Of a stretch of 64,000 bases of DNA, positions 1-64,000 are shown piece after piece; position 1 is the first letter of the stretch, and every line of letters begins with the position of its first letter. The notes below the pieces were generated by a model that saw only the letters and a program-made list of their open reading frames with translations, searched no databases and had not been told where the DNA came from. The stretch lies in contig JAOEUK010000001.1 of the NCBI GenBank assembly GCA_028382965.1, positions 62,001-126,000 of the forward strand, given 5' to 3'. The stretch is from Candidatus Puniceispirillum sp. Its GTDB lineage: Bacteria > Pseudomonadota > Alphaproteobacteria > Puniceispirillales > Puniceispirillaceae. Both the position numbers and the translations under genes were made by a program.

Positions 1-752
1 GACAGAAAACACATAAAGATACTATAGATTTTGGCTTTCGCACTGTCCAGAGAACCGACAAAGCTCGTCTTGTACGAGGTGTATTTGATACGGTTGCAAG
101 CCGCTACGATGTCATGAACGATTTGATGAGTGGCGGTGTTCACCGGCTTTGGAAAGAGACTATGATTAACTGGATGGCGCCACAGGCCCATCAAAAGTTA
201 TTTGATCTTGCTGGTGGGACTGGTGATATTAGCGTAAGATTTTTGCGAAGCGGAGGTGGAGAGGCCTGTATTACCGATATTAACCAAGCCATGTTACAAG
301 CAGGGCGCAACCGGCGCGAATTAAAACGCCTGGCAAACCAGCTAAGCTGGTGCGTGGGCAACGCAGAATCACTACCAATTGATGATGAAACTGCTGATTT
401 TGTTACTATTGCTTTTGGCCTTCGGAATATAACTGACCGACAAGCTGCATTAAATGAAGCATATCGCATTCTAAAACCAGGTGGGCGATTTCTATGCCTG
501 GAATTCTCACATGTCCAAAATCAAGCGCTGGCATTGCTTTATGACAGTTGGTCATTTAATGTGCTGCCGGTAATGGGCCAGGTCATTGCGGGTGATTCTG
601 AGAGCTATCGCTATCTTGCCGAATCAATTCGCACCTTCCCAAGTAAGGAAATTCTTTCTGACATGTTTGCTCAAGCTGGCTTTGTGCAAATTCGAGTCCG
701 AAGCTTGTCTGCAGGAATTGCTTGCATTCATTCGGGCTGGAAGCTCGATTGA
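1..752 (+). CDS. ubiE: UbiE, ubiquinone/menaquinone C-methyltransferase (5' end cut off by window)
   Basis: SAM-dependent methyltransferase that C-methylates the benzoquinol ring in ubiquinone synthesis. The reading frame is open from base 3, and its first visible residues (QKTHKDTIDFGFRTV) match the conserved UbiE N-terminus, so the true start lies before the window and the ATG at 114 is internal. Seen: the family signature RGVFDTVASRYDVMNDLMS, then SAM motif I (FDLAGGTGDIS) and the LKPGGRFLCLEFS strand near the middle. About 250 codons are visible, close to full length. The stop TGA at 750-752 shares a base with the ubiB start (TGATG), implying translational coupling in a ubiquinone operon. 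Confidence 0.95.
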   Translation, partial: QKTHKDTIDFGFRTVQRTDKARLVRGVFDTVASRYDVMNDLMSGGVHRLWKETMINWMAPQAHQKLFDLAGGTGDISVRFLRSGGGEACITDINQAMLQAGRNRRELKRLANQLSWCVGNAESLPIDDETADFVTIAFGLRNITDRQAALNEAYRILKPGGRFLCLEFSHVQNQALALLYDSWSFNVLPVMGQVIAGDSESYRYLAESIRTFPSKEILSDMFAQAGFVQIRVRSLSAGIACIHSGWKLD

Positions 753-2272
753 TGGTGTTCGGCTGGCTGCCCATGATTCGCGCCCTATCACGACTGCCAA
801 ATATTGCTTGGCATCTAGGCCGCGCCGGCGTTCTGGGGCATATGGCAAATATCAGTATGTTACCAAGCTGGCTGAGACAAACTTGTAGGCTACTTGATAG
901 AGCTGTGCGCTCGCGGCGTGCGGTCAAGGATGCCGGCGATGCATTATGTCAGGCTCTTGTCCGGCTTGGACCAGGCTTTATTAAATTTGGACAGGCACTA
1001 TCAACCCGTTCAGATTTAATTGGTCCTGAACTCGGCCGGTCATTAGCAATGCTGCAAGACAGGTTACCTCCATTTGCTGCAGCACACGCACGCCAGATTG
1101 TAGTCAACCAAACAGGGCAGTCAATTGAGAATCTGTTTAAACAATTTAATGATGAAGCCGTTGCTGCCGCCTCAATTGCCCAGGTGCACCGCGCCACACT
1201 GGTTGATGGGCGGGCGGTTGCTGTGAAATTATTACGACCAAATATTGAGAAACGCATGCAGGCCGACACTGCCCTTTTCTATTCACTTGCACAGATTATT
1301 GAATGGCTAGCGCCAGGTATCCAACGGCTCCATCTAGTGACAGCTGTTCGCCAATTTCGCCAATTATCCGAAATGGAGCTGGATTTGCGCCTTGAAGCAG
1401 CGGCGGCAGGGCGTTTGGCCGACAATATGCAAAATGATGAGGGCATTTATATTCCATGGGTTGATCTTGAAAATAGTACCAGACAAATGCTGATTATTGA
1501 ATGGGTGGATGGCATTCGCATTGATGATGTCGCCAGCCTTACTAAAGCTTCACATGATGTTGAAAAAATCACTGAGTATGCGGCACGCAGCTTTTTTAAT
1601 CAGGTGTTTCGTGATGGCTATTTCCATGCCGATATGCACCCAGGCAATATTTTTGTTCGGCCTGATGGCACCCTTGTACCAATTGACTTTGGAATAATGG
1701 GCTATCTCGATTTCCATGACCGACTATTTCTGGCACGTCTTCTTAGTGCCATGCTTGACCGCGATTATGATATGGTTGCTTCTCTTCATAAGGATGCGGG
1801 CATGCTTGGCGAAGCTGTGTCAATTCATCAATTCTCACAATCAGTGCGGGCTGTGGCTGATCCAGTTATGGGCAAAGCACTTGGTGATGTGTCACTTGGC
1901 CTTGTTCTTGGGCAAATTTTTCAGCTAGCTACCCGATTTGAAATCGAAGTTCAGCCTCAGTTCAACTTGTTGCAAAAAACTATGGTGATGGCCGAAGGTG
2001 TGGCCCGACAGCTTAACCCTACCGCTGATATGTGGCAACTATCGCGCCCTCTTGCCGATGACTGGATGCAGAATCAAGCTAATGTAAAAACACAAGCCAC
2101 ACAGCTATTTAATGAGGTAACACAAGTCCTGTCTCGCTTGCCAAAAATTATTAATGATTTTGAAAAGAGCCAAAAAGAATACCCACTTCCCAAACCACCC
2201 GTCTGGCCGGGACGTATTGCGCTTATGGCACTTTTTCTTGCCCTTATTAGTTTTTTCACAAGGACGCACTAA
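752..2272 (+). CDS. ubiB: UbiB, ABC1/ADCK-type atypical kinase/ATPase for ubiquinone synthesis
   Basis: Membrane-associated kinase-like ATPase needed for ubiquinone biosynthesis. Starting at ATG 752 gives 506 residues. A TTG 30 bases upstream is also in frame, but the ATG overlaps the ubiE stop as TGATG and is the better choice. Seen: the family KxGQxxS motif (KFGQALSTR, about 78-86), a VAVKLLRP lysine strand, the catalytic HADMHPGN loop near 292, the PIDFG metal-binding motif near 310, and a hydrophobic C-terminal segment (IALMALFLALISFF) expected to be the membrane anchor. Alphaproteobacterial gene order ubiE-ubiB-coaBC-dut is kept. Confidence 0.95.
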   Translation: MVFGWLPMIRALSRLPNIAWHLGRAGVLGHMANISMLPSWLRQTCRLLDRAVRSRRAVKDAGDALCQALVRLGPGFIKFGQALSTRSDLIGPELGRSLAMLQDRLPPFAAAHARQIVVNQTGQSIENLFKQFNDEAVAAASIAQVHRATLVDGRAVAVKLLRPNIEKRMQADTALFYSLAQIIEWLAPGIQRLHLVTAVRQFRQLSEMELDLRLEAAAAGRLADNMQNDEGIYIPWVDLENSTRQMLIIEWVDGIRIDDVASLTKASHDVEKITEYAARSFFNQVFRDGYFHADMHPGNIFVRPDGTLVPIDFGIMGYLDFHDRLFLARLLSAMLDRDYDMVASLHKDAGMLGEAVSIHQFSQSVRAVADPVMGKALGDVSLGLVLGQIFQLATRFEIEVQPQFNLLQKTMVMAEGVARQLNPTADMWQLSRPLADDWMQNQANVKTQATQLFNEVTQVLSRLPKIINDFEKSQKEYPLPKPPVWPGRIALMALFLALISFFTRTH

Positions 2273-2347
2273 ATATTTAATATATTTGAATTTTTGTGAA
2301 AAAAAATATACCATTATTAATTATTTATTTTTAAAAAAGTTGGTTTT

Positions 2348-3820
2348 GTGAATTTATTAGCAATTATCACAGCATTGGGAGGACGAGCCGCTCTTCAAGA
2401 GCTTTTAGGTGTTGGGCCAAGCGCCATAAGTAATTATATTACGCGCGGTCATTTACCAAATCGTGCCAAGCCAATTATTTATTCCACCTTAATCGCCAAG
2501 GGCTTTCAAGTGCAAGCAGATGATCTAGAAATTTTAGCAGCCCCAACAAAGTCCAAAAACTCAGACATGATAGCCCGTTCCAACCCAAATATTCTTCTGA
2601 TCGTGTCCGGCGGGATTGCAGCTTATAAGGCACTGGAAACTACTCGGCAATTGCAACAACTTGGGGCAAGTGTCACAGGTGTGATGACCGAGGGTGCAAA
2701 ACAGTTTATAACCACACTAAGCCTTGCTGCACTGACAAATAAAAAATGCTATGACACCTTATTCTCACTTACCGACGAAGCTGAAATGGGCCACATCCAA
2801 CTTGCCCGATCTGCCGATTTGATTCTAGTAGTTCCAGCAACAGCCAATTTTATGGCGCGTGCTAACGCTGGCATTGCCGATGATCTTGCCACTACCATTT
2901 TGCTGGCAACCACAGCAAAGGTTGCGATGGCACCGGCAATGAATCCTTCTATGTGGGAGCATCCAGCCACCAAAAAAAATTTTGCTAGCCTGGTTCAGCG
3001 CGGCGTTCATATGATTGGGCCAGTTAGTGGTGATACGGCATGCGGAGAGAAAGGCGAAGGTCGCCTATGCGAGCCAAACGATATTGCCCATGCCGCCATG
3101 AAGATTATCACCGCGGCACCTAACAAAACGTCCATAACCAGTGAGAAAACTACCGCACTCACCGGCAAACGCATTATCATCACATCAGGCCCTACAATTG
3201 AGCCAATAGATAAGGTAAGGTTTATTGTCAACCGTTCATCGGGCAAGCAAGGCCACGCCATTGCCGCCACACTGGCAGACCGCGGGGCAGAGGTAACGCT
3301 GATTAGTGGGCCAGTTAATGAAGCGCCACCCAATCATGTTAAATTAGTTCCAGTAACAACAGCAGCTGAAATGCTTGCCGCTTGTATGAATGCTATAACC
3401 ACCCTACCAACCGATATTGCTATTTGCGCTGCTGCTGTCGCAGATTGGCGGGTGGTGTCAACAGCGTCAACAAAACTCAAAAAGCCCGATGATCCTCTAG
3501 CCAAAATGACTTTGGAGCTTTGTCAAAACCCCGATATTTTGGCTAGCATTTCTGCCAGCCCAAACCGGCCAAAGCTGGTGGTCGGTTTTGCGGCAGAAAC
3601 TGAAAATTTACTCAAGAATGCTAGCGCTAAACGACAGCGCAAAGGATGTGACTGGATAATTGCCAATCAGGTTGGTGATGATGATGATCCAGTTTTTGGG
3701 AGCACTACAAACAAGGCTTTGATAATCAATGGATTGAGCGTTAAAACTTGGCCAAAAATGCAAAAGACTGAACTGGCTGAAAAGCTGTCTGACCTTATTG
3801 AAAAAGAGTTTTTAGAATGA
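2348..3820 (+). CDS. coaBC: CoaBC (Dfp) with an extra N-terminal helix-turn-helix domain
   Basis: Bifunctional phosphopantothenoylcysteine decarboxylase / phosphopantothenate-cysteine ligase of coenzyme A synthesis. CoaC half, about 78-250: the SGGIAAYK flavin loop, MGHIQLAR with the catalytic His, PAMNPSMW, and [11 protein letters not shown] with the active-site Cys. CoaB half, about 265-490: [11 protein letters not shown] and a KLKK lysine region. The GTG start at 2348 gives 490 residues, 70-90 more than usual. Residues 1-62 look like a Cro/YdaS-type HTH ([19 protein letters not shown], then a [11 protein letters not shown] recognition segment). An internal ATG at 2567 would give ordinary CoaBC but has no Shine-Dalgarno sequence. 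The 3' end overlaps dut as ATGA. Enzyme identity is firm; the HTH role is inference. Confidence 0.93.
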
Positions 3821-4266
3821 ATTTAATCTCAGTTAAATTCCGACGTCTTGTCCATGGAAGCGATTTAGAATTACCCTCATATGCAAGTATGGGTGCAGCA
3901 GGAATGGACCTTGCCGCCGCCCTCAACCAGCCAGCATGCATCCAACCAGGATCAAGACTAGCAGTTCCAACAGGCTTCGCGATGGCCTTGCCGGAAGGTT
4001 ATGAAGCTCAGGTGCGACCCCGCTCAGGATTAGCCTTAAAACATGGGGTTACAATTGCCAATGCACCCGGTACCATTGATAGTGACTATCGTGGCGAAAT
4101 TACAGTAATTCTGCTAAATGCGGGCACCGACGACTTTATAATTACACGAGGAATGCGCATTGCCCAAATGGTCATTGCTACCGTAACTATAATAACCCCC
4201 ATCGAAGCCAATGATTTGGATGACACCAAACGCGGAGCTGATGGCTTTGGATCAACAGGCTTGTGA
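3817..4266 (+). CDS. dut: dUTP diphosphatase (dUTPase)
   Basis: Hydrolyses dUTP to dUMP and pyrophosphate, keeping uracil out of DNA and feeding dTMP synthesis. The 149 residues are the normal length of the trimeric enzyme, and all five motifs are visible: AGMDLAAA (near 28), [11 protein letters not shown] (near 67), [14 protein letters not shown] with the catalytic Asp and Tyr (near 83), RIAQM (near 114) and the C-terminal lid [10 protein letters not shown]. The start ATG overlaps the coaBC stop, so the two are translationally coupled, a pairing long known from the dfp-dut order in many bacteria. Confidence 0.97.
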
Positions 4267-4272
4267 GCGATA

Positions 4273-5052
4273 ATGCTGAATGACAAAGATCTAGAACGGT
4301 ACGCACGTCAGGCCATCATGCCGACGATGGGAGAAGAGGGACAGGAAAAGCTGCTTGCAGCGCGAGTTCTTGTGGTGGGTGCTGGCGGCATTGGTGCACC
4401 TGTCATCCTTTATCTTGCTGCAGCTGGCATTGGCGCGATCACAATTATCGATGACGATGATATCGCACGCAGTGATTTAAACCGGCAAATCATTTATAAG
4501 GACAACGATGTAGGATCATCAAAATCTAGATTAGCCGCCTCTGCCGCTAACGCGCTTAATCCTGATGTTCATATCTCGCAGCTTGATTTCCGACTTAACA
4601 GCTCAAATGTCAAACAACTTGTAACAGAGCATGATATTGTGATTGATTGCACCGACAATGCAGAAACCCGTTACTTGCTGGGAGATTCAGCCCATCAGTG
4701 TTCTCGTCCGCTTGTTTTTGGTGGGGCTGTGAGGATGGAAGGTCAGGTTTCGGTTTTTCAAAGCAGCGTCAAAGGTCAACTTAGCAGCCCCTGTTATCGT
4801 TGTGTGTTTCCAGCAATGCCTGATGTCAAGCAGGCGCCGAGTTGCTCAGAGGCCGGCATTCTTGGCCCAGTCGCTGGTTTGGTAGGCACACTGCAAGCTC
4901 TTGAAACTATAAAGCTTATTCTTGGCCAGCCGGGCACTCTAACCAAGAGGCTTTTATTAATCGAAGGTGCTGGCAGTGAATTTATGGAGATTCAAACCAC
5001 GTCACGCTCTGATTGCAGCTGCTGTGGAAAACAAAATAATAACACGATTTAA
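4273..5052 (+). CDS. ThiF/MoeB/HesA-family adenylyltransferase (E1-like)
   Basis: ATP-dependent enzyme that adenylates the C-terminus of a ubiquitin-like sulfur carrier (MoaD or ThiS type). Seen: RYARQ arginine finger near the start, Rossmann loop GAGGIGAP (about 36-43), DLNRQ (about 69-73), paired zinc cysteines CYRC (174-177) and CSCC (248-251), and a candidate catalytic cysteine in SCSEAGILGP (C191). The 259 residues match MoeB-like proteins without a rhodanese domain. It follows dut by 6 bp and is probably the last gene of that operon. No sulfur carrier is nearby, so molybdopterin and thiamine roles cannot be told apart here. Confidence 0.85.
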   Translation: MLNDKDLERYARQAIMPTMGEEGQEKLLAARVLVVGAGGIGAPVILYLAAAGIGAITIIDDDDIARSDLNRQIIYKDNDVGSSKSRLAASAANALNPDVHISQLDFRLNSSNVKQLVTEHDIVIDCTDNAETRYLLGDSAHQCSRPLVFGGAVRMEGQVSVFQSSVKGQLSSPCYRCVFPAMPDVKQAPSCSEAGILGPVAGLVGTLQALETIKLILGQPGTLTKRLLLIEGAGSEFMEIQTTSRSDCSCCGKQNNNTI

Positions 5053-5090
5053 CCTACTCTTCCAAGCTGGCAATGTTTCTAACTTATGAG

Positions 5091-6077
5091 CTAAAACATA
5101 GCTTCAATCACACGATCGGGTGGCGTATGGCCATCCCAGAATGTTTGCACATTAATAATCACCTTGTCTCCCATTTGCAGGCGGCCTTCAATAGTCGCTG
5201 AACCTATATGTGGCAGAAGAACAACATTTGGCAAATCACAAAGAGCTACTGGTATATTTGGTTCATTACTATAAACATCCAAGCCAGCTCCAGAAATGTG
5301 GCGTTTTGCTAACAGTTCAGCAAGAGCCTTTTCATCTACCACCCCTCCGCGCGATGTATTCACAAGGTAAGCTGATGGTTGCATTAGTGACAGCCGATCG
5401 TGAGATAACAAATGATTGGTTGCCGGCGTATGCGGACAATTCACTGACACAATATCAACGCGAGCTAACATCTGATCCAGTGACTCCCAATAAGTAGCCT
5501 CAAGTTCTGCCTCAGTTTCAGGATGAACAGGATTACGATTATGATAATGAATCGATAGCCCAAAACCACGGGCACGACGAGCTACTGCCTCACCAATACG
5601 GCCCATGCCAACAATGCCCAGTCGTTTACCATTAATGCGGTGGCCAAGCATCCCTGTTGGAGACCAGCCTTTCCACTGCCCTGAACGTGCCAACGCATCA
5701 CCTTCAGCGATACGGCGCGGAACAGCCAAAATAAGAGCCATCGCCACATCTGCAGTGTCTTCAGTTAAAACACCAGGTGTGTTGGTAACAGTAATGCCTC
5801 GCGCTTTTGCCGCAGCAAGATCAAGGTGGTCCACGCCTGTTCCAAATGACGCAATAAGACGCAATTGGTCACCTGACTTTGAAATTAAATCAGCGTCTAT
5901 TTTGTCAGTAACAGTTGGCACCAATACATCTGCTGTTTTTACAGCAGCTTCGAGCTCTTCTCGACTAAGGCCCTTATCAGTATTATTTAAAGCGGTGTCA
6001 AAAAGTTCACGCATCCGTGTTTCAATTGTTTCTGGCAACTTTCGCGTCAAAATCACTTTAGGTTTGTTTTGACTCAT
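5091..6077 (-). CDS. D-2-hydroxyacid dehydrogenase (glyoxylate/hydroxypyruvate reductase type)
   Basis: NAD(P)H-dependent oxidoreductase interconverting 2-oxo acids and D-2-hydroxy acids; the closest family pattern is glyoxylate/hydroxypyruvate reductase GyaR. Seen: the nucleotide-binding GxGxxG (IVGMGRIGEAVARRA), catalytic Arg in NTSRGGVVDE, catalytic Glu in DVYSNEP, and catalytic His in LLPHIGSATIE. The start is set at ATG 6077 (MSQNKPKVILTR), with AAGAGGG eight bases upstream; a longer frame to 6125 lacks a ribosome site. Length is 328 residues. It is convergent with the ThiF-type gene and divergent from the SH3 gene. The exact substrate is not decided by sequence. Confidence 0.9.
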   Translation of the reverse strand: MSQNKPKVILTRKLPETIETRMRELFDTALNNTDKGLSREELEAAVKTADVLVPTVTDKIDADLISKSGDQLRLIASFGTGVDHLDLAAAKARGITVTNTPGVLTEDTADVAMALILAVPRRIAEGDALARSGQWKGWSPTGMLGHRINGKRLGIVGMGRIGEAVARRARGFGLSIHYHNRNPVHPETEAELEATYWESLDQMLARVDIVSVNCPHTPATNHLLSHDRLSLMQPSAYLVNTSRGGVVDEKALAELLAKRHISGAGLDVYSNEPNIPVALCDLPNVVLLPHIGSATIEGRLQMGDKVIINVQTFWDGHTPPDRVIEAMF

Positions 6078-6244
6078 GGACGGCCCTCTTAAAATTAGTC
6101 CAAAACACCAAACGTTGGCTGGCAATTGACGATAAAAAACCTTACGCTTAATTTAATTAGTGTTACAAAATTATGTAGTCTAATAACTAGCATATAATTT
6201 CTTAATAATTCTACCAAAACACAATGGAGCATGAAAAAATTACT

Positions 6245-6796
6245 ATGAAACGCCAAATTTGCACCTATTCATTTCTTGTTTTCAAATTTTTTTTGCTAAT
6301 ACTCACATTTTTTTCTCCACTTACTTCATTAGTCAGTCCTACCAATGCTATCGCTCAAGAAGCCAAGTTAACGGTGCGTGGAAGCGGACTACCAGTACCA
6401 CGCTTTGTAACATTGAAATTTGATGAAGCCAATCTTCGCTCTGGCCCAGGACGCGAATATCCCGTCCTGTGGCAATATCGCGCAATTGGCCTACCACTTC
6501 TCGTTGATTCTGAATTCGACATTTGGCGAAAAGTTATTGACCATGAGGGCACTGCAGGTTGGATGCATGGAGCCGTTTTATCCCTAAAGCGAATGGCATT
6601 AGTCAAGAATAATATGGTAGAGATCCATGCCAGCCCGAACCAGAAATCACTAGTAGTGGCATTAGCCGAACGCAATGCTTTAGTGGTGATTAAATCCTGC
6701 CCAAAATCTTGGTGCAAGGTAGCCTCAGAAAATGTGAAAGGTTGGATTAATCGACAAAATTTATGGGGGCTTCTTGAGACAGAAATCTTAGATTGA
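6245..6796 (+). CDS. Secreted protein with bacterial SH3 domains
   Basis: Exported protein of about 183 residues. Seen: a hydrophobic signal peptide (FLVFKFFLLILTFFS) with likely cleavage after SPTNAIA, then two SH3-like repeats. The first carries the family hallmark ANLRSGPGREYPVLWQY followed by WRKVIDHEGTAGWMHG; the second is degenerate, with HASPNQKSLVVA and WCKVASENVKGWI. Such domains usually bind peptidoglycan or cell-wall partners in the periplasm. ATG 6224 is an alternative start seven codons upstream; GGAG at 6226-6229 lies 15 bases from ATG 6245, so the choice is uncertain. Divergent from the hydroxyacid dehydrogenase gene. Function beyond envelope association is unknown. Confidence 0.8.
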   Translation: MKRQICTYSFLVFKFFLLILTFFSPLTSLVSPTNAIAQEAKLTVRGSGLPVPRFVTLKFDEANLRSGPGREYPVLWQYRAIGLPLLVDSEFDIWRKVIDHEGTAGWMHGAVLSLKRMALVKNNMVEIHASPNQKSLVVALAERNALVVIKSCPKSWCKVASENVKGWINRQNLWGLLETEILD

Positions 6797-6814
6797 TATA
6801 ATCTCTCAAAGAGC

Positions 6815-6851
6815 AATAACGGCACCTCTAATTTTTAGAGATGCCGTTATT
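6815..6851 (-). terminator. Terminator-like hairpin between SH3 gene and katG
   Basis: A 15-bp stem closes a seven-base AATTTTT loop. Arms are AATAACGGCACCTCT (6815-6829) and AGAGATGCCGTTATT (6837-6851). The one mismatch becomes a U-G pair in the minus-strand transcript, so the stem is complete for katG. Only a weak U-rich stretch follows. It lies between convergent genes and could serve both. Confidence 0.65.
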
Positions 6852-6880
6852 AATTGATCTAATTAAGTTTATGTAACATT

Positions 6881-9031
<2,151 letters not shown>

Positions 9032-9109
9032 TTATATTTTATAAAAACCAGCCAATAGCCATAAAAAAATTATGCAAATCTGTGCAGGCTGACGGTAAAC
9101 ACTCGTTAA

Positions 9110-9138
9110 AATATAATTATGATGCTGGCTGGGGTCAA
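9110..9138 (-). promoter_or_regulatory. Sigma-70-type promoter of katG
   Basis: On the minus strand TTGACC (9138-9133) is followed after exactly 17 bases by TATATT (9115-9110). The predicted start of transcription is near 9103, about 85 bases before the katG ATG. This is among the best-formed promoters in the window. Confidence 0.65.
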
Positions 9139-9143
9139 GGCTC

Positions 9144-9160
9144 TTTAGAATGATTTTAAA
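9144..9160. promoter_or_regulatory. Candidate Irr box (iron control element) upstream of katG
   Basis: The sequence TTTAGAATGATTTTAAA matches the palindrome TTTAGAA-N3-TTCTAAA, recalled as the alphaproteobacterial Irr binding site, at 13 of 14 fixed positions. It begins five bases upstream of the katG -35 hexamer, and irr itself is the neighbouring gene. The position could suit activation or repression. Match to the consensus is from memory; binding is inference. Confidence 0.5.
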
Positions 9161-9261
9161 CTAGTAACACGCTATTTGCGCAAACAATTAATGAGTTTAA
9201 GAAAGCTTTGCTAAGCTAAAACTAAAGTTATCGATCCTGTAAAAAAGTACCTTCAATAAAT

Positions 9262-9660
9262 CTATTTTCTTTGTATATGAATCACGACATCAACAGCTTT
9301 GATTTCATGCCCATCAGGTGGATTTGGCAGTTTTTTAAGGATTACATCATTGTTTGGAATATCAACGAGTTCATTGGTTTTCTCATCATAAAAATGATGA
9401 TGGTACTCAGTATTGGTGTCAAATAGACTGTAATTATTATGAACAGTAACCCGGCGCAACAACCCAGCATCCGTAAATTGATTGAGTGTGTTATAAACCG
9501 TGCCGCAAGAAACCTGCAGGCCTAAGGTTGCAATCTCTTCTGTCAAGCTGTCCGCTGTCACATGGCGATGACGCCCATCGAGCAATAAAGCTGCAATAGC
9601 TACACGTTGTCGTGTTGGCCGTAAACCAGCTAAACGCAATTGTTCTGCTAAAGCTCTCAC
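9262..9660 (-). CDS. irr: Irr, Fur-family iron/heme response regulator
   Basis: DNA-binding regulator of the Fur superfamily. The winged-helix half is clear (AGLRPTRQRVAIAALLL, then VSCGTVYNTLNQFTDAGLLRR). The dimerisation half has the Irr hallmark HHHFY (HHH at 87-89) followed by NELVDIP. There is no CxxC zinc motif, which argues against classical Fur. In Alphaproteobacteria Irr senses iron status through heme and controls iron and heme genes. The GTG start at 9660 has GAGGA 11 bases upstream. The gene lies between katG and fabA, and irr beside fabA-fabB-fabI is a common alphaproteobacterial arrangement. 132 residues. Confidence 0.9.
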   Translation of the reverse strand: MRALAEQLRLAGLRPTRQRVAIAALLLDGRHRHVTADSLTEEIATLGLQVSCGTVYNTLNQFTDAGLLRRVTVHNNYSLFDTNTEYHHHFYDEKTNELVDIPNNDVILKKLPNPPDGHEIKAVDVVIHIQRK

Positions 9661-9694
9661 TTTTTCGACATTCCTCTTTTACATTACTTTTCTT

Positions 9695-9723
9695 ATTATA
9701 ATTTATAGTGATTTGCAGCTCAA
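9695..9723 (-). promoter_or_regulatory. Promoter of irr with overlapping short palindrome
   Basis: On the minus strand TTGAGC (9723-9718) and TATAAT (9700-9695) are 17 bases apart, about 35 bases before the GTG start. The -35 hexamer is one arm of a palindrome GCTCA-AAA-TGAGC (9718-9730), which could be an operator. Confidence 0.55.
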
Positions 9724-9859
9724 AATGAGCGGACACAAGTCAAATGTCAATAATACCTTGGCTTGAAGGGTTGTTTTGTGCTTTCTATACCAACTGATAT
9801 ACCACCCATAGATTAGTGGCAAATGAGTACAAATTAATTGATTGGTTCCTGATTAATCT

Positions 9860-9877
9860 TGATTTTCAGGAAAATCA
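9860..9877. promoter_or_regulatory. Perfect 18-bp palindrome upstream of fabA
   Basis: TGATTTTC-AG-GAAAATCA is a perfect 8-bp inverted repeat about 75 bases before the fabA start, inside the only long spacer of the fab operon. It looks like a dimeric repressor site. It does not resemble the FadR or Irr consensus. No regulator is assigned. Confidence 0.35.
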
Positions 9878-9949
9878 TAGACCAGCAGGTTCGATGGTTC
9901 ATAACGATTTGACCCATAATATGAATCAACACTTAACAAGGAAGTTGCG

Positions 9950-10468
9950 ATGTCGTCCAAAGACCAGCATTCATTCACTTATGAAGAATTAATCAGTTGC
10001 GCCAAAGGTAAGATGTTTGGAGCAGGAAACCCTCAATTACCTCTACCGCCGATGTTGATGTGTGACCGGATCACAAATATTGATTCAATTGGTGGTGAAT
10101 TTAGCAAAGGTCAAATTGACGCAGAATTTGACTTAAATCCTGATTTGTGGTTCTTTCCCTGCCATTTTGAGGGTGATCCTGTCATGCCTGGCTGCCTTGG
10201 AATGGATGCATTATGGCAGCTTGTTGGTTTTTTTCTTGGATGGTCAGGGGGGCTCGGTCAGGGACGAGCGCTTTCGGTAGGTGGGGTAAAGTTCACTGGC
10301 CAAATTCTGCCAAACAACAAACTGGTTACCTTTCGCCTAGATATGAAACGTGTCATCATGCGCCGTTTGGTGATGGGCATTGCTGATGGCAAAGTGCTTT
10401 GCGATGGTGACGTCGTTTTTGAAGCCAGTGACATTCGTGTTGGGCTATTTACGCCCGAAGGAGCTTGA
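9950..10468 (+). CDS. fabA: FabA, 3-hydroxydecanoyl-ACP dehydratase/isomerase
   Basis: Dehydrates 3-hydroxydecanoyl-ACP and isomerises the trans-2 to the cis-3 product, the branch point for unsaturated fatty acids. Seen: the active-site histidine and aspartate in [20 protein letters not shown] (H72, D86, equivalent to E. coli H70/D84). Full length at 172 residues. AAGGAAG lies just upstream of ATG 9950. First gene of fabA-fabB-fabI; its TGA overlaps the fabB ATG at 10468. Confidence 0.97.
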
Positions 10469-10473
10469 TGATC

Positions 10474-11706
10474 ATGCGCCGTGTTGCCATAACCGGAATT
10501 GGAATTGTATCGTCCATTGGAAACAATGTCAGTGAAGTCACAGAATCCCTGCGGAATGGGACCTCAGGCATTGTTGCTGCGCCAGAATATAGTGAACTAG
10601 GCTTTCGTAGCCAGGTGCATGGTACCGTCAAACTTGATGTTACTGAACATATTGATCGCAAACAATTGCGATTTATGGGTGACGGTGCTGCCTATGCAGT
10701 TCTTGCTATGGAACAGGCGATTGCCGATGCCGGCCTTAAGGACAGAGATGTTTCAAATGCTAAGACTGGCCTTGTTGCCGGATCTGGGGGGCCATCAACA
10801 GCTAACCTTCTAGCTGCTTTTGACATAACCCGGGAAAAAGGCCCAAAACGCATTGGCCCTTACATGGTGCCACGCTGTATGTCTTCATCCGTATCAGCCT
10901 GTATTGCTACATTTTTTAAAATTCGTGGAATTAATTATTCAATTTCTTCTGCCTGTTCAACGTCAGCTCATTGTATTACTGCTGGCGCTGACGCCATTCG
11001 AAGCGGCAGTCAGAACATTGTTTTTGCTGGTGGTGGTGAAGAGCTACATTGGACTTTATCAGTATTATTTGATGCGATGGGAGCTATGTCATCAAAATAT
11101 AATGATACACCAGAATTAGCATCACGCCCCTATGATGTTGATCGTGATGGCTTTGTTATCGCTGGTGGCGGAGGCATGGTGGTTCTTGAAAATATGGATC
11201 ATGCACTAGCTCGCGGTGCTAAGATATACGCCGAACTTGTTGGATATGGCGCCAATTCAGATGGTGAAGACATGGTTGCTCCATCTGGCGAAGGAGCGGT
11301 ACGCTGTATGGAGCTCGCTCTAGACGGCTTTGATGGAAACAAAATTGTCGACAAAGTGGATTACATCAATGCACATGGCACCTCGACACCTGTAGGTGAT
11401 GTGAAAGAACTTGATGCAGTGCGAAGTGTCTTTGGGCCGCGGGATTACCTTCCAGTTGTGACCTCAACCAAGTCACTCACCGGCCACTCACTTGGGGCTA
11501 CTGGCGTTCAAGAAGCCATCTACACCATTCTTATGATGAAAAATAGTTTTGTTGCTGCATCGGCCAATATTCAAACACCCGATCCAGCTATTGGTGATAT
11601 TCCAGTCACCCAAAAAAGGATTGATAATTTCAGTATTAATCTTGCATTATCAAATTCTTTTGGCTTTGGTGGTACAAATGCCACTTTGGCTTTAAGAAGA
11701 ATTTAG
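10474..11706 (+). CDS. fabB: FabB, 3-oxoacyl-ACP synthase I
   Basis: Condensing enzyme that elongates the cis-3 product of FabA, completing the anaerobic unsaturated fatty acid route. Seen: nucleophile in SSACSTSAH (C161), and catalytic histidines in [11 protein letters not shown] (H301) and [12 protein letters not shown] (H338), followed by the C-terminal glycine-rich FGFGGTNA. The start at ATG 10474 ([10 protein letters not shown]) fits the family N-terminus and is ten bases after GGAG; ATG 10468, which overlaps the fabA stop, is possible and adds two residues. 410 residues. Confidence 0.96.
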
Positions 11707-11708
11707 TT

Positions 11709-12497
11709 ATGAATCCTCAAAATTTATTGGCTGGAAAACGTGGTCTTGTGATGGGTGTTGCCAATGACAAATCCATTGCATGGGGAATTGCAGAATCAGC
11801 GGCAAATCAGGGCGCTGAAATCGCTTTTTCTTATCAGATGGAAGGTTTTGGGAAACGATTAGCCCCTCTAGCAAACTCCATTGGCTCTCGTATCATGATT
11901 GAATGTGATGTGGCAAACGAAGGGTCTGTAGATCGCTGCTTTGCTGAACTAGCCACTTACTGGCCAACAATAGATTTTGTTGTGCATGCGTTAGCATTTT
12001 CCGATAAAAATGAATTAAAAGGCGCTTATTTAAATACCAGCCGCAATAATTTTGCAAACACGATGATGGTATCCGCCTATTCATTTACTGAAGTTGCGCG
12101 AGCAGCAAGCAGCATGATGCCTTCAGGTGGAGCTTTGGTAACACTAAGCTTCCTTGGAGCGCAGCGTAGCACTCCAAACTATAATGTAATGGGCGTTGCC
12201 AAGGCTGCATTGGAATCATCAGTTAGGTATCTCGCAGTTGATCTTGGTGGACAAAATATCCGAGTGAATGCGATATCTGCTGGGCCAATGCGTACGCTTG
12301 CTGGCGCTGCAATTACTGGAGCCAGACATATTTTTCGACATGCGGAAAATAATGCCCCGTTACACAGAAATCCTGGGCTGAAGGAAGTTGGGCATGCTGG
12401 ACTGTATCTTATATCTGACCTATCTTCAGGCGTCACAGGCGAAGTCCATTTTGTTGATGGTGGCTATAACAGTGTAGGAATCCCAAACGAAACATAA
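11709..12497 (+). CDS. fabI: FabI, NADH-dependent enoyl-ACP reductase
   Basis: Catalyses the last reduction of each fatty acid elongation cycle. Seen: the N-terminal nucleotide site GLVMGVANDKSIAWGIA, catalytic Tyr and Lys in NYNVMGVAKAALESS, and the substrate-loop region ISAGPMRTLAGAAI. These are the FabI signatures within the short-chain dehydrogenase superfamily. 262 residues, starting two bases after the fabB stop, so clearly the third gene of the fab operon. Confidence 0.96.
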   Translation: MNPQNLLAGKRGLVMGVANDKSIAWGIAESAANQGAEIAFSYQMEGFGKRLAPLANSIGSRIMIECDVANEGSVDRCFAELATYWPTIDFVVHALAFSDKNELKGAYLNTSRNNFANTMMVSAYSFTEVARAASSMMPSGGALVTLSFLGAQRSTPNYNVMGVAKAALESSVRYLAVDLGGQNIRVNAISAGPMRTLAGAAITGARHIFRHAENNAPLHRNPGLKEVGHAGLYLISDLSSGVTGEVHFVDGGYNSVGIPNET

Positions 12498-12545
12498 GTT
12501 GAAATTTAAAAGCATTCCTCTTTTTTTAGCCATTACATCGTACCA

Positions 12546-12580
12546 GCTTGTTCGTACTACAACTAACACCCTGAACAAGC
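12546..12580. terminator. Hairpin between convergent fabI and hutF
   Basis: Perfect 8-bp inverted repeat GCTTGTTC (12546-12553) / GAACAAGC (12573-12580) with a 19-base loop, in the short spacer between two converging genes. No U-run follows on either strand, so a termination role is only suggested by position. Confidence 0.35.
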
Positions 12581-12587
12581 CATTTAA

Positions 12588-13958
12588 TCATAGCTTTTGA
12601 TGCAAAGACATCAGTGCGGTGCAAAAATTTTCTGTGATTTTATCACGTGCATGATGTCTGCCTTCTGTTACAAGATGTCTCCCAGCAGACCAAACATCCA
12701 GAACAAGCCGGTCATCTCCAGCAAAAATAAAGCTGTCTATCACTTGGTCACCTGTGCGACCTGCAAGCACCACAGACGTCATGTCTAGTCCCATTAGGTC
12801 AGCCCAATAACCTGGTGCAATTTTACCTGTTTTCCGGCCAGCAGCCATTGCGCCCCCAAAAATCATAGAATCAAAAATATGGCGACCTGTTGATTTTGTT
12901 GATGATGCCAAAGCTGCGCGTGAGTGGTCTCGCAGGCGCTGTGAATATTCAAGGCTGCGCAGTTCCTCTGAGAGCGAAATCCGAATATTGGAGTCAGAGC
13001 CGATTGCAATCACACCACCTGCCTCAAACCAAGAAACTCCATTGAAAATACCATCACCTAAACTAGCTTCAGTAATTGGACAAAGTCCTACCACAGCTCC
13101 AGTTTTAGCTAGTCCAGCTATCTCGTGCGGTAACATTTGTGTGCAGTGAATAAAACAACAATTAGGGCCTGCATCGAAGTTTTCCAAAATCCATTCAACG
13201 GGACGCACCCCAAGATACTCAACAACTTCTTTGACTTCCGCATGTTGTTCTGCCACATGCATATGAAACGGGCCCCCTTCAGCAAGTTCATGGGAAACAC
13301 TAAGGCTATCTGTTGAAACTGCTCGTAGGCTATGTGGCGCTACACCAAAAACAGAGTCACCTGGCAAGTTGCAGAGGTCTAACTGGATACTTTTACATAA
13401 CGCCGCAAAGCTATTTATATCGTTATAAAATCGGCATTGTCCCCGAACCAGTGGGCGCTTATCACAGCCGCCATATTGATAGTGAACTGGGAGAATAGTC
13501 AACCCAATGCCAGTAGTTTCAGTAGCCGCCATAATCCGATTTGCCATCTCACTACGCTTGTCATACGCAGTGCCATCAGGAGCATGGTGCAAATAATGAA
13601 ATTCAACATTAGTTGCATAGCCTGACTCCAGCATTTCCATCTGTACTAGCGCCGTGATGGCTTCAATATGATCGGGGGTCAATTGATCAAGAAACCGATA
13701 CATAAGTTCACGCCAGGTCCAGAAGCTATCCTGCAAATTTTTACTACGGTGTTCAGTGAGTCCAGCCATTGCTCGCTGGAAGGCGTGACTATGGGCGTTA
13801 ACTGGAGCAGGTATCAAGCAAGGCACTTGTATCCCTCCTTTTGAGCCGCAAAAATTTGGGGTCACCTTTGTAATTTTTCCAGAATCAGCCAGTTCAATTA
13901 ACAAATTTTGACACCATCCATTCGGCAAAAGAGCAGTATCTGCAAAAATTGTCTGCAT
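12588..13958 (-). CDS. hutF: HutF, N-formimino-L-glutamate deiminase
   Basis: Amidohydrolase converting N-formimino-L-glutamate to N-formyl-L-glutamate in the five-step histidine degradation route. Seen: the metal-binding NAHSHAFQR (H56, H58), a further histidine in FHMHVAEQHAEV, and IGSDSNIRISLSEELRSLEY, all in family order. 456 residues. ATG 13958 has AGGAAA eight bases upstream. No other hut gene is in the window, so it is separated from hutU/hutH or serves another formimino compound. The alternative 8-oxoguanine/guanine deaminase relatives fit less well. Confidence 0.88.
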   Translation of the reverse strand: MQTIFADTALLPNGWCQNLLIELADSGKITKVTPNFCGSKGGIQVPCLIPAPVNAHSHAFQRAMAGLTEHRSKNLQDSFWTWRELMYRFLDQLTPDHIEAITALVQMEMLESGYATNVEFHYLHHAPDGTAYDKRSEMANRIMAATETTGIGLTILPVHYQYGGCDKRPLVRGQCRFYNDINSFAALCKSIQLDLCNLPGDSVFGVAPHSLRAVSTDSLSVSHELAEGGPFHMHVAEQHAEVKEVVEYLGVRPVEWILENFDAGPNCCFIHCTQMLPHEIAGLAKTGAVVGLCPITEASLGDGIFNGVSWFEAGGVIAIGSDSNIRISLSEELRSLEYSQRLRDHSRAALASSTKSTGRHIFDSMIFGGAMAAGRKTGKIAPGYWADLMGLDMTSVVLAGRTGDQVIDSFIFAGDDRLVLDVWSAGRHLVTEGRHHARDKITENFCTALMSLHQKL

Positions 13959-14261
13959 AATCGTTTCCTGTTGATAGGTAATTATTCATGTGAATATAAA
14001 GTTGTTAAAAACCTAAAGCAAAGCGGGCGTTAAAAGACATTTAGGCGTCAAATGCAAAGCAATCGATTTGTTAACAAATTATCCGGTCATATCTCAAATG
14101 GCTACCTTGTTTTTTGTGTTATGGACCTATTAACAGTTACTTTACCAATAATTGTTTTCTTGGTAAAAAATTTCAAGAATATGATGCATTTTTATTTCTC
14201 TAAAGTGCTTCTCATATAAACTGCTTTCAGTGGTTCACAACCCACTCTCCTTAAAATATCA
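13959..14261. other. Gene-free spacer upstream of hutF
   Basis: About 300 bases between the hutF start and the pnp terminator. It holds a 7-bp inverted repeat TTTACCA (14141-14147) / TGGTAAA (14161-14167), which could be an operator, and an isolated T-arm-like sequence near 14230 with no tRNA body. No convincing promoter or small gene was recognised. Confidence 0.4.
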
Positions 14262-14290
14262 CAAAAAAAGGCAGCATCATAAATGCCGCC
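14262..14290 (-). terminator. Intrinsic terminator of pnp
   Basis: In the minus-strand RNA GGCGGCAU pairs fully with AUGCUGCC (one G-U pair) around a five-base loop, followed directly by seven U residues. It ends 25 bases after the pnp stop. Textbook Rho-independent form. Confidence 0.85.
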
Positions 14291-14314
14291 CTTTCAACAT
14301 ATTTTTTATCAATT

Positions 14315-16429
14315 TTATTCAGCGTCAGAGGCAACTTCTAGATCAACACCTGATTCTTGATCAACTCGTTTCATTGATAATTTTACCTTACCGCGATCAT
14401 CAAATCCAATAACCTTAACTTTAACAGTGTCACCCTCTTTGCAAATATCCGTAGTCTTTTCAGTCCGACCATTTTGCAATTCAGAAATATGAACAAGTCC
14501 ATCCTTCGCACCAAGAAAATTAACAAACGCGCCAAAATCAACAGTTTTTACAACAGTGCCGTCATAAATTACTCCAAGTTCAGGTTCAGCAACAATATCG
14601 CGAATTCGAGCAACAGCTGCTTCACCAGATGAACCCGATACTGCAGCAACTTTTACAGTTCCATCATCTTCAATGTCAATTTTAGCTCCTGTTTCTTCAC
14701 AAATTTCACGAATAATTTTACCCCCTGGTCCAATAATGTCACGAATTTTATCAACAGGAATTTTCAAAGTAGTGATTTTTGGTGCACTATCAGCTAAATC
14801 ATCTCGCGCTGAAGTCAAAGCCTTGCTCATTTCATCAAGAATATGAATACGGCCTTCACGCGCCTGATCAAGTGCAATCTTCATTATTTCTGGTGTAATT
14901 GAGGTAATCTTAATATCCATCTGCAGCGATGTCACACCCTCAGCAGAACCAGCAACTTTGAAATCCATATCGCCTAAATGATCTTCATCACCAAGAATAT
15001 CAGATAGAACAGCAAACTCATCACCCGCCTTTATAAGCCCCATTGCAATGCCCGCAACAGGACGCTTTAAAGGCACACCTGCATCCATCATTGCCAATGA
15101 ACCGCCACAAACGGTTGCCATCGATGAAGATCCGTTTGATTCAGTAATTTCCGAAACCAGACGAATAGTGTAAGGAAACTCTTCCTTTTTTGGTAGCAAT
15201 GGGCGCAGCGCACGCCACGCCAATTTACCGTGCCCGATTTCTCTGCGACCAGGTGAACCAACACGGCCAGCTTCGCCAACTGAATAAGGTGGAAAATTAT
15301 AATGCAACATAAAGCTTGAACGGCTTTCACCAGCTAACGCATCAATAATTTGCTCATCCTGACCTGTGCCAAGGGTGGCAACAACCATTGCTTGTGTTTC
15401 TCCTCGAGTAAATAAGGAAGATCCGTGAGCACGTGGAAGGAACCCAGCCTCGGCAACAATTTGCCGCACGGTCTTTGTATCACGGCCGTCAATTCGAACA
15501 CCTGTTTTTAGAATGGCACCGCGAACAACATCAGCTTCCATACCTTTAATAAGACCACCAACAAGTACAGCATCATACTGATCACCAAGTGCATCTTTTG
15601 CTTTAGCGCGAACTTCATTAAGAGCTGTTTGGCGATTTGTCTTATCAGCTATTTTATAAGCTGATTCAAATCCTTTTTTAAAACCCTTCAAAACTTTATT
15701 TATGTCAACAGTTTCAACTGGCTCCTTAGGTAAATCACGTGGTTCTTTAGCGCAAGATTCCGCCAAGTCAATAATAGAATCAATCACTGGCTTAATAGCA
15801 CTATGACCAAAATTTACAGCGCCCAACATCACATCTTCAGATAGTTCTTTGGCTTCGGATTCAACCATCAAAACACCTTCATGCGTTCCAGCCATCACCA
15901 AATCCAATTCACTGCCTTCCATTTGGTCAACGGTTGGATTTAAAACATAAGCGCCGTCTATCCAGCCAATGCGGGCGGCAGCAATTGGACCAAAAAAGGG
16001 AACACCAGACAAAGTTAATGCTGCTGATGCACCAATCAAGGCCGCAATATCTGGGTTATTTTCCATATCATGCGCGAGTACAGTACAGATGACCTGGGTT
16101 TCACATTTAAATGATTTTGGAAAAAGAGGCCGGATTGGGCGATCAATTAGCCTGCACACCAACGTTTCATTTTCTGAAGGCCTACCTTCCCGCTTAAAAA
16201 ATCCACCTGGAATTTTACCTGCAGCAAAAGCTTTTTCCTGGTAATTAACAGTTAGCGGGAAAAAATCCATTCCTGGCTTTGGACTTTGGGCGGCTACAGC
16301 TGTACATAGTACCTTGGTTTCACCAAGGCTAACCATAACGGCGCCATCTGCTTGACGAGCGATTTTACCAGTTTCTAAAACCAGCGTTGTACCACCCCAT
16401 TCCATTTCTTTGCGGAATAACTTAAACAT
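14315..16429 (-). CDS. pnp: Polyribonucleotide nucleotidyltransferase (PNPase)
   Basis: Phosphorolytic 3'-5' exoribonuclease of the RNA degradosome. Two RNase PH domains are visible (about 10-230 and 310-545). The second holds the catalytic core, with [16 protein letters not shown] and a [18 protein letters not shown] motif. A KH domain ([20 protein letters not shown], about 555-615) and an S1 domain ([20 protein letters not shown], about 620-690) follow. 704 residues. Separated from rpsO by a terminator and a roughly 260-base structured leader, so it is probably controlled on its own. Only a weak AAAGAGA ribosome site precedes ATG 16429. Confidence 0.97.
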
Positions 16430-16498
16430 CTATTTTATCTCTTTCATTTCATCTCAAAATCGGCAATCCGACAAGAGAACGGCAAAAACGTAATGTGC

Positions 16499-16639
16499 AT
16501 CCCCATGATGAACATTGCTTTGACAAGGGGATTAAAATGTTTTCAAGAGGTTTCTCTTCATTCCAGCGCTCCGTCTGCGTCTGGTGGTCGGGAGCACCCT
16601 CAATCGGCCTTGTTCGTGCCCTGTTTATTTTTTAATCCC
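16499..16639 (-). promoter_or_regulatory. Structured 5' leader of pnp with competing stems
   Basis: Between rpsO and pnp a segment can fold in two exclusive ways in the minus-strand RNA. UUUUAAUCCC (16537-16528) can pair with the upstream GGGAUUAAAA (16639-16630; 10 bp, 92-base loop). Alternatively AUCCCC (16532-16527) can pair with the downstream GGGGAU (16504-16499; 6 bp, 22-base loop). A small AAGAG/CTCTT hairpin lies inside. E. coli pnp is known to be autoregulated through its structured leader; the same here is inference. Confidence 0.4.
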
Positions 16640-16697
16640 GAGGTTCGTCCACGTTCTTCGCATGCAATACTTTAAAAAGCAAATAAAATTCTTCACA

Positions 16698-16731
16698 TAA
16701 AAAAAACCACTCTGTCGATTTGACAAAGCGG
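16698..16731 (-). terminator. Intrinsic terminator of rpsO
   Basis: In the minus-strand RNA CCGCUUUGUC pairs over ten positions with GACAGAGUGG (two G-U pairs) around a five-base loop, followed by a run of eight U. It begins about 30 bases after the rpsO stop. Confidence 0.85.
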
Positions 16732-16761
16732 TTTTTAATTACCTGTCTGGCAAACTAAAGC

Positions 16762-17031
16762 CTATCTGCGTAGTCCCAGCTTTTCAATTAAAGCCTTGTA
16801 AGCTGCTAAATTGCCAACCTTGATATAATCAAGCAAGCTACGGCGCTGGCCAACCATTGCCAAAAGGCCCCGGCGTGAACCAAAATCTTTTTTGTGGTCT
16901 TTTAAATGTTCCGTAAGGTTGCGAATGCGCTCTGATAAGATTGCTACCTGAACAGATGCAGATCCTGAATCTTTGTCATTTTTACCATACTCTGTAATTA
17001 GTTCTGATTTTCGTTCCTGCGTAATCGACAT
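16762..17031 (-). CDS. rpsO: 30S ribosomal protein S15
   Basis: Small-subunit protein that binds 16S rRNA early in assembly and bridges to 23S rRNA. The 89-residue length and the conserved [18 protein letters not shown] and RRSLLDYIK segments are diagnostic. A perfect AGGAGG lies nine bases before ATG 17031. It ends the rimP-nusA-infB-rbfA-truB-rpsO cluster and carries its own terminator. Confidence 0.98.
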
Positions 17032-17057
17032 CGAAACCTCCTATAATTGGGTTTAAA

Positions 17058-17990
17058 TTAAATATTTAGCACACGAACAGGACAAACAGCTCCAGCTTTG
17101 ATTACCACCAAGGCTACCGGTCGGTCGCCTTCAATGGCTATTGCTGTTGCCCCAGTCAAAAGCGCCTGAAATCGATCTCTTGCCGAAGCACTGATCGCAG
17201 GAAGCGTTTGGCCATGACGAAGCTTTTTTGCCTCACTCTCTGACATGGGTAGCGCCGGGATGTCGTCCAGCGCACTCAAAACAGGATATAAATGCTCTAA
17301 TGCGGCGGCACTATGCGGCAGAGTTTCTAAAAAATCCAGCGAAATCGAATAATTTATGTGAAAATTTCCCACTGATAGGCGGCGAAGAGACGTAACATGA
17401 GCAGCTGTGCCTAGCTCACGCCCTAAATCGCGAGCTAAAGCCCTAATATAGGCTCCTTTGCCACATACTACAAAAAACTTTGCCAAATTTTCTGTCGAAT
17501 TGAGTCGGCGGAATGTTTTAATATAAATTTGCCGTGCTTTCAGCTTTACCACTGGTTCATCCACTAACGAATTTCTTGCTAGATTATAAGCTCGTTTCCC
17601 TCCAACCTTGATTGCTGAGTAAAGGGGTGGAACTTGATCAATATAACCTTGATATTTTGTTAGCGCCCCATCAATCTCAGCTCCACTTGGGCGATGTTTA
17701 GACTCAGTTGTAACTGTTCCCTCTCCATCATCAGTAGTCGTTTCAGTACCCCAAGAAAGTTCAAATTCATACGTTTTTTCTTGCCCCACAGCAAAAGACA
17801 CAGTTTTAGTGGCCTCCCCAAGCGCAATGGGCAATATCCCACTCGCAAGGGGGTCTAATGTCCCACCATGTCCAGCTTTTTCAGCATCAAATACTCGGCG
17901 AACAATTGCAACTGCCTTTGCAGAACTTATGCCCTTTGGTTTATCAAGATTTACCCAGCCATGCACAGGTTGTCCACGTTTACGTCCCAT
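17058..17990 (-). CDS. truB: TruB, tRNA pseudouridine-55 synthase
   Basis: Isomerises U55 in the T-loop of tRNAs. Seen: GWVNLDKPKGISS near the start, the catalytic aspartate in GHGGTLDPLASGIL (D46), GGKRAYNLAR, and a C-terminal PUA-like segment. ATG 17990 (MGRKRGQPVHGW) starts four bases after the rbfA stop, with AAGGA ten bases upstream; a longer frame to 18020 would run into rbfA. 310 residues. Confidence 0.95.
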   Translation of the reverse strand: MGRKRGQPVHGWVNLDKPKGISSAKAVAIVRRVFDAEKAGHGGTLDPLASGILPIALGEATKTVSFAVGQEKTYEFELSWGTETTTDDGEGTVTTESKHRPSGAEIDGALTKYQGYIDQVPPLYSAIKVGGKRAYNLARNSLVDEPVVKLKARQIYIKTFRRLNSTENLAKFFVVCGKGAYIRALARDLGRELGTAAHVTSLRRLSVGNFHINYSISLDFLETLPHSAAALEHLYPVLSALDDIPALPMSESEAKKLRHGQTLPAISASARDRFQALLTGATAIAIEGDRPVALVVIKAGAVCPVRVLNI

Positions 17991-17994
17991 TGGA

Positions 17995-18384
17995 TCATGG
18001 TCCTTGCCTGATTGCAGCAAAAAGCTTGTTCATCTTTTCAGCATTTTCAAAGCTTTCGTCGAGAAAAAAGCGCATTCGTGGTGTTCGCCGTAAATGGACT
18101 TTTTTTGCAACAAATGACTGAATAACAGGAGCTAACCGGTTTAACGCCGGCAAAACAACCTCTATGTTTACACCTCCAAGAGGCATCGTATAAACCCGAG
18201 CATTTGCAAGATCAGAGCTAACTAAAATTTCAGAAATTGTAATAGAAATATTAGAAAGATCTGGATCAAAAAAATCTTCCCGCATCAGAACTTCTGATAC
18301 AGCGTGCCTCAAGGCTTCACCAACTCGCAATTGGCGCTGGGTTGGTGCCTTGGCAGTTCTCGGTCGGACTGCTTTAGATGGCAT
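17995..18384 (-). CDS. rbfA: RbfA, ribosome-binding factor A
   Basis: Late assembly factor for the 30S subunit, needed for 16S rRNA 5' processing and cold growth. Seen: RQLRVGEALRHAVSEVL, then the KH-like core with ITISEILVSSDLANARVY and a C-terminal LRRTPRMRFFLDES. ATG 18384 is chosen because AAGGGA is suitably placed and the family N-terminus begins shortly after; 14 further codons upstream are open. 129 residues. Confidence 0.94.
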   Translation of the reverse strand: MPSKAVRPRTAKAPTQRQLRVGEALRHAVSEVLMREDFFDPDLSNISITISEILVSSDLANARVYTMPLGGVNIEVVLPALNRLAPVIQSFVAKKVHLRRTPRMRFFLDESFENAEKMNKLFAAIRQGP

Positions 18385-18454
18385 TATCAAAGTTCCCTTT
18401 TGACAGCTTTTTTGGGAAAAACCCAACCAACTCTGTTAGTCCTTGAGCAAACAA

Positions 18455-21058
18455 TCAATCAAGTGTTCTTGCTACTTCACGAACCTCAAAACACTCAATT
18501 ATATCACTTTCTTGAATATCAGAATAATTTTCAAAGCCCATACCACACTCCGAGCCTTCTCGCACATCTTTGACCTCATCTTTAAAGCGTTTAAGTGTTT
18601 TTAATGACCCTTCATGAATGACCACGTTGTCACGCAACAAACGAACTTTACAGCCCCTCTTAATGACACCTTCAGTAACAAGACAACCCGCAATCTTACC
18701 AACTTTAGAGACACCAAAAACCTGACGAATTTTGGCATAGCCAATAAAATCCTCTTGGGTATCTGGACTAAGAAGGCCACCCATTGCTGCTTTAATTTCA
18801 TCAATTAGTTCATAAATAATTGAATGATAGCGAATCTCTACACTATCTCGCTTTGCCAGATCACGCGCTTGTGGAATTGCTCTCACATTAAAGCCAATAA
18901 CAATAGCGTTTGAAGCTGTAGCAAGGCTAATATCAGACTCACTTAGCGCACCAACGCCAGCAGATAACAATCGGACTTTCACTTGTTCTGTACCCAGCTT
19001 TTCTAGCGCCACACGAATTGCTTCAAGTGATCCATGAACGTCTGTCTTAATGACTACTGGCAACTCTTCAGCTTCGCCAGCAGCAATTGCTGACAGCATC
19101 TGCTCAACTGAGCCACGCGCTCCACGAGCCACATCATGGTCACGGATGCGGCGTGTTCGATACTCTGCAATTTCTCGAGCCCGAGCTTCACTTTCAACAA
19201 CTACGCAGTTATCGCCAGCCATTGGAGTGCCATTCAATCCAAGAATCTCAACCGGCTGTCCCGGCCCAGCAAATTTTAGCGCCTTACCACGGTCATCAAG
19301 TAGAGCGCGAACGCGTCCACTTTCCGCACCAATAACAAAGATATCGCCCAGCTTCAACGTGCCACGTTGTACCAATAGAGTGGCAACTGATCCTTTGCCA
19401 CGTTCTACTTTTGATTCAACAACAACACCTTCTGCCGCGCGATCTGGATTGGCCTTTAGTTCAAGAAGCTCAGCTTGTAACATAATAGCTTCTTCTAACT
19501 TGTCCAAACCAATTCCTGTGTGTGCTGAGACATCAACACACAAAACATCACCACCAAAATCTTCAGTGATGATTTCATGCTGCAATAAATCACTGCGCAC
19601 CTTTTTTGGATCAGCATCAGGTTTATCACATTTATTGATAGCTACAATAGTTGGACACCCGGCAGCTTTAGCGTGGTTAATTGCTTCAATGGTTTGCACC
19701 ATGACTGAATCATCAGCAGCCACAACTAAAATTACAATGTCAGTGATATTAGCACCACGAGAGCGCATTTCAGTAAAAGCTGAATGGCCTGGCGTATCAA
19801 TGAAAGTAATAACATTTCCAGCGACCGTTTCGATTTGGTAAGCGCCAATATGCTGAGTAATGCCGCCTGACTCTCCAGCTGCAACATCAGTTTGGCGAAT
19901 GGCATCTAGCAAACTCGTTTTGCCATGGTCAACATGCCCCATAACTGTTACCACTGGAGGCCGCGGCTTCAAGTTTTCATTTGGATCATCCTCGCCACCC
20001 AAACCAATTTCAATATCTGACTCAGATACACGCTGAGCCCGGTGACCAAATTCAGCAACTATTACCTCAGCTGTTTCGCCATCAATTGGCTGGGTTGCCG
20101 TTGCCATAATGTCAAGCTTCATAAGCTCTTTTACAACGTCCGCTGTCCTTTCAGCCATTCGGTTAGCCAATTCAGCAACGGTAATGTTGTCAGGGATAAC
20201 GACATCACGAACTTGTTTGACTTGCGCCTGCTCTTCACGCATCCGTGCCCGTTCACGCTGACGCTTCACTGAAGCCAGGGAGCGCTGACGCCGATTATCA
20301 TCACCAGTTAATGCCTGTGTAATAGTCATCTTGCCCGATTGGCGGCGACCAGCAGCCTCACGGCGCGGAGCTGGACGACGCGGGGCCATTTCTTCTGCTT
20401 CTCGACGACGACGATTTTGCACTTCTGATGGAGTTGTGGGACCAAATTTATTAACGTCGGGAGTCTCGCCTGGCGTATCCTTAGTAGACTGGTGGCGAAC
20501 TGCTTGTACATCTGTGTGTTTTTTGATTTCCTCACTTCGACGACGCTCTTCATTAGCTTCAATTTCTTGTAGTTCTGCAAGCTCAGCAGCGCGACGATCA
20601 ACGTTTGGATCTGATTTTACATCTGGATCTATTGTAACTTCTAAGGGGTTAGCAGCTGACACTACGTCCCTATCTTCTAAAGAGAAGGTATCTTTGTCAT
20701 CAACAAGCTGTTCTGTTGGATTGTCGCCTGAACCTTCAGTTTTTGCCAAGCCCTCCTGTAATGCGCGCACACGGGCAGCGCGTTCCTGAGCCGTCAATCG
20801 ATCATCGACAGTCTGTGTTGTAATTGAAGGAACAGGTGTCGAGGACGTCTTCACTTCTGGGACTTCTACTTCAGGCGCAACGGAAATACCGCGCGAGGGT
20901 GCAGCCGGTGCCCTCTTGCGTCGGACTTCAACTTGCACTGTCTTTCTCGTCCCAGAAACCGATGGCCCCGCCCGCAGTTTGCTGGCATCAATATTACCAA
21001 GTGTCAGCTTTTCACCCGAGAGGCTCAGTTTTTTTGATTTACTGCTATCTTCGCTCAT
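18455..21058 (-). CDS. infB: Translation initiation factor IF-2
   Basis: GTPase that brings initiator fMet-tRNA to the 30S subunit and promotes subunit joining. The first 300 or so residues are the usual charged low-complexity N-terminal region, including a stretch rich in Arg and Glu. The GTPase core carries GHVDHGKTS (near 375), DTPGHSAF and NKCDKP. The C-terminal domains end with [11 protein letters not shown] and ECFEV, as in the family. 867 residues. AAAGG lies six bases before ATG 21058. It sits between ylxR and rbfA in standard order. Confidence 0.98.
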
Positions 21059-21122
21059 TTTGAACCTTTCTTAGCATTACCTGCCTTGCGATCATTTACG
21101 CAACACAGCTATACCGCTCCGC

Positions 21123-21728
21123 CTAGGTGATACACCGGTCAGGCAGGTCATTACAACCCGCAGTAGTATAAAACCCCTCTAAACGCATAATATCTTTATA
21201 AACTGCAAGTACTAATTTATTAGACCCAGGAACTTTTGATCCCCGTAAACCAGCAAAAGCTAAGCTTTCACGCCCACAAATCTGGCCAAGATCCGTTGAA
21301 CTCATAGATTGGCTAACCCAATCAATATTCAACTTCGATTTCAATTTAGCAAGTTCTCGCGGCGACGCATCTTCAGCTGCTAGTAGGCCATCAAATTTAC
21401 CCTCAGACAGCAGCTTTCCACTGCCGCCAATCAATGCGCCACATCGACGCGCCATTGACGCTGAAGCAATAATGCGCGCTTTAAGCCCGGTAGCAATTGC
21501 AGCAATATCAGCATCAGCAAACTCAAAACCAGCTCCTAAATTACGCTTGAAATAGCCTTTTTTATTGGCCTTCCGGACAGTAGCTTCATGCGCAAGCACC
21601 CAAGCGCCTCGACCAGGCAAACGGCCAGCCAGATCAGCGATTGCAAAGCCATTCGGCGCTACGACGAACCGAATTAGCTTTTGCTGTGCAAATGTTTGCC
21701 CAGTCGCGATACAGGTGCGCTCAACCAT
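21123..21728 (-). CDS. YlxR-family (DUF448) RNA-binding protein with C-terminal L7Ae-like part
   Basis: Conserved partner gene of nusA and infB. The N-terminal 80 or so residues show the YlxR fold pattern: RTCIATGQTF, LIRFVVAPNG, LPGRGAWVLA and KKGYFKRNL. The second half (GLKARIIASASMARRCGAL onward) resembles the L7Ae-like extension common in alphaproteobacterial YlxR proteins. Family members bind RNA, and B. subtilis YlxR (RnpM) modulates RNase P. ATG 21728 has AGAGG nine bases upstream, 20 bases after the nusA stop. 201 residues. The precise role here is not known. Confidence 0.88.
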   Translation of the reverse strand: MVERTCIATGQTFAQQKLIRFVVAPNGFAIADLAGRLPGRGAWVLAHEATVRKANKKGYFKRNLGAGFEFADADIAAIATGLKARIIASASMARRCGALIGGSGKLLSEGKFDGLLAAEDASPRELAKLKSKLNIDWVSQSMSSTDLGQICGRESLAFAGLRGSKVPGSNKLVLAVYKDIMRLEGFYTTAGCNDLPDRCIT

Positions 21729-21748
21729 GCCCAAAAGCCTCTCATGGC

Positions 21749-23305
21749 CTAGCTATCAGAAACAGCCGACTCTTTGTCGGTGTCTGAGTTATCAATAGTG
21801 TCATCGGCAAACCAGTGAGCGCGTGCCGCCATAATAATATCACCAGCTTCGCCATCATCACCCAAGCCATGCTGGCCAAGAAGCTCAAGAAGCTCCTCAT
21901 TATCAAGCCCAGCTAGGTCATCAAGACAACGGATATCATTTTCAGCAAGGGCCAACAACATCGACAGGCTGATATATTCAAATTTACGAAGATCATCTGC
22001 AACCTTCATCTCATCCAATGCTGCATTAATTCGGCCTGATTCACGCTCTACATATTCAACAGCACGGCTTTGAAGTTCACCTGCTATATCTTCGTCGAAA
22101 CCCTGTATTGTAGACAACTCCTCAACTGTACTTTCTGCAATTTCTTCTGGAAAAACATAGCCTTCAGCTACAAGAAGATGTGCAATCACATCATCAATAT
22201 TCAATGCATCAATAAAGCGTGTTGACCGCACCTTAAACTCTTCCTGACGTCGCTCAGATTCCTCAGCCTCAGTCAAAACATCAATGTACCATCCAGACAA
22301 TTGAGAGGCCAAGCGAACATTTTGGCCACGACGGCCAATGGCTAAGCTAAGCTGCTCATCTGGAACAACCACCTCCATCCGACCTGCAACCTCATCCATA
22401 ACCACCTTTGCAACTTCAGCTGGCGCTAGGGCATTTACAACAAAAGCTGCTGGCTCTTCAATATATGGAATGATCTCAATTTTTTCACCCTGCAATTCAC
22501 CAACCACAGCCTGAACCCGACTTCCACGCATACCAACACATGCTCCAACTGGATCAATTCCTGGATCATTTGACAAAACGGCAATTTTTGCTCTACTGCC
22601 CGGCTCACGTGCAACGCCTTTAATTTCAATAATACCATCATAAATTTCGGGAACCTCTTGTTTAAAGAGCTTAGCCATAAATTCATTGCATGCTCGTGAA
22701 AGAAAAATCTGTGGGCCGCGAGGCTCTTCCCGAACATCAATAATGTATGCGCGAACCCGGTCACCTTGACGTAAATTCTCGCGCGGTATCATTTCCTCAC
22801 GCCGAATTACGCCCTCCGCTCTACCAAGGTCAACAGTAATGGAATAGCTCTCCGCACGCTTTACTGTTCCAACAACGATTTCTCCAACTCTGCTCTTATA
22901 TTCCTCAAACTGCCGAGCGCGCTCTGCGTCACGCACTTTCTGGGAAATAACTTGTTTAGCAGTTTGCGCAGCAATGCGACCAAATTCTATTGGAGGTAAG
23001 GACTGACGCCAAAACTCACCGATGGCCAAAGGTGGGGTTTGTTTTGCACCATCATCAACACTCATCTGAGTTGATTCATCTTCAACTTCTTCTATGACCT
23101 CAAGCCAGCGTTCCAGACGAATAGCTCCGGTTTTGCGGTCAATCATCGCTCGTATGTCACGATCAAGTCCATATTTTGCGCGGCCCGCTTTTTGAATGGC
23201 TTCTTCCATCGCTAGCATAACTTCTTCACGCTCAATCGATTTTTCTCGAGCCACCACATCTGCTACCTGAATAAGCTCAAGGCCGGGAATTGATGATGTA
23301 TCCAT
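21749..23305 (-). CDS. nusA: NusA, transcription termination/antitermination factor
   Basis: RNA polymerase-bound factor for pausing, termination and rRNA antitermination. Domains in order: N-terminal polymerase-binding domain ([19 protein letters not shown]), S1 (about 130-200, [15 protein letters not shown]), two KH domains ([33 protein letters not shown]), and two acidic C-terminal repeats (about 350-495). ATG 23305 follows AAAGGTG by eight bases; ATG 23311 is an equally legal start but sits too close to that site. 518 residues. Confidence 0.96.
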
Positions 23306-23399
23306 GGTCATTTCACCTTTAATTTATTTCTCCACACTGAATATATGTGCAGCCTAGTAAAAACAAAAAATCTTTAAATTAAACAGTTATACGCTATTG

Positions 23400-23894
23400 T
23401 CAGGGTAGTCTACCTCCCTCCCGACGCGCTATAATTTCACTTGGGTCGATTCGTGCTGATTCTATTTCATCAAATTCGAATGTAAATCTGCCAAAACTTG
23501 TTTCAATTCCAATTTGACCTTCTTCAGACAACCCAGTAAGTCGACCCTGAAAACGACGGCGTCCATCACGCATCAGCCGTAAAGTAATTTTTACAAGTTC
23601 ACCATTAAACCGTTCAAAATCTTTAATATGTGTTAAAGGCCGGTCAATTCCAGGTGAGCTCACTTCGAGAACATAAGCAGAAGAAATCGGATCATCAACA
23701 TCAAGTAAGGCCGAGACGTGGCGGCTCAACATCTTGCAATCTTCAACAGTCATCTCACGGTCTTCATTTGGCTCAGCCATGATCTGCAATAGGTTGCGGC
23801 CAGCTTGTCCGCCTGAAAACTGAACACGAACAAGGCCAAATCCAAGCTCCTTAACCGCCGCTTTAATAATTTGACTTATTTTGGCTTCGACCAA
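23400..23894 (-). CDS. rimP: RimP, ribosome maturation factor
   Basis: Assembly factor that binds the 30S subunit early and aids S12 and S19 entry. Seen: ISQIIKAAVKELGFGLVRVQF, the conserved SRHVSALLDVDDPI and LEVSSPGIDRPL, then the SH3-like C-terminal domain. The start is set at TTG 23894 because AGGAG lies five bases upstream. Another TTG at 23936 is open but has no ribosome site, and no ATG is suitable. 164 residues. It precedes nusA, the usual order. Confidence 0.9.
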   Translation of the reverse strand: MVEAKISQIIKAAVKELGFGLVRVQFSGGQAGRNLLQIMAEPNEDREMTVEDCKMLSRHVSALLDVDDPISSAYVLEVSSPGIDRPLTHIKDFERFNGELVKITLRLMRDGRRRFQGRLTGLSEEGQIGIETSFGRFTFEFDEIESARIDPSEIIARREGGRLP

Positions 23895-23985
23895 AATTTC
23901 TCCTAGAACTCTGGTTTCGGGTACCAGTAAAAGCAATAACCCAATCTATTTAACTTCCTCAGTTGAATCCTGCCTAAAAAAGGCA

Positions 23986-24012
23986 ATAAAAAAGGTGGGC
24001 CAGTGGCCCACC
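23986..24012 (-). terminator. Intrinsic terminator downstream of trmB
   Basis: Perfect 8-bp stem GGTGGGCC (23994-24001) / GGCCCACC (24005-24012) with a three-base loop, followed on the minus strand by UUUUUUAUU. It separates the metK-trmB unit from rimP-nusA. Confidence 0.85.
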
Positions 24013-24116
24013 GTCTAAATCCGACAGCTCTTTACATAAAAATTATAGGCTCTTGATTATCAAAATGCAATAGGCAAGCTATTTGGGTATGACTTCAGCC
24101 CTTTGATAGGAGTACA

Positions 24117-24830
24117 TCATGGGGCTACCGAATCACGCCGACGGAAATGAAACCAAGATGGCCGCCGTCCAGCACGCTCAGCCTTTCTCATATAACGTGT
24201 TTCTGACAGACCCATCGGAAGCTTACGCCAATCATCAGGGTGACGCGCGGTCCAAACAAAATCACCATGCGACATTGCAGCTTGTAATAACCAGCTTTTT
24301 GCTGCTGGATCATCACTAGCAAGAGTTAAATTGCCACCGGGCCTAATCATTGTTGCAAGCTGATCAAGAAGTGTTGGCTGTAAAATGCGGCGCCCTGCAT
24401 GACGCCGTTTTGGCCATGGATCTGGAAACATGATGAAGGCACCAGCCAGACTGCCACCGCCAAGCGCAGGCAAAATCAAGCGCACATCATCTGGCCAGAT
24501 GCGGATGTTACCAAGCTGCTGTTCTTCAACGTGACGAAGCAAACTGGCGACACCATTAATAAAAGGCTCTGCTCCGATAAAATTACATTCAGGCCTCGCT
24601 GCGGCAAGACCAGCTATGAACTCTCCGCCACCAAACCCAATTTCAAGATAATAATCTGCATGCCGGCCAAATTGATGGTCAATTTTTTGCAATGGATCAA
24701 AAATAATTTTTGGCAACCCCTCATCCAACAATCTTTTCATAGATGTTTTAAGGGGGCGGCCCTTACGTCGGCCAAAAAACCGTGGGCCGGTGGGAACCAC
24801 GCCTTTTAAAGTTGAATTCTGATCAACCAT
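24117..24830 (-). CDS. trmB: TrmB, tRNA (guanine-46-N7)-methyltransferase
   Basis: SAM-dependent methyltransferase making m7G46 in the tRNA variable loop. Seen: the SAM site LEIGFGGGEFIAGLA, NFIGAEPFINGV, the family motif FPDPWPKRRHAGRR, and the C-terminal SETRYMRKAERAGR. 237 residues. Encoded after metK, so the SAM synthetase and a SAM consumer are next to each other. Confidence 0.95.
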   Translation of the reverse strand: MVDQNSTLKGVVPTGPRFFGRRKGRPLKTSMKRLLDEGLPKIIFDPLQKIDHQFGRHADYYLEIGFGGGEFIAGLAAARPECNFIGAEPFINGVASLLRHVEEQQLGNIRIWPDDVRLILPALGGGSLAGAFIMFPDPWPKRRHAGRRILQPTLLDQLATMIRPGGNLTLASDDPAAKSWLLQAAMSHGDFVWTARHPDDWRKLPMGLSETRYMRKAERAGRRPSWFHFRRRDSVAP

Positions 24831-24868
24831 AAATTGCCTGCCTCGTTTTGTTTTAGGTCAGCTAAGGC

Positions 24869-26047
24869 CTATCGCACCGATGAAGTTAACGCGTCAACAA
24901 GGTCTATCGCCTCCCAGCTAAAGCTACCTTGACAAACCTCGCCTGGCATCCGCCCAAAATGCCCATAGGCAGAAGTGGGCGCATAAATTGGCGAATTCAT
25001 TCCTAAATGCTGACGAATGCCGCGTGGTGTTAAGTCCATGCAATCACGCAGGACCTCTTGTAAAACACTATCATCAATCTTGCCAGTACCATGTGTATTG
25101 GCGTAAAGCGAAACTGGCTGAGCGATGCCAATCGCATAAGCAATTTGTATAGTACAACGTGATGCCAATCCTGCGGCAACAACATTCTTCGCTAGATAAC
25201 GGCTAGCATAAGCAGCAGACCGGTCAACCTTTGTTGGGTCTTTTCCCGAAAATGCACCACCACCGTGCGGGGCTGCACCCCCGTAAGTATCAACAATAAT
25301 TTTACGCCCCGTCAAACCAGCGTCTCCATCTGGCCCACCAATAACAAACTGGCCGGTTGGGTTCAGAAGGAGATTCTCTCCATCAACCATCCAACCATCA
25401 GGAAGCACATCTGCAATCACTGGAGTAACAAGACTACGTATGTCTAATTGCGTTGCATCAGCATCATGTTGGGTTGATAACACAAGCTTGTGCACGCCAG
25501 CTGGCCGGCCTTGATCATCGTATACGAGGCTGATCTGGCTTTTTGAATCAGGGCCCAAAATAGACTCTGGGTCCCCCTTCCGCACCTCTGCAAGATTTTT
25601 TAGAATCTGATGCGAGTAATATATTGCAGCTGGCATCAAAACATCAGTTTCATTACACGCATAGCCAAACATTAAGCCCTGATCACCGGCGCCTTCATCT
25701 TTGTTATCACCTGAATCAACGCCCATTGCTATGTCACTTGATTGCTCATGCAGGTAGTTTTGCAATTCAAAATTAGCGTGATGGAATGAATCCTGCTCAT
25801 ACCCAATATCTTTTACAGCTTCACGAACCGCTGGCTCAATTTCTAGCATGATCTGTGACAATTTAGCATCACTGGCGCGCACTTCGCCAGCAAGGACAAC
25901 ACGGTTAGTAGTTGCCAGAGCTTCACAAGCTACCCGTGCCTCGGGCTCATGTTTTAAAAATAAATCCAAAACTGTGTCCGAAATACGGTCACAAACTTTG
26001 TCAGGGTGGCCTTCAGAAACAGATTCAGATGTAAAAATATAACTCAT
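24869..26047 (-). CDS. metK: S-adenosylmethionine synthetase
   Basis: Makes SAM from methionine and ATP. Seen: the N-terminal [30 protein letters not shown], the P-loop-like [25 protein letters not shown] and the C-terminal GHFGRM. ATG 26047 ([13 protein letters not shown]) follows AAGGATC; a longer open frame to 26074 adds nine non-family residues. 392 residues. Only about 30 bases separate it from lnt, so there is no room for a SAM riboswitch. Confidence 0.97.
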
Positions 26048-26078
26048 ATAAATAGATCCTTTTATTGTATGCAAATAC

Positions 26079-27596
26079 CTATTGCCTTATGGAACGACGC
26101 AGGTCAAGCCATGCTGCTGTTGCTGCAATCAGAATTACAAGGCAAAAGAAACCAAGATTACCAAAACGCGCAAAAGCTGTTGGAGTGATAGCTGGCGGGA
26201 CAGCCAAATCAAGAATTCCTTTTGCGCCAATTGGTATTAACCCAAGAACACGGCCATAAGAATCAAACCCAGCGGTTATGCCCGTATTAGCCACCCGAAA
26301 CAAAGGCACCCCTTCCTCAACAGCGCGCATCTGCGCTTGAGCGAGGTGCTGCCACGGACCTGCGCTAACTCCGAACCACGCGTCATTTGTGATATTAACC
26401 ATCAAGTCTGGACGCATCGTCGATGTAATTACCTTGCCAGAAAAAATTACCTCATAACAAATTAACAATTGTATCGTTCCAACTTTCTCCTGCCGCATTA
26501 AACCGTTATTTTGGCCTGCGGTAAAATCCAGCTCTCCAACGATGGGGTTAAGGAACGGCATCCATTCCCTAAACGGCATATATTCACCAAACGGTACAAG
26601 ATGTTTTTTATCATAAACCCCTTTTGTTTTTCCCCCATGGTCAATCATAACCGCCGAATTCAATAAAGTACGTTCACTGCCTAAGCGAGGGATGCCTGTA
26701 ATCAAGGTCCCCTGGCTAGGGGTTGCCTCACGTACCGTCCTTTCCAACAACTCTGCATTGTGGTTTGGAAAACCAGCAAAGGCGGTTTCTGGCCAGATTA
26801 TTAATTTTGGAGCTATCCCATCCCCTTTTGACAATTTTATCAACCGCTTTAAATGATTCTGTCTTTTTAAATGGTCCCATTTTTCAGCTTGTGGAATCGC
26901 TGGCTGCACAAGGCGCACTTCTGGTCTCGCGCTTGATAATGTCTTTGATAAGGAATCATTAGAAAGCCTTACAGCTCCACCCATCGCCATCGACAGAGGC
27001 AAAAGCACACATATCACCGCCAAACCTCGATAACCAATTGCCCAAAAAGCCGGCACAGCAGCAAAAGCCAACGCAATAACACATAATCCATAAATGCCAA
27101 TGATGCTTGCTGCTTGGAGACTTGCCAAATCAACAGAAAAAAGGCTTCCAGTCAAATTCCACGGAAACCCAGTAGCAATGAACCCTCGCCCCCATTCACC
27201 AAGACTGAAAAAAACTAAAACCCATAGCAGACGTGCCATCGGTCGCCGCCCAAAGGACCATGAACAAGCTGCGGAAACAGCCCAAAAAATAGCCAGAATC
27301 AATGCTAGTGCCAGTGCCATAAGGGGCATTAGGAACCAATTAGACAATGACTCCACAATAAGAGAGTTTGATACCCAATAAGTTGAAGCCAGAAACCAAC
27401 CGAAACCAGCTGAACCAAAAATCAGCGCTGCCTCCCACCGGCTTTTGGCCTGCACATAACCGAGAAAGGGAATCGATAGGGCAAATATAGCAGGCAACAA
27501 AAATAACGGTGGTAAAGACAGGCTGGCAACGGCCCCTGCCAGCCCATGCCAGAAAAGTGAACTGACCTTTTTGTTACTCTTGTTTGGCTGAGGCAT
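26079..27596 (-). CDS. lnt: Apolipoprotein N-acyltransferase
   Basis: Inner-membrane enzyme adding the third acyl chain to lipoproteins. The first 200 or so residues hold six or more hydrophobic segments; the second half is the nitrilase-like periplasmic domain. Catalytic Glu ([12 protein letters not shown]), Lys ([13 protein letters not shown]) and Cys ([10 protein letters not shown]) are all present. ATG 27596 overlaps the corC 3' end by 23 bases. 505 residues. The substrate lipoproteins in this window include those at 47523, 58798 and 61597. Confidence 0.95.
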
Positions 27597-28419
27597 TAAC
27601 ACGCGGCAATCCACGAAGTTTTAGTAATGTGATACGACGCGGATCACCTTCAAGAATCTCAAATTGTATTCCAGCCCGGTGGCGCACAACCTCACCATGA
27701 CCCGGCACACGACCAGCAAGGGAACACACCAATCCACCAAGGGTATCAATTTCGTCACGTTCATCATCATCAAGCAAAGGTCCAGTAATGGCTTCCAATA
27801 TTTCAACCTCAATGCGTGCATCGGCGACGGCTGTCCCATCACCTTTCTGGTCAAAACGCAATTGTGCTGCCGTGTCATGCTCATCCTCAATCTCACCAAC
27901 AATCTCTTCAACCAAATCTTCAATAGTAATTAAACCATCGACTCCACCAAACTCATCGACAACAAGGGCCAAATGGCGGCGGCGTATTCTCATCTCATGC
28001 AGCAAATCAAGAAGGCGAATCGTTGGCGAAATAAACAGCGCTGGCCTCAGTAGACTCTCAACAGCAGGCGTGTGACCATTACGGAGATGGGCAAACAAAT
28101 CCTTTATATGAATGATGCCTACAACATCATCAAGCGTTTTACGGTAAACTGGAACACGGCTGTGATTGGCATCACTCATCTGCTGGATGACTTCATCAAA
28201 ACCATCGGCAAGCGCTACCGAAATAATATCCGCCCGTGGAACCATAACATCAGCAGCAGTAATATCACGAAGGCCCAAAAAATTTTGCAATAACGTGCCT
28301 TCATGACTGTCAAAGCTGGTCTTGTCATCAAGAGATTCCTGTAGCAATTCTGTCAGTTCTTCGCGACGTAAAGACGGACGCGCAAAAATTGGAAAAAATT
28401 TGCCAAAAAATGACACCAT
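27574..28419 (-). CDS. corC: CorC/HlyC-family CBS-domain protein
   Basis: Soluble member of the HlyC/CorC family, linked to magnesium/cobalt handling or membrane maintenance. Seen: DVMVPRADIISV opening a pair of CBS domains (about 55-175), with VGIIHIKDLFAHL and VDEFGGVDGLITIEDLVEEIVGE, and a C-terminal transporter-associated domain (VADARIEVEILEAI, GGLVCSLAGRVPGHGE). 281 residues. Its ATG overlaps the ybeY stop by one base. The transport role is not settled for the family. Confidence 0.9.
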   Translation of the reverse strand: MVSFFGKFFPIFARPSLRREELTELLQESLDDKTSFDSHEGTLLQNFLGLRDITAADVMVPRADIISVALADGFDEVIQQMSDANHSRVPVYRKTLDDVVGIIHIKDLFAHLRNGHTPAVESLLRPALFISPTIRLLDLLHEMRIRRRHLALVVDEFGGVDGLITIEDLVEEIVGEIEDEHDTAAQLRFDQKGDGTAVADARIEVEILEAITGPLLDDDERDEIDTLGGLVCSLAGRVPGHGEVVRHRAGIQFEILEGDPRRITLLKLRGLPRVNASAKQE

Positions 28420-29027
28420 TATCCACCCTCCCGCGTGCCAACGGCCAGATTACTAACACAATAGGGGTTGGCGATTTTCATCTGCGCCAAAAGTTCGATT
28501 TCCAGCCCCTCCATTTCGGCTGCGGCAGTATCATCAGCGTGACCATAGCCCAGCAGATGCAGCACACCATGGGTAAACAGATGCAGCACATGATCTCTCA
28601 CCGCAATACCCGCCTTGCTGGCTTCGCACATAACGGTTTCACCAGCAATTGCAATATCGCCAATCGTTATCTCATCAGCCAACATATTATCTGCCCGTTG
28701 CAGATCATCTCCTGCAGGGAATGACAGAACATTCGTGGCCTTATCAAACCCACGATGCAGATTGTTCATCCTCCGCATGTCCTCGTCATTACATAGTAAA
28801 AGGCTGATCATTTGCGGATCAAGTGACAAACGCGCTGCAACATAATCTAACATTACTGGACCACGATTTTTTAAATCATCAATGAGAGAGGTACGCCAGC
28901 TTGTGGCATCAACAGTAATGTCAATCAATGCACCATGCTCGGACAACCATTCATCGCTCAAAAACCGATCATCCTCACAACTGTCGGGCTCCAGAGTGTC
29001 ATCACCTTTCTTCATTCTGCGCTTCAT
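28419..29027 (-). CDS. ybeY: YbeY, rRNA maturation endoribonuclease
   Basis: Zinc-dependent RNase for 16S rRNA 3'-end maturation and ribosome quality control. Seen: MNNLHRGFDKATNVLSFP and the zinc motif HGVLHLLGYGHADD. The three histidine ligands are present, but the usual GYDH reads GYGH. 202 residues, longer than E. coli because of an acidic N-terminal extension; ATG 29015 is a possible alternative start. The order phoH-ybeY-corC-lnt is conserved in Proteobacteria. Confidence 0.94.
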   Translation of the reverse strand: MKRRMKKGDDTLEPDSCEDDRFLSDEWLSEHGALIDITVDATSWRTSLIDDLKNRGPVMLDYVAARLSLDPQMISLLLCNDEDMRRMNNLHRGFDKATNVLSFPAGDDLQRADNMLADEITIGDIAIAGETVMCEASKAGIAVRDHVLHLFTHGVLHLLGYGHADDTAAAEMEGLEIELLAQMKIANPYCVSNLAVGTREGG

Positions 29028-29085
29028 TAGCTATTTTCATTCCCAATTTAACAAGCATACTTCAAAAACCACACCAGTATATTAT

Positions 29086-30066
29086 CTATTTGTGCGTATT
29101 CTGTTTGTTTTGTCCAGCTTCATAAGCTTGCAAAATACGCGCCACCACAGGATGACGAACCACATCCTCACCTGAAAGATGAATAATTCCAACTCCCTTG
29201 ATATTGTCCAAAAACGTCACCGCCTCGGCAAGGCCTGATGGCTGGCTTACTGGCAAATCAATCTGGCTTAAATCACCCGTTATAACCATATGTGAATCCT
29301 GTCCAAGGCGGGTTAACACCATTTTCATTTGCACCGGTGTGGTGTTTTGTGCCTCGTCAATAATCACATACGCAGAGGTCAAGGTACGACCTCGCATGAA
29401 GGCTAACGGCGCAATCTCAATTTCACCGCTGGCAAGCATGCGATCAACCTTATCCGCGGGCATCATATCATAAAGTGCGTCATAAAGTGGGCGCAGATAA
29501 GGGTCAACTTTTTCCTTCATGTCACCAGGCAAAAATCCTAATCTTTCGCCGGCTTCAACAGCTGGACGTGATAGGACTATACGTTCAACTACTCGCTTTT
29601 TCAAAGCTTCAACTGCGCTCGCAACCGCCATGTAGGTTTTTCCTGTTCCTGCTGGACCAAGGCCAAAAACAACTTCATTATCACGCAGTAGTTTTAAATA
29701 ATTGCTTTGCCCTTTGGTTTTAGCAACAATCTTTTTTTTCCAAGTTTCAAATGGATCAGCCATTGACACAGAGGTAGCCTCGTGTCCATTAATAGACCAT
29801 CTCAACGCATCATCAACCATTGATTTATCAACCTCATCACGGCTAGTTTCAGCAATGCGCTTATAAAGATTTTCAATAACATTCCGTGCCGTTTTTGTAG
29901 CTTTTGCCGTACCTAAAATTTTGATGCTATTGCCAAATGAATCTAGGGTCACATCAAGTGATTTTTCAATATAGGCAAGGTGTTGGTTATGCTCTCCTGA
30001 CAGTAATGCAAGGGTGTCATTATCCTCAAATTCCATCCGAATGCTGTTCGCCTTTGCTACGTTCAC
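29086..30066 (-). CDS. phoH: PhoH-family ATPase
   Basis: PhoH-like P-loop ATPase, probably acting on RNA with YbeY. Seen: Walker A GPAGTGKT (137-144), [18 protein letters not shown], a Walker B-type [11 protein letters not shown], and [11 protein letters not shown]. The N-terminal 100 residues resemble a KH-like RNA-binding region. 326 residues. The GTG start at 30066 overlaps the miaB stop by four bases (GTGA), so it is coupled to miaB. Confidence 0.94.
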
Positions 30067-31418
30067 GCCACCCCCTTCGAATTAATGATCCTGCCCATCA
30101 TGCTATTTTGGCGCGCAGCTGATAATTGGCAGGTAACAATCCGACCAATTTGATCAGGATCTCCAATAAAATTAACAGCCTGCATGTAGGGGCTGCGACC
30201 GGCCATTTGTCCTTCTTGACGACCAGTGCGTTCAACCAAAACATTAACTGTTTTACCTTCAGTATTTTTGTTAAAAGCAAATTGTTGTGCTTGAAGTAAC
30301 TGTTGCAAGCTTTCAAGACGCTCGGATTTTACCGATTCTGATACCTGATGATTTATGTTGGCTGCAGGCGTGCCAGGGCGCGGGCTATACTTGAACGAAT
30401 AGGCCGATGCATAACCAACCTTGTTAACAAGCGATAGGGTTTCAGAAAAATCCTGATCACTTTCACCCGGAAAACCAACTATGAAATCACCAGACATTGC
30501 AATATCAGGACATGCGTTGCGCAGCTTATCAATAACTGACAAGTAAATATCAGTGGTATGGTGCCGATTCATTTCTTGCAAAATATGATTTGACCCAGAC
30601 TGAATAGGCAAGTGCAAATAAGGCATCAATTGCGGAATATCACGATGCGCAGTGATTAATTCATCGTCCATATCCAACGGGTGTGATGTAGTGTAGCGAA
30701 TACGCTCAAGACCATTAACCTCGGCAAGGGCACGGATTAATCGGCCAAGGCTCCAAACCCCCCCTGAACCGTTATCGCCATGATAGGCATTGACATTTTG
30801 CCCAAGCAAAGTCAATTCACTTGTGCCACCTGCAACCAGCCTTTTTGCTTCATCCAAAACTGTTTTGGCAGGACGTGAAAATTCAGCACCTCGAGTGTAT
30901 GGCACAACACAAAAAGCACAAAATTTATCGCAGCCTTCCTGTACGCTCAAAAACGCGGCTGGTCCTCGTGGTGCGTGCTCACCTGGAAGAAAATCAAATT
31001 TTACTTCTTTGGGAAAATCTGTATCAATAATTCGATTACGGCTTTTGGGATCCACTTTACTGACTAGTTCAGGCAAACGGTGATAAGTTTGTGGGCCTAC
31101 AACAATATCCACCCACGGCGCTCGACGTATGATTTCATCACCCTCAGCTTGCGCCACACATCCTGCTACAGCTATTGTCACTTGTCGCCCTTGCTGATCA
31201 GCAACACGCTCTTTTAGCTGGCGCATTCTTCCCAATTCTGAGAACACTTTTTCCGATGCTTTTTCACGGATATGACAAGTATTTAAAATCACCATGTCAG
31301 CACTGTCTAATACATTGGTTGGCGCATAACCAAGCGGTGCTAGTACATCGATCATCCTATCAGAGTCATAAACATTCATCTGACAGCCATAGGTTTTAAT
31401 AAAAAGTTTTTTAGTCAA
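30063..31418 (-). CDS. miaB: MiaB, tRNA-2-methylthio-N6-isopentenyladenosine synthase
   Basis: Radical SAM methylthiotransferase that modifies A37 of tRNAs reading UNN codons. Seen: three cysteines of the N-terminal cluster ([24 protein letters not shown]), radical SAM motif CDKFCAFC, and a C-terminal TRAM domain ([10 protein letters not shown]). The start is taken at TTG 31418 because the family begins [14 protein letters not shown]; a TTG at 31442 is also open. Neither has a clear ribosome site. About 451 residues. Confidence 0.95.
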
Positions 31419-31485
31419 GAGCGCTATGTCACAGTCCAGCAATATAAATTCAACCCATTCTTCTACCGCTTAGAAGCAACGGGGG

Positions 31486-31965
31486 TCAAGGAAAAGCCTC
31501 CTTAACGTGCAGCTTCATTTTGATGGCATCACAGCGGCTATCAACGCGTTTATAATATGCCAATCGACGACTACATTCACTAAATCCTTGAGAACGGTAT
31601 AGTGTCAGGGCTGCTTTGTTGTCAGCTGCAACTTCTAAAAAAACTGTTTTTACATTTTTTGCTGCTACAAAAGCATTAAAATGCTTCAATAATTCATTGC
31701 CTCTGCCAAGATTTTGATAATCAGCTAAAACAGCAATAGATAAGATTTCAGCTTCATCTACAATAATGTTAGCAAGGAGGTAGCTTATTAAAATTGTTGG
31801 ACAATCAAACACCGCATTTGTTCCCTTTAGATCATCAACAAAACCAAAAAAAACTGGACTCTTCAGTAACGCTAAAAGACGGTGTTGGTCCAAAATAGTG
31901 CCGAATTCTTGGGCCTCAATCATTGCTACTTGATTGCAATCAGCAGAGCTCATTGAGCGAATCAT
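31486..31965 (-). CDS. rimI: RimI-type GNAT acetyltransferase
   Basis: GNAT N-acetyltransferase, expected to acetylate a ribosomal protein or other protein N-termini. Seen: the core strand EAEILSIAVLADYQNLGRGNELLKHF, with a degenerate acetyl-CoA loop (QNLGRGN for Q/RxxGxG/A), and VFLEVAADNKAALTLYRSQGF. 159 residues. ATG 31965 overlaps the tsaB stop (ATGA); tsaB-rimI pairing is common and is the main support for the name. Confidence 0.83.
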   Translation of the reverse strand: MIRSMSSADCNQVAMIEAQEFGTILDQHRLLALLKSPVFFGFVDDLKGTNAVFDCPTILISYLLANIIVDEAEILSIAVLADYQNLGRGNELLKHFNAFVAAKNVKTVFLEVAADNKAALTLYRSQGFSECSRRLAYYKRVDSRCDAIKMKLHVKEAFP

Positions 31966-32693
31966 TTTACATGTTTCTTTTTCTTTGGACCAAGGCGTGC
32001 GTCTGCAAGGTAAAGTGGCGTCAAAGGTGAAAAAACATCTCTCATTATTTGATGTGCGGCTAATTTTGCAATCATGCCAGCGTCAACCAAGAAAGTACCA
32101 CAACCACTATCACCATAAATCTCTGGCTTCGTTGTCTTTATTCCTTGGGCTGCAAACGCTTCTTCTGCCTCTGAGCTGCCATACCCCAACAGCACAAGAC
32201 CATCAATACAAATTGACGGAGGTACTAAAAATGGTAATTGGTCAATTTGTGTTTCAAAAATTTTGCTTTGCTGCATCATATTAGTAGTAAAACTCTGCGC
32301 GTACACATTACCACGGCGGGTATCTGCAAGAGATAAAATTGGTGAGATGTTCTTAGCTTGGGCATAAGAAAAAGTGACGGCCTCCATCCCAGACACGCCT
32401 ATACTAGGAAGGTTGTGCGCTAAACAAACTCCTTTCGCCGCTGCTAGTGCAACACGAATTCCAGTAAATGACCCAGGCCCACGTCCAGCAGCAACATGGG
32501 TAAGATCCATAAAATCAATCCCTGACTCTTTCAGTACATTCACAGCCAAAGACACTAGACCTGCAGCATGGCCAAAGCGCGACTCAGCCTGTTGCATTGC
32601 TACTAAGCAATCATTCGCATAAACCGCTGACGATGCATGATTTGCGCTAGCTTCAAATGATAGTATCAATGGTGTCGATTGATTATAAGGCAT
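31962..32693 (-). CDS. tsaB: TsaB, tRNA threonylcarbamoyladenosine synthesis protein
   Basis: Non-catalytic partner of TsaD in the complex making t6A37 in ANN-reading tRNAs. Seen: LSFEASANHASSAVY at the ASKHA-fold N-terminus, GPGSFTGIRVALAAAKG, the diagnostic TsaB motif, and ILSLADTRRGNVYAQ. The start is set at ATG 32693 (MPYNQSTPLIL), with AAGGGC upstream; ATG 32738 adds 15 residues and cannot be excluded. 243 residues. First gene of the minus-strand block, coupled to rimI. Confidence 0.91.
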   Translation of the reverse strand: MPYNQSTPLILSFEASANHASSAVYANDCLVAMQQAESRFGHAAGLVSLAVNVLKESGIDFMDLTHVAAGRGPGSFTGIRVALAAAKGVCLAHNLPSIGVSGMEAVTFSYAQAKNISPILSLADTRRGNVYAQSFTTNMMQQSKIFETQIDQLPFLVPPSICIDGLVLLGYGSSEAEEAFAAQGIKTTKPEIYGDSGCGTFLVDAGMIAKLAAHQIMRDVFSPLTPLYLADARLGPKKKKHVK

Positions 32694-32833
32694 TTTAGAA
32701 TACAGCCCTTGTTTTAGGTGTTGTTTCTCCGTTTGCATCCGGCCATCAACATACGCTAAATGAAATTACTATATTATCTGTTAAATCATTACTATATTTT
32801 GTATATTATTAATTTCTGGATAGAAGATGAATA

Positions 32834-33880
32834 ATGTACACAAAGCTTTATTATAAAATCCAAAGTCAGCTTGCTCATTACATCACTAGAGTTGTGCTAC
32901 AATTCCTTTTGGTCTTTTTGTTTCTTGGACAAGCTATGGCAGCTGATCATGCAGTAATACTAATGTACCACCGATTTGGTGAAAACAAATACCCAAGTAC
33001 TAATATTCGTCTTGATCAATTTGAAACACATTTAGAAAAACTTGTAGACGGTAATTACAATGTTTTGCCTCTAGAAAAAATTATTCGGGATTTGCAAAAT
33101 GGAATAGACCTACCGGATCGCGCAGTAGCGATTACAATCGACGATGCATACCTTTCAGTTTTTAATGAAGCATGGCCTAGATTAAAAGCAAAGAATTTGC
33201 CCTTCACCATTTTTGTTGCCACCAATCCAATAGATCAGAAGCATTCTAACTATATGAACTGGGATCAAATTCGACAGCTGCAAGCTGATGGCGTAGGAAT
33301 TGGTAGCCAGACAAAAAGCCACCCTCACATGCATCAAATCAGCCTTGAAAATATAGATGCTGAACTTTATGGCTCCAACCAAAGGTTTTTAAGTGAACTT
33401 GGATTACGACCTACCTTATTTTCTTATCCCTATGGTGAATATAACTTAGCAGTAATAGATCGAGTAAAATCGGCAGGATTTATTGCAGCGTTTGGCCAAA
33501 ATTCCGGCATAGCCCATGGATCTAATGGATTCTTTGAATTACCGCGCTTTACCTTAAATGAGCGTTATGGGAGCATTGAAAGGCTATCCCTAGCGATTAA
33601 TGGATTGCCATTAAAAGTTAGTCAAACACTGCCAGCCGATATGGTGATTGAAAAAAATCCTCCTGCTTTTGGCTTTACTCTTTCTCCAGAAATTGCAGAT
33701 AATCGGCAACTGCGTTGCTTTAACAAGACATATGGCAAACTTGTTTTAGAAAGACTAGGACCACGTGCTGAGATTCGCTTTCCAAGCGTCCTTCCAAAGG
33801 GGCGTTCACGCGTCAATTGTACTATGCCTGGCCCCAATGGCCGATGGAGATGGTTTGGGCGACAATTTCTTGTTCCTTGA
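32834..33880 (+). CDS. Secreted polysaccharide deacetylase (NodB homology domain)
   Basis: Carbohydrate esterase family 4-type protein with an N-terminal signal peptide (FLLVFLFLGQAMA, likely cleavage after AMA near 36). Catalytic motif 1 is TIDDAY (D103, D104). Motif 2 reads SQTKSHPHM (159-167), where the family normally has His two places before K (HTxxHP); here it is Gln. Motif 3 is FSYPYGEYN. The C-terminal 100 residues form an extra beta-rich region ending RWRWFGRQFLVP. 348 residues. Such enzymes deacetylate peptidoglycan or exopolysaccharide; the substrate is unknown. Convergent with the glucosaminidase gene. Confidence 0.82.
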   Translation: MYTKLYYKIQSQLAHYITRVVLQFLLVFLFLGQAMAADHAVILMYHRFGENKYPSTNIRLDQFETHLEKLVDGNYNVLPLEKIIRDLQNGIDLPDRAVAITIDDAYLSVFNEAWPRLKAKNLPFTIFVATNPIDQKHSNYMNWDQIRQLQADGVGIGSQTKSHPHMHQISLENIDAELYGSNQRFLSELGLRPTLFSYPYGEYNLAVIDRVKSAGFIAAFGQNSGIAHGSNGFFELPRFTLNERYGSIERLSLAINGLPLKVSQTLPADMVIEKNPPAFGFTLSPEIADNRQLRCFNKTYGKLVLERLGPRAEIRFPSVLPKGRSRVNCTMPGPNGRWRWFGRQFLVP

Positions 33881-33908
33881 ATGCGCTTTAACCAACAGCA
33901 ATCACTGT

Positions 33909-34949
33909 TTAATTAAGCTGAGCTGAGGCAAATTGGTCAAAATCATTTGTACGAATTAAAACTTCCAACTTGGACACGTAGGCTGGACCAATTTCTGCAT
34001 AGCGGTCCAAAAATTTAACCAAAATTTTTGATTTATTAGCATTTGGCTGATTACGGAGCTCTGCACGCGTATCCCGAAAACCTCTGTAGAATGAGTGTGT
34101 ATTTAAATTGTGAATATATGCACGAATGGAACCGAACAAGGTTCCAAAACTCCTAACTACCGCACGGTCATTGCTAGAATTTAATGGCCTCATACCGGCA
34201 TCTTCACGCCATGCCCATTGTCCAAAAAGAGCGTTTCCCTTTAATGCAAAGCGTGATGTGCCCCATCCAGATTCTACAGCCGCTTGCGCGAGAGCAATCG
34301 GGACTGGCACTACATCTGCTCGCTTTAACAATTTTTTGGTTAGTTGATCATTGTCTTTACTGGTGATTTCAATGCCATAAAAATTTGCCCATTTTTCTAA
34401 AGCAATGCGGTTGTCACTTTGATTTGCCCGTTCAATCGAATCACGGCGGCGCTCAACCTCTTCATTCCCCGCAAGGATAAGTGGCAAAGCAGTCTTGATG
34501 AAAGAGATCTTCTGCGCCTCACCAGATAAGAATAAATGTGATTCTGGAATATGTGAATCAAATTCACGTGAGACCAGCTTTGGCCCATTCTTAGTAGTTG
34601 GATCCTGTGATTTTAAAATCACAGGACTTAAGCTCGAGTCCTCAACCGCTTTTTCTTTATTTTCTGGTTTAACAGCTATTGATGAAGTTTTGTTATTTTG
34701 ACTGTCATCCAGCTCATTTTTGTTTGCTTTTGATATCGCAGAAGCATGTGGCATTTCAAAATCCACGTTAGAGTCATTCGGCATATGATTGGTTTCAATA
34801 GTTAATGGATTTGCGTCATCCTTACCGCTAAAATATAACGGTGAAGAAAGGCCAAAGAGCCCCGGCCCAATAAATCCAAAAAACACTAAACCTAAAGCAA
34901 ACCGGGCAATGTTCTGGTTCGTAACCCAATTAGAAATCAAGAAAGCCAC
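33909..34949 (-). CDS. Membrane-anchored Bax-like glucosaminidase
   Basis: Probable peptidoglycan hydrolase. Residues 1-40 include one hydrophobic anchor (ALGLVFFGFIGPGLFGL). Residues 45-155 are a polar, low-complexity linker. The catalytic glucosaminidase domain covers about 195-340 and shows ALAQAAVESGWGTSRFA with the expected catalytic Glu, GNALFGQWAW, and FGTLFGSIRAYIHNLN, as in E. coli Bax. 346 residues. The linker DNA contains a perfect 24-bp palindrome at 34603-34626. With the facing deacetylase it forms a cell-wall pair placed between nfuA and tsaB. Confidence 0.82.
   Translation of the reverse strand: MAFLISNWVTNQNIARFALGLVFFGFIGPGLFGLSSPLYFSGKDDANPLTIETNHMPNDSNVDFEMPHASAISKANKNELDDSQNNKTSSIAVKPENKEKAVEDSSLSPVILKSQDPTTKNGPKLVSREFDSHIPESHLFLSGEAQKISFIKTALPLILAGNEEVERRRDSIERANQSDNRIALEKWANFYGIEITSKDNDQLTKKLLKRADVVPVPIALAQAAVESGWGTSRFALKGNALFGQWAWREDAGMRPLNSSNDRAVVRSFGTLFGSIRAYIHNLNTHSFYRGFRDTRAELRNQPNANKSKILVKFLDRYAEIGPAYVSKLEVLIRTNDFDQFASAQLN
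34603..34626. repeat. Perfect 24-bp palindrome inside the glucosaminidase gene
   Basis: The half-site TCCTGTGATTTT (34603-34614) is followed directly by its exact reverse complement (34615-34626), with no spacer. It lies in the linker-coding part of the gene. A 12-bp perfect self-complementary centre is expected far less than once in 64 kb by chance. Confidence 0.6.
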
Positions 34950-35001
34950 ACATTGCGCCCTAAAAATCTACAGTAAAAATATATAAATCACCAGTTTAGC
35001 T

Positions 35002-35559
35002 TTACAGCTCAGCAGCCCGAACCTCACGCACTTCTGGAATATAGTGACGCAGCATGTTTTCAATGCCCATTTTCAGTGTAGCAGTTGAGCTTGGGCACCC
35101 TTGACAAGCACCCCTCATCTGCAGCGTTACTATTCCGTCATCAAATCCTTGGAATACGATATCGCCACCATCCATTGCAACCGCAGGGCGCACACGTGAA
35201 TCCAAAAGCTGCTTAATTTGTTGAACTGTATCACTATCACCACCCTCCGCATGGGGATCTTCAATATTAGCGTCGGTCTCAACAACGGGCAAACCTGATG
35301 CATAATGTTCCATAATACCAGCAAGAATTGCTGGTTTTAAAGCGAACCAATCAAGAGTCTCTATTTTAGTGACAGTGACAAAATCACCGCCAAGGAACAC
35401 TGCAGTTATCCCATCAATTTGAAACAACCGCCGTGCCAAAGGGGACTTGTTAGAATCTTCAGAACTGGCAAAATCTGCGGTTCCTCGTTCCATTACAGGA
35501 ACTCCTGGAATAAATTTTAATGTTGCTGGATTCGGTGTATCCTGAGTTTGAATAAACAT
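35002..35559 (-). CDS. NfuA/NifU-like iron-sulfur cluster carrier
   Basis: Scaffold or carrier delivering Fe-S clusters to target enzymes. The N-terminal Nfu_N domain is clear (FIQTQDTPNPATLKFIPG, about 2-19, through about 88), and the C-terminal NifU domain carries the cluster-binding CxxC in RGACQGCPSSTATLK. 185 residues, full length. Clients in this window include MiaB, HemW and Nth. A -10 (TATAAT, 35596-35591) lies about 35 bases before the ATG. Confidence 0.93.
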   Translation of the reverse strand: MFIQTQDTPNPATLKFIPGVPVMERGTADFASSEDSNKSPLARRLFQIDGITAVFLGGDFVTVTKIETLDWFALKPAILAGIMEHYASGLPVVETDANIEDPHAEGGDSDTVQQIKQLLDSRVRPAVAMDGGDIVFQGFDDGIVTLQMRGACQGCPSSTATLKMGIENMLRHYIPEVREVRAAEL

Positions 35560-35590
35560 CTAATCGGTTCCTCTTGGTAAAAAAGATTTT

Positions 35591-35672
35591 ATTATAGCTA
35601 ACTCACTTTAAGTGCAAAAGACATAAACATCTTAATCCACTAGAGCGCGACATAATTTAGAATCGTTATACA
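35591..35672 (-). promoter_or_regulatory. nfuA promoter region with weak Irr-box-like site
   Basis: A TATAAT at 35596-35591 (minus strand) is preceded by a poor -35 (TTTGCA, 16-base spacing). Further upstream TTTAGAATCGTTATACA (35656-35672) matches the recalled Irr box at 12 of 14 positions. It would lie at about -70 to -90, which is distant for direct control. Confidence 0.3.
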
Positions 35673-35736
35673 GGTACGCGAACAAAAATGTCCAATTCCC
35701 TAAAGTAAAGAATATCGCACAAACACATTGATTTGG

Positions 35737-36804
35737 CTAGTGATCCTGATTTAATTTAATCATTTGGTCAGTGCTTAGTCCTAAAAATCCAACAATATCA
35801 CGGACCTCAGCAAGAATTGGGCGAGCAATATTTGACGCTTTTTCAGCCCCTCTGGTAAGAATGCTGTCAATATCATCAGGATTTTTAAGAAGATAACGCA
35901 TTTCATCGCCGATTGGTGATAATTTAGCAACAGCTAGATCAGCAAGAACTGGCTTGAAATCACCAAAACCACGACCGCCAAAATCAAAAAGCACATCTTC
36001 CACACGACAGTCAGCTAGGGCCGCATAAATTCCTATAAGATTACTAGCTTCAAGTCGGCCTGAAAGGCCTGCTATTTCAGACGGTAGCGCATCAGGATCA
36101 GTTTTAGCTTTACGAATTTTCTGCATTATAATATCAGGATTATCAGTCAAATTGATCCGCGAATTATCAGAAACATCCGATTTGCTCATTTTAACACCAC
36201 CATCACGTAAGCTCATGACCCTTGTTGCAGCTCCAAAAATTTGTGGTTTAGGTAGTGGAAAAACATCTTTTTTATAGATTGAATTGAAGGCCTGTGCAAT
36301 GTCCCTCGTCAGCTCAAGATGCTGCTTCTGATCTTCCCCAACTGGAACATGTGTTGCCTTATAGGTCAAAATGTCAGCGGCCATTAATATTGGATAGGAA
36401 TAAAGGCCCACAGATGCGTTTTCACGGTTCTTTCCAGCCTTCTCCTTGAATTGGGTCATACGGTTCAGCCAACCCAGTCGCGTCACACAATTAAAAACCC
36501 ATGCGAGTTCAGAATGTTGTGGTACACAAGACTGGGTAAATAAAATTGACTGTTCAGTAGAAATGCCAGACGCGATTAGGCTAGCAGCAACTTCACGAGT
36601 GCTTTTACGTAATTGTGCCGGATCCTGCTGAACCGTGATAGCGTGCAAATCAACGATACAATAAATGGACTCAAAGTCATGCTGTAAGGCAACCCAGTTG
36701 CGAATGGCACCAAGGTAATTGCCAAGGTGCAAATTGCCAGTTGGTTGAATGCCCGAAAAAATACGGCCTTTGCCTGCTGGGATTTGCGCGGTTGAACTGT
36801 TCAT
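35737..36804 (-). CDS. trpS: Tryptophanyl-tRNA synthetase
   Basis: Class I aminoacyl-tRNA synthetase charging tRNA-Trp. Seen: [16 protein letters not shown] with the HIGH-type motif (HLGN), [24 protein letters not shown] and GVKMSKSD with the KMSKS motif. 355 residues. It follows murJ on the same strand with a 73-base spacer. Confidence 0.97.
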
Positions 36805-36877
36805 AGATCCTATCCGTAATAACTGTTTTTCAGCCTTCCAGGCTTATCCCCTGTTTGGCTGGCAACGGTCAAGTCTT

Positions 36878-38455
36878 TCAATGGCGCCATCGGCGAACAA
36901 GGCCTTCGGGTATCGCCTTAAAAAGGACAGCTGCACTGATAAAAGCCGCGGCGCCAAAAATTACCAGGCCGACCAGCCAGAATGCTGCAGCTGTAGAATG
37001 CCTTAATCCAGCGCCGAAATTGACCAGTGCCAATAGCAAAATTACCATTACCATTGTTGCTAAAAATATACGCCCCATCATTCCAAGCCACCCACCACTG
37101 AGACGGCGGCGGCGACATAAAACGACCACCATCAAAACGGCTGCCATCAGCCCTGATATGCTTGTTGCCAAGGCAAGGCCAACATGACCAAACAGAGGCA
37201 TCATAATTAACGATCCGGTTATATTGACAACAACGGTCATAATCGAAATTTTTAAAACCACGCCGGGCTGCCCTGCTGCATAGAATGCTGGTTGTAAAAT
37301 CTTCACCAGCACAAAACCAGGTAGCCCGATGGCATAAGCCGATAAGGCCATTGCTGCCATCACCGCATCATCAATGCCAAACGCCCCATAAACAAACAAG
37401 CCCTCAATAATGGGCCCAGCCAAAATGATCAAGCCACTCATCGCTGGCACAATAAAAAACCCACCAAAAATAATAGCTTCATCCAGCGTTTTTCTGACAT
37501 CATCTTTTTTGCCACCTGCTTCAGCCGCTGATAGACGAGGCAGCAAAGCGGTGCCAAGTGCGATCCCAACAATGCCAAGCGGCAATTGCGCCACACGGTC
37601 TGCATAATAAAGCCATGAAATCGCCCCCACAGGCAGCAAAGAAGCCAAAATCAAATCAACTAAAAGGTTAAGCTGCATCCCGCAAGCTCCAAACGCTGAT
37701 GGTACGAAATTGCGCCACATGTTTTTTCCAACTTTGGATAGATGCGGCCATTGCAATTTTGGCAATGCCGAAATGCGGCGCAACACAATAAATAGAAATG
37801 CCAGCTGCAATAGCCCTGCCACCAGCAACCCAATGGCGATCGGCAAGGCCCTAAACACACCAAGATCCTCTGCCAGAATTGGAATTGAAATCGCTCCTCC
37901 GATAAAACATATATTAGCCAGAATTGGCGCCGCTGCACCAGCCAAAAACCTATCATGTGCGTTGGCAATTGCAACCCACAGCGCAACAACAGAGATCATC
38001 GGCAAATAGGGCATGGTTACTCGCCCCAGATCTATAGCAGCCGCAAAACGATCTGGTGTTGTCAAAAAACCTGGGGCAAGAACTGTAATGATTTTTGGCA
38101 TAAAAATTTCGGCCAGCACAACAATACCAAACAGCACCAGAATCAGCATAATCTGCGCTTCGGCAGCAAGGCTTATGGCTGCCGAGCGCCCCTTCTCAGA
38201 TCTCAATTTGGCAAAGCTTGGCAGGAACGCATTGGTCATCGCCCCCTCCGCCGTTAGGCGACGAAACATGTTGGGCAATTTCAATGCCACAAGAAACGCG
38301 TCAGCCGCTGGGCCCGCACCCAGAAAGCTGGCAAAGGAAATATCACGGATAAAACCAATAACACGGCTAACCGCAGTCAGGCTTCCAATTTGTCGGAATG
38401 CACTGCCAAGCGATGCACTCTTTCCAGCTATTAACTTGTCTGGTGTGTTAGTCAT
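36878..38455 (-). CDS. murJ: MurJ, lipid II flippase
   Basis: Inner-membrane flippase moving the peptidoglycan precursor lipid II to the periplasm. About 14 hydrophobic segments span 525 residues. Family signatures: SRVIGFIRDISFASFLGAG, DAFLVALKLPNMFRRL with the essential Arg residues, and EGAMTNAFLPSF. Start ATG overlaps the glnD stop (ATGA). The order glnD-murJ-trpS is common in Alphaproteobacteria. Confidence 0.95.
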   Translation of the reverse strand: MTNTPDKLIAGKSASLGSAFRQIGSLTAVSRVIGFIRDISFASFLGAGPAADAFLVALKLPNMFRRLTAEGAMTNAFLPSFAKLRSEKGRSAAISLAAEAQIMLILVLFGIVVLAEIFMPKIITVLAPGFLTTPDRFAAAIDLGRVTMPYLPMISVVALWVAIANAHDRFLAGAAAPILANICFIGGAISIPILAEDLGVFRALPIAIGLLVAGLLQLAFLFIVLRRISALPKLQWPHLSKVGKNMWRNFVPSAFGACGMQLNLLVDLILASLLPVGAISWLYYADRVAQLPLGIVGIALGTALLPRLSAAEAGGKKDDVRKTLDEAIIFGGFFIVPAMSGLIILAGPIIEGLFVYGAFGIDDAVMAAMALSAYAIGLPGFVLVKILQPAFYAAGQPGVVLKISIMTVVVNITGSLIMMPLFGHVGLALATSISGLMAAVLMVVVLCRRRRLSGGWLGMMGRIFLATMVMVILLLALVNFGAGLRHSTAAAFWLVGLVIFGAAAFISAAVLFKAIPEGLVRRWRH

Positions 38456-41253
38456 TCAACCGCCTCATCCGTATCGGTAAAGATTTCCAGCAACCGGTTG
38501 CGGATAGTTCGTTGTCGCACTTCATTTTGAATTTGCAGGCCAAAAATATCCTTTACATAAAATACATCAACAACTCTCTCTCCGTAGGTTGAAACCGTTG
38601 CAGTCTGAATTTGCAGGCCAAGATCAGCAAGGCAATGGGTAATCTTATGAAGTAACCCAGGGAAATCACGGCCATTTACCTCAATCACACTATGAGTTTT
38701 ACTGATCTTATTTGAAAGAATTACACGCGATGGCACCGGCATTTGTCTAACCCTAAATGGCGTTTGCTTCCACCTATCTTTCAACAGCTGCTCTAATTTG
38801 ATGGAGCCAGTAAGAGACCTCTCAAGCGTGGCTTGAATTCGCGATATTTCAGTATGATTCTCAATGGCTTGATTGTTCATATCTTGCAAAAAGAAAACAT
38901 CAAGTACTGTACCGTCATGGCAAGTGGTAATCCGCGCCCCAACAATGTTGGCACCAGCCGCCGCAACCGCACCGGCAATGCGCGAAAACAGGCCTGGATC
39001 ATCAACCGTCAAAATTGTCAATTCAGTCATCCGGCGCGCCCGGTCTGGCTTGAAATCGATCAATAGCGGCACATCAAGCGTGGCAAATTTTGAACAAAGC
39101 CTTGCATGGCGTACATGAGTGTCACAATCAAAATTAGTCCAGTAAATCACAGGCATATTCGCCGCATGGACAGCAAAACGCTCCGCACTCCAATTGGGGA
39201 ACTTTCCTTGTGCCTCACGACGCGCTTCTTCGGCATTGCCAAGCGCAACAGCTGCTGGATCAGCCCCCCGCAGCACTGCATCACACCGGTAGTAAAGATC
39301 ACGCATTAGCGCAGCTTTCCATCCATTCCAGATGTTTGGTCCAACCGCCCGAATATCGGCAACGGTTAGAACCAGTAACAGTTTTAACCTTTCAGGTGAT
39401 TGCACGATGGCGGCAAAATCTGTGATGGTTTGCGGGTCATTCAAATCATAACGAAATGCAGTCTTACTCATCAGCAAATGATAAAGAATTAGCCAGCTAA
39501 CCGTTTCAGTTTCCTCAGGAGTTAGACCCAAGCGCGGGCAAACAGCTAGCGCAACCTTGGCGCCAAGCTCTGAGTGGTCACCACCGCGACCTTTAGCTAT
39601 ATCGTGAAGCAACATTGCAACAAAAAGCGCTCGCCGAGATTCAACTTCAGGCATTGCTTCAGTAGCAACTGGCGCAGCTTCAAGGAGTACGCCATTTTCA
39701 ATCCCATGCAGGATACCAATTGCTTTCAACGTGTGTTCATCAACTGTATAACTGTGGTACATATCAAACTGCATCATAGCCACAATACGCCCAAAATCAG
39801 GTAAAAATTTTCCAAAAACGCCACTCTCATTCATTAAGCGAAGGACACGTTCAGGATTTTTACGAGACGTTAAGATATTGAGAAAATGTTGGTTAGGTTG
39901 TGGACCCTGGCGTATTGTTTCATCAAGCGCCGGTAATGACCGCGTGACCCGTTGTAGGGTGTTGGGGTGAATATCAGCGTCATGACTTTGAGCAATGGCA
40001 AACAATTCAATTAGCCGCGCGGGCGCATCGCGAAACAAAACATCATCAATCAGCCGGACCCGGCCACTCTCAATGCGGAACGGATCAAGGTCATGTGTAC
40101 GCAGAAAATCAGGACGCCAAAGAGTCAAGCTTTTGCGAAAATCTGTTTCCATTGCCGCACAAAAAATCCGCGTTAAATTGCCAACATTGCGCGCCGCCAG
40201 ATAATAGCGTTTCATAAACCGTTCAACGCCGCGCATTCCACCCCTATCAGCAAAGCCAAGCCGCGGGGCAATTATCATTTGCGCTTCAAAATCTAGCCGT
40301 TCTTCTGGACGTTCCGCATTTAAGTGAAGGTGGCAGCGCACTGTCCATAAAAACCGTTGCGCTAAAGCAAATTTGCGCGCTTCGCCATCGCGCAGTACAC
40401 CCTGATCCACAATGTCGATAATGCTGTTGGCCCTGTAGGCATATTTAGCAATCCAGAACAGGCTGTGGAGGTCACGAAGTCCACCTTTGCCATCTTTGAC
40501 ATTTGGCTCAACAACATACCGCGTATCGCCAAACCGCTTATGACGAATGTCACGTTCATCAAGTTTTTCTTCAACATAGACAAGCGGTTTCTTCTTGGCA
40601 ATTTCACGCTGAACAGCTCGGGCCAATCTGGTCCAAAGCGATTGATCACCCGCCACATGCCGCATTTCCAGCAGGCTTGTCAACACCGTCTGGTCGTCGC
40701 GGGCAGCATTAATTGATTCAGAAATACTTCGGCTAGAATGGCCAATTTTTAAACCAAGATCCCATAAAATATACAGCATGAATTCGATAAATTTTATATG
40801 AGTGGCGTCGGACTTTTTTGGCATCAAGATCATGATATCAATATCAGAATAGGGCGCCATTTCACCGCGTCCATATCCGCCAACCGCAATCACCGCAAGA
40901 TCATCACCACCACGGCAATGCTTTTGCGTTTCCACATAAAGCAGCTGCAACAAAATATCGATTGTCCATGCATGCATACCAACATAAACCGCACCATCAT
41001 TGCTGTCATAGAATGATTGTCGCAGTCCAGCTTTGGCCACTTCAAGGTGAGATCGAAGGCAGTTTAAAATTTGAGGACGGTTTGTTAGAACTTTTCCCTT
41101 GGCACATACGCCAAGTTCGGCCTCGATAATATCGCGGTCAAGCGGTGGTTGATGGCCTGCCATTGCACCTTGTAAGGGTTGCAGCCACCGATGCCATACC
41201 ACCGTATCCGCTGGCTCAAATTTAGTTACATTTGCAGCAGATTTCTGGCTCAT
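38452..41253 (-). CDS. glnD: GlnD, PII uridylyltransferase/uridylyl-removing enzyme
   Basis: Glutamine sensor that uridylylates and deuridylylates PII proteins and so controls nitrogen assimilation. Domains: nucleotidyltransferase (VGGYGRGEMAPYSDIDIMIL, about 122-141), a GlnE-like helical region, the HD hydrolase domain (MLLHDIAKGRGGDHSE, near 552), and two C-terminal ACT domains (LTILTVDDPGLFSRIAGAV; VIEVNGRDFPGLLHKI). 933 residues, full length. Overlaps both mutS and murJ by four bases. Confidence 0.97.
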   Translation of the reverse strand: MSQKSAANVTKFEPADTVVWHRWLQPLQGAMAGHQPPLDRDIIEAELGVCAKGKVLTNRPQILNCLRSHLEVAKAGLRQSFYDSNDGAVYVGMHAWTIDILLQLLYVETQKHCRGGDDLAVIAVGGYGRGEMAPYSDIDIMILMPKKSDATHIKFIEFMLYILWDLGLKIGHSSRSISESINAARDDQTVLTSLLEMRHVAGDQSLWTRLARAVQREIAKKKPLVYVEEKLDERDIRHKRFGDTRYVVEPNVKDGKGGLRDLHSLFWIAKYAYRANSIIDIVDQGVLRDGEARKFALAQRFLWTVRCHLHLNAERPEERLDFEAQMIIAPRLGFADRGGMRGVERFMKRYYLAARNVGNLTRIFCAAMETDFRKSLTLWRPDFLRTHDLDPFRIESGRVRLIDDVLFRDAPARLIELFAIAQSHDADIHPNTLQRVTRSLPALDETIRQGPQPNQHFLNILTSRKNPERVLRLMNESGVFGKFLPDFGRIVAMMQFDMYHSYTVDEHTLKAIGILHGIENGVLLEAAPVATEAMPEVESRRALFVAMLLHDIAKGRGGDHSELGAKVALAVCPRLGLTPEETETVSWLILYHLLMSKTAFRYDLNDPQTITDFAAIVQSPERLKLLLVLTVADIRAVGPNIWNGWKAALMRDLYYRCDAVLRGADPAAVALGNAEEARREAQGKFPNWSAERFAVHAANMPVIYWTNFDCDTHVRHARLCSKFATLDVPLLIDFKPDRARRMTELTILTVDDPGLFSRIAGAVAAAGANIVGARITTCHDGTVLDVFFLQDMNNQAIENHTEISRIQATLERSLTGSIKLEQLLKDRWKQTPFRVRQMPVPSRVILSNKISKTHSVIEVNGRDFPGLLHKITHCLADLGLQIQTATVSTYGERVVDVFYVKDIFGLQIQNEVRQRTIRNRLLEIFTDTDEAVE

Positions 41254-43940
41254 TTTTTCGTACCAAATGATTGGGCTGGCTGGGTACGCATTGTTTTTAA
41301 ACGATATAAAGCATCTAAAGCTTCACGAGGTGCAAGGTTGTCAGGTTCAAGCGCATCAAGCGCGGCGGCAATCTCATTTTCTGTTATCACGCTCTCTTTT
41401 GACTGTTGATGATAATTAAAAAGGGGCAGATGATCCGCTATCATTTCAGCATCAACCGCCCCATGTTTACCAGCTTCAAGTTCATCTAGAATCTGTTCTG
41501 CGCGGCCAAGCACGGCGGCTGGCAATCCAGCAAGCCGTGCCACATGAACACCATAAGACCGATCTGCCGACCCAGCAATTACCTGATGCAAGAAGACGAT
41601 TGATCCCTGCCATTCACGAACTTTCATCGCTTGACAGCGTAATTGTGCCAGTGTTTTCTGCAAGTGCGTCAATTCATGGTAATGCGTTGCAAATAACGTC
41701 CGGCATGCGCTGACATCATGCAGATACTCAAGCGTTGACCAGGCAATCGCTAAGCCATCATAAGTTGCCGTTCCACGGCCAATTTCATCCAGAATAACCA
41801 ATGATTGACTGGTTGCCCGGTTCAAAATAGCCGCCGTTTCCACCATCTCAACCATAAAGGTTGACCTACCTCGAGCAAGATCATCCGCAGCCCCAACGCG
41901 GCTGAAGAGTCGATCGACAAGGCCAATAGTAGCACTTTCTGCCGGCACATAAAGACCAGCTTGTGCCATAATGGTAATATGGGCATTCTGCCTTAGAAAG
42001 GTTGATTTACCAGCCATATTCGGGCCAGTCAAAAGCCATAAACAGCCATCATTGAGATCACAATCATTGGCGATAAACGGTGTTTGCGCATCCAAAATTT
42101 GTTCGATCACAGGATGGCGACCATTAATGATTTCAAAAACTGGCTCGCTGCACATTTTGGGCCGGCAATAATGGTTCTTCGTAGCAAGCAGGGCTGAAGC
42201 TGAAGCAACATCAATTTTGGCTAACGCCCGCGCCGAATCGTCCAATTGCGATGCCCTTGCTAAAACTTCATTGCGCAAGTGGGCAAATATTTCCAGCTCG
42301 AGTGCTAGCGCACGATCTACCGCACTGAACATGTCACGTTCCATTTCGGCAAGTTCTGTTGTTGTAAACCGAACCGCTTGTGCAGTCGTTTGCCGATGAA
42401 TAAAAACCTCAAGGTTCATTAATTTTGGCGCATGGGTGCTACGCACATCGATATGATAGCCAAGAACATTATTGTGTTTTATCTTCAAAGATTGGATGCC
42501 GGTCTCATCGGCATAACGAGCCTGTAATGTGGCGATCAGGCGGCGGCTTTCATCGCGAAGGCCGCGCAAATCATCAAGAGCTAGGTTGTAACCCTGCCTC
42601 ACAAACCCCCCATCACGCGCCAAAAGCGGCAGTTCATTGGCAAGAGCTGGCGCTACTTCATCCACAAGCGGCAGAGGCTGCAGCATAATTTCAAGAAAAG
42701 ACATCAATGATTGAGGCATCATTAAACTGCTTACCTCCTTGCTTGCGGCCTCGGTGATATGCCTAGCAATCTGACTGGCTCCTGTTAGCCCCTTTGCGAT
42801 TGCCGCCAAATCACGCGGCCCGCCATGCCCAAGCGATAATCTGGACAGGGCACGCTCACTATCGGGGTGGGTGCGAAGTTGCGCCCGCACCGCGGCGCAG
42901 CAAATTGATCCCGCCATGAACCAGCCAACCAAATCAAGCCGCGCATCAATGGCAGCAACGTCAAAAAGTGGTGCTGCCATTCGCTCTCCAATCAAGCGTC
43001 CTCCCGCTGCAGTAAGGGTATGGTCAACAGCATGAAGCAAGCTGCCACGGCGCTCACCAGTTAAAGTGCGAGAAAGTTCTAGCGACCGACGCGTTGCTGG
43101 ATCAATTTCCATGTAACTGGAATCATTCACAGCAATCAGCGGTAAAAGCCGCGGCATATTGCCAACTTGCGTTACTTCAAGATAGCCAAGGAGAGCGCCA
43201 GCTGCTGATAGCATAGCCCGGCTAAAATCACCAAATCCATCAAGGCTTAACAACTGATAGAAGCGCTCAAGTGTTAGGCATGCACGAGTTGAATCAAACA
43301 GAGATGCAGCCTGGCCTGTTAAACAAATTTGGCTATTGGTAACCCATTCAGGAAGGTCATAGCCTTGCGGATAAATCAGTTCTGCCGGGTCAAGGCGACC
43401 AACCATTGTTTCCAGCCCTTCATCAGCAATTTCCTGCACCATAAAATCGCCAGTGGACATATCTGCCCAGGCAACAGCGATTTGTGGACCCACACGACCA
43501 AGCGCGACCAGATAATTATGCGCCCGTGACGGCAGCAATTCATCCTCAGTCAGAGTACCAGGAGTTAGAACACGTACAACATCACGTTTTAGCGGACCTT
43601 TTCCGCCGCGCTGTTTTTGTTCCTCAGGGTTTTCAACCTGTTCACAAATTGCTACCCTGTTTCCAGCCTGGATCAAGCGTGCCAGATAGCCATCAACCGA
43701 ATGTGCCGGCACGCCACACATGGGCACATCAAGGCCATCTTTACTGCCACGCTTCGTCAGGGCAATGCCAAGCAACGATGCAGCGATTTCCGCATCCTCA
43801 AAAAACATTTCGTAAAAATCACCCATCCTGTAGAAAAGCAGGGATTCTGGGTGCAAATCTTTAACACGCATATATTGCGCGATCATCGGGGTCAGCGCTT
43901 TTACTTTTGGCGCATTTGTTGTAGAAGGTTTAGAGGTCAT
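41250..43940 (-). CDS. mutS: DNA mismatch repair protein MutS
   Basis: Recognises mismatches and starts repair. Seen: the mismatch-binding FYRMGDFYEMF near residue 37, Walker A TGPNMAGKSTF, Walker B LVILDEIGRGTATYDG, and the downstream ATHYHELT. ATG 43940 (MTSKPSTTNAP) is chosen over an in-frame TTG at 43961. 896 residues. No good ribosome site is visible. The stop overlaps the glnD start. Confidence 0.97.
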   Translation of the reverse strand: MTSKPSTTNAPKVKALTPMIAQYMRVKDLHPESLLFYRMGDFYEMFFEDAEIAASLLGIALTKRGSKDGLDVPMCGVPAHSVDGYLARLIQAGNRVAICEQVENPEEQKQRGGKGPLKRDVVRVLTPGTLTEDELLPSRAHNYLVALGRVGPQIAVAWADMSTGDFMVQEIADEGLETMVGRLDPAELIYPQGYDLPEWVTNSQICLTGQAASLFDSTRACLTLERFYQLLSLDGFGDFSRAMLSAAGALLGYLEVTQVGNMPRLLPLIAVNDSSYMEIDPATRRSLELSRTLTGERRGSLLHAVDHTLTAAGGRLIGERMAAPLFDVAAIDARLDLVGWFMAGSICCAAVRAQLRTHPDSERALSRLSLGHGGPRDLAAIAKGLTGASQIARHITEAASKEVSSLMMPQSLMSFLEIMLQPLPLVDEVAPALANELPLLARDGGFVRQGYNLALDDLRGLRDESRRLIATLQARYADETGIQSLKIKHNNVLGYHIDVRSTHAPKLMNLEVFIHRQTTAQAVRFTTTELAEMERDMFSAVDRALALELEIFAHLRNEVLARASQLDDSARALAKIDVASASALLATKNHYCRPKMCSEPVFEIINGRHPVIEQILDAQTPFIANDCDLNDGCLWLLTGPNMAGKSTFLRQNAHITIMAQAGLYVPAESATIGLVDRLFSRVGAADDLARGRSTFMVEMVETAAILNRATSQSLVILDEIGRGTATYDGLAIAWSTLEYLHDVSACRTLFATHYHELTHLQKTLAQLRCQAMKVREWQGSIVFLHQVIAGSADRSYGVHVARLAGLPAAVLGRAEQILDELEAGKHGAVDAEMIADHLPLFNYHQQSKESVITENEIAAALDALEPDNLAPREALDALYRLKTMRTQPAQSFGTKK

Positions 43941-44091
43941 AGTGTTTTGACATTGCCCCAACTTGGTCTCAAGAACAAGATCGAACAGAATTTGTAATCC
44001 GTAATGAAAGATTATTTTCTTGTTGCAGAAAATTACAACGTTAATTTAGCCAGAATGGCTGGTTCATACCATCACAAAAAGTGTTTAAGAC

Positions 44092-46356
44092 ATGACAGAT
44101 AAAGATAAGCTCCTTGACGCCGAAGCCCTTGCATTCCACGCAAATGGACGCCCCGGGAAATTTCAAATTGCCGCTACAAAGCCCCTTACAAGTCAACATG
44201 ACCTGTCATTGGCTTATTCACCTGGTGTTGCTGCGCCATGCCTTGAAATCGCAAACGATATTGATACTGCATATGACTACACAAACAAAGGTAATCAAAT
44301 TGCCGTGATTTCAAATGGCACTGCTGTACTTGGCCTTGGTGATATTGGCGCTGCTGCAGCCAAACCTGTAATGGAAGGTAAAGCGGTTCTGTTTAAAAAA
44401 TTTGCAGATATTGACGGCATTGATCTTGAGTTGAACACAACAGATACGGATGCATTTGTGAGTGCTGTCGAATTGATGGCACCAACCTTTGGTGGCATCA
44501 ATCTTGAAGATATTAAGGCTCCAGAATGCTTTATCATTGAACAACAGCTTCGCGAAAAGCTTGATATTCCTGTCTTTCACGACGATCAACATGGTACCGC
44601 AATAATTACCACTGCTGGCCTCATCAATGCACTTCATTTGACTAACCGCGATATGAAATCAATTAAAGTGGTTGGCAATGGCGCAGGTGCAGCAGCGATT
44701 GCCTGTGTTGAACTCTTAAGAATCATGGGGGTTCCGGGGAGTAATATTATTATTTGTGATCGATCTGGGCCAATATACAAGGGCCGCACAGATTCGATGA
44801 ATCAATGGAAGTCAGCGCATGCAGCAGAAACTGATGCGCGAAGCCTAGAAGAAGCGCTTATTGGGGCTGATGTATTTCTTGGCCTGTCATCTGGCGAAGT
44901 GTTGACCAAAGAAATGGTTAAAAAAATGGCAGCACGACCAATAATTTTTGCTATGGCCAATCCAGTTCCAGAAATCTGGCCAGATGAGGCTAAAGAAGTG
45001 CGCCCTGATGCCATAATTGCAACCGGGCGCTCAGATTTTCCAAATCAAGTCAATAATGTTCTTGGTTTTCCATATATTTTCCGTGGAGCCCTAGATGTGC
45101 GCGCAAGTAAAATCACTGAAAACATGAAGATTGCAGCAGCAAATGCTTTAGCTATGCTAGCCCGTGAAGATGTTCCTGATTCAGTTGCTGATGCTTATGG
45201 CGGCAAAAGGCTTACATATGGTGAAAATTACATTATTCCCACACCTTTTGATCCGCGCTTGATCGTCGCAGTTTCATCTGCTGTAGCTGAAGCAGCCATG
45301 AATGATGGCGTTGCCCGAAAACCAATTGCAGATCTTGATGAATATCGGCGCCTTTTGTCTGCCCGTCTTGACCCAACCGCAGGTGCTTTACAGTCGATTT
45401 TTGAGCGTGTTAGCAAGAATAATAAACGTGTTGTCTTTGCCGAGGGCGAAGAGGAGCGCGTAATTAGGGCGGCTCTTGCATTTCGAAATGCTGGTTACGG
45501 TAATCCTATTCTTCTGGGCCGAGAGCATCGGGTTAAGGAAACAATTGAACGACTTGGTCTTGATGGCGCTGAAAATTTACCCATCACTAATGCTAAAATT
45601 TCAGATCATCTGACTGAATTTACAGATTTATTATACAGCAAACTGCAGCGTCGCGGATCGCTTTATCGTGACTGCCAACGAATGGTAAATCTTGACCGTA
45701 ATGTTTTTGCTGCTTGTATGGTTAGCTGCGGTCAAGCCGACGCAATGGTAACAGGTGTCACACGCGCCTTCCAGCCTACTTTGGAGCATATTCGAAGGGT
45801 TATCGATGTCGCTGACGGTAGCAAATTCATGACTACATCAATGATTATATCGCGTGGCCGGACTGTATTTGTTGGCGATGTTGCAGTAACTGAAAGGCCA
45901 GACAGCGAAGAAATGGCGGATATTGCGATTGCGATGGCTGCCAAAGCCAAGCAAATGGGTCATATTCCAAGGGTCGCAATTCTTTCATTCACAAATTTTG
46001 GAAACCCGGAATCACGTACCAGTGTTGATGCGAGACAAGCAGTAGAAATTTTACAAAGCCGAAATGTTGGTTTTGAGTTTGACGGTGAAATGACCGCTGA
46101 TATCGCACTTGATTATGATTTAATGAAGGCCCGCTACCCATTCTGTAACTTAACTGGACCAGCCAATATCTTAGTTATGCCAGGCCTACATTCCGCTAAT
46201 ATTTCATTCAAGCTTGTGCACCAACTGGGAAATATATCAGTAGTTGGTCCAATGATGATTGGTGGTGAACATGCATTTCAAATTGTTCAAATGGGAGCTT
46301 CTGTAAGCGACATTGTTCAAGCAGCCGTTTTAGCCGCCCATGATGCAATTAACTAA
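44092..46356 (+). CDS. maeB: MaeB, NADP-dependent malic enzyme with phosphotransacetylase-like domain
   Basis: Decarboxylates malate to pyruvate with NADP. The N-terminal 425 or so residues are the malic enzyme: [23 protein letters not shown] with the metal and substrate ligands, [26 protein letters not shown]. The C-terminal third (about 430-754) is the phosphotransacetylase-like domain ([35 protein letters not shown]), which in other MaeB proteins acts as a regulatory domain. 754 residues is the usual hybrid length. Divergent from mutS; no clear Shine-Dalgarno sequence. Confidence 0.96.
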
Positions 46357-46379
46357 CAATCTCTCAAAAGAAAATAAGT

Positions 46380-47372
46380 CTAAATGTTTTCAGCAAGTGA
46401 TCTTAAATCTGTTTGTGGGCGCGCTCCAATATGCGTGATCACTTCACCAGCGGCTAAGCTCGCCAAGAGGCCCGCCTGAAATAAGTCAAATCCATTTGTA
46501 CGTCCAAACAAGTAACCAGCGGCAAATAGATCGCCAGCTCCCGTTGTGTCCAACACCAACCCTTGTGGTTTGGCAGGGATTTCATAGCACTCTTGTCCTG
46601 CACCAATAAAAGCCCCATTGGGACCGCGAGTGACAATCAATTCATCAACTCGACCTGATAAAACTGAGATTGCTTCACTGCTGTCACACTGAGCGAGGCT
46701 GGTCAATTCTTCTTCGTTGCCAAACAGAATTGAAATATGCTCTGAAATAAAAGCACTAAGCCTCAAACGGTGGCGCTCAACACACCAAGGATCAGATAAC
46801 GATAAAGCTAACTTAGCACCATGACGATCGGCGAGTTGGGCAGCTTCAGCAAAAATCGCTGGCCCATTTGGCGCGTCAAAAAGATAACCCTCAAGATATA
46901 TCACCTTTGCTGCTGCAGCGTTTGCCAACGCTAGATCCCTCACCTCAAGTTCAATGCTCGCACCAAGAAATGTATTCATAGATCTCGCTGCGTCAGGCGT
47001 CACCAAAATGATTGATGATGCCGTTGGAGAACCAGTAGGAGCTGGAGGGTGATCAAATCCAACACCAGAAGCCTCTATGTCCGCGCGAAACGCTGCACCA
47101 AGATCATCATCATAAACTCGACCAACAAAATTTGCTTTCCCACCAAACGCAGCAATCCCAACAGCTGTATTTGCTGCAGAACCTCCAGAAATTAATTCTG
47201 GGCTCTGTATCTGGCTGAGCGCCGCATAAAGCTGTGCTGATGCCTGCGCATCAAGAAGGGTCATAACACCCTTTTTAACCCCATGGGTTAGTAAGAAACC
47301 ATCATCACATTGACCAAAGACGTCAACAATAGCATTACCAACAGTCAACACATCAAGATGAGATGAAATCAT
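46380..47372 (-). CDS. PfkB-family carbohydrate/nucleoside kinase (adenosine kinase-like)
   Basis: Ribokinase-fold kinase. Seen: LTVGNAIVDVF near the start, the PfkB-1 type GGSAANTAVGIAAFGGKANFVG, and PfkB-2 DTTGAGDLFAAGYLFG with the catalytic Asp. The pattern agrees best with alphaproteobacterial adenosine kinases, but a sugar substrate cannot be ruled out. ATG 47372 has GAGGAAG five bases upstream; a start at 47390 would include that ribosome site in the coding region. 330 residues. Convergent with maeB. Confidence 0.88.
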   Translation of the reverse strand: MISSHLDVLTVGNAIVDVFGQCDDGFLLTHGVKKGVMTLLDAQASAQLYAALSQIQSPELISGGSAANTAVGIAAFGGKANFVGRVYDDDLGAAFRADIEASGVGFDHPPAPTGSPTASSIILVTPDAARSMNTFLGASIELEVRDLALANAAAAKVIYLEGYLFDAPNGPAIFAEAAQLADRHGAKLALSLSDPWCVERHRLRLSAFISEHISILFGNEEELTSLAQCDSSEAISVLSGRVDELIVTRGPNGAFIGAGQECYEIPAKPQGLVLDTTGAGDLFAAGYLFGRTNGFDLFQAGLLASLAAGEVITHIGARPQTDLRSLAENI

Positions 47373-47522
47373 TTTTTCTTCCTCATTCAAAAAACAGAAC
47401 TAATACGCTGGACGGAAACCAAGAACAATAGCGATCAAGTTTTAAACTAAAAAAGTTCGTGCATTAAGTTATTTTTTCCCTTAGACAAAAGCCAATATTT
47501 TGTTCAACTTTGGTACAAAGCC

Positions 47523-48152
47523 ATGCGTTATGTAACTATCTGCCTGCTTGGGTTTGCAACTCTTACTGCTGCCTGCCAACCTATTACACCCTCTAGCATG
47601 AGTATTACATTAGCAGATCCAAAAGGAATGAAGCCCACCTCGACACAGGCACTGGCCAAAACCATTTCAATCAATAATAGTCAAAATAAAAGCCAAACAA
47701 AAATTGAACTTATAGTTGAACCCACAAAAAAATCCCCGATCAGTGATAGTCAGGATGGCAGTCAAACAGAGATTAAACTTGCTGTGGGTGAAATCTCTTC
47801 AAGCAAAAATGCCAACTCCATATCAAAAAATCTAGAATCTGTTGTACCTCAAATGGTGCTTATTGAACCAAAGGTCTTTAATCCAAAAGACGTCATGGAT
47901 TTGACAATTCCATTGCTTATCCAAGACCTTGGCAAAGCAACAATTACTCGCCAAGAAGGTCCAGTAGAAATATGGCAGTATCACTTTAAAAATTGTGTCG
48001 TTGATTTCTTTTTCTACTCAACCAATGAATTTGCTCCAAAATTGACAGCAAGAAGCTGGGATATGCGTAGTGCAATGATAGGTAGCAATCTTGATAGAGC
48101 TGCTTGCCTTGCTGAAATGAACATTTACCATCAAGATGTTTTAACCAAATGA
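47523..48152 (+). CDS. Putative lipoprotein of unknown function
   Basis: 209 residues. A signal peptide ends in a lipobox (LTAAC, C18). Residues 40-100 are a low-complexity linker holding two diverged copies of a repeat (SQNKSQTKIELIVE and SQDGSQTEIKLAVG). The last 100 residues form a compact domain with LLIQDLGKATITRQEGPVEIWQY and NCVVDFFFYS. This pattern is shared, from memory, by uncharacterised alphaproteobacterial lipoproteins in which a LIGxPxxxRREGxAxxWQY stretch is typical. Convergent with nth. No function can be given. Confidence 0.72.
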   Translation: MRYVTICLLGFATLTAACQPITPSSMSITLADPKGMKPTSTQALAKTISINNSQNKSQTKIELIVEPTKKSPISDSQDGSQTEIKLAVGEISSSKNANSISKNLESVVPQMVLIEPKVFNPKDVMDLTIPLLIQDLGKATITRQEGPVEIWQYHFKNCVVDFFFYSTNEFAPKLTARSWDMRSAMIGSNLDRAACLAEMNIYHQDVLTK

Positions 48153-48181
48153 TAATATTTAAAATCAACGACTTGAATTAG

Positions 48182-48826
48182 TTAATGAGTTTTTTCTTTA
48201 AACAAACATAAATCTGAGATCACACAATCAGCACAATCCGGCCTACGCGCTTTACAAACATAGCGTCCATGCAAAATCATCCAGTGATGAGCGCCTTTTT
48301 TCCAACGGTCCGGCACCCTCCGCACTAATTCCTTTTCAACAGCGTTTGGGGATTTTCCTGGTGCCATACCAGTGCGATTACCAAACCGAAAAATATGAGT
48401 ATCAACTGCAATTGTTGGTTCATCAAACGCCTCATTTAGAACCACATTTGCTGTTTTTCGGCCAACACCCGGCAAAGATTCTAAGGCTGTGCGGTCCTTT
48501 GGAACCTGGCCATCATGTGCATCAATTAGAATTTTTGACAAAGACAAAACATTTTTTGCTTTTATGTTAAATAGACCAATTGTACGAATATGATGACGGA
48601 TACCTTCAATGCCTAAAGTCACCATTTTTGTTGGCGTATTTGCAACAGCAAAAAGCCCTTTCGTCGCTTTATTAACCCCAATATCAGTTGCCTGAGCGGA
48701 TAATACTACCGCTACAAGAAGCGTATAAGGGCTAGTAAAATCAAGTTCTGTTTGAGGGTTTGGCTGACGCAAAGACAACCGCTCAAAACAAGTTTCGACT
48801 ACATCGAGTCTCATTTTTACCGGCAT
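48182..48826 (-). CDS. nth: Endonuclease III (DNA glycosylase/AP lyase)
   Basis: Removes oxidised pyrimidines in base excision repair. Seen: helix-hairpin-helix with catalytic Lys (LESLPGVGRKTANVVL), the catalytic Asp in AVDTHIFRFGNRTG, and the C-terminal 4Fe-4S motif C-x6-C-x2-C-x5-C (CKARRPDCADCVISDLC). 214 residues. Starts two bases after the dapB stop, so cotranscribed. Confidence 0.96.
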   Translation of the reverse strand: MPVKMRLDVVETCFERLSLRQPNPQTELDFTSPYTLLVAVVLSAQATDIGVNKATKGLFAVANTPTKMVTLGIEGIRHHIRTIGLFNIKAKNVLSLSKILIDAHDGQVPKDRTALESLPGVGRKTANVVLNEAFDEPTIAVDTHIFRFGNRTGMAPGKSPNAVEKELVRRVPDRWKKGAHHWMILHGRYVCKARRPDCADCVISDLCLFKEKTH

Positions 48827-48828
48827 AA

Positions 48829-49629
48829 TTAGCCTTTCAATACATCTGTCATATCATAGAATCCAGACTTAGCCATAGCAGCAAATCGTGCAGCGCGAAT
48901 AGCACCGCGCGCAAAAATAACACGGTCATTTGCTCGATGTGAAATTTCTATTCTCTCAGAATCACCATAGAAAATAACTGAATGCTCTCCTGCAACATCT
49001 CCGCCACGAAGAACTGCAAAGCCAATATCGCCCTCTTTACGAGCGCCTGTTTGGCCCTTGCGTGCCATATCAGCAACATCATGAAGTGAAACGCCACGGC
49101 CCTTGGCAGCTGCCTTGCCAAGAGCCAGCGCAGTACCTGATGGTGCATCAACCTTATGATGGTGGTGGGTTTCAAGGATTTCAATATCCCATCCATCAGT
49201 GAGTTTGGTGGCAACATCTTGAACAAGCTGAGTTAAAAGAGTTACGCCGACAGAAGTATTAGCGCAATAGACGATCGCGTTATGCTTTGCGGTTGCCTCA
49301 ATTTTGCTTTCATCATCTAAAGTTAATCCCGTTGTACCAACAACTATGGCTGTATCGTAGAGGGCCGCCAACTCTGCATGGTAGAGACTTGATTTTGGCG
49401 TGGTAAAATCAATCACAACATCAGCCAAACCAAACAAAGCGTCTGGCTCACTAACAATGATGACACCGTTAGCTCCTGCCTGAGCCAACTCACCAGCGTC
49501 ATATCCTATAAAAGGACTATCCGGTCTGTCAGTTGCCGCCACGAGTACAAGATCAGGCGCTAGAGCGATTTCACGTATCAACATTCCACCCATACGGCCA
49601 GCACTGCCTGGAATTGCAATTCTAATCAT
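48829..49629 (-). CDS. dapB: 4-hydroxy-tetrahydrodipicolinate reductase
   Basis: Reduces the dihydrodipicolinate intermediate in lysine and meso-diaminopimelate synthesis. Seen: nucleotide-binding IPGSAGRMGGML near the start, DVVIDFTTP, and the active-site HHHHKVDAPSGTALALG. 266 residues. AAGGAGAAGG precedes the ATG. Confidence 0.97.
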   Translation of the reverse strand: MIRIAIPGSAGRMGGMLIREIALAPDLVLVAATDRPDSPFIGYDAGELAQAGANGVIIVSEPDALFGLADVVIDFTTPKSSLYHAELAALYDTAIVVGTTGLTLDDESKIEATAKHNAIVYCANTSVGVTLLTQLVQDVATKLTDGWDIEILETHHHHKVDAPSGTALALGKAAAKGRGVSLHDVADMARKGQTGARKEGDIGFAVLRGGDVAGEHSVIFYGDSERIEISHRANDRVIFARGAIRAARFAAMAKSGFYDMTDVLKG

Positions 49630-49772
49630 TTTGGCGCCCTTCTCCTTAAATGTTGCGCGATGAATAAAATCTTATTTTATTTTGATTGCGCGTCAAAAGA
49701 ATTCATTCAAAGTATAGGCGGCTTTCCCAGTTTGGCACCAGTATATAAATTGCAAATGAATGTCGGCTAACT

Positions 49773-49787
49773 CAGATTTTAAATCTG
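49773..49787. repeat. 15-bp palindrome between dapB and dnaJ
   Basis: CAGATTT-T-AAATCTG is a perfect 7-bp inverted repeat around one base, about 145 bases upstream of dapB and 85 bases beyond the dnaJ stop. The flanking 240-base spacer holds no gene that I can recognise. It could be an operator of dapB-nth or a processing hairpin. Confidence 0.3.
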
Positions 49788-49871
49788 TGGTTATAGATGC
49801 CCCAAAAGCCCCGCGTTTGAGTTATCTACACAAGGCCAATTAACATTAAAAAATAATTCGAAAGCCCTAAG

Positions 49872-50990
49872 TCAGCTATCAGCCCAAATCTGCTTTACAC
49901 GTTCCAAAAAGCTTGCTGATTCAGGACTAGTATTGCCTGAGCTAGAAAACGTTTCTAGCAGTTCCTTTTGTTTTTTGTTCAAATTGGTTGGCGTTTCGAC
50001 TTGGACCTCAACAATCTGATCACCGGGATTTCCTCGCCGCAGCACAGGCATCCCCTTACCTCGCATACGAAATTTTCGCCCTGATTGCGTGCCCGCATCA
50101 ATTGTTAAACGCGCCATTTTTCCTTCCAGAGTTGGCACTTCAATACTCCCACCAAGAGCTGCTACTGTCATTGGTAACGGAATACGAGCATACAAATTGT
50201 TGCCATCTCGCGTAAAAATAGAATGTGGTTCAACATTAATAAAAATATAAAGGTCCCCCGCGGGTCCACCACGAAGACCCGCCTCTCCATTTCCAGAAAG
50301 ACGAATTCTTGTGCCTATATCAACACCCGTTGGAATTGACACTGCCAAAGTCTTAGCGCGCTGCATCCGCCCTTCACCGCCACAAGTACGACATGGGTCA
50401 GATATTACCTGGCCCATTCCTTGACAGGCATGACAAGTTCGCTCAACAGCAAAAAAACCCTGTTGCGCACGCACCCTGCCAGCACCGCCACAAGTGCCAC
50501 ATGTGCTAGGCTTGCTCCCGTCAGCTGCACCACTACCCGAACACCCTTCACATTCAGATGGAACAGTAATTGAAATATCTTGTTGTAAACCACTAAACGC
50601 GTCTTCAAGTGTGATTGACATATCATAACGAAGGTCATTGCCACCCTGATTACGTTGTTGTCGTCCACCACCACCTGAAAACTCAGAAAACATTTGGTCA
50701 AAAATATCTGAAAAACCACCACCACTAAAACCACCACCACCACCACCACCACCTGCACTTGACTGGTCAAAAGCTGCATGGCCCATCTGGTCGTAAGCAG
50801 CTCTTTTTTGTGGGTCTTTTAGAATATCATATGCTTCATTAGCTTCTCGAAACCGGTCTTCAGCGGCGCTGTCACCTTGGTTGCGATCAGGATGATTCGC
50901 CATGGCTAATTTACGAAATGCCGATTTTATCGACTTATCGTCAGCGTTTTTTTCAACACCTAAAACCTCATAAAAATCACGCTTGCTCAT
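49872..50990 (-). CDS. dnaJ: Chaperone protein DnaJ
   Basis: Hsp40 co-chaperone stimulating DnaK. Seen: J domain with HPD (ANHPDRNQ), a glycine/phenylalanine-rich linker, four zinc-finger repeats (CEGCSGSG, CGTCGGAG, CHACQGMG, CRTCGGEG) and the substrate-binding C-terminal domain. ATG 50990 (MSKRDFYEVLG) matches the family start; a GTG three codons upstream is possible. 372 residues. Lies 73 bases after dnaK. Confidence 0.97.
   Translation of the reverse strand: MSKRDFYEVLGVEKNADDKSIKSAFRKLAMANHPDRNQGDSAAEDRFREANEAYDILKDPQKRAAYDQMGHAAFDQSSAGGGGGGGGFSGGGFSDIFDQMFSEFSGGGGRQQRNQGGNDLRYDMSITLEDAFSGLQQDISITVPSECEGCSGSGAADGSKPSTCGTCGGAGRVRAQQGFFAVERTCHACQGMGQVISDPCRTCGGEGRMQRAKTLAVSIPTGVDIGTRIRLSGNGEAGLRGGPAGDLYIFINVEPHSIFTRDGNNLYARIPLPMTVAALGGSIEVPTLEGKMARLTIDAGTQSGRKFRMRGKGMPVLRRGNPGDQIVEVQVETPTNLNKKQKELLETFSSSGNTSPESASFLERVKQIWADS
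50731..50753. repeat. CCA trinucleotide repeat in dnaJ linker
   Basis: More than seven CCA units on the plus strand encode a run of eight or nine glycines in the G/F region of DnaJ. Likely a slippage-prone microsatellite with harmless in-frame length change. Confidence 0.7.
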
Positions 50991-51063
50991 AGTTGCCACT
51001 TTTACTGTGAAAGCTTAAAAACCAGACTTTTATTATTGCCCTGACTTTGTTTGCAATTCATTT

Positions 51064-52974
51064 TTATTTGTTATTTTTTTTTCCATCATCTGCTTCAGCA
51101 TCAACCTCTTCAAATTCGGCATCAACAACCGTTTCATCATCCCCTTCTAGGTTAGGGTTGTCATCAGCTTCAGCGCTTGTTTGATAGGCGGCCTCTCCCA
51201 TCTTCATCATGACCTGCGATAATTCAGCTGACTTTGAAGATATAACTTCCATATCTTCACCATCTAACACTGCACGCAGTGACTCAATGCCTGCTTCGAC
51301 ATCAGACTTAGCCTGAGGATCAGCCTTATCACCAAGATCATCAATGGCTTTTTCAGCACCATGTAGAAGTGCTTCAGCTTGATTGCGCGTTTCAACTTCT
51401 GCTCGCCGTTCCTTATCAGATTCTGCGTTAGCTTCCGCCTCAGCAACCATCCGTTCAATTTCACCATCATCAAGACCACCAGATGCCTGAATTTTGATTT
51501 CCTGCTCTTTACCAGTAGCCTTATCTTTAGCGCTAACTTTCACAATACCATTTGCATCAATATCAAAGGTCACTTCAATTTGAGGAACACCACGTGGTGC
51601 CGGTGAAATACCTTCAAGATTAAACTGACCAAGTGCTTTGTTATCTGTGGCCATTTCTCGCTCACCCTGACAGACCGAGATAGTAACAGCAGACTGATTG
51701 TCATCTGCTGTCGAAAAGACCTGACTCTTCTTCGTTGGAATAGTTGTATTTCTATCAATTAAACGGGTGAATACCCCACCAAGCGTTTCTATACCAAGCG
51801 ACAAAGGTGTTACGTCGAGTAATAAAACATCCTTAACATCACCAGTCAGAACACCGGCTTGTATTGCTGCACCAGACGCCACAACCTCATCAGGATTAAC
51901 TCCACGGTGCGGCTCTTTACCAAAGAACTTTTTGACTTGCTCAATAATTTTTGGCATTCGAGTCATGCCGCCAACTAAAATAACTTCATCGATTTCTGAT
52001 GCCTTAATACCAGCATCCTTGAGTGCGGCCTCACACGGTTTCATTGTGCGAGCAACTAAATCTGCTACTAATTGTTCCAACTTAGCGCGGGTCAATTTAA
52101 CATTGAGATGTTTTGGCCCTGCAGCGTCAGCAGTGATAAATGGCAAATTAATATCTGTTTGAACTGATGAAGATAATTCAATCTTTGCTTTTTCAGCTGC
52201 TTCTTTTAGTCGCTGCACAGCTAACTTGTCACCGCGCAGATCGATTCCATCGCTTGACTTAAATGAGTCTGCAAGGAACTCAATAATAGAATGATCAAAA
52301 TCTTCACCACCAAGAAAAGTGTCGCCATTGGTTGATTTTACCTCGAAGACACCATCACCCACCTCTAATATGGAAACATCAAACGTTCCCCCACCTAAAT
52401 CATACACCACGACAATACCCGACTCTTTTCGATCAAGCCCATAAGCAAGAGCAGCGGCAGTTGGCTCGTTTATGATACGCAACACTTCAAGGCCAGCAAT
52501 TTTTCCAGCATCTTTAGTAGCCTGACGCTGTGCATCATTAAAATATGCAGGTACAGTAATTACAGCTTGATTGACTGTTTCGCCAAGATAAGCCTCTGCG
52601 TCTTCTTTCAATTTTCGAAGGGTAAAGCTAGAAATCTGGCTGGGCGAATATTCTTCTCCGTCTACTTTAACCCACGCATCACCATTTTTTGCGCCTACAA
52701 GCTCAAACGGCACAAGATCTGTAAAAGCTTTCGACTGTTTGTCTTTAAAGCGCCGTCCGATTAAGCGTTTGATAGCAAAAAGAGTATTTTCAGGATTTGT
52801 GACAGCCTGCCTTTTTGCGGCCTGACCAACCAACCGTTCTCCATTCGCAAATGCAACCATAGATGGAGTAGTCCTTGCGCCCTCAGCATTTTCAATCACC
52901 CGAGGCTCGGAGCCATCCATAACAGCTACACAGGAGTTTGTTGTTCCCAAATCAATACCAATAACTTTTGCCAT
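51064..52974 (-). CDS. dnaK: Chaperone protein DnaK (Hsp70)
   Basis: ATP-dependent chaperone. Seen: [17 protein letters not shown] at the N-terminus, [24 protein letters not shown], the interdomain linker [15 protein letters not shown], and an acidic C-terminal tail. ATG 52974 ([14 protein letters not shown]) has AAGGAG eight bases upstream; a further 43 open codons to 53103 have no family match and overlap the leader. 636 residues. Confidence 0.98.
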
Positions 52975-53135
52975 ATCTACAGCTCCTTTCCCAGACCACT
53001 CTCTATCTAACCTCTTTAAGGTGACGCTGGAGAAGTGGCTCTTTAAGACATTTTTTCCCAGAAAATGTTTCTGAGAGGACATGGCTGGATTTTTCATTTC
53101 CAACTATGTCGATAATTTTCGACTAACTATCGTCC
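52975..53135 (-). other. 5' leader of dnaK with hairpins
   Basis: About 155 bases between the predicted transcription start and dnaK without a gene. It holds hairpins CAGAAA-ATG-TTTCTG (53059-53073) and GTCGA-N6-TCGAC (53108-53123), plus a direct repeat CTCTTTAAG (53012-53020 and 53039-53047). Could be a temperature-sensitive leader; this is speculation. Confidence 0.35.
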
Positions 53136-53163
53136 ATATAAGACTTATTCTTCATGTTACAAG
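53136..53163 (-). promoter_or_regulatory. Putative heat-shock (sigma-32) promoter of dnaK
   Basis: Minus strand: CTTGTAA (53163-53157) and CTTATAT (53142-53136) resemble the alphaproteobacterial RpoH pattern CTTG ... CYTATNT with suitable spacing. It lies upstream of dnaK and downstream of grpE. Confidence 0.4.
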
Positions 53164-53304
53164 AGGGAATAGAGCGAACAGCTAATGCACTAGTCGAAGA
53201 TAGGTATCACCAATATAGTTGACTTTTTTCCACACATAATTTGTGTTTTGTCTTTAATTAATTTTTTACAACCTAAATCTTCAAGTGTTACAAACAGTTT
53301 TTAA

Positions 53305-53994
53305 CTAATCATGTTTATTGGAAGTTGCGTCACTGGCTTTTGAAACACCAACCATAGCTGGGCGCAGAAGCCTGTCATGCAAAACATATCCATGCTGGAC
53401 AACTTCCAAAACGACACCGCTGACATGATCTTCTGTAGGTACCTCAAACATTGCCTGGTGGTAATTATAATCAAATTTTTCTCCAAGAGGATCAACCCGC
53501 TTAATACCATGCTTTTCAATCACCGATTGAAGTTCTGTCCAGCTTAACTGAATACCAGTTATTATTGATTTTATTGTTTCATCAAGGACATCTGAATTAC
53601 TTGGTGCTGATTCCACTGCCCTGGATAAATTGTCAATGGCACCAACAAGATCACGGGCGAAAGGTGTATGACCATACTTTCGAACATTTGCTGACTCCCT
53701 CTCACTTCGGCGGCGCATATTCTCTGTATCTGCCATCGCGCGCAACAGTTGATCTTTTAATTTGTCACGCTCTGCAGTCATTTCTGCCAAAAAATCCTGC
53801 TGTTCAAAAGGTTTTTCAAATTCAAGGCTATCCTTTTCTATCGGTATATCACTGTTAAAATCACAATCATTACCCACTGGTTTATCCTGATCAAGGACAT
53901 TAACGTCATGGGGGGGTGGGGTATCCATTGCGGCTTCATTATCATCAGACTCATCAATTGATGTTTGTTTATCAGTGAATTTTTTATCTGTCAT
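53305..53994 (-). CDS. grpE: GrpE, nucleotide exchange factor of DnaK
   Basis: Releases ADP from DnaK. An acidic, poorly conserved N-terminus (1-60) is followed by a long coiled coil (EMTAERDKLKDQLLRAMADT) and the beta-domain motif PLGEKFDYNYHQAMFEVP, ending with GYVLHDRLLRPAMVGVSK, the family signature. 229 residues. AAGGGG lies eight bases before the ATG. hrcA, its usual operon partner, is 1 kb upstream beyond an oppositely oriented gene. Confidence 0.95.
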   Translation of the reverse strand: MTDKKFTDKQTSIDESDDNEAAMDTPPPHDVNVLDQDKPVGNDCDFNSDIPIEKDSLEFEKPFEQQDFLAEMTAERDKLKDQLLRAMADTENMRRRSERESANVRKYGHTPFARDLVGAIDNLSRAVESAPSNSDVLDETIKSIITGIQLSWTELQSVIEKHGIKRVDPLGEKFDYNYHQAMFEVPTEDHVSGVVLEVVQHGYVLHDRLLRPAMVGVSKASDATSNKHD

Positions 53995-54283
53995 TTTTTA
54001 TTCCCCTTTAATCCAATAGTGGCCGCGAGTGTTATCTAGTGATGGTTTTCAGTTTCGCCAAGTGCAAAGATTGAATTTTTGTGTTTTTACCCGAATGTTA
54101 TGTTTAAATTAAGTCCGTCTAACAATGTCTCACTCAACCCAAAAAACGAATAATGGCGAAACATTGTTTATTCTGCAAATTTGTGACAATATTTAATATC
54201 GAACCTCTCTGGTATTAGTAAAGCCGTGTTGCGTGAGATAACTATTTTTACTTTACCAGACAACTTTTGGAGAAGCTCCAGTT
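53995..54283. promoter_or_regulatory. Divergent spacer between grpE and the unknown 54284 gene
   Basis: 289 bases with both promoters expected. Holds an 8-bp inverted repeat AACAATGT (54121-54128) / ACATTGTT (54161-54168). No CIRCE element (TTAGCACTC-N9-GAGTGCTAA) was seen. Confidence 0.3.
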
Positions 54284-54817
54284 ATGCAAACTGCTCAGAT
54301 TTGGAAATCAATTGAAGCATTAAATAACGAGGCAGAGGCCGCTCTAAAAAATAACTCACCTGCGATTACGGTGATCAAATCAGCTCCGCCGCCAGCTTTT
54401 CTGTCTGAAAGAAAAATAGAGCTATCTAAGTTTACTGTTCTTAAAAGTAATCAAATACCGCCAACAGCAACCCTAAACAACAAACATCAGAATGATAACT
54501 CTACTATAAATGCGCCGCTATCAAGTTCTTCAATGGATGCAATTGCTGCTGCAATTGATCGTGCTAGCAAGGCACCAAAGACAACACTCATTGATCAGGG
54601 CATAACCCAAATAAGTGATGATTTTCGACAGGATTTATTGACAGAAGTTGAAAGAGCGGTCCGTGTTGTATTGGCAGCAGAATTACCACAATTAGTTCGC
54701 TATGCCGTCTCAGTGTCAATTCATGAATTAGTCACAACACCAAAAGGTCCAAAGGGGAGGAAAACCAAAGCAGATAATACAAAGCCCGTAGCTGGAACTA
54801 AACAAAAAAAGTTGTAA
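54284..54817 (+). CDS. Conserved-looking protein of unknown function
   Basis: 177 residues, not recognised. Residues 1-25 are helical (IWKSIEALNNEAEAALK); 26-95 are polar and probably disordered; 96-155 hold a strongly amphipathic, acidic-then-hydrophobic helical segment (FRQDLLTEVERAVRVVLAAE, then LPQLVRYAVSVSIHELV); the tail is lysine-rich. The helix faintly recalls the C-terminal oligomerisation region of PopZ, but the PopZ N-terminal EEILASIRRII motif is absent. No signal peptide or membrane span. GGAG precedes the ATG by nine bases. It separates hrcA from grpE on the opposite strand. Confidence 0.6.
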   Translation: MQTAQIWKSIEALNNEAEAALKNNSPAITVIKSAPPPAFLSERKIELSKFTVLKSNQIPPTATLNNKHQNDNSTINAPLSSSSMDAIAAAIDRASKAPKTTLIDQGITQISDDFRQDLLTEVERAVRVVLAAELPQLVRYAVSVSIHELVTTPKGPKGRKTKADNTKPVAGTKQKKL

Positions 54818-54926
54818 CTGAAGAGACGAAAGAATTATCTGTAGCCAGCCAGCTTAAACAAAAAAAGATATAAAAAGATAGGATTGATCCCTTTTGGGAC
54901 CAAGGCTAATCTACCCATACAACCAT

Positions 54927-54944
54927 CCTAATTAGCGAATTAGG
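54927..54944 (+). terminator. Hairpin downstream of the 54284 gene
   Basis: Perfect 7-bp stem CCTAATT (54927-54933) / AATTAGG (54938-54944) with an AGCG loop and a short TTT after it. Lies between the convergent 54284 gene and hrcA. Weak terminator candidate. Confidence 0.4.
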
Positions 54945-54994
54945 TTTAGAAAACCAGTAAAATCCCAATTCTCTTTATCTTAAAATTTGACAGC

Positions 54995-56053
54995 TTAACG
55001 GCCCAGAACTTTATCAATAGCTTTGCTCGTGTAGTCAACCATTGGTATTATGCGTGCGTAATTCATGTGACGTGGACCGAGCACACCAATCGCTCCAATA
55101 ATTGTCTGATTGGCATTTCGATACGGTGCTATCACTAAAGAACAGCCAGTACTTGCAAAAAGTTTATTTTCAGCACCAATGAAAATTTTTACACCATCTC
55201 CATCACGTGTTGCGTCAAGAAGACGCAATGCATTTTCTTTAGCCTCAAGCGCATCAAATAAATCCCGAATTTCAACAAGGCTATCTGCTGTTTGAAGGTC
55301 TTCAAGCAAATTAGCTTGTCCACGCAAAATTAATGCTGCGTCATCACCTCCAATACCATCCGACCAAATTCCAAGTCCTTGTTCAACAAGCTCAGTGGTC
55401 AAGTCATCAAGCTCCACCTTATGTGCCACAATTTCATTTCGAATCAAACCAGCGGCACTAATCATATCACTATTCTTTAATTTAGAGTTCATGTAGTTGG
55501 CCGCCCGTGTCATCGCTGAGACCGTTACACCAAGTGGCAAGTCAATTAACCGGTTTTCAACCTGTCCATCCGACCGCACCAAAACAGCAAGTGCACGATT
55601 AATCCCAACTGGAACAAATTCAAAATGCTGCAATTCTGCTTCACTGCTGGGTGACAAAACAAGGCTGGCACAATTCGAAAGGCCTGATAGTGTTTTGCTA
55701 GTCTTATCCAAAAGCTGATTAATACTAATTCCACGAGCAGCACATTCAATATCAATTGACTGACGCTGCTCCACAGGAATGTCACGGTTAAATTCCATTA
55801 AACTGTCAACAAACAAACGTAACCCTGTTTCAGTTGGTATACGACCTGAAGAAGTATGCGGCGCAAATAACAAGCCCGCATCTTCAAGATCACTCATTTT
55901 GCTGCGAATTGAAGCTGGAGAAAAATCAAATTTTCCTGATTTTGCAAGACGGCTAGAACCAATTGGCAGGCCATTTTCCAAGTATGCTGTTACTAATTCA
56001 TGGAAAATTTTCAAACTACGGGGTTCAAGGCCCTTTATGCTGGCATCTATCAT
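54995..56053 (-). CDS. hrcA: HrcA, heat-inducible transcription repressor
   Basis: Repressor that binds CIRCE operators, mainly upstream of groESL, and is stabilised by GroEL. Seen: winged-helix N-terminus (LEPRSLKIFHELVTAYLENGLPIGSSRLA, then FSPASIRSKMSDLEDAGLL) with PHTSSGRIPTETGLR, and the GAF-like C-terminal part ending IGAIGVLGPRHMNYARIIPMV, a family signature. 352 residues. Divergent from rph. No CIRCE was seen in the window, so its targets probably lie elsewhere. Confidence 0.95.
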   Translation of the reverse strand: MIDASIKGLEPRSLKIFHELVTAYLENGLPIGSSRLAKSGKFDFSPASIRSKMSDLEDAGLLFAPHTSSGRIPTETGLRLFVDSLMEFNRDIPVEQRQSIDIECAARGISINQLLDKTSKTLSGLSNCASLVLSPSSEAELQHFEFVPVGINRALAVLVRSDGQVENRLIDLPLGVTVSAMTRAANYMNSKLKNSDMISAAGLIRNEIVAHKVELDDLTTELVEQGLGIWSDGIGGDDAALILRGQANLLEDLQTADSLVEIRDLFDALEAKENALRLLDATRDGDGVKIFIGAENKLFASTGCSLVIAPYRNANQTIIGAIGVLGPRHMNYARIIPMVDYTSKAIDKVLGR

Positions 56054-56175
56054 GATGAAAATCTAAGATAACGCATACCACTTGGTCAATCGAAGAAACA
56101 ATATTGCCTAATCGCTTTACTTCATTAGTCTATCACATTAACCAAATTAAAAGATACAAGATTGGATTGTTTAAA

Positions 56176-56904
56176 ATGTCTCGTCCTTCTGGCCGCGCAA
56201 ATGATGCGCTTCGTAATATTCTTCTTGAGCATTCAATATCATTACATGCTGAAGGGTCATGCTTTGCCAAATTTGGCAATACACATGTTTTATGTACAGC
56301 ATCTGTTGAAGACCGCGTTCCTTCTTTTTTGCGTAATACTGGCAAGGGGTGGGTTACGGCTGAGTATGGTATGCTACCACGGTCAACTCATAGCCGAATT
56401 GATCGTGAAGCAGCCCGCGGAAAACAGGGCGGTCGTACTCTTGAAATTCAGAGGCTTATTGGTCGCTCACTCCGAGCAGTCACCAATTTAAAGGCGCTTG
56501 GTGAGCGTCAAATAAAAATTGATTGTGATGTGATTCAAGCTGATGGCGGCACGCGTACAGCAGCAATTACTGGGGCGTGGGTCGCGTTGAAAATCGCCTG
56601 CGAACACCTATTATTGACTGGGGCAATCACTCAGTCACCTTTGAAAGGCCAGATTGCTGCTATTTCTTGCGGCGTTTATCAAGGGCAGGCAGTTCTTGAC
56701 CTTGATTATGATGAAGACAGTAATGCCGAAATTGATGCGAATTTTATCTTAACTGCAGAAGGTGAGCTTGTTGAAATTCAAGCTACTGGGGAAGAACGTC
56801 CATTTTCACGCGATAGCTTAAATGATATGCTCGATTTGGCCGAAACTGGTTGCGGACATCTGTTTTCCTTACAACAACACGCAGTTCAAAATTCCAGTAT
56901 TTAA
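56176..56904 (+). CDS. rph: Ribonuclease PH
   Basis: Phosphorolytic exoribonuclease trimming tRNA 3' ends. Seen: [13 protein letters not shown] at the start, [53 protein letters not shown], and [15 protein letters not shown] 56176 fits the family; the open frame upstream to 56104 shows no conservation. 242 residues. Divergent from hrcA, the usual alphaproteobacterial arrangement, and followed by rdgB. Confidence 0.96.
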
Positions 56905-56931
56905 ACTATCATCTCAGAAAAAGGTAAAGAT

Positions 56932-57552
56932 ATGGTAGATCGCCAATTCATAGAAGATACTCTCGTAATTGCCACACATAACACTGGTAAGATGGAAGAG
57001 TTTAAAGCTCTTTTTGCTGATTTTAATTTTACAGTCCTTTCTGCGGCAATGCTTGGCATTCCTGAGCCTGAAGAGACAGAAATAAGCTTTATTGGCAATG
57101 CTATTTTAAAAGCGAAGGCGGCAGCCTTTGCATCTGGCAAGGCTGCGCTTGCCGATGATTCTGGCCTATCTGTTGCAGCACTCGATGGAGCACCAGGTAT
57201 TTATTCTGCAAGGTGGGCAGGACTAAACCGTGATTTTACACTTGCTATGGGCGCTGTTGAAAGGGCCCTTGAAAAAATTAACTGTCACGATACGCAAGCT
57301 GATTTCATTTGTGCGTTAGCTCTGGTTTGGCCAGATGGACATGCGATAAGCGTTAAAGGAAAAGTACAGGGTAAACTGATATTTCCACCACGTGGCAAAA
57401 AAGGTTTTGGGTATGATCCTATTTTTCAGCCCAACGGTCATACGGTCAGTTTTGGACAAATGGAGCCAGAAACTAAGCATAATATTAGCCATCGGGCCGA
57501 TGCGTTCGCACAACTAATAACACGCTGTTTTAGCTTTTCTAATGACTACTAA
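56932..57552 (+). CDS. rdgB: RdgB/HAM1-type XTP/dITP diphosphatase
   Basis: Cleans the nucleotide pool by hydrolysing dITP, XTP and related non-canonical nucleotides. Seen: VIATHNTGKMEEF (substrate loop), ALADDSGLSVAALDGAPGIYSARWAG, and the C-terminal GFGYDPIFQP with ISHRADAFA. 206 residues. AAGG precedes ATG 56932. Overlaps hemW by 11 bases. Confidence 0.96.
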   Translation: MVDRQFIEDTLVIATHNTGKMEEFKALFADFNFTVLSAAMLGIPEPEETEISFIGNAILKAKAAAFASGKAALADDSGLSVAALDGAPGIYSARWAGLNRDFTLAMGAVERALEKINCHDTQADFICALALVWPDGHAISVKGKVQGKLIFPPRGKKGFGYDPIFQPNGHTVSFGQMEPETKHNISHRADAFAQLITRCFSFSNDY

Positions 57553-58768
57553 GACAAAATTACTTTTCCCCAATCCAATTTCAAGCCCTTTCCCTATTCG
57601 GCCATTTTCTCTTTATATTCATTGGCCCTTTTGTAGGGCAAAGTGCCCTTATTGTGATTTTAATTCTCATGTCGACACACAGGTTGATGTCAAGGCCTTT
57701 GGCGATGCGCTTTGTGAAGAAATGACTTATATGAAATCATTGATTCCAACGCACCCAGCTTTGTCGAGCCTGTTTTTTGGTGGTGGAACACCATCATTAA
57801 TGCCGCCTTGGCTCATTGATCGTCTTATTACTCATGCGCAAAGATTGTTTGGATTTATGGATAATATTGAAATTACTGCTGAGGCCAACCCAACATCAAT
57901 TGAAACTGAAGCAATGCTTAATTTTCGTCAAGCTGGAGTAACCCGTGTATCAATGGGTATACAATCACTTGATGATAATGGTTTAAAATTTCTTGGCAGG
58001 GAACATTCTGTTATTGAAGCATTAAGTGCTCTCGATAAAGTTTGCAAAGCGTTTGACCGAGTATCAATTGATCTAATTTATGCCTCACCAAATCAGAGTC
58101 CAAAAGCTTGGCATGATATGCTCAGCCAGGCGCTGTCATTAGGACTTGGGCATTTATCACTTTACCAGCTAACCATAGAACAAGGAACAGTTTTTCATAC
58201 AAGAGAACGTAAAGGTGAAATCATGGCGCTCGATAATGACCAAGCCGCTAATCTATATGAAATAACACAAAAATTAACTTCAGACGCGGGATTGCCTGCA
58301 TACGAGATTTCTAATCATGCAACAGCTGAACAAGAATGCCGTCATAACCTAACCTATTGGCAAGCTGGTGATTGGATAGGAATTGGACCAGGAGCTCATG
58401 GACGTTTTGCCAAATTTGACTCAGAACACAATTGTATTGTCCGTGCTACGACTAAGACCAGAAATAGCCCAGCTGGATGGCTGAGCTCAGTAGTAAAAAA
58501 CGGCCATGGAATTGAGACTCAAGAAATTGAAACGCTCCATGATTGGGCAACCGAAATGGTGATGATGGGACTTCGTCTTACACAGGGAATAAGTCTTAAT
58601 TCTATAGAGCGCCTTTGCGGACCAATAGATGAATGGCTTGACTTTGGTGGTGTGGCTCAGGGTATCGATGCTGGCTGGTTACATCACGACCCATTATCAT
58701 CCATACTTATGGCAACGCCAGATGGACGAATACGCCTAAACTTTATTCTTTCAATAATATTGCGGTAA
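57542..58768 (+). CDS. hemW: HemW-type radical SAM protein (heme chaperone, coproporphyrinogen oxidase-like)
   Basis: Radical SAM protein once annotated as oxygen-independent coproporphyrinogen oxidase; family members bind heme and act as chaperones. Seen: YIHWPFCRAKCPYCDFNSH, with CxxxCxxC and the HemW-type residue pattern lacking the extra HemN cysteine, then FFGGGTPSLMPP, ITAEANPTS, and RVSMGIQSLDDNGLKFLGR. 408 residues. Starts inside the end of rdgB, in the conserved rph-rdgB-hemW operon. Confidence 0.93.
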   Translation: MTTKTKLLFPNPISSPFPIRPFSLYIHWPFCRAKCPYCDFNSHVDTQVDVKAFGDALCEEMTYMKSLIPTHPALSSLFFGGGTPSLMPPWLIDRLITHAQRLFGFMDNIEITAEANPTSIETEAMLNFRQAGVTRVSMGIQSLDDNGLKFLGREHSVIEALSALDKVCKAFDRVSIDLIYASPNQSPKAWHDMLSQALSLGLGHLSLYQLTIEQGTVFHTRERKGEIMALDNDQAANLYEITQKLTSDAGLPAYEISNHATAEQECRHNLTYWQAGDWIGIGPGAHGRFAKFDSEHNCIVRATTKTRNSPAGWLSSVVKNGHGIETQEIETLHDWATEMVMMGLRLTQGISLNSIERLCGPIDEWLDFGGVAQGIDAGWLHHDPLSSILMATPDGRIRLNFILSIILR

Positions 58769-58797
58769 TTGCATCAACTTAATACAGGTAAAGTAGT

Positions 58798-60426
58798 TTA
58801 TATTTTGTTTGGTGCTACTTTAATAATTTTTGCCTTTCCATTCTCAATTTTACGTAGTTCAAAACTTCGCATGTTACGACCATTCGTCAATAAACGAAAT
58901 GCACCACTATATCCCTGAAAACCACTATTACTTATAAGTTGTTTCGCCCAGTTTTTATCTTCTGATTTTATGAGAGCCATAACAAGCGCCATTGCATCAA
59001 AGCCAATTCTTGCCAATTGGCCAGAAGGATCTGGCCAAATGTTATTCCAATTAGAATCAAAATGCGGATCCAAATTACTGGGCCGCATAGAAAATAATCC
59101 ACCTTGTAATGATGGCTCAACTAATACCTGATTTTGGTTCCACAAAGCATTGCCAAGATAAAGTGCTCGGTCTGGTCCCACATCATAATAAGCGAGGACC
59201 GGTGCAGTTCGAAGCGCAAAGGCAGGATCGCCAGCAAACACAACTGCATCGAATGGGCTTTCAGCAGGAAGCTCTCCATCAACAGCAGGCGAATAGCGAG
59301 TAAAGTTACGAATTGTGGATTTCAGAGTGTTTTCATCACCTAACTCTTCGTCACTTAACACACGCAAAGCTTCAGGCATTAGACCAAGATCACCAAGTCG
59401 CTTATTTGCATGGGCAAGAAGGCGTTGGCCAAAAATTGTATCTTGGGCTATTAGGGCAAACTTTCGTTTGCCTTTGCTTATAGCGTGGCCAAGCAGACCA
59501 TCAAGTTGTTGTTCAGGTAAGTATCCCATGAGCCAGCTATTGGTTCCCGCAACATCAACATTGTTTGACAACAGGAGCATGGGCGGCATTTCCTGACTAT
59601 TTCCAATTTCATCAGTTACCGCTCGAGCATGAACAACTGCCTTAGTGAAAAGTGGTCCAATAAAAATATCAACGCCACTCTCTACACCTAACATCACAGC
59701 ATTGCCAGCTTCTTCACCAGCCTTTGTGTCAAGAAACAAAACTTCAATTTTTGGATTGTTAATAGTAAACAAAGCCATCTCAACACTGCGCCTGATCTCA
59801 GTGCCAAGAAGCATATATTTTCCAGTTAACGGAACCAATAAACCGACTCTTACAATACCATCTGACTTTGATGGCACTGGATAAGCAGGAACATGTATTT
59901 TTGGTTTCGCGCGCCCGGATAGTAAGGCAAAAGCGGCCTCAAGCGCATCTTCAGTCAGTGTGGGCTCTTTACTAAGTGGTGAAAAAGGATTGATCGTTCT
60001 GATTTCTTTTTCATCAGCCTCAAATTGCCAAATAATGGAACCCTTTCTTGCCTTTGCAGCTGATGTTTCTAACGCAGCTTCCTTGCCATCAAGCTGCAGC
60101 GTGTAAGCTTCAATAAGAGTTTCAATTTTATTAAGTGCTTTTTCATTTTTCGGCAAACCGTTGTTGTCTAATAAAGGTTCAAATAAACCAGGCGCCGGTT
60201 TTACAAGAGTTATAGTTGCTTCAGGAGTTACAGTTGTTGTAGGAGTTACAGTTGTTGTAGGAGTTACAGTTGTTGTAGGAGTTACAAGTTGGCAAGCCAT
60301 AAGTGCCAGCAAAGGTAAGGGTAAAAGCAAAGAAGCCGCGGTTAAACGAAATTGAAAAAAATGGCACCAGCAATGTATTGCTGAACCAGGTTCATTTTTT
60401 TGAAATTTATCATGATCATGTTTCAT
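58798..60426 (-). CDS. LppC/LpoA-like penicillin-binding protein activator lipoprotein
   Basis: Outer-membrane lipoprotein of the LppC family, with a type-1 periplasmic binding protein fold that in relatives activates peptidoglycan synthases. A 27-residue n-region precedes the hydrophobic core and the lipobox (LMAC, C45). Directly after it come three copies of TPTTTV from an 18-bp DNA repeat. The binding fold (about 195-540) starts with IVRVGLLVPLTGKYMLLGTE and shows KGKRKFALIAQDTIFGQRLL and FDAVVFAGDP. 542 residues. Divergent from rsmI, as in many Alphaproteobacteria. Confidence 0.88.
   Translation of the reverse strand: MKHDHDKFQKNEPGSAIHCWCHFFQFRLTAASLLLPLPLLALMACQLVTPTTTVTPTTTVTPTTTVTPEATITLVKPAPGLFEPLLDNNGLPKNEKALNKIETLIEAYTLQLDGKEAALETSAAKARKGSIIWQFEADEKEIRTINPFSPLSKEPTLTEDALEAAFALLSGRAKPKIHVPAYPVPSKSDGIVRVGLLVPLTGKYMLLGTEIRRSVEMALFTINNPKIEVLFLDTKAGEEAGNAVMLGVESGVDIFIGPLFTKAVVHARAVTDEIGNSQEMPPMLLLSNNVDVAGTNSWLMGYLPEQQLDGLLGHAISKGKRKFALIAQDTIFGQRLLAHANKRLGDLGLMPEALRVLSDEELGDENTLKSTIRNFTRYSPAVDGELPAESPFDAVVFAGDPAFALRTAPVLAYYDVGPDRALYLGNALWNQNQVLVEPSLQGGLFSMRPSNLDPHFDSNWNNIWPDPSGQLARIGFDAMALVMALIKSEDKNWAKQLISNSGFQGYSGAFRLLTNGRNMRSFELRKIENGKAKIIKVAPNKI
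60225..60287. repeat. 18-bp tandem repeat (3.5 copies) in the LppC-type gene
   Basis: The unit GGAGTTACAGTTGTTGTA occurs at 60225-60242, 60243-60260 and 60261-60278, identical each time, with a half copy to 60287. It encodes TPTTTV repeats just after the lipid anchor. Identical copies suggest recent expansion. Confidence 0.9.
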
Positions 60427-60577
60427 CTTTACAGTATTCCATCCAACTGAGGCATCTTTTTGTCAAACTTCTATTGTATTTGTTTTTAAAATCTTTCTCA
60501 TTATCCCCTTGTGGCTGATCTCATCATCACCTTATAATCAAAACCATTGCAAGCTCTATACAGGTAACGCAGACCTC

Positions 60578-61429
60578 ATGAAACAAAGTAGTGGGCAATT
60601 GGCAGTGGTCTCAACACCAATAGGTAATCTTGGTGATTTATCACCACGCGCCGCTGAAATTTTGCAAACAGCAGATATTTTAGCCTGTGAAGATACTCGA
60701 ATGACACGCAAGTTATTAACGCTCAAAGGATTGCGCACTTCAGCAAAATTTCTCCCATATCACGATTATAATGGCAAATCCATGCGACCACGACTTTTGG
60801 CAGCAATGGCCGCCGGTAATTTAGTAGCTTTAGTGACTGATGCTGGGACACCCCTTGTATCCGACCCAGGTTATAAGCTTGTTGCTGCTTGCTATGATGC
60901 AAACATCCAAGTAACGCCGCTTCCTGGGCCAAGCGCTGTATTGGCCAGTTTGGCAGCTGCTGGACTGCCAAGTGACCGTTTCCTTTTTGCTGGATTTGTT
61001 CCAAATAATCAGAATTCAGCTCAAAACACTCTTTCAGAATTTTCCAAACTTCAAATAACTAGTATTTGGTTTGAGTCATCACGTCGACTTGGAAAAACCT
61101 TACAGTTAATGCACAAAATTTTTGGCAACAGGCTGGCAGTTGTCGCACGTGAACTTACAAAAATTCACGAAAACTTTCACCGCGAAAGCTTAGAAACTTT
61201 ATCTGATTTTTATTCAAATTCAAAAGTACCAAAAGGTGAAATTGTAATCCTTATCAGTGGCGCAAAAAAACAAAATAATGCTTTTGATACTGAAAAACTC
61301 ATTTCCATATTACGCGAAGAGATGGGCGCAAGTAGTCTTCGGGATGCTGTTCAAAACGTTGCAGAAATTTCTGGAGAGCCTCGAAAAAAAATTTATTCAC
61401 TGGCGATTGACCTTGCTAAGAGAAATTAA
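60578..61429 (+). CDS. rsmI: RsmI, 16S rRNA (cytidine-1402-2'-O)-methyltransferase
   Basis: SAM-dependent methyltransferase of the tetrapyrrole methylase fold, acting on C1402 in the ribosomal P-site. Seen: LAVVSTPIGNLGDLSPRA, CEDTRMTRKLL, VTDAGTPLVSDPGYKLV, PLPGPSAVLASLAAAGLP and WFESSRRLGKTL. ATG 60578 (MKQSSGQLAVV) fits the family; an open frame upstream to 60509 does not. 283 residues. The C-terminal extension is short. Confidence 0.95.
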   Translation: MKQSSGQLAVVSTPIGNLGDLSPRAAEILQTADILACEDTRMTRKLLTLKGLRTSAKFLPYHDYNGKSMRPRLLAAMAAGNLVALVTDAGTPLVSDPGYKLVAACYDANIQVTPLPGPSAVLASLAAAGLPSDRFLFAGFVPNNQNSAQNTLSEFSKLQITSIWFESSRRLGKTLQLMHKIFGNRLAVVARELTKIHENFHRESLETLSDFYSNSKVPKGEIVILISGAKKQNNAFDTEKLISILREEMGASSLRDAVQNVAEISGEPRKKIYSLAIDLAKRN

Positions 61430-61596
61430 TAGGGCCGCAAACTCATCTATTATGTTAATAGCAATTTAAATACCGTTCCAGCTAATCGACTATATTTACG
61501 CATATTCGTCACGGATTTACTGCAAATGAACTTGACCAACGATGCAAGACACGTCAGATTGATATCATAAAATTTTTCGCTAATAAGGCCACAGCC
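61430..61596. other. Spacer between rsmI and the BON gene, no yraN seen
   Basis: In many Alphaproteobacteria a UPF0102 (YraN) gene follows rsmI. Here there are only 167 bases and none of the three plus-strand frames shows YraN residues such as GEIDLI. No other feature was recognised. Confidence 0.5.
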
Positions 61597-62202
61597 ATGC
61601 TAGAAAAAAAACCTGCGCTAACTATAACAAAAATTATTGTTCTTTCATTTATAACGCTTGGTTTATCAGGTTGTGCTAACGCCGTAATTGGTCTTGGGAC
61701 AGCTGCTGTTGCCGCTTCATCCACTGAAAAAGGCTTGTCCACGTCAGTAGCTGATGCACAAATATACGCTAAATTAAAAGACAAATTCATTAAAGCCAGT
61801 ACCTCACTGTTAACCAGCGTGGAAATCTCTGTAAACGATGGAGCTGTTTTGATGACTGGTAAAGTGCAAACTCACGACAAAAAAGCTCTTGCAACAAAAC
61901 TTGTATGGGAAATACGCGGCGTGCGTGAGGTAATAAATGAATTACAAATTTCAGATAAATTAAATATTAAAGATATGGCAAAAGATCTTGCTGCCAGTGC
62001 ATCTCTTAGAACCAAGCTTATTGCAGACAAGCGCGTATCATCATTAAATTTTGACATAGATATTGTGAATGGCATCGTTTATTTATCTGGTATTGCTTCA
62101 AATGCCGCTGAAAGGAGCATCGTTGTTGCACATGCTCGTGAAGTAAACTTCACTCAACAAGTTGTGGATTATATTGTCCTACAGACTGACAAACGGCTTT
62201 AG
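61597..62202 (+). CDS. BON-domain lipoprotein
   Basis: Probable outer-membrane or periplasmic lipoprotein. A signal peptide with lipobox (LSGC, C26) is followed by a glycine/alanine segment and two BON domains (about 50-120 and 125-195). Each has the pattern LKDKFIKAS ... VEISVNDGAVLMTGKV ... VREVINEL and LRTKLIAD ... FDIDIVNGIVYLSGIA. BON domains bind phospholipid or help keep the envelope intact (as in OsmY and DolP). 201 residues. Sits between rsmI and gshB, where this family is often found in Alphaproteobacteria. Confidence 0.88.
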   Translation: MLEKKPALTITKIIVLSFITLGLSGCANAVIGLGTAAVAASSTEKGLSTSVADAQIYAKLKDKFIKASTSLLTSVEISVNDGAVLMTGKVQTHDKKALATKLVWEIRGVREVINELQISDKLNIKDMAKDLAASASLRTKLIADKRVSSLNFDIDIVNGIVYLSGIASNAAERSIVVAHAREVNFTQQVVDYIVLQTDKRL

Positions 62203-62210
62203 ATTATCGC

Positions 62211-63179
62211 ATGAGTCTTTCAATTGCCATTCAAATGGATCCCATTGAGGCTCTTCAAATAATTGGAGACAGCACATTTGCACTTGGGTTAGAAGCACAA
62301 AATCGGGGATATACCTTATGGTTCTATACGCCTGATCTATTAAGTCTTAACGAAGGTGTGGTAGTTGCGCGGGGCCAAGCCGTGACGTTTTTTGATACGG
62401 TAGGTGCACATTTTAAAGCTGGTCATAAGGAAACCCGCTCGCTGGAAGATTTTGATGTCGTTCTAGTGCGCCAAGACCCTCCTTTTGATATGGCATATAT
62501 AACCGCAACACATTTACTCGAACGACTCCAATCAAGCACCATGGTGTTAAACAATCCAACTGAAATAAGAAACGCTCCAGAAAAATTATTTGTCACTCTT
62601 TACCCTAATTTCATGCCGCCTACATTAATTAGTCGAGACTTTGAAACTATTACTGCGTTCCGGCAAAAGCATCAAGACATAATAGTTAAACCACTGTTTG
62701 GGAATGGTGGGGCAGGAGTGTTTCGTTTGCAGCCGAATGATGAAAATCTAACCTCACTTCTTGAGATGTTTTTTACTGCAAGTCGGGAACCAATAATTGT
62801 TCAGGCCTATCTTCCAGCTGTTCGCAATGGAGACAAACGAGTAATTCTTGTTGATGGAAATGCCGTTGGTGCAGTGAACCGGATACCCAAAGATGGGGAG
62901 GTCAGATCTAACTTTCATGTTGGTGGTAGTGCTGCAAAAACTAACTTAACCAGTCGAGATGTTGAGATTTGTGCCGCCATTGGTCCAGAATTGCGCCGTC
63001 GCGGATTGCTTTTTGTCGGTATTGACATAATTGGAAATTATATGACAGAGATTAATGTTACGTCTCCAACTGGTATCCGTGAAATACAGCGTCTAACAAA
63101 TGTTGATATTGCATCATTGATATGGGATTCCATTGAAAGCAAACATCAAGATCTTTTAAAAAAGGGTATCAAACAATAA
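62211..63179 (+). CDS. gshB: Glutathione synthetase
   Basis: ATP-grasp ligase joining gamma-glutamylcysteine and glycine. Seen: IAIQMDPIEALQIIGDSTF at the start, VLVRQDPPFDMAYITATHLLE, IIVKPLFGNGGAGVFR (ATP-grasp loop), and the C-terminal MTEINVTSPTGIREI with metal ligands. 322 residues. Eight bases after the BON gene, so likely in the same transcript. Confidence 0.96.
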   Translation: MSLSIAIQMDPIEALQIIGDSTFALGLEAQNRGYTLWFYTPDLLSLNEGVVVARGQAVTFFDTVGAHFKAGHKETRSLEDFDVVLVRQDPPFDMAYITATHLLERLQSSTMVLNNPTEIRNAPEKLFVTLYPNFMPPTLISRDFETITAFRQKHQDIIVKPLFGNGGAGVFRLQPNDENLTSLLEMFFTASREPIIVQAYLPAVRNGDKRVILVDGNAVGAVNRIPKDGEVRSNFHVGGSAAKTNLTSRDVEICAAIGPELRRRGLLFVGIDIIGNYMTEINVTSPTGIREIQRLTNVDIASLIWDSIESKHQDLLKKGIKQ

Positions 63180-63223
63180 AAACATAAAATTAAATTTATT
63201 TATCTGCGAACTAAGTTAGAATT

Positions 63224-63589
63224 TTATTCTTTTCTTTCCAATAAGGGTCCTAGTGGTCTCCCGCCAATAATGTGCATATGCAGATGAGGTACCTCTTGAT
63301 TGCCATCAAGGCCAATATTTGAAATTACTCTATAACCAGTTTTAGTAACACCCTTCTTTTTAGCAACACGGCTAATGGCTTTTATAAATTTTATTATTTC
63401 TTCTTTGCTCGCCCTTTTGGTAAAATCTGTCCAATCGACATAGGGATTTTTAGGAATCACTAGAACGTGAACCTGAGCCTGAGGGTTAATATCTTCAAAA
63501 CTAAGCGTGTAGTCATCTTCATCAACTAACTGACATGGAATTTCACCACGTAAAATTTTAGCAAAAATATTTGAATTATCATAAACCAT
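63224..63589 (-). CDS. HIT-family (HinT-like) nucleotide hydrolase
   Basis: Small purine nucleoside phosphoramidase-type protein. Seen: IFAKILRGEIPCQLVDEDD, VLVIPKNPYVDW and the histidine triad motif EVPHLHMHIIGG. 121 residues, typical of HinT. The stop is two bases before the upstream GNAT gene begins to end, so both are probably cotranscribed. Convergent with gshB. Confidence 0.93.
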   Translation of the reverse strand: MVYDNSNIFAKILRGEIPCQLVDEDDYTLSFEDINPQAQVHVLVIPKNPYVDWTDFTKRASKEEIIKFIKAISRVAKKKGVTKTGYRVISNIGLDGNQEVPHLHMHIIGGRPLGPLLERKE

Positions 63590-63591
63590 TT

Positions 63592-64000
63592 TTAAAGCTC
63601 TTTATGATAATAAAATCCAGAAACATAAGTTTTATCTACTTTGGCATAGAAATCATTTTGAGCATAACATTTGAAATCACGCGCTTCAAAGGATTGAATG
63701 GCTCGATTCTGTGTTGCGCGCACGTCAAGATTAATCATCACAAACCCCTCAGATTTAGCCAATGCTTCTGCTTCAGCAACAATCTTTTTTGCTAAGCCAT
63801 GGCCACGGGCCCAGGGAGCAACAAAAAAGGTTGTTAATTGGCAAGAAAATTTTTGAGCTTCGTTGTTTTTCGGAGGACGCAGAATTTGGCAGCTACCTGC
63901 AATAACCTTATCAAGTCGTGATATAATCAAATGTCGATCTGGAATCATCTGCACGCCCCGCCAATAGTCTTCCATTACTGATTTGGGCGGAGGTGATAAC
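63592..64000 (-). CDS. GNAT-family acetyltransferase (start beyond window)
   Basis: GNAT N-acetyltransferase. Seen: FFVAPWARGHGLAKKIVAEAEALA, with an acetyl-CoA loop in ARGHGLA, and NLDVRATQNRAIQSFEARDF. An ATG at 63975 exists, but the frame stays open to the window edge, and the extra residues (LSPPPKSV before MEDYWRGV) match the usual family pattern of a short linker before a YW dipeptide. The gene therefore probably begins outside. Substrate unknown. It ends two bases before the HIT gene start. Confidence 0.8.
   Translation of the reverse strand, partial: LSPPPKSVMEDYWRGVQMIPDRHLIISRLDKVIAGSCQILRPPKNNEAQKFSCQLTTFFVAPWARGHGLAKKIVAEAEALAKSEGFVMINLDVRATQNRAIQSFEARDFKCYAQNDFYAKVDKTYVSGFYYHKEL

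Follow-up and report, generated by a model that had tools for sequence, protein, structure and literature searches.

The coaBC locus and its N-terminal domain

The DNA analyzed here, referred to as the window, is a 64,000-nucleotide stretch of the forward strand of a contig from Candidatus Puniceispirillum sp. Downstream of ubiB it carries a coaBC gene whose open frame extends N-terminally beyond the CoaC flavoprotein and CoaB domains, followed by dut, which is probably co-transcribed with coaBC (Table 1). When searched against Pfam, the window's CoaBC matched PF02441 at residues 81-249 and PF04127 at residues 271-460, and it passed the TIGR00521 (CoaBC) cut-off with 403.3 bits versus 219.7 over residues 79-484. 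The first-pass annotation of this DNA had proposed that a helix-turn-helix (HTH) domain is fused to the N-terminus of the enzyme; the open frame, the profile matches, and conservation across the order confirmed the fusion of an N-terminal HTH to a complete CoaBC. A CoaBC match was found in 54 of 61 relatives, one per genome, making it likely that both enzyme activities are present in the window's protein.

Table 1 Features of the window (first eleven rows) and of loci in other genomes.
Feature	Location	Strand	Remarks
HTH-CoaBC fusion gene	2348..3820	+	GTG start, 490 aa, stop included; frame open
Cro-type HTH domain (predicted), residues 1-64	2348..2539	+	Profile match and AF2 model
Predicted recognition helix, residues 24-33	2417..2446	+	DSSP on AF2 models (H24-33)
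Arg33, last residue of predicted recognition helix	2444-2446	+	
Variable linker, residues 65-78	2540..2581	+	Length and sequence differ among relatives; low pLDDT
CoaC flavoprotein and CoaB (DFP), residues 79-490	2582..3817	+	PF02441, PF04127, TIGR00521
dut	3817..4266	+	PF00692; overlaps coaBC stop
Candidate operator core TTTGAATTTTTGTGAA	2285..2300	+	Direct repeat, 10-base step
TGTGAA half-site overlapping GTG start codon	2347..2352	+	
TTCACA inside ubiB 3' end	2255..2260	+	Either a half-site or a hexamer resembling a -35 element; not distinguishable from coding constraint
-10-like hexamer TAATAT	2278..2283	+	17 bases after TTCACA
Second palindrome in f3	L082 2484, L083 2527, L084 2486		
HTH-HisZ loci	L095, L096, L153, others in L176-L214		f22 and f53, PS1-clade and other MAGs; TTCAT palindromes upstream
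HTH-CarA loci	L216, L217, L218		Family f30; palindromes upstream of most copies
HTH-PyrB	L225 201-1388		21-base palindrome upstream (one genome)
HTH-SerA	L227 191-1987		
HTH-crotonyl-CoA carboxylase/reductase (Ccr)	L100 1492-3075		

By profile and by predicted model, residues 1-64 are a Cro-type HTH. A 25-member alignment of the domain, A1, found Xfaso 1 Cro (PDB 3bd1) with a profile E of 2.5e-10, and this solved Cro protein was also the best structural match (VIA Z 7.0, rmsd 1.9, 57 residues; with the full-length model, VIA's listing is confined to residues 77-490), with Foldseek returning an E of only 0.12 at a probability of 0.98-0.99. When residues 1-67 were modeled alone by AlphaFold2, the mean pLDDT was 91.7; in the full protein, block means were 87-93 at residues 1-60 and pLDDT fell below 50 at linker residues 68-77. 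Helices were predicted at residues 3-10, 13-20, 24-33, and 38/40-50, plus a short strand, and seven residues (G11, G12, L20, A26, S28, N29, and P37) were invariant in the 25 aligned members. The HTH earlier read from the letters was thus borne out by structure prediction and by the profile search against HTH families. It had been called Cro/YdaS-type, and the Cro part of that assignment stood, while membership among the YdaS toxins was rejected at 18.2 bits against a PF15943 gathering cut-off of 30. Like phage Cro, of which Xfaso 1 Cro is the nearest, the window's domain has a predicted helical HTH fold with a beta part; phage Cro is a free-standing repressor, whereas the window's domain is the N-terminal part of an enzyme.

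A second known family is related by profile. The NCBIfam model carph-isopro (NF046037) matched 25 of 25 A1 members with E values up to 0.1 (best, 5.2e-12), and its domain is likewise found N-terminally on enzymes, here CarA, PyrB, SerA, and Ccr. The curated cut-off of 38 was missed by the window's segment (27.6-28.2 bits) and by the whole protein (24.1 bits), and by profile the window's domain is a related subgroup of carph-isopro, not a member by the curated rule. The name carph-isopro did not occur in the literature searched.

Conservation of the fusion

In the 61 relatives, 51 of the 54 CoaBC matches aligned from residues 1-9 of the query, and the remaining three (G033, G058, and G060) began at a contig end. 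The survey of N-termini in related genomes found the extension in frame wherever it was not cut short, and in the 50 loci examined it was free of stops except in those cut by contig ends. The named loci with the fusion belong to the SAR116 cluster and to Candidatus Puniceispirillum. The first-pass annotation had noted that a stop or separate start near 2567 would speak for an extension that is untranslated or joined to the enzyme by sequencing error. The window itself lends something to this reading, having a GTG start and a weak ribosome-binding sequence. However, no such stop or start was conserved among relatives' loci, including the ATG near 2567, and the frame was kept in relatives from three other families. 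It was also present in four genomes that consist of a single contig (G004, G020, G037, and G043), which rules out an assembly join. A sequencing-error join or untranslated leader was rejected for the order as a whole by the in-frame extension in relatives, and we regard an artefact as exceedingly improbable.

The HTH profile matched 110 of 136 genomes of the order SAR116/Puniceispirillales, two of the 110 matches (G008 and G350) being short and doubtful. Matched genomes included 42 of 43 of good quality and represented 20 of 20 genera. The G008 match (G008:C2:35183-35254) was a weak, short HTH match only, in a good-quality genome of the same genus without a CoaBC match; its missing CoaBC is possibly a gap in the assembly. 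Outside the order, among the matches listed from 289 genomes of the class (a set that includes 3 genomes of the order itself), CoaBC matches lacked the HTH, starting at query residue 51 or later. An HTH-CoaBC fusion was not found in the titles and abstract openings of the openly accessible literature searched.

The ratio dN/dS for the HTH codons was 0.03-0.21 in 7 of 8 pairs, synonymous sites being saturated in the eighth, and this comparison indicates that the codons are under purifying selection. Such selection argues against a decayed remnant that no longer binds DNA or serves only as an oligomerization or regulatory surface, as do the seven invariant residues, the Cro-like model at high confidence, and the conserved upstream sites described below. 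Scores under the curated Pfam and NCBIfam cut-offs are what could be cited for a remnant, which we consider very unlikely.

Half-sites upstream of genes carrying the domain

The regions upstream of HTH-coaBC bear TTCACA/TGTGAA half-sites. In 61 genomes (about 125 Mb), exact TTCACA-N0-5-TGTGAA occurred at 42 distinct places, and 15 of these lay no more than 200 bp upstream of HTH-coaBC. By spacer, 10 of 15 N3 places and 5 of 6 N4 places were before HTH-coaBC (15 of 21 together), versus 0 of 21 with other spacers. The palindromes before HTH-coaBC span 8 genera of families f1-f3, lie 16-59 bases before the start of the match, and were found in 6 of 8 loci of f2, 3 of 3 of f3, and 5 of 18 of the other f1 loci; exact palindromes were found in 0 of 13 loci of the window's genus, 0 of 10 in f4, and 0 of 27 outgroup coaBC upstreams. 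These upstreams supplied the pattern, so that the counts demonstrate specificity without amounting to an unbiased test; the binomial figure of 6e-57 for palindrome placement ignores relatedness and is not a clean test, the patterns having been read from the upstreams before the genome-wide counts. Related genomes are not independent.

Half-sites outnumbered those in shuffled sequence in the other f1 loci (48 vs 2.6), in f2 (25 vs 1.1), and in the window's genus (12 vs 1.3, part of them within the ubiB coding sequence), compared with 1 vs 1.5 for outgroup coaBC. Where palindromes are lacking, half-sites recur in direct orientation with helical spacing, namely 10, 19-20, and 32 bases in f1-f3 and 11 and 19-20 bases in f4. 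With single-base shuffles, and with related species counted separately, an offset of 10 was seen in 36 pairs vs 0.36 in shuffles (relaxed TTCA, 54 loci, f1-f3) and an offset of 11 in f4 in 17 pairs vs 0.02 (29 loci).

Exact palindromes also occur at other genes; in f3, a second one lies between ShlB/FhaC-type (TpsB) and haemagglutinin-like (TpsA) genes. The genes near the six exact N3/N4 sites not associated with coaBC (L082-L087) were TpsB/TpsA, UDP-sugar-type dehydrogenase or TPR-type, and prenyl-synthase-type or restriction-type, identities other than TpsB being judged from translations. No recognized CoA gene was near these six loci, and a CoA regulon was rejected.

An operator had been placed by the first-pass annotation in the AT-rich spacer at 2273-2347 of the window. 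The spacer does hold the TTTGAATTTTTGTGAA block, which is alignable over 12 loci of the genus and retained with substitutions; the window lacks a perfect palindrome and has only this direct repeat, and among the operators compared, the window's own candidate is the weakest. The repeat sits beyond the -10-like hexamer, itself a consensus match only (3 found vs 0.9 expected). The TGTGAA half-site at the start codon is present in L001-L009 (9/9) and absent from L010-L012. In these 9 of 9 close relatives the GTG start codon forms part of the half-site, and the rare start may be held in place by the operator. A search of 2100-2700 against Rfam found no RNA at E 1 or below, and a known RNA leader upstream of coaBC was rejected.

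The A1 search matched 54 of 289 genomes of the class, and several matches were the same domain on other proteins, namely HisZ, Ccr, CarA, PyrB, and SerA. HTH-HisZ, assigned through Pfam tRNA-synt_His with the NCBIfam HisZ models below cut-off, was found in 24 of 28 f22 genomes and 15 of 18 f53 genomes. In f53, 29 of 33 places with TTCATA-N3-TATGAA were before HTH-hisZ; this palindrome differs from the putative CoaBC operator by one base per half-site and has the same spacer. It was absent from the three f53 genomes without an HTH match, and the reversed-pattern control gave no places in f53. For HTH-carA, the pattern TGGGAW-N5-WTCCCA, chosen using two f30 genomes, was present at 65 places in 60 f30 genomes, 50 of them no more than 250 bp before HTH-carA, and it preceded the gene in 40 of the 56 f30 genomes in which HTH-carA was located; the reversed-pattern control gave 11 places. 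In single-contig G490, the CarA match begins only at residue 84, and the genome has no site. Upstream of HTH-SerA there was no palindrome with arms of at least 6.

A related domain type, 'TVQGWK', was seen on mitofilin-like coiled-coil membrane proteins (L219-L224, L226, L228-L233, L106, and L107), the mitofilin-like identity being our reading of the translations; at L106 and L107 the domain is read through from a hemD-like frame. A free-standing 87-amino-acid protein of the same type is encoded at L146 763-1023 in a Deltaproteobacteria MAG, with TTCAAGTAACTTGAA upstream.

The residue at position 33 was tallied against the half-site base, with three contig-end rows dropped. CoaBCs with Arg33 had at least one TTCAC in 42 of 42 loci and 110 TTCAC vs 38 TTCAT in all, compared with 6 TTCAC vs 139 TTCAT for CoaBCs lacking Arg33 (29 loci). 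HisZ loci in which residue 33 is L, Q, or K had mainly TTCAT, and those with D mainly TTCAA. A simple one-residue code based on Arg33 was rejected, since four Lys33 CoaBCs (L118, L123, L126, and L128) retain TTCAC; Lys33 in HisZ goes with TTCAT. Because of these four proteins, and because Arg33 tracks the family tree within CoaBC, the link between residue 33 and the half-site base is no more than suggestive.

It could be supposed that the upstream repeats are the operator of some other, unlinked regulator and that the HTH serves elsewhere, for example by holding the enzyme on the nucleoid, as the HTH and the sites are linked by co-occurrence only. We consider this unlikely, given that palindromes are missing from 27 of 27 outgroup coaBC upstreams, that HisZ and CarA, when fused to a domain of this family, each have a different palindrome before their own genes, and that residue 33 and the half-site base vary together.

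A proposed autoregulatory role and its parallels

The above considerations make it quite probable that HTH-CoaBC is an enzyme-repressor that limits its own synthesis in the manner of BirA. Computation established the fusion, its predicted fold, its conservation, and the position and phasing of the sites; we infer from these that the HTH would bind the sites and that binding would repress. Enzyme and DNA-binding domain reside in one chain, and operator-like sites are conserved at the gene itself in relatives, with a weaker direct repeat in the window. The first-pass annotation had raised regulation by the enzyme of its own operon, a possibility that draws its support from comparison: palindromes in 8 genera of f1-f3 and in 0 of 27 outgroups, and the similar behavior of the HisZ and CarA fusions.

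Several HTHs displayed on a CoaBC oligomer would bind TTCAC-type half-sites over the coaBC promoter, whether these form palindromes or recur at a distance of one or two helical turns, and as the enzyme accumulates, transcription of coaBC, and probably also of dut, would fall. In the simplest outcome, coaBC and the dut gene that overlaps it would be under negative autoregulation. Mycobacterium has a dodecameric CoaBC built around a CoaC core (PMC7794376). If the SAR116 enzyme resembles it, twelve flexibly tethered HTHs could engage a number of half-sites simultaneously, and this would account for the occurrence of palindromes as well as phased direct repeats.

Both CoA and CoA thioesters inhibit the mycobacterial enzyme (PMC7794376), so that a ligand signal would exist in the enzyme part. 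A tentative alternative, somewhat less probable than not, is that the fused HTH is an activator or a metabolite-switched regulator, with CoA or acyl-CoA on CoaB altering DNA binding. The sites lie near the start codon and, in the window, past the -10-like hexamer, a placement that repression fits better. Metabolite coupling of HTH-CoaBC is possible within the autorepressor proposal as well.

We give roughly even chances to a broader reading that takes in CoaBC, HisZ, CarA, PyrB, SerA, and Ccr. In this reading, alphaproteobacterial biosynthetic enzymes have repeatedly had a portable Cro-type domain grafted onto them, each thereby coming to repress itself through an operator of its own, and the CoaBC oligomer would read helically phased half-site arrays while its active sites sense CoA status. 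If so, these proteins would constitute a general class in which feedback is wired into enzymes. In an order of abundant marine bacteria, transcriptional feedback appears to be built into the enzyme itself. Were this true, enzyme, sensor, and operator would be available in one testable gene, and recurrence on histidine, arginine/pyrimidine, and other enzymes would provide natural replicates of the passage from enzyme to regulator, showing how operator specificity follows the recognition helix.

PutA and NadR each combine a metabolic enzyme and a DNA-binding domain in one polypeptide and control genes of their pathways; they differ from HTH-CoaBC in DNA-binding fold and pathway. In BzdR, an N-terminal HTH precedes a shikimate-kinase-like, enzyme-derived domain (PMC3602430), a layout like that of HTH-CoaBC. 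BzdR has lost enzyme activity (PMC3602430), whereas no CoaBC other than the fused one was found, and its family score is retained. A parallel in manner of working is BirA, the Group II biotin protein ligase of E. coli and B. subtilis, in which an N-terminal HTH is carried by a cofactor enzyme that also represses (PMC4016012), as proposed for HTH-CoaBC. BirA has another type of HTH and represses biotin genes, while HTH-CoaBC has a predicted Cro-type HTH and candidate sites before its own gene. By this analogy, we propose that HTH-CoaBC works like BirA without being a member of the BirA family.
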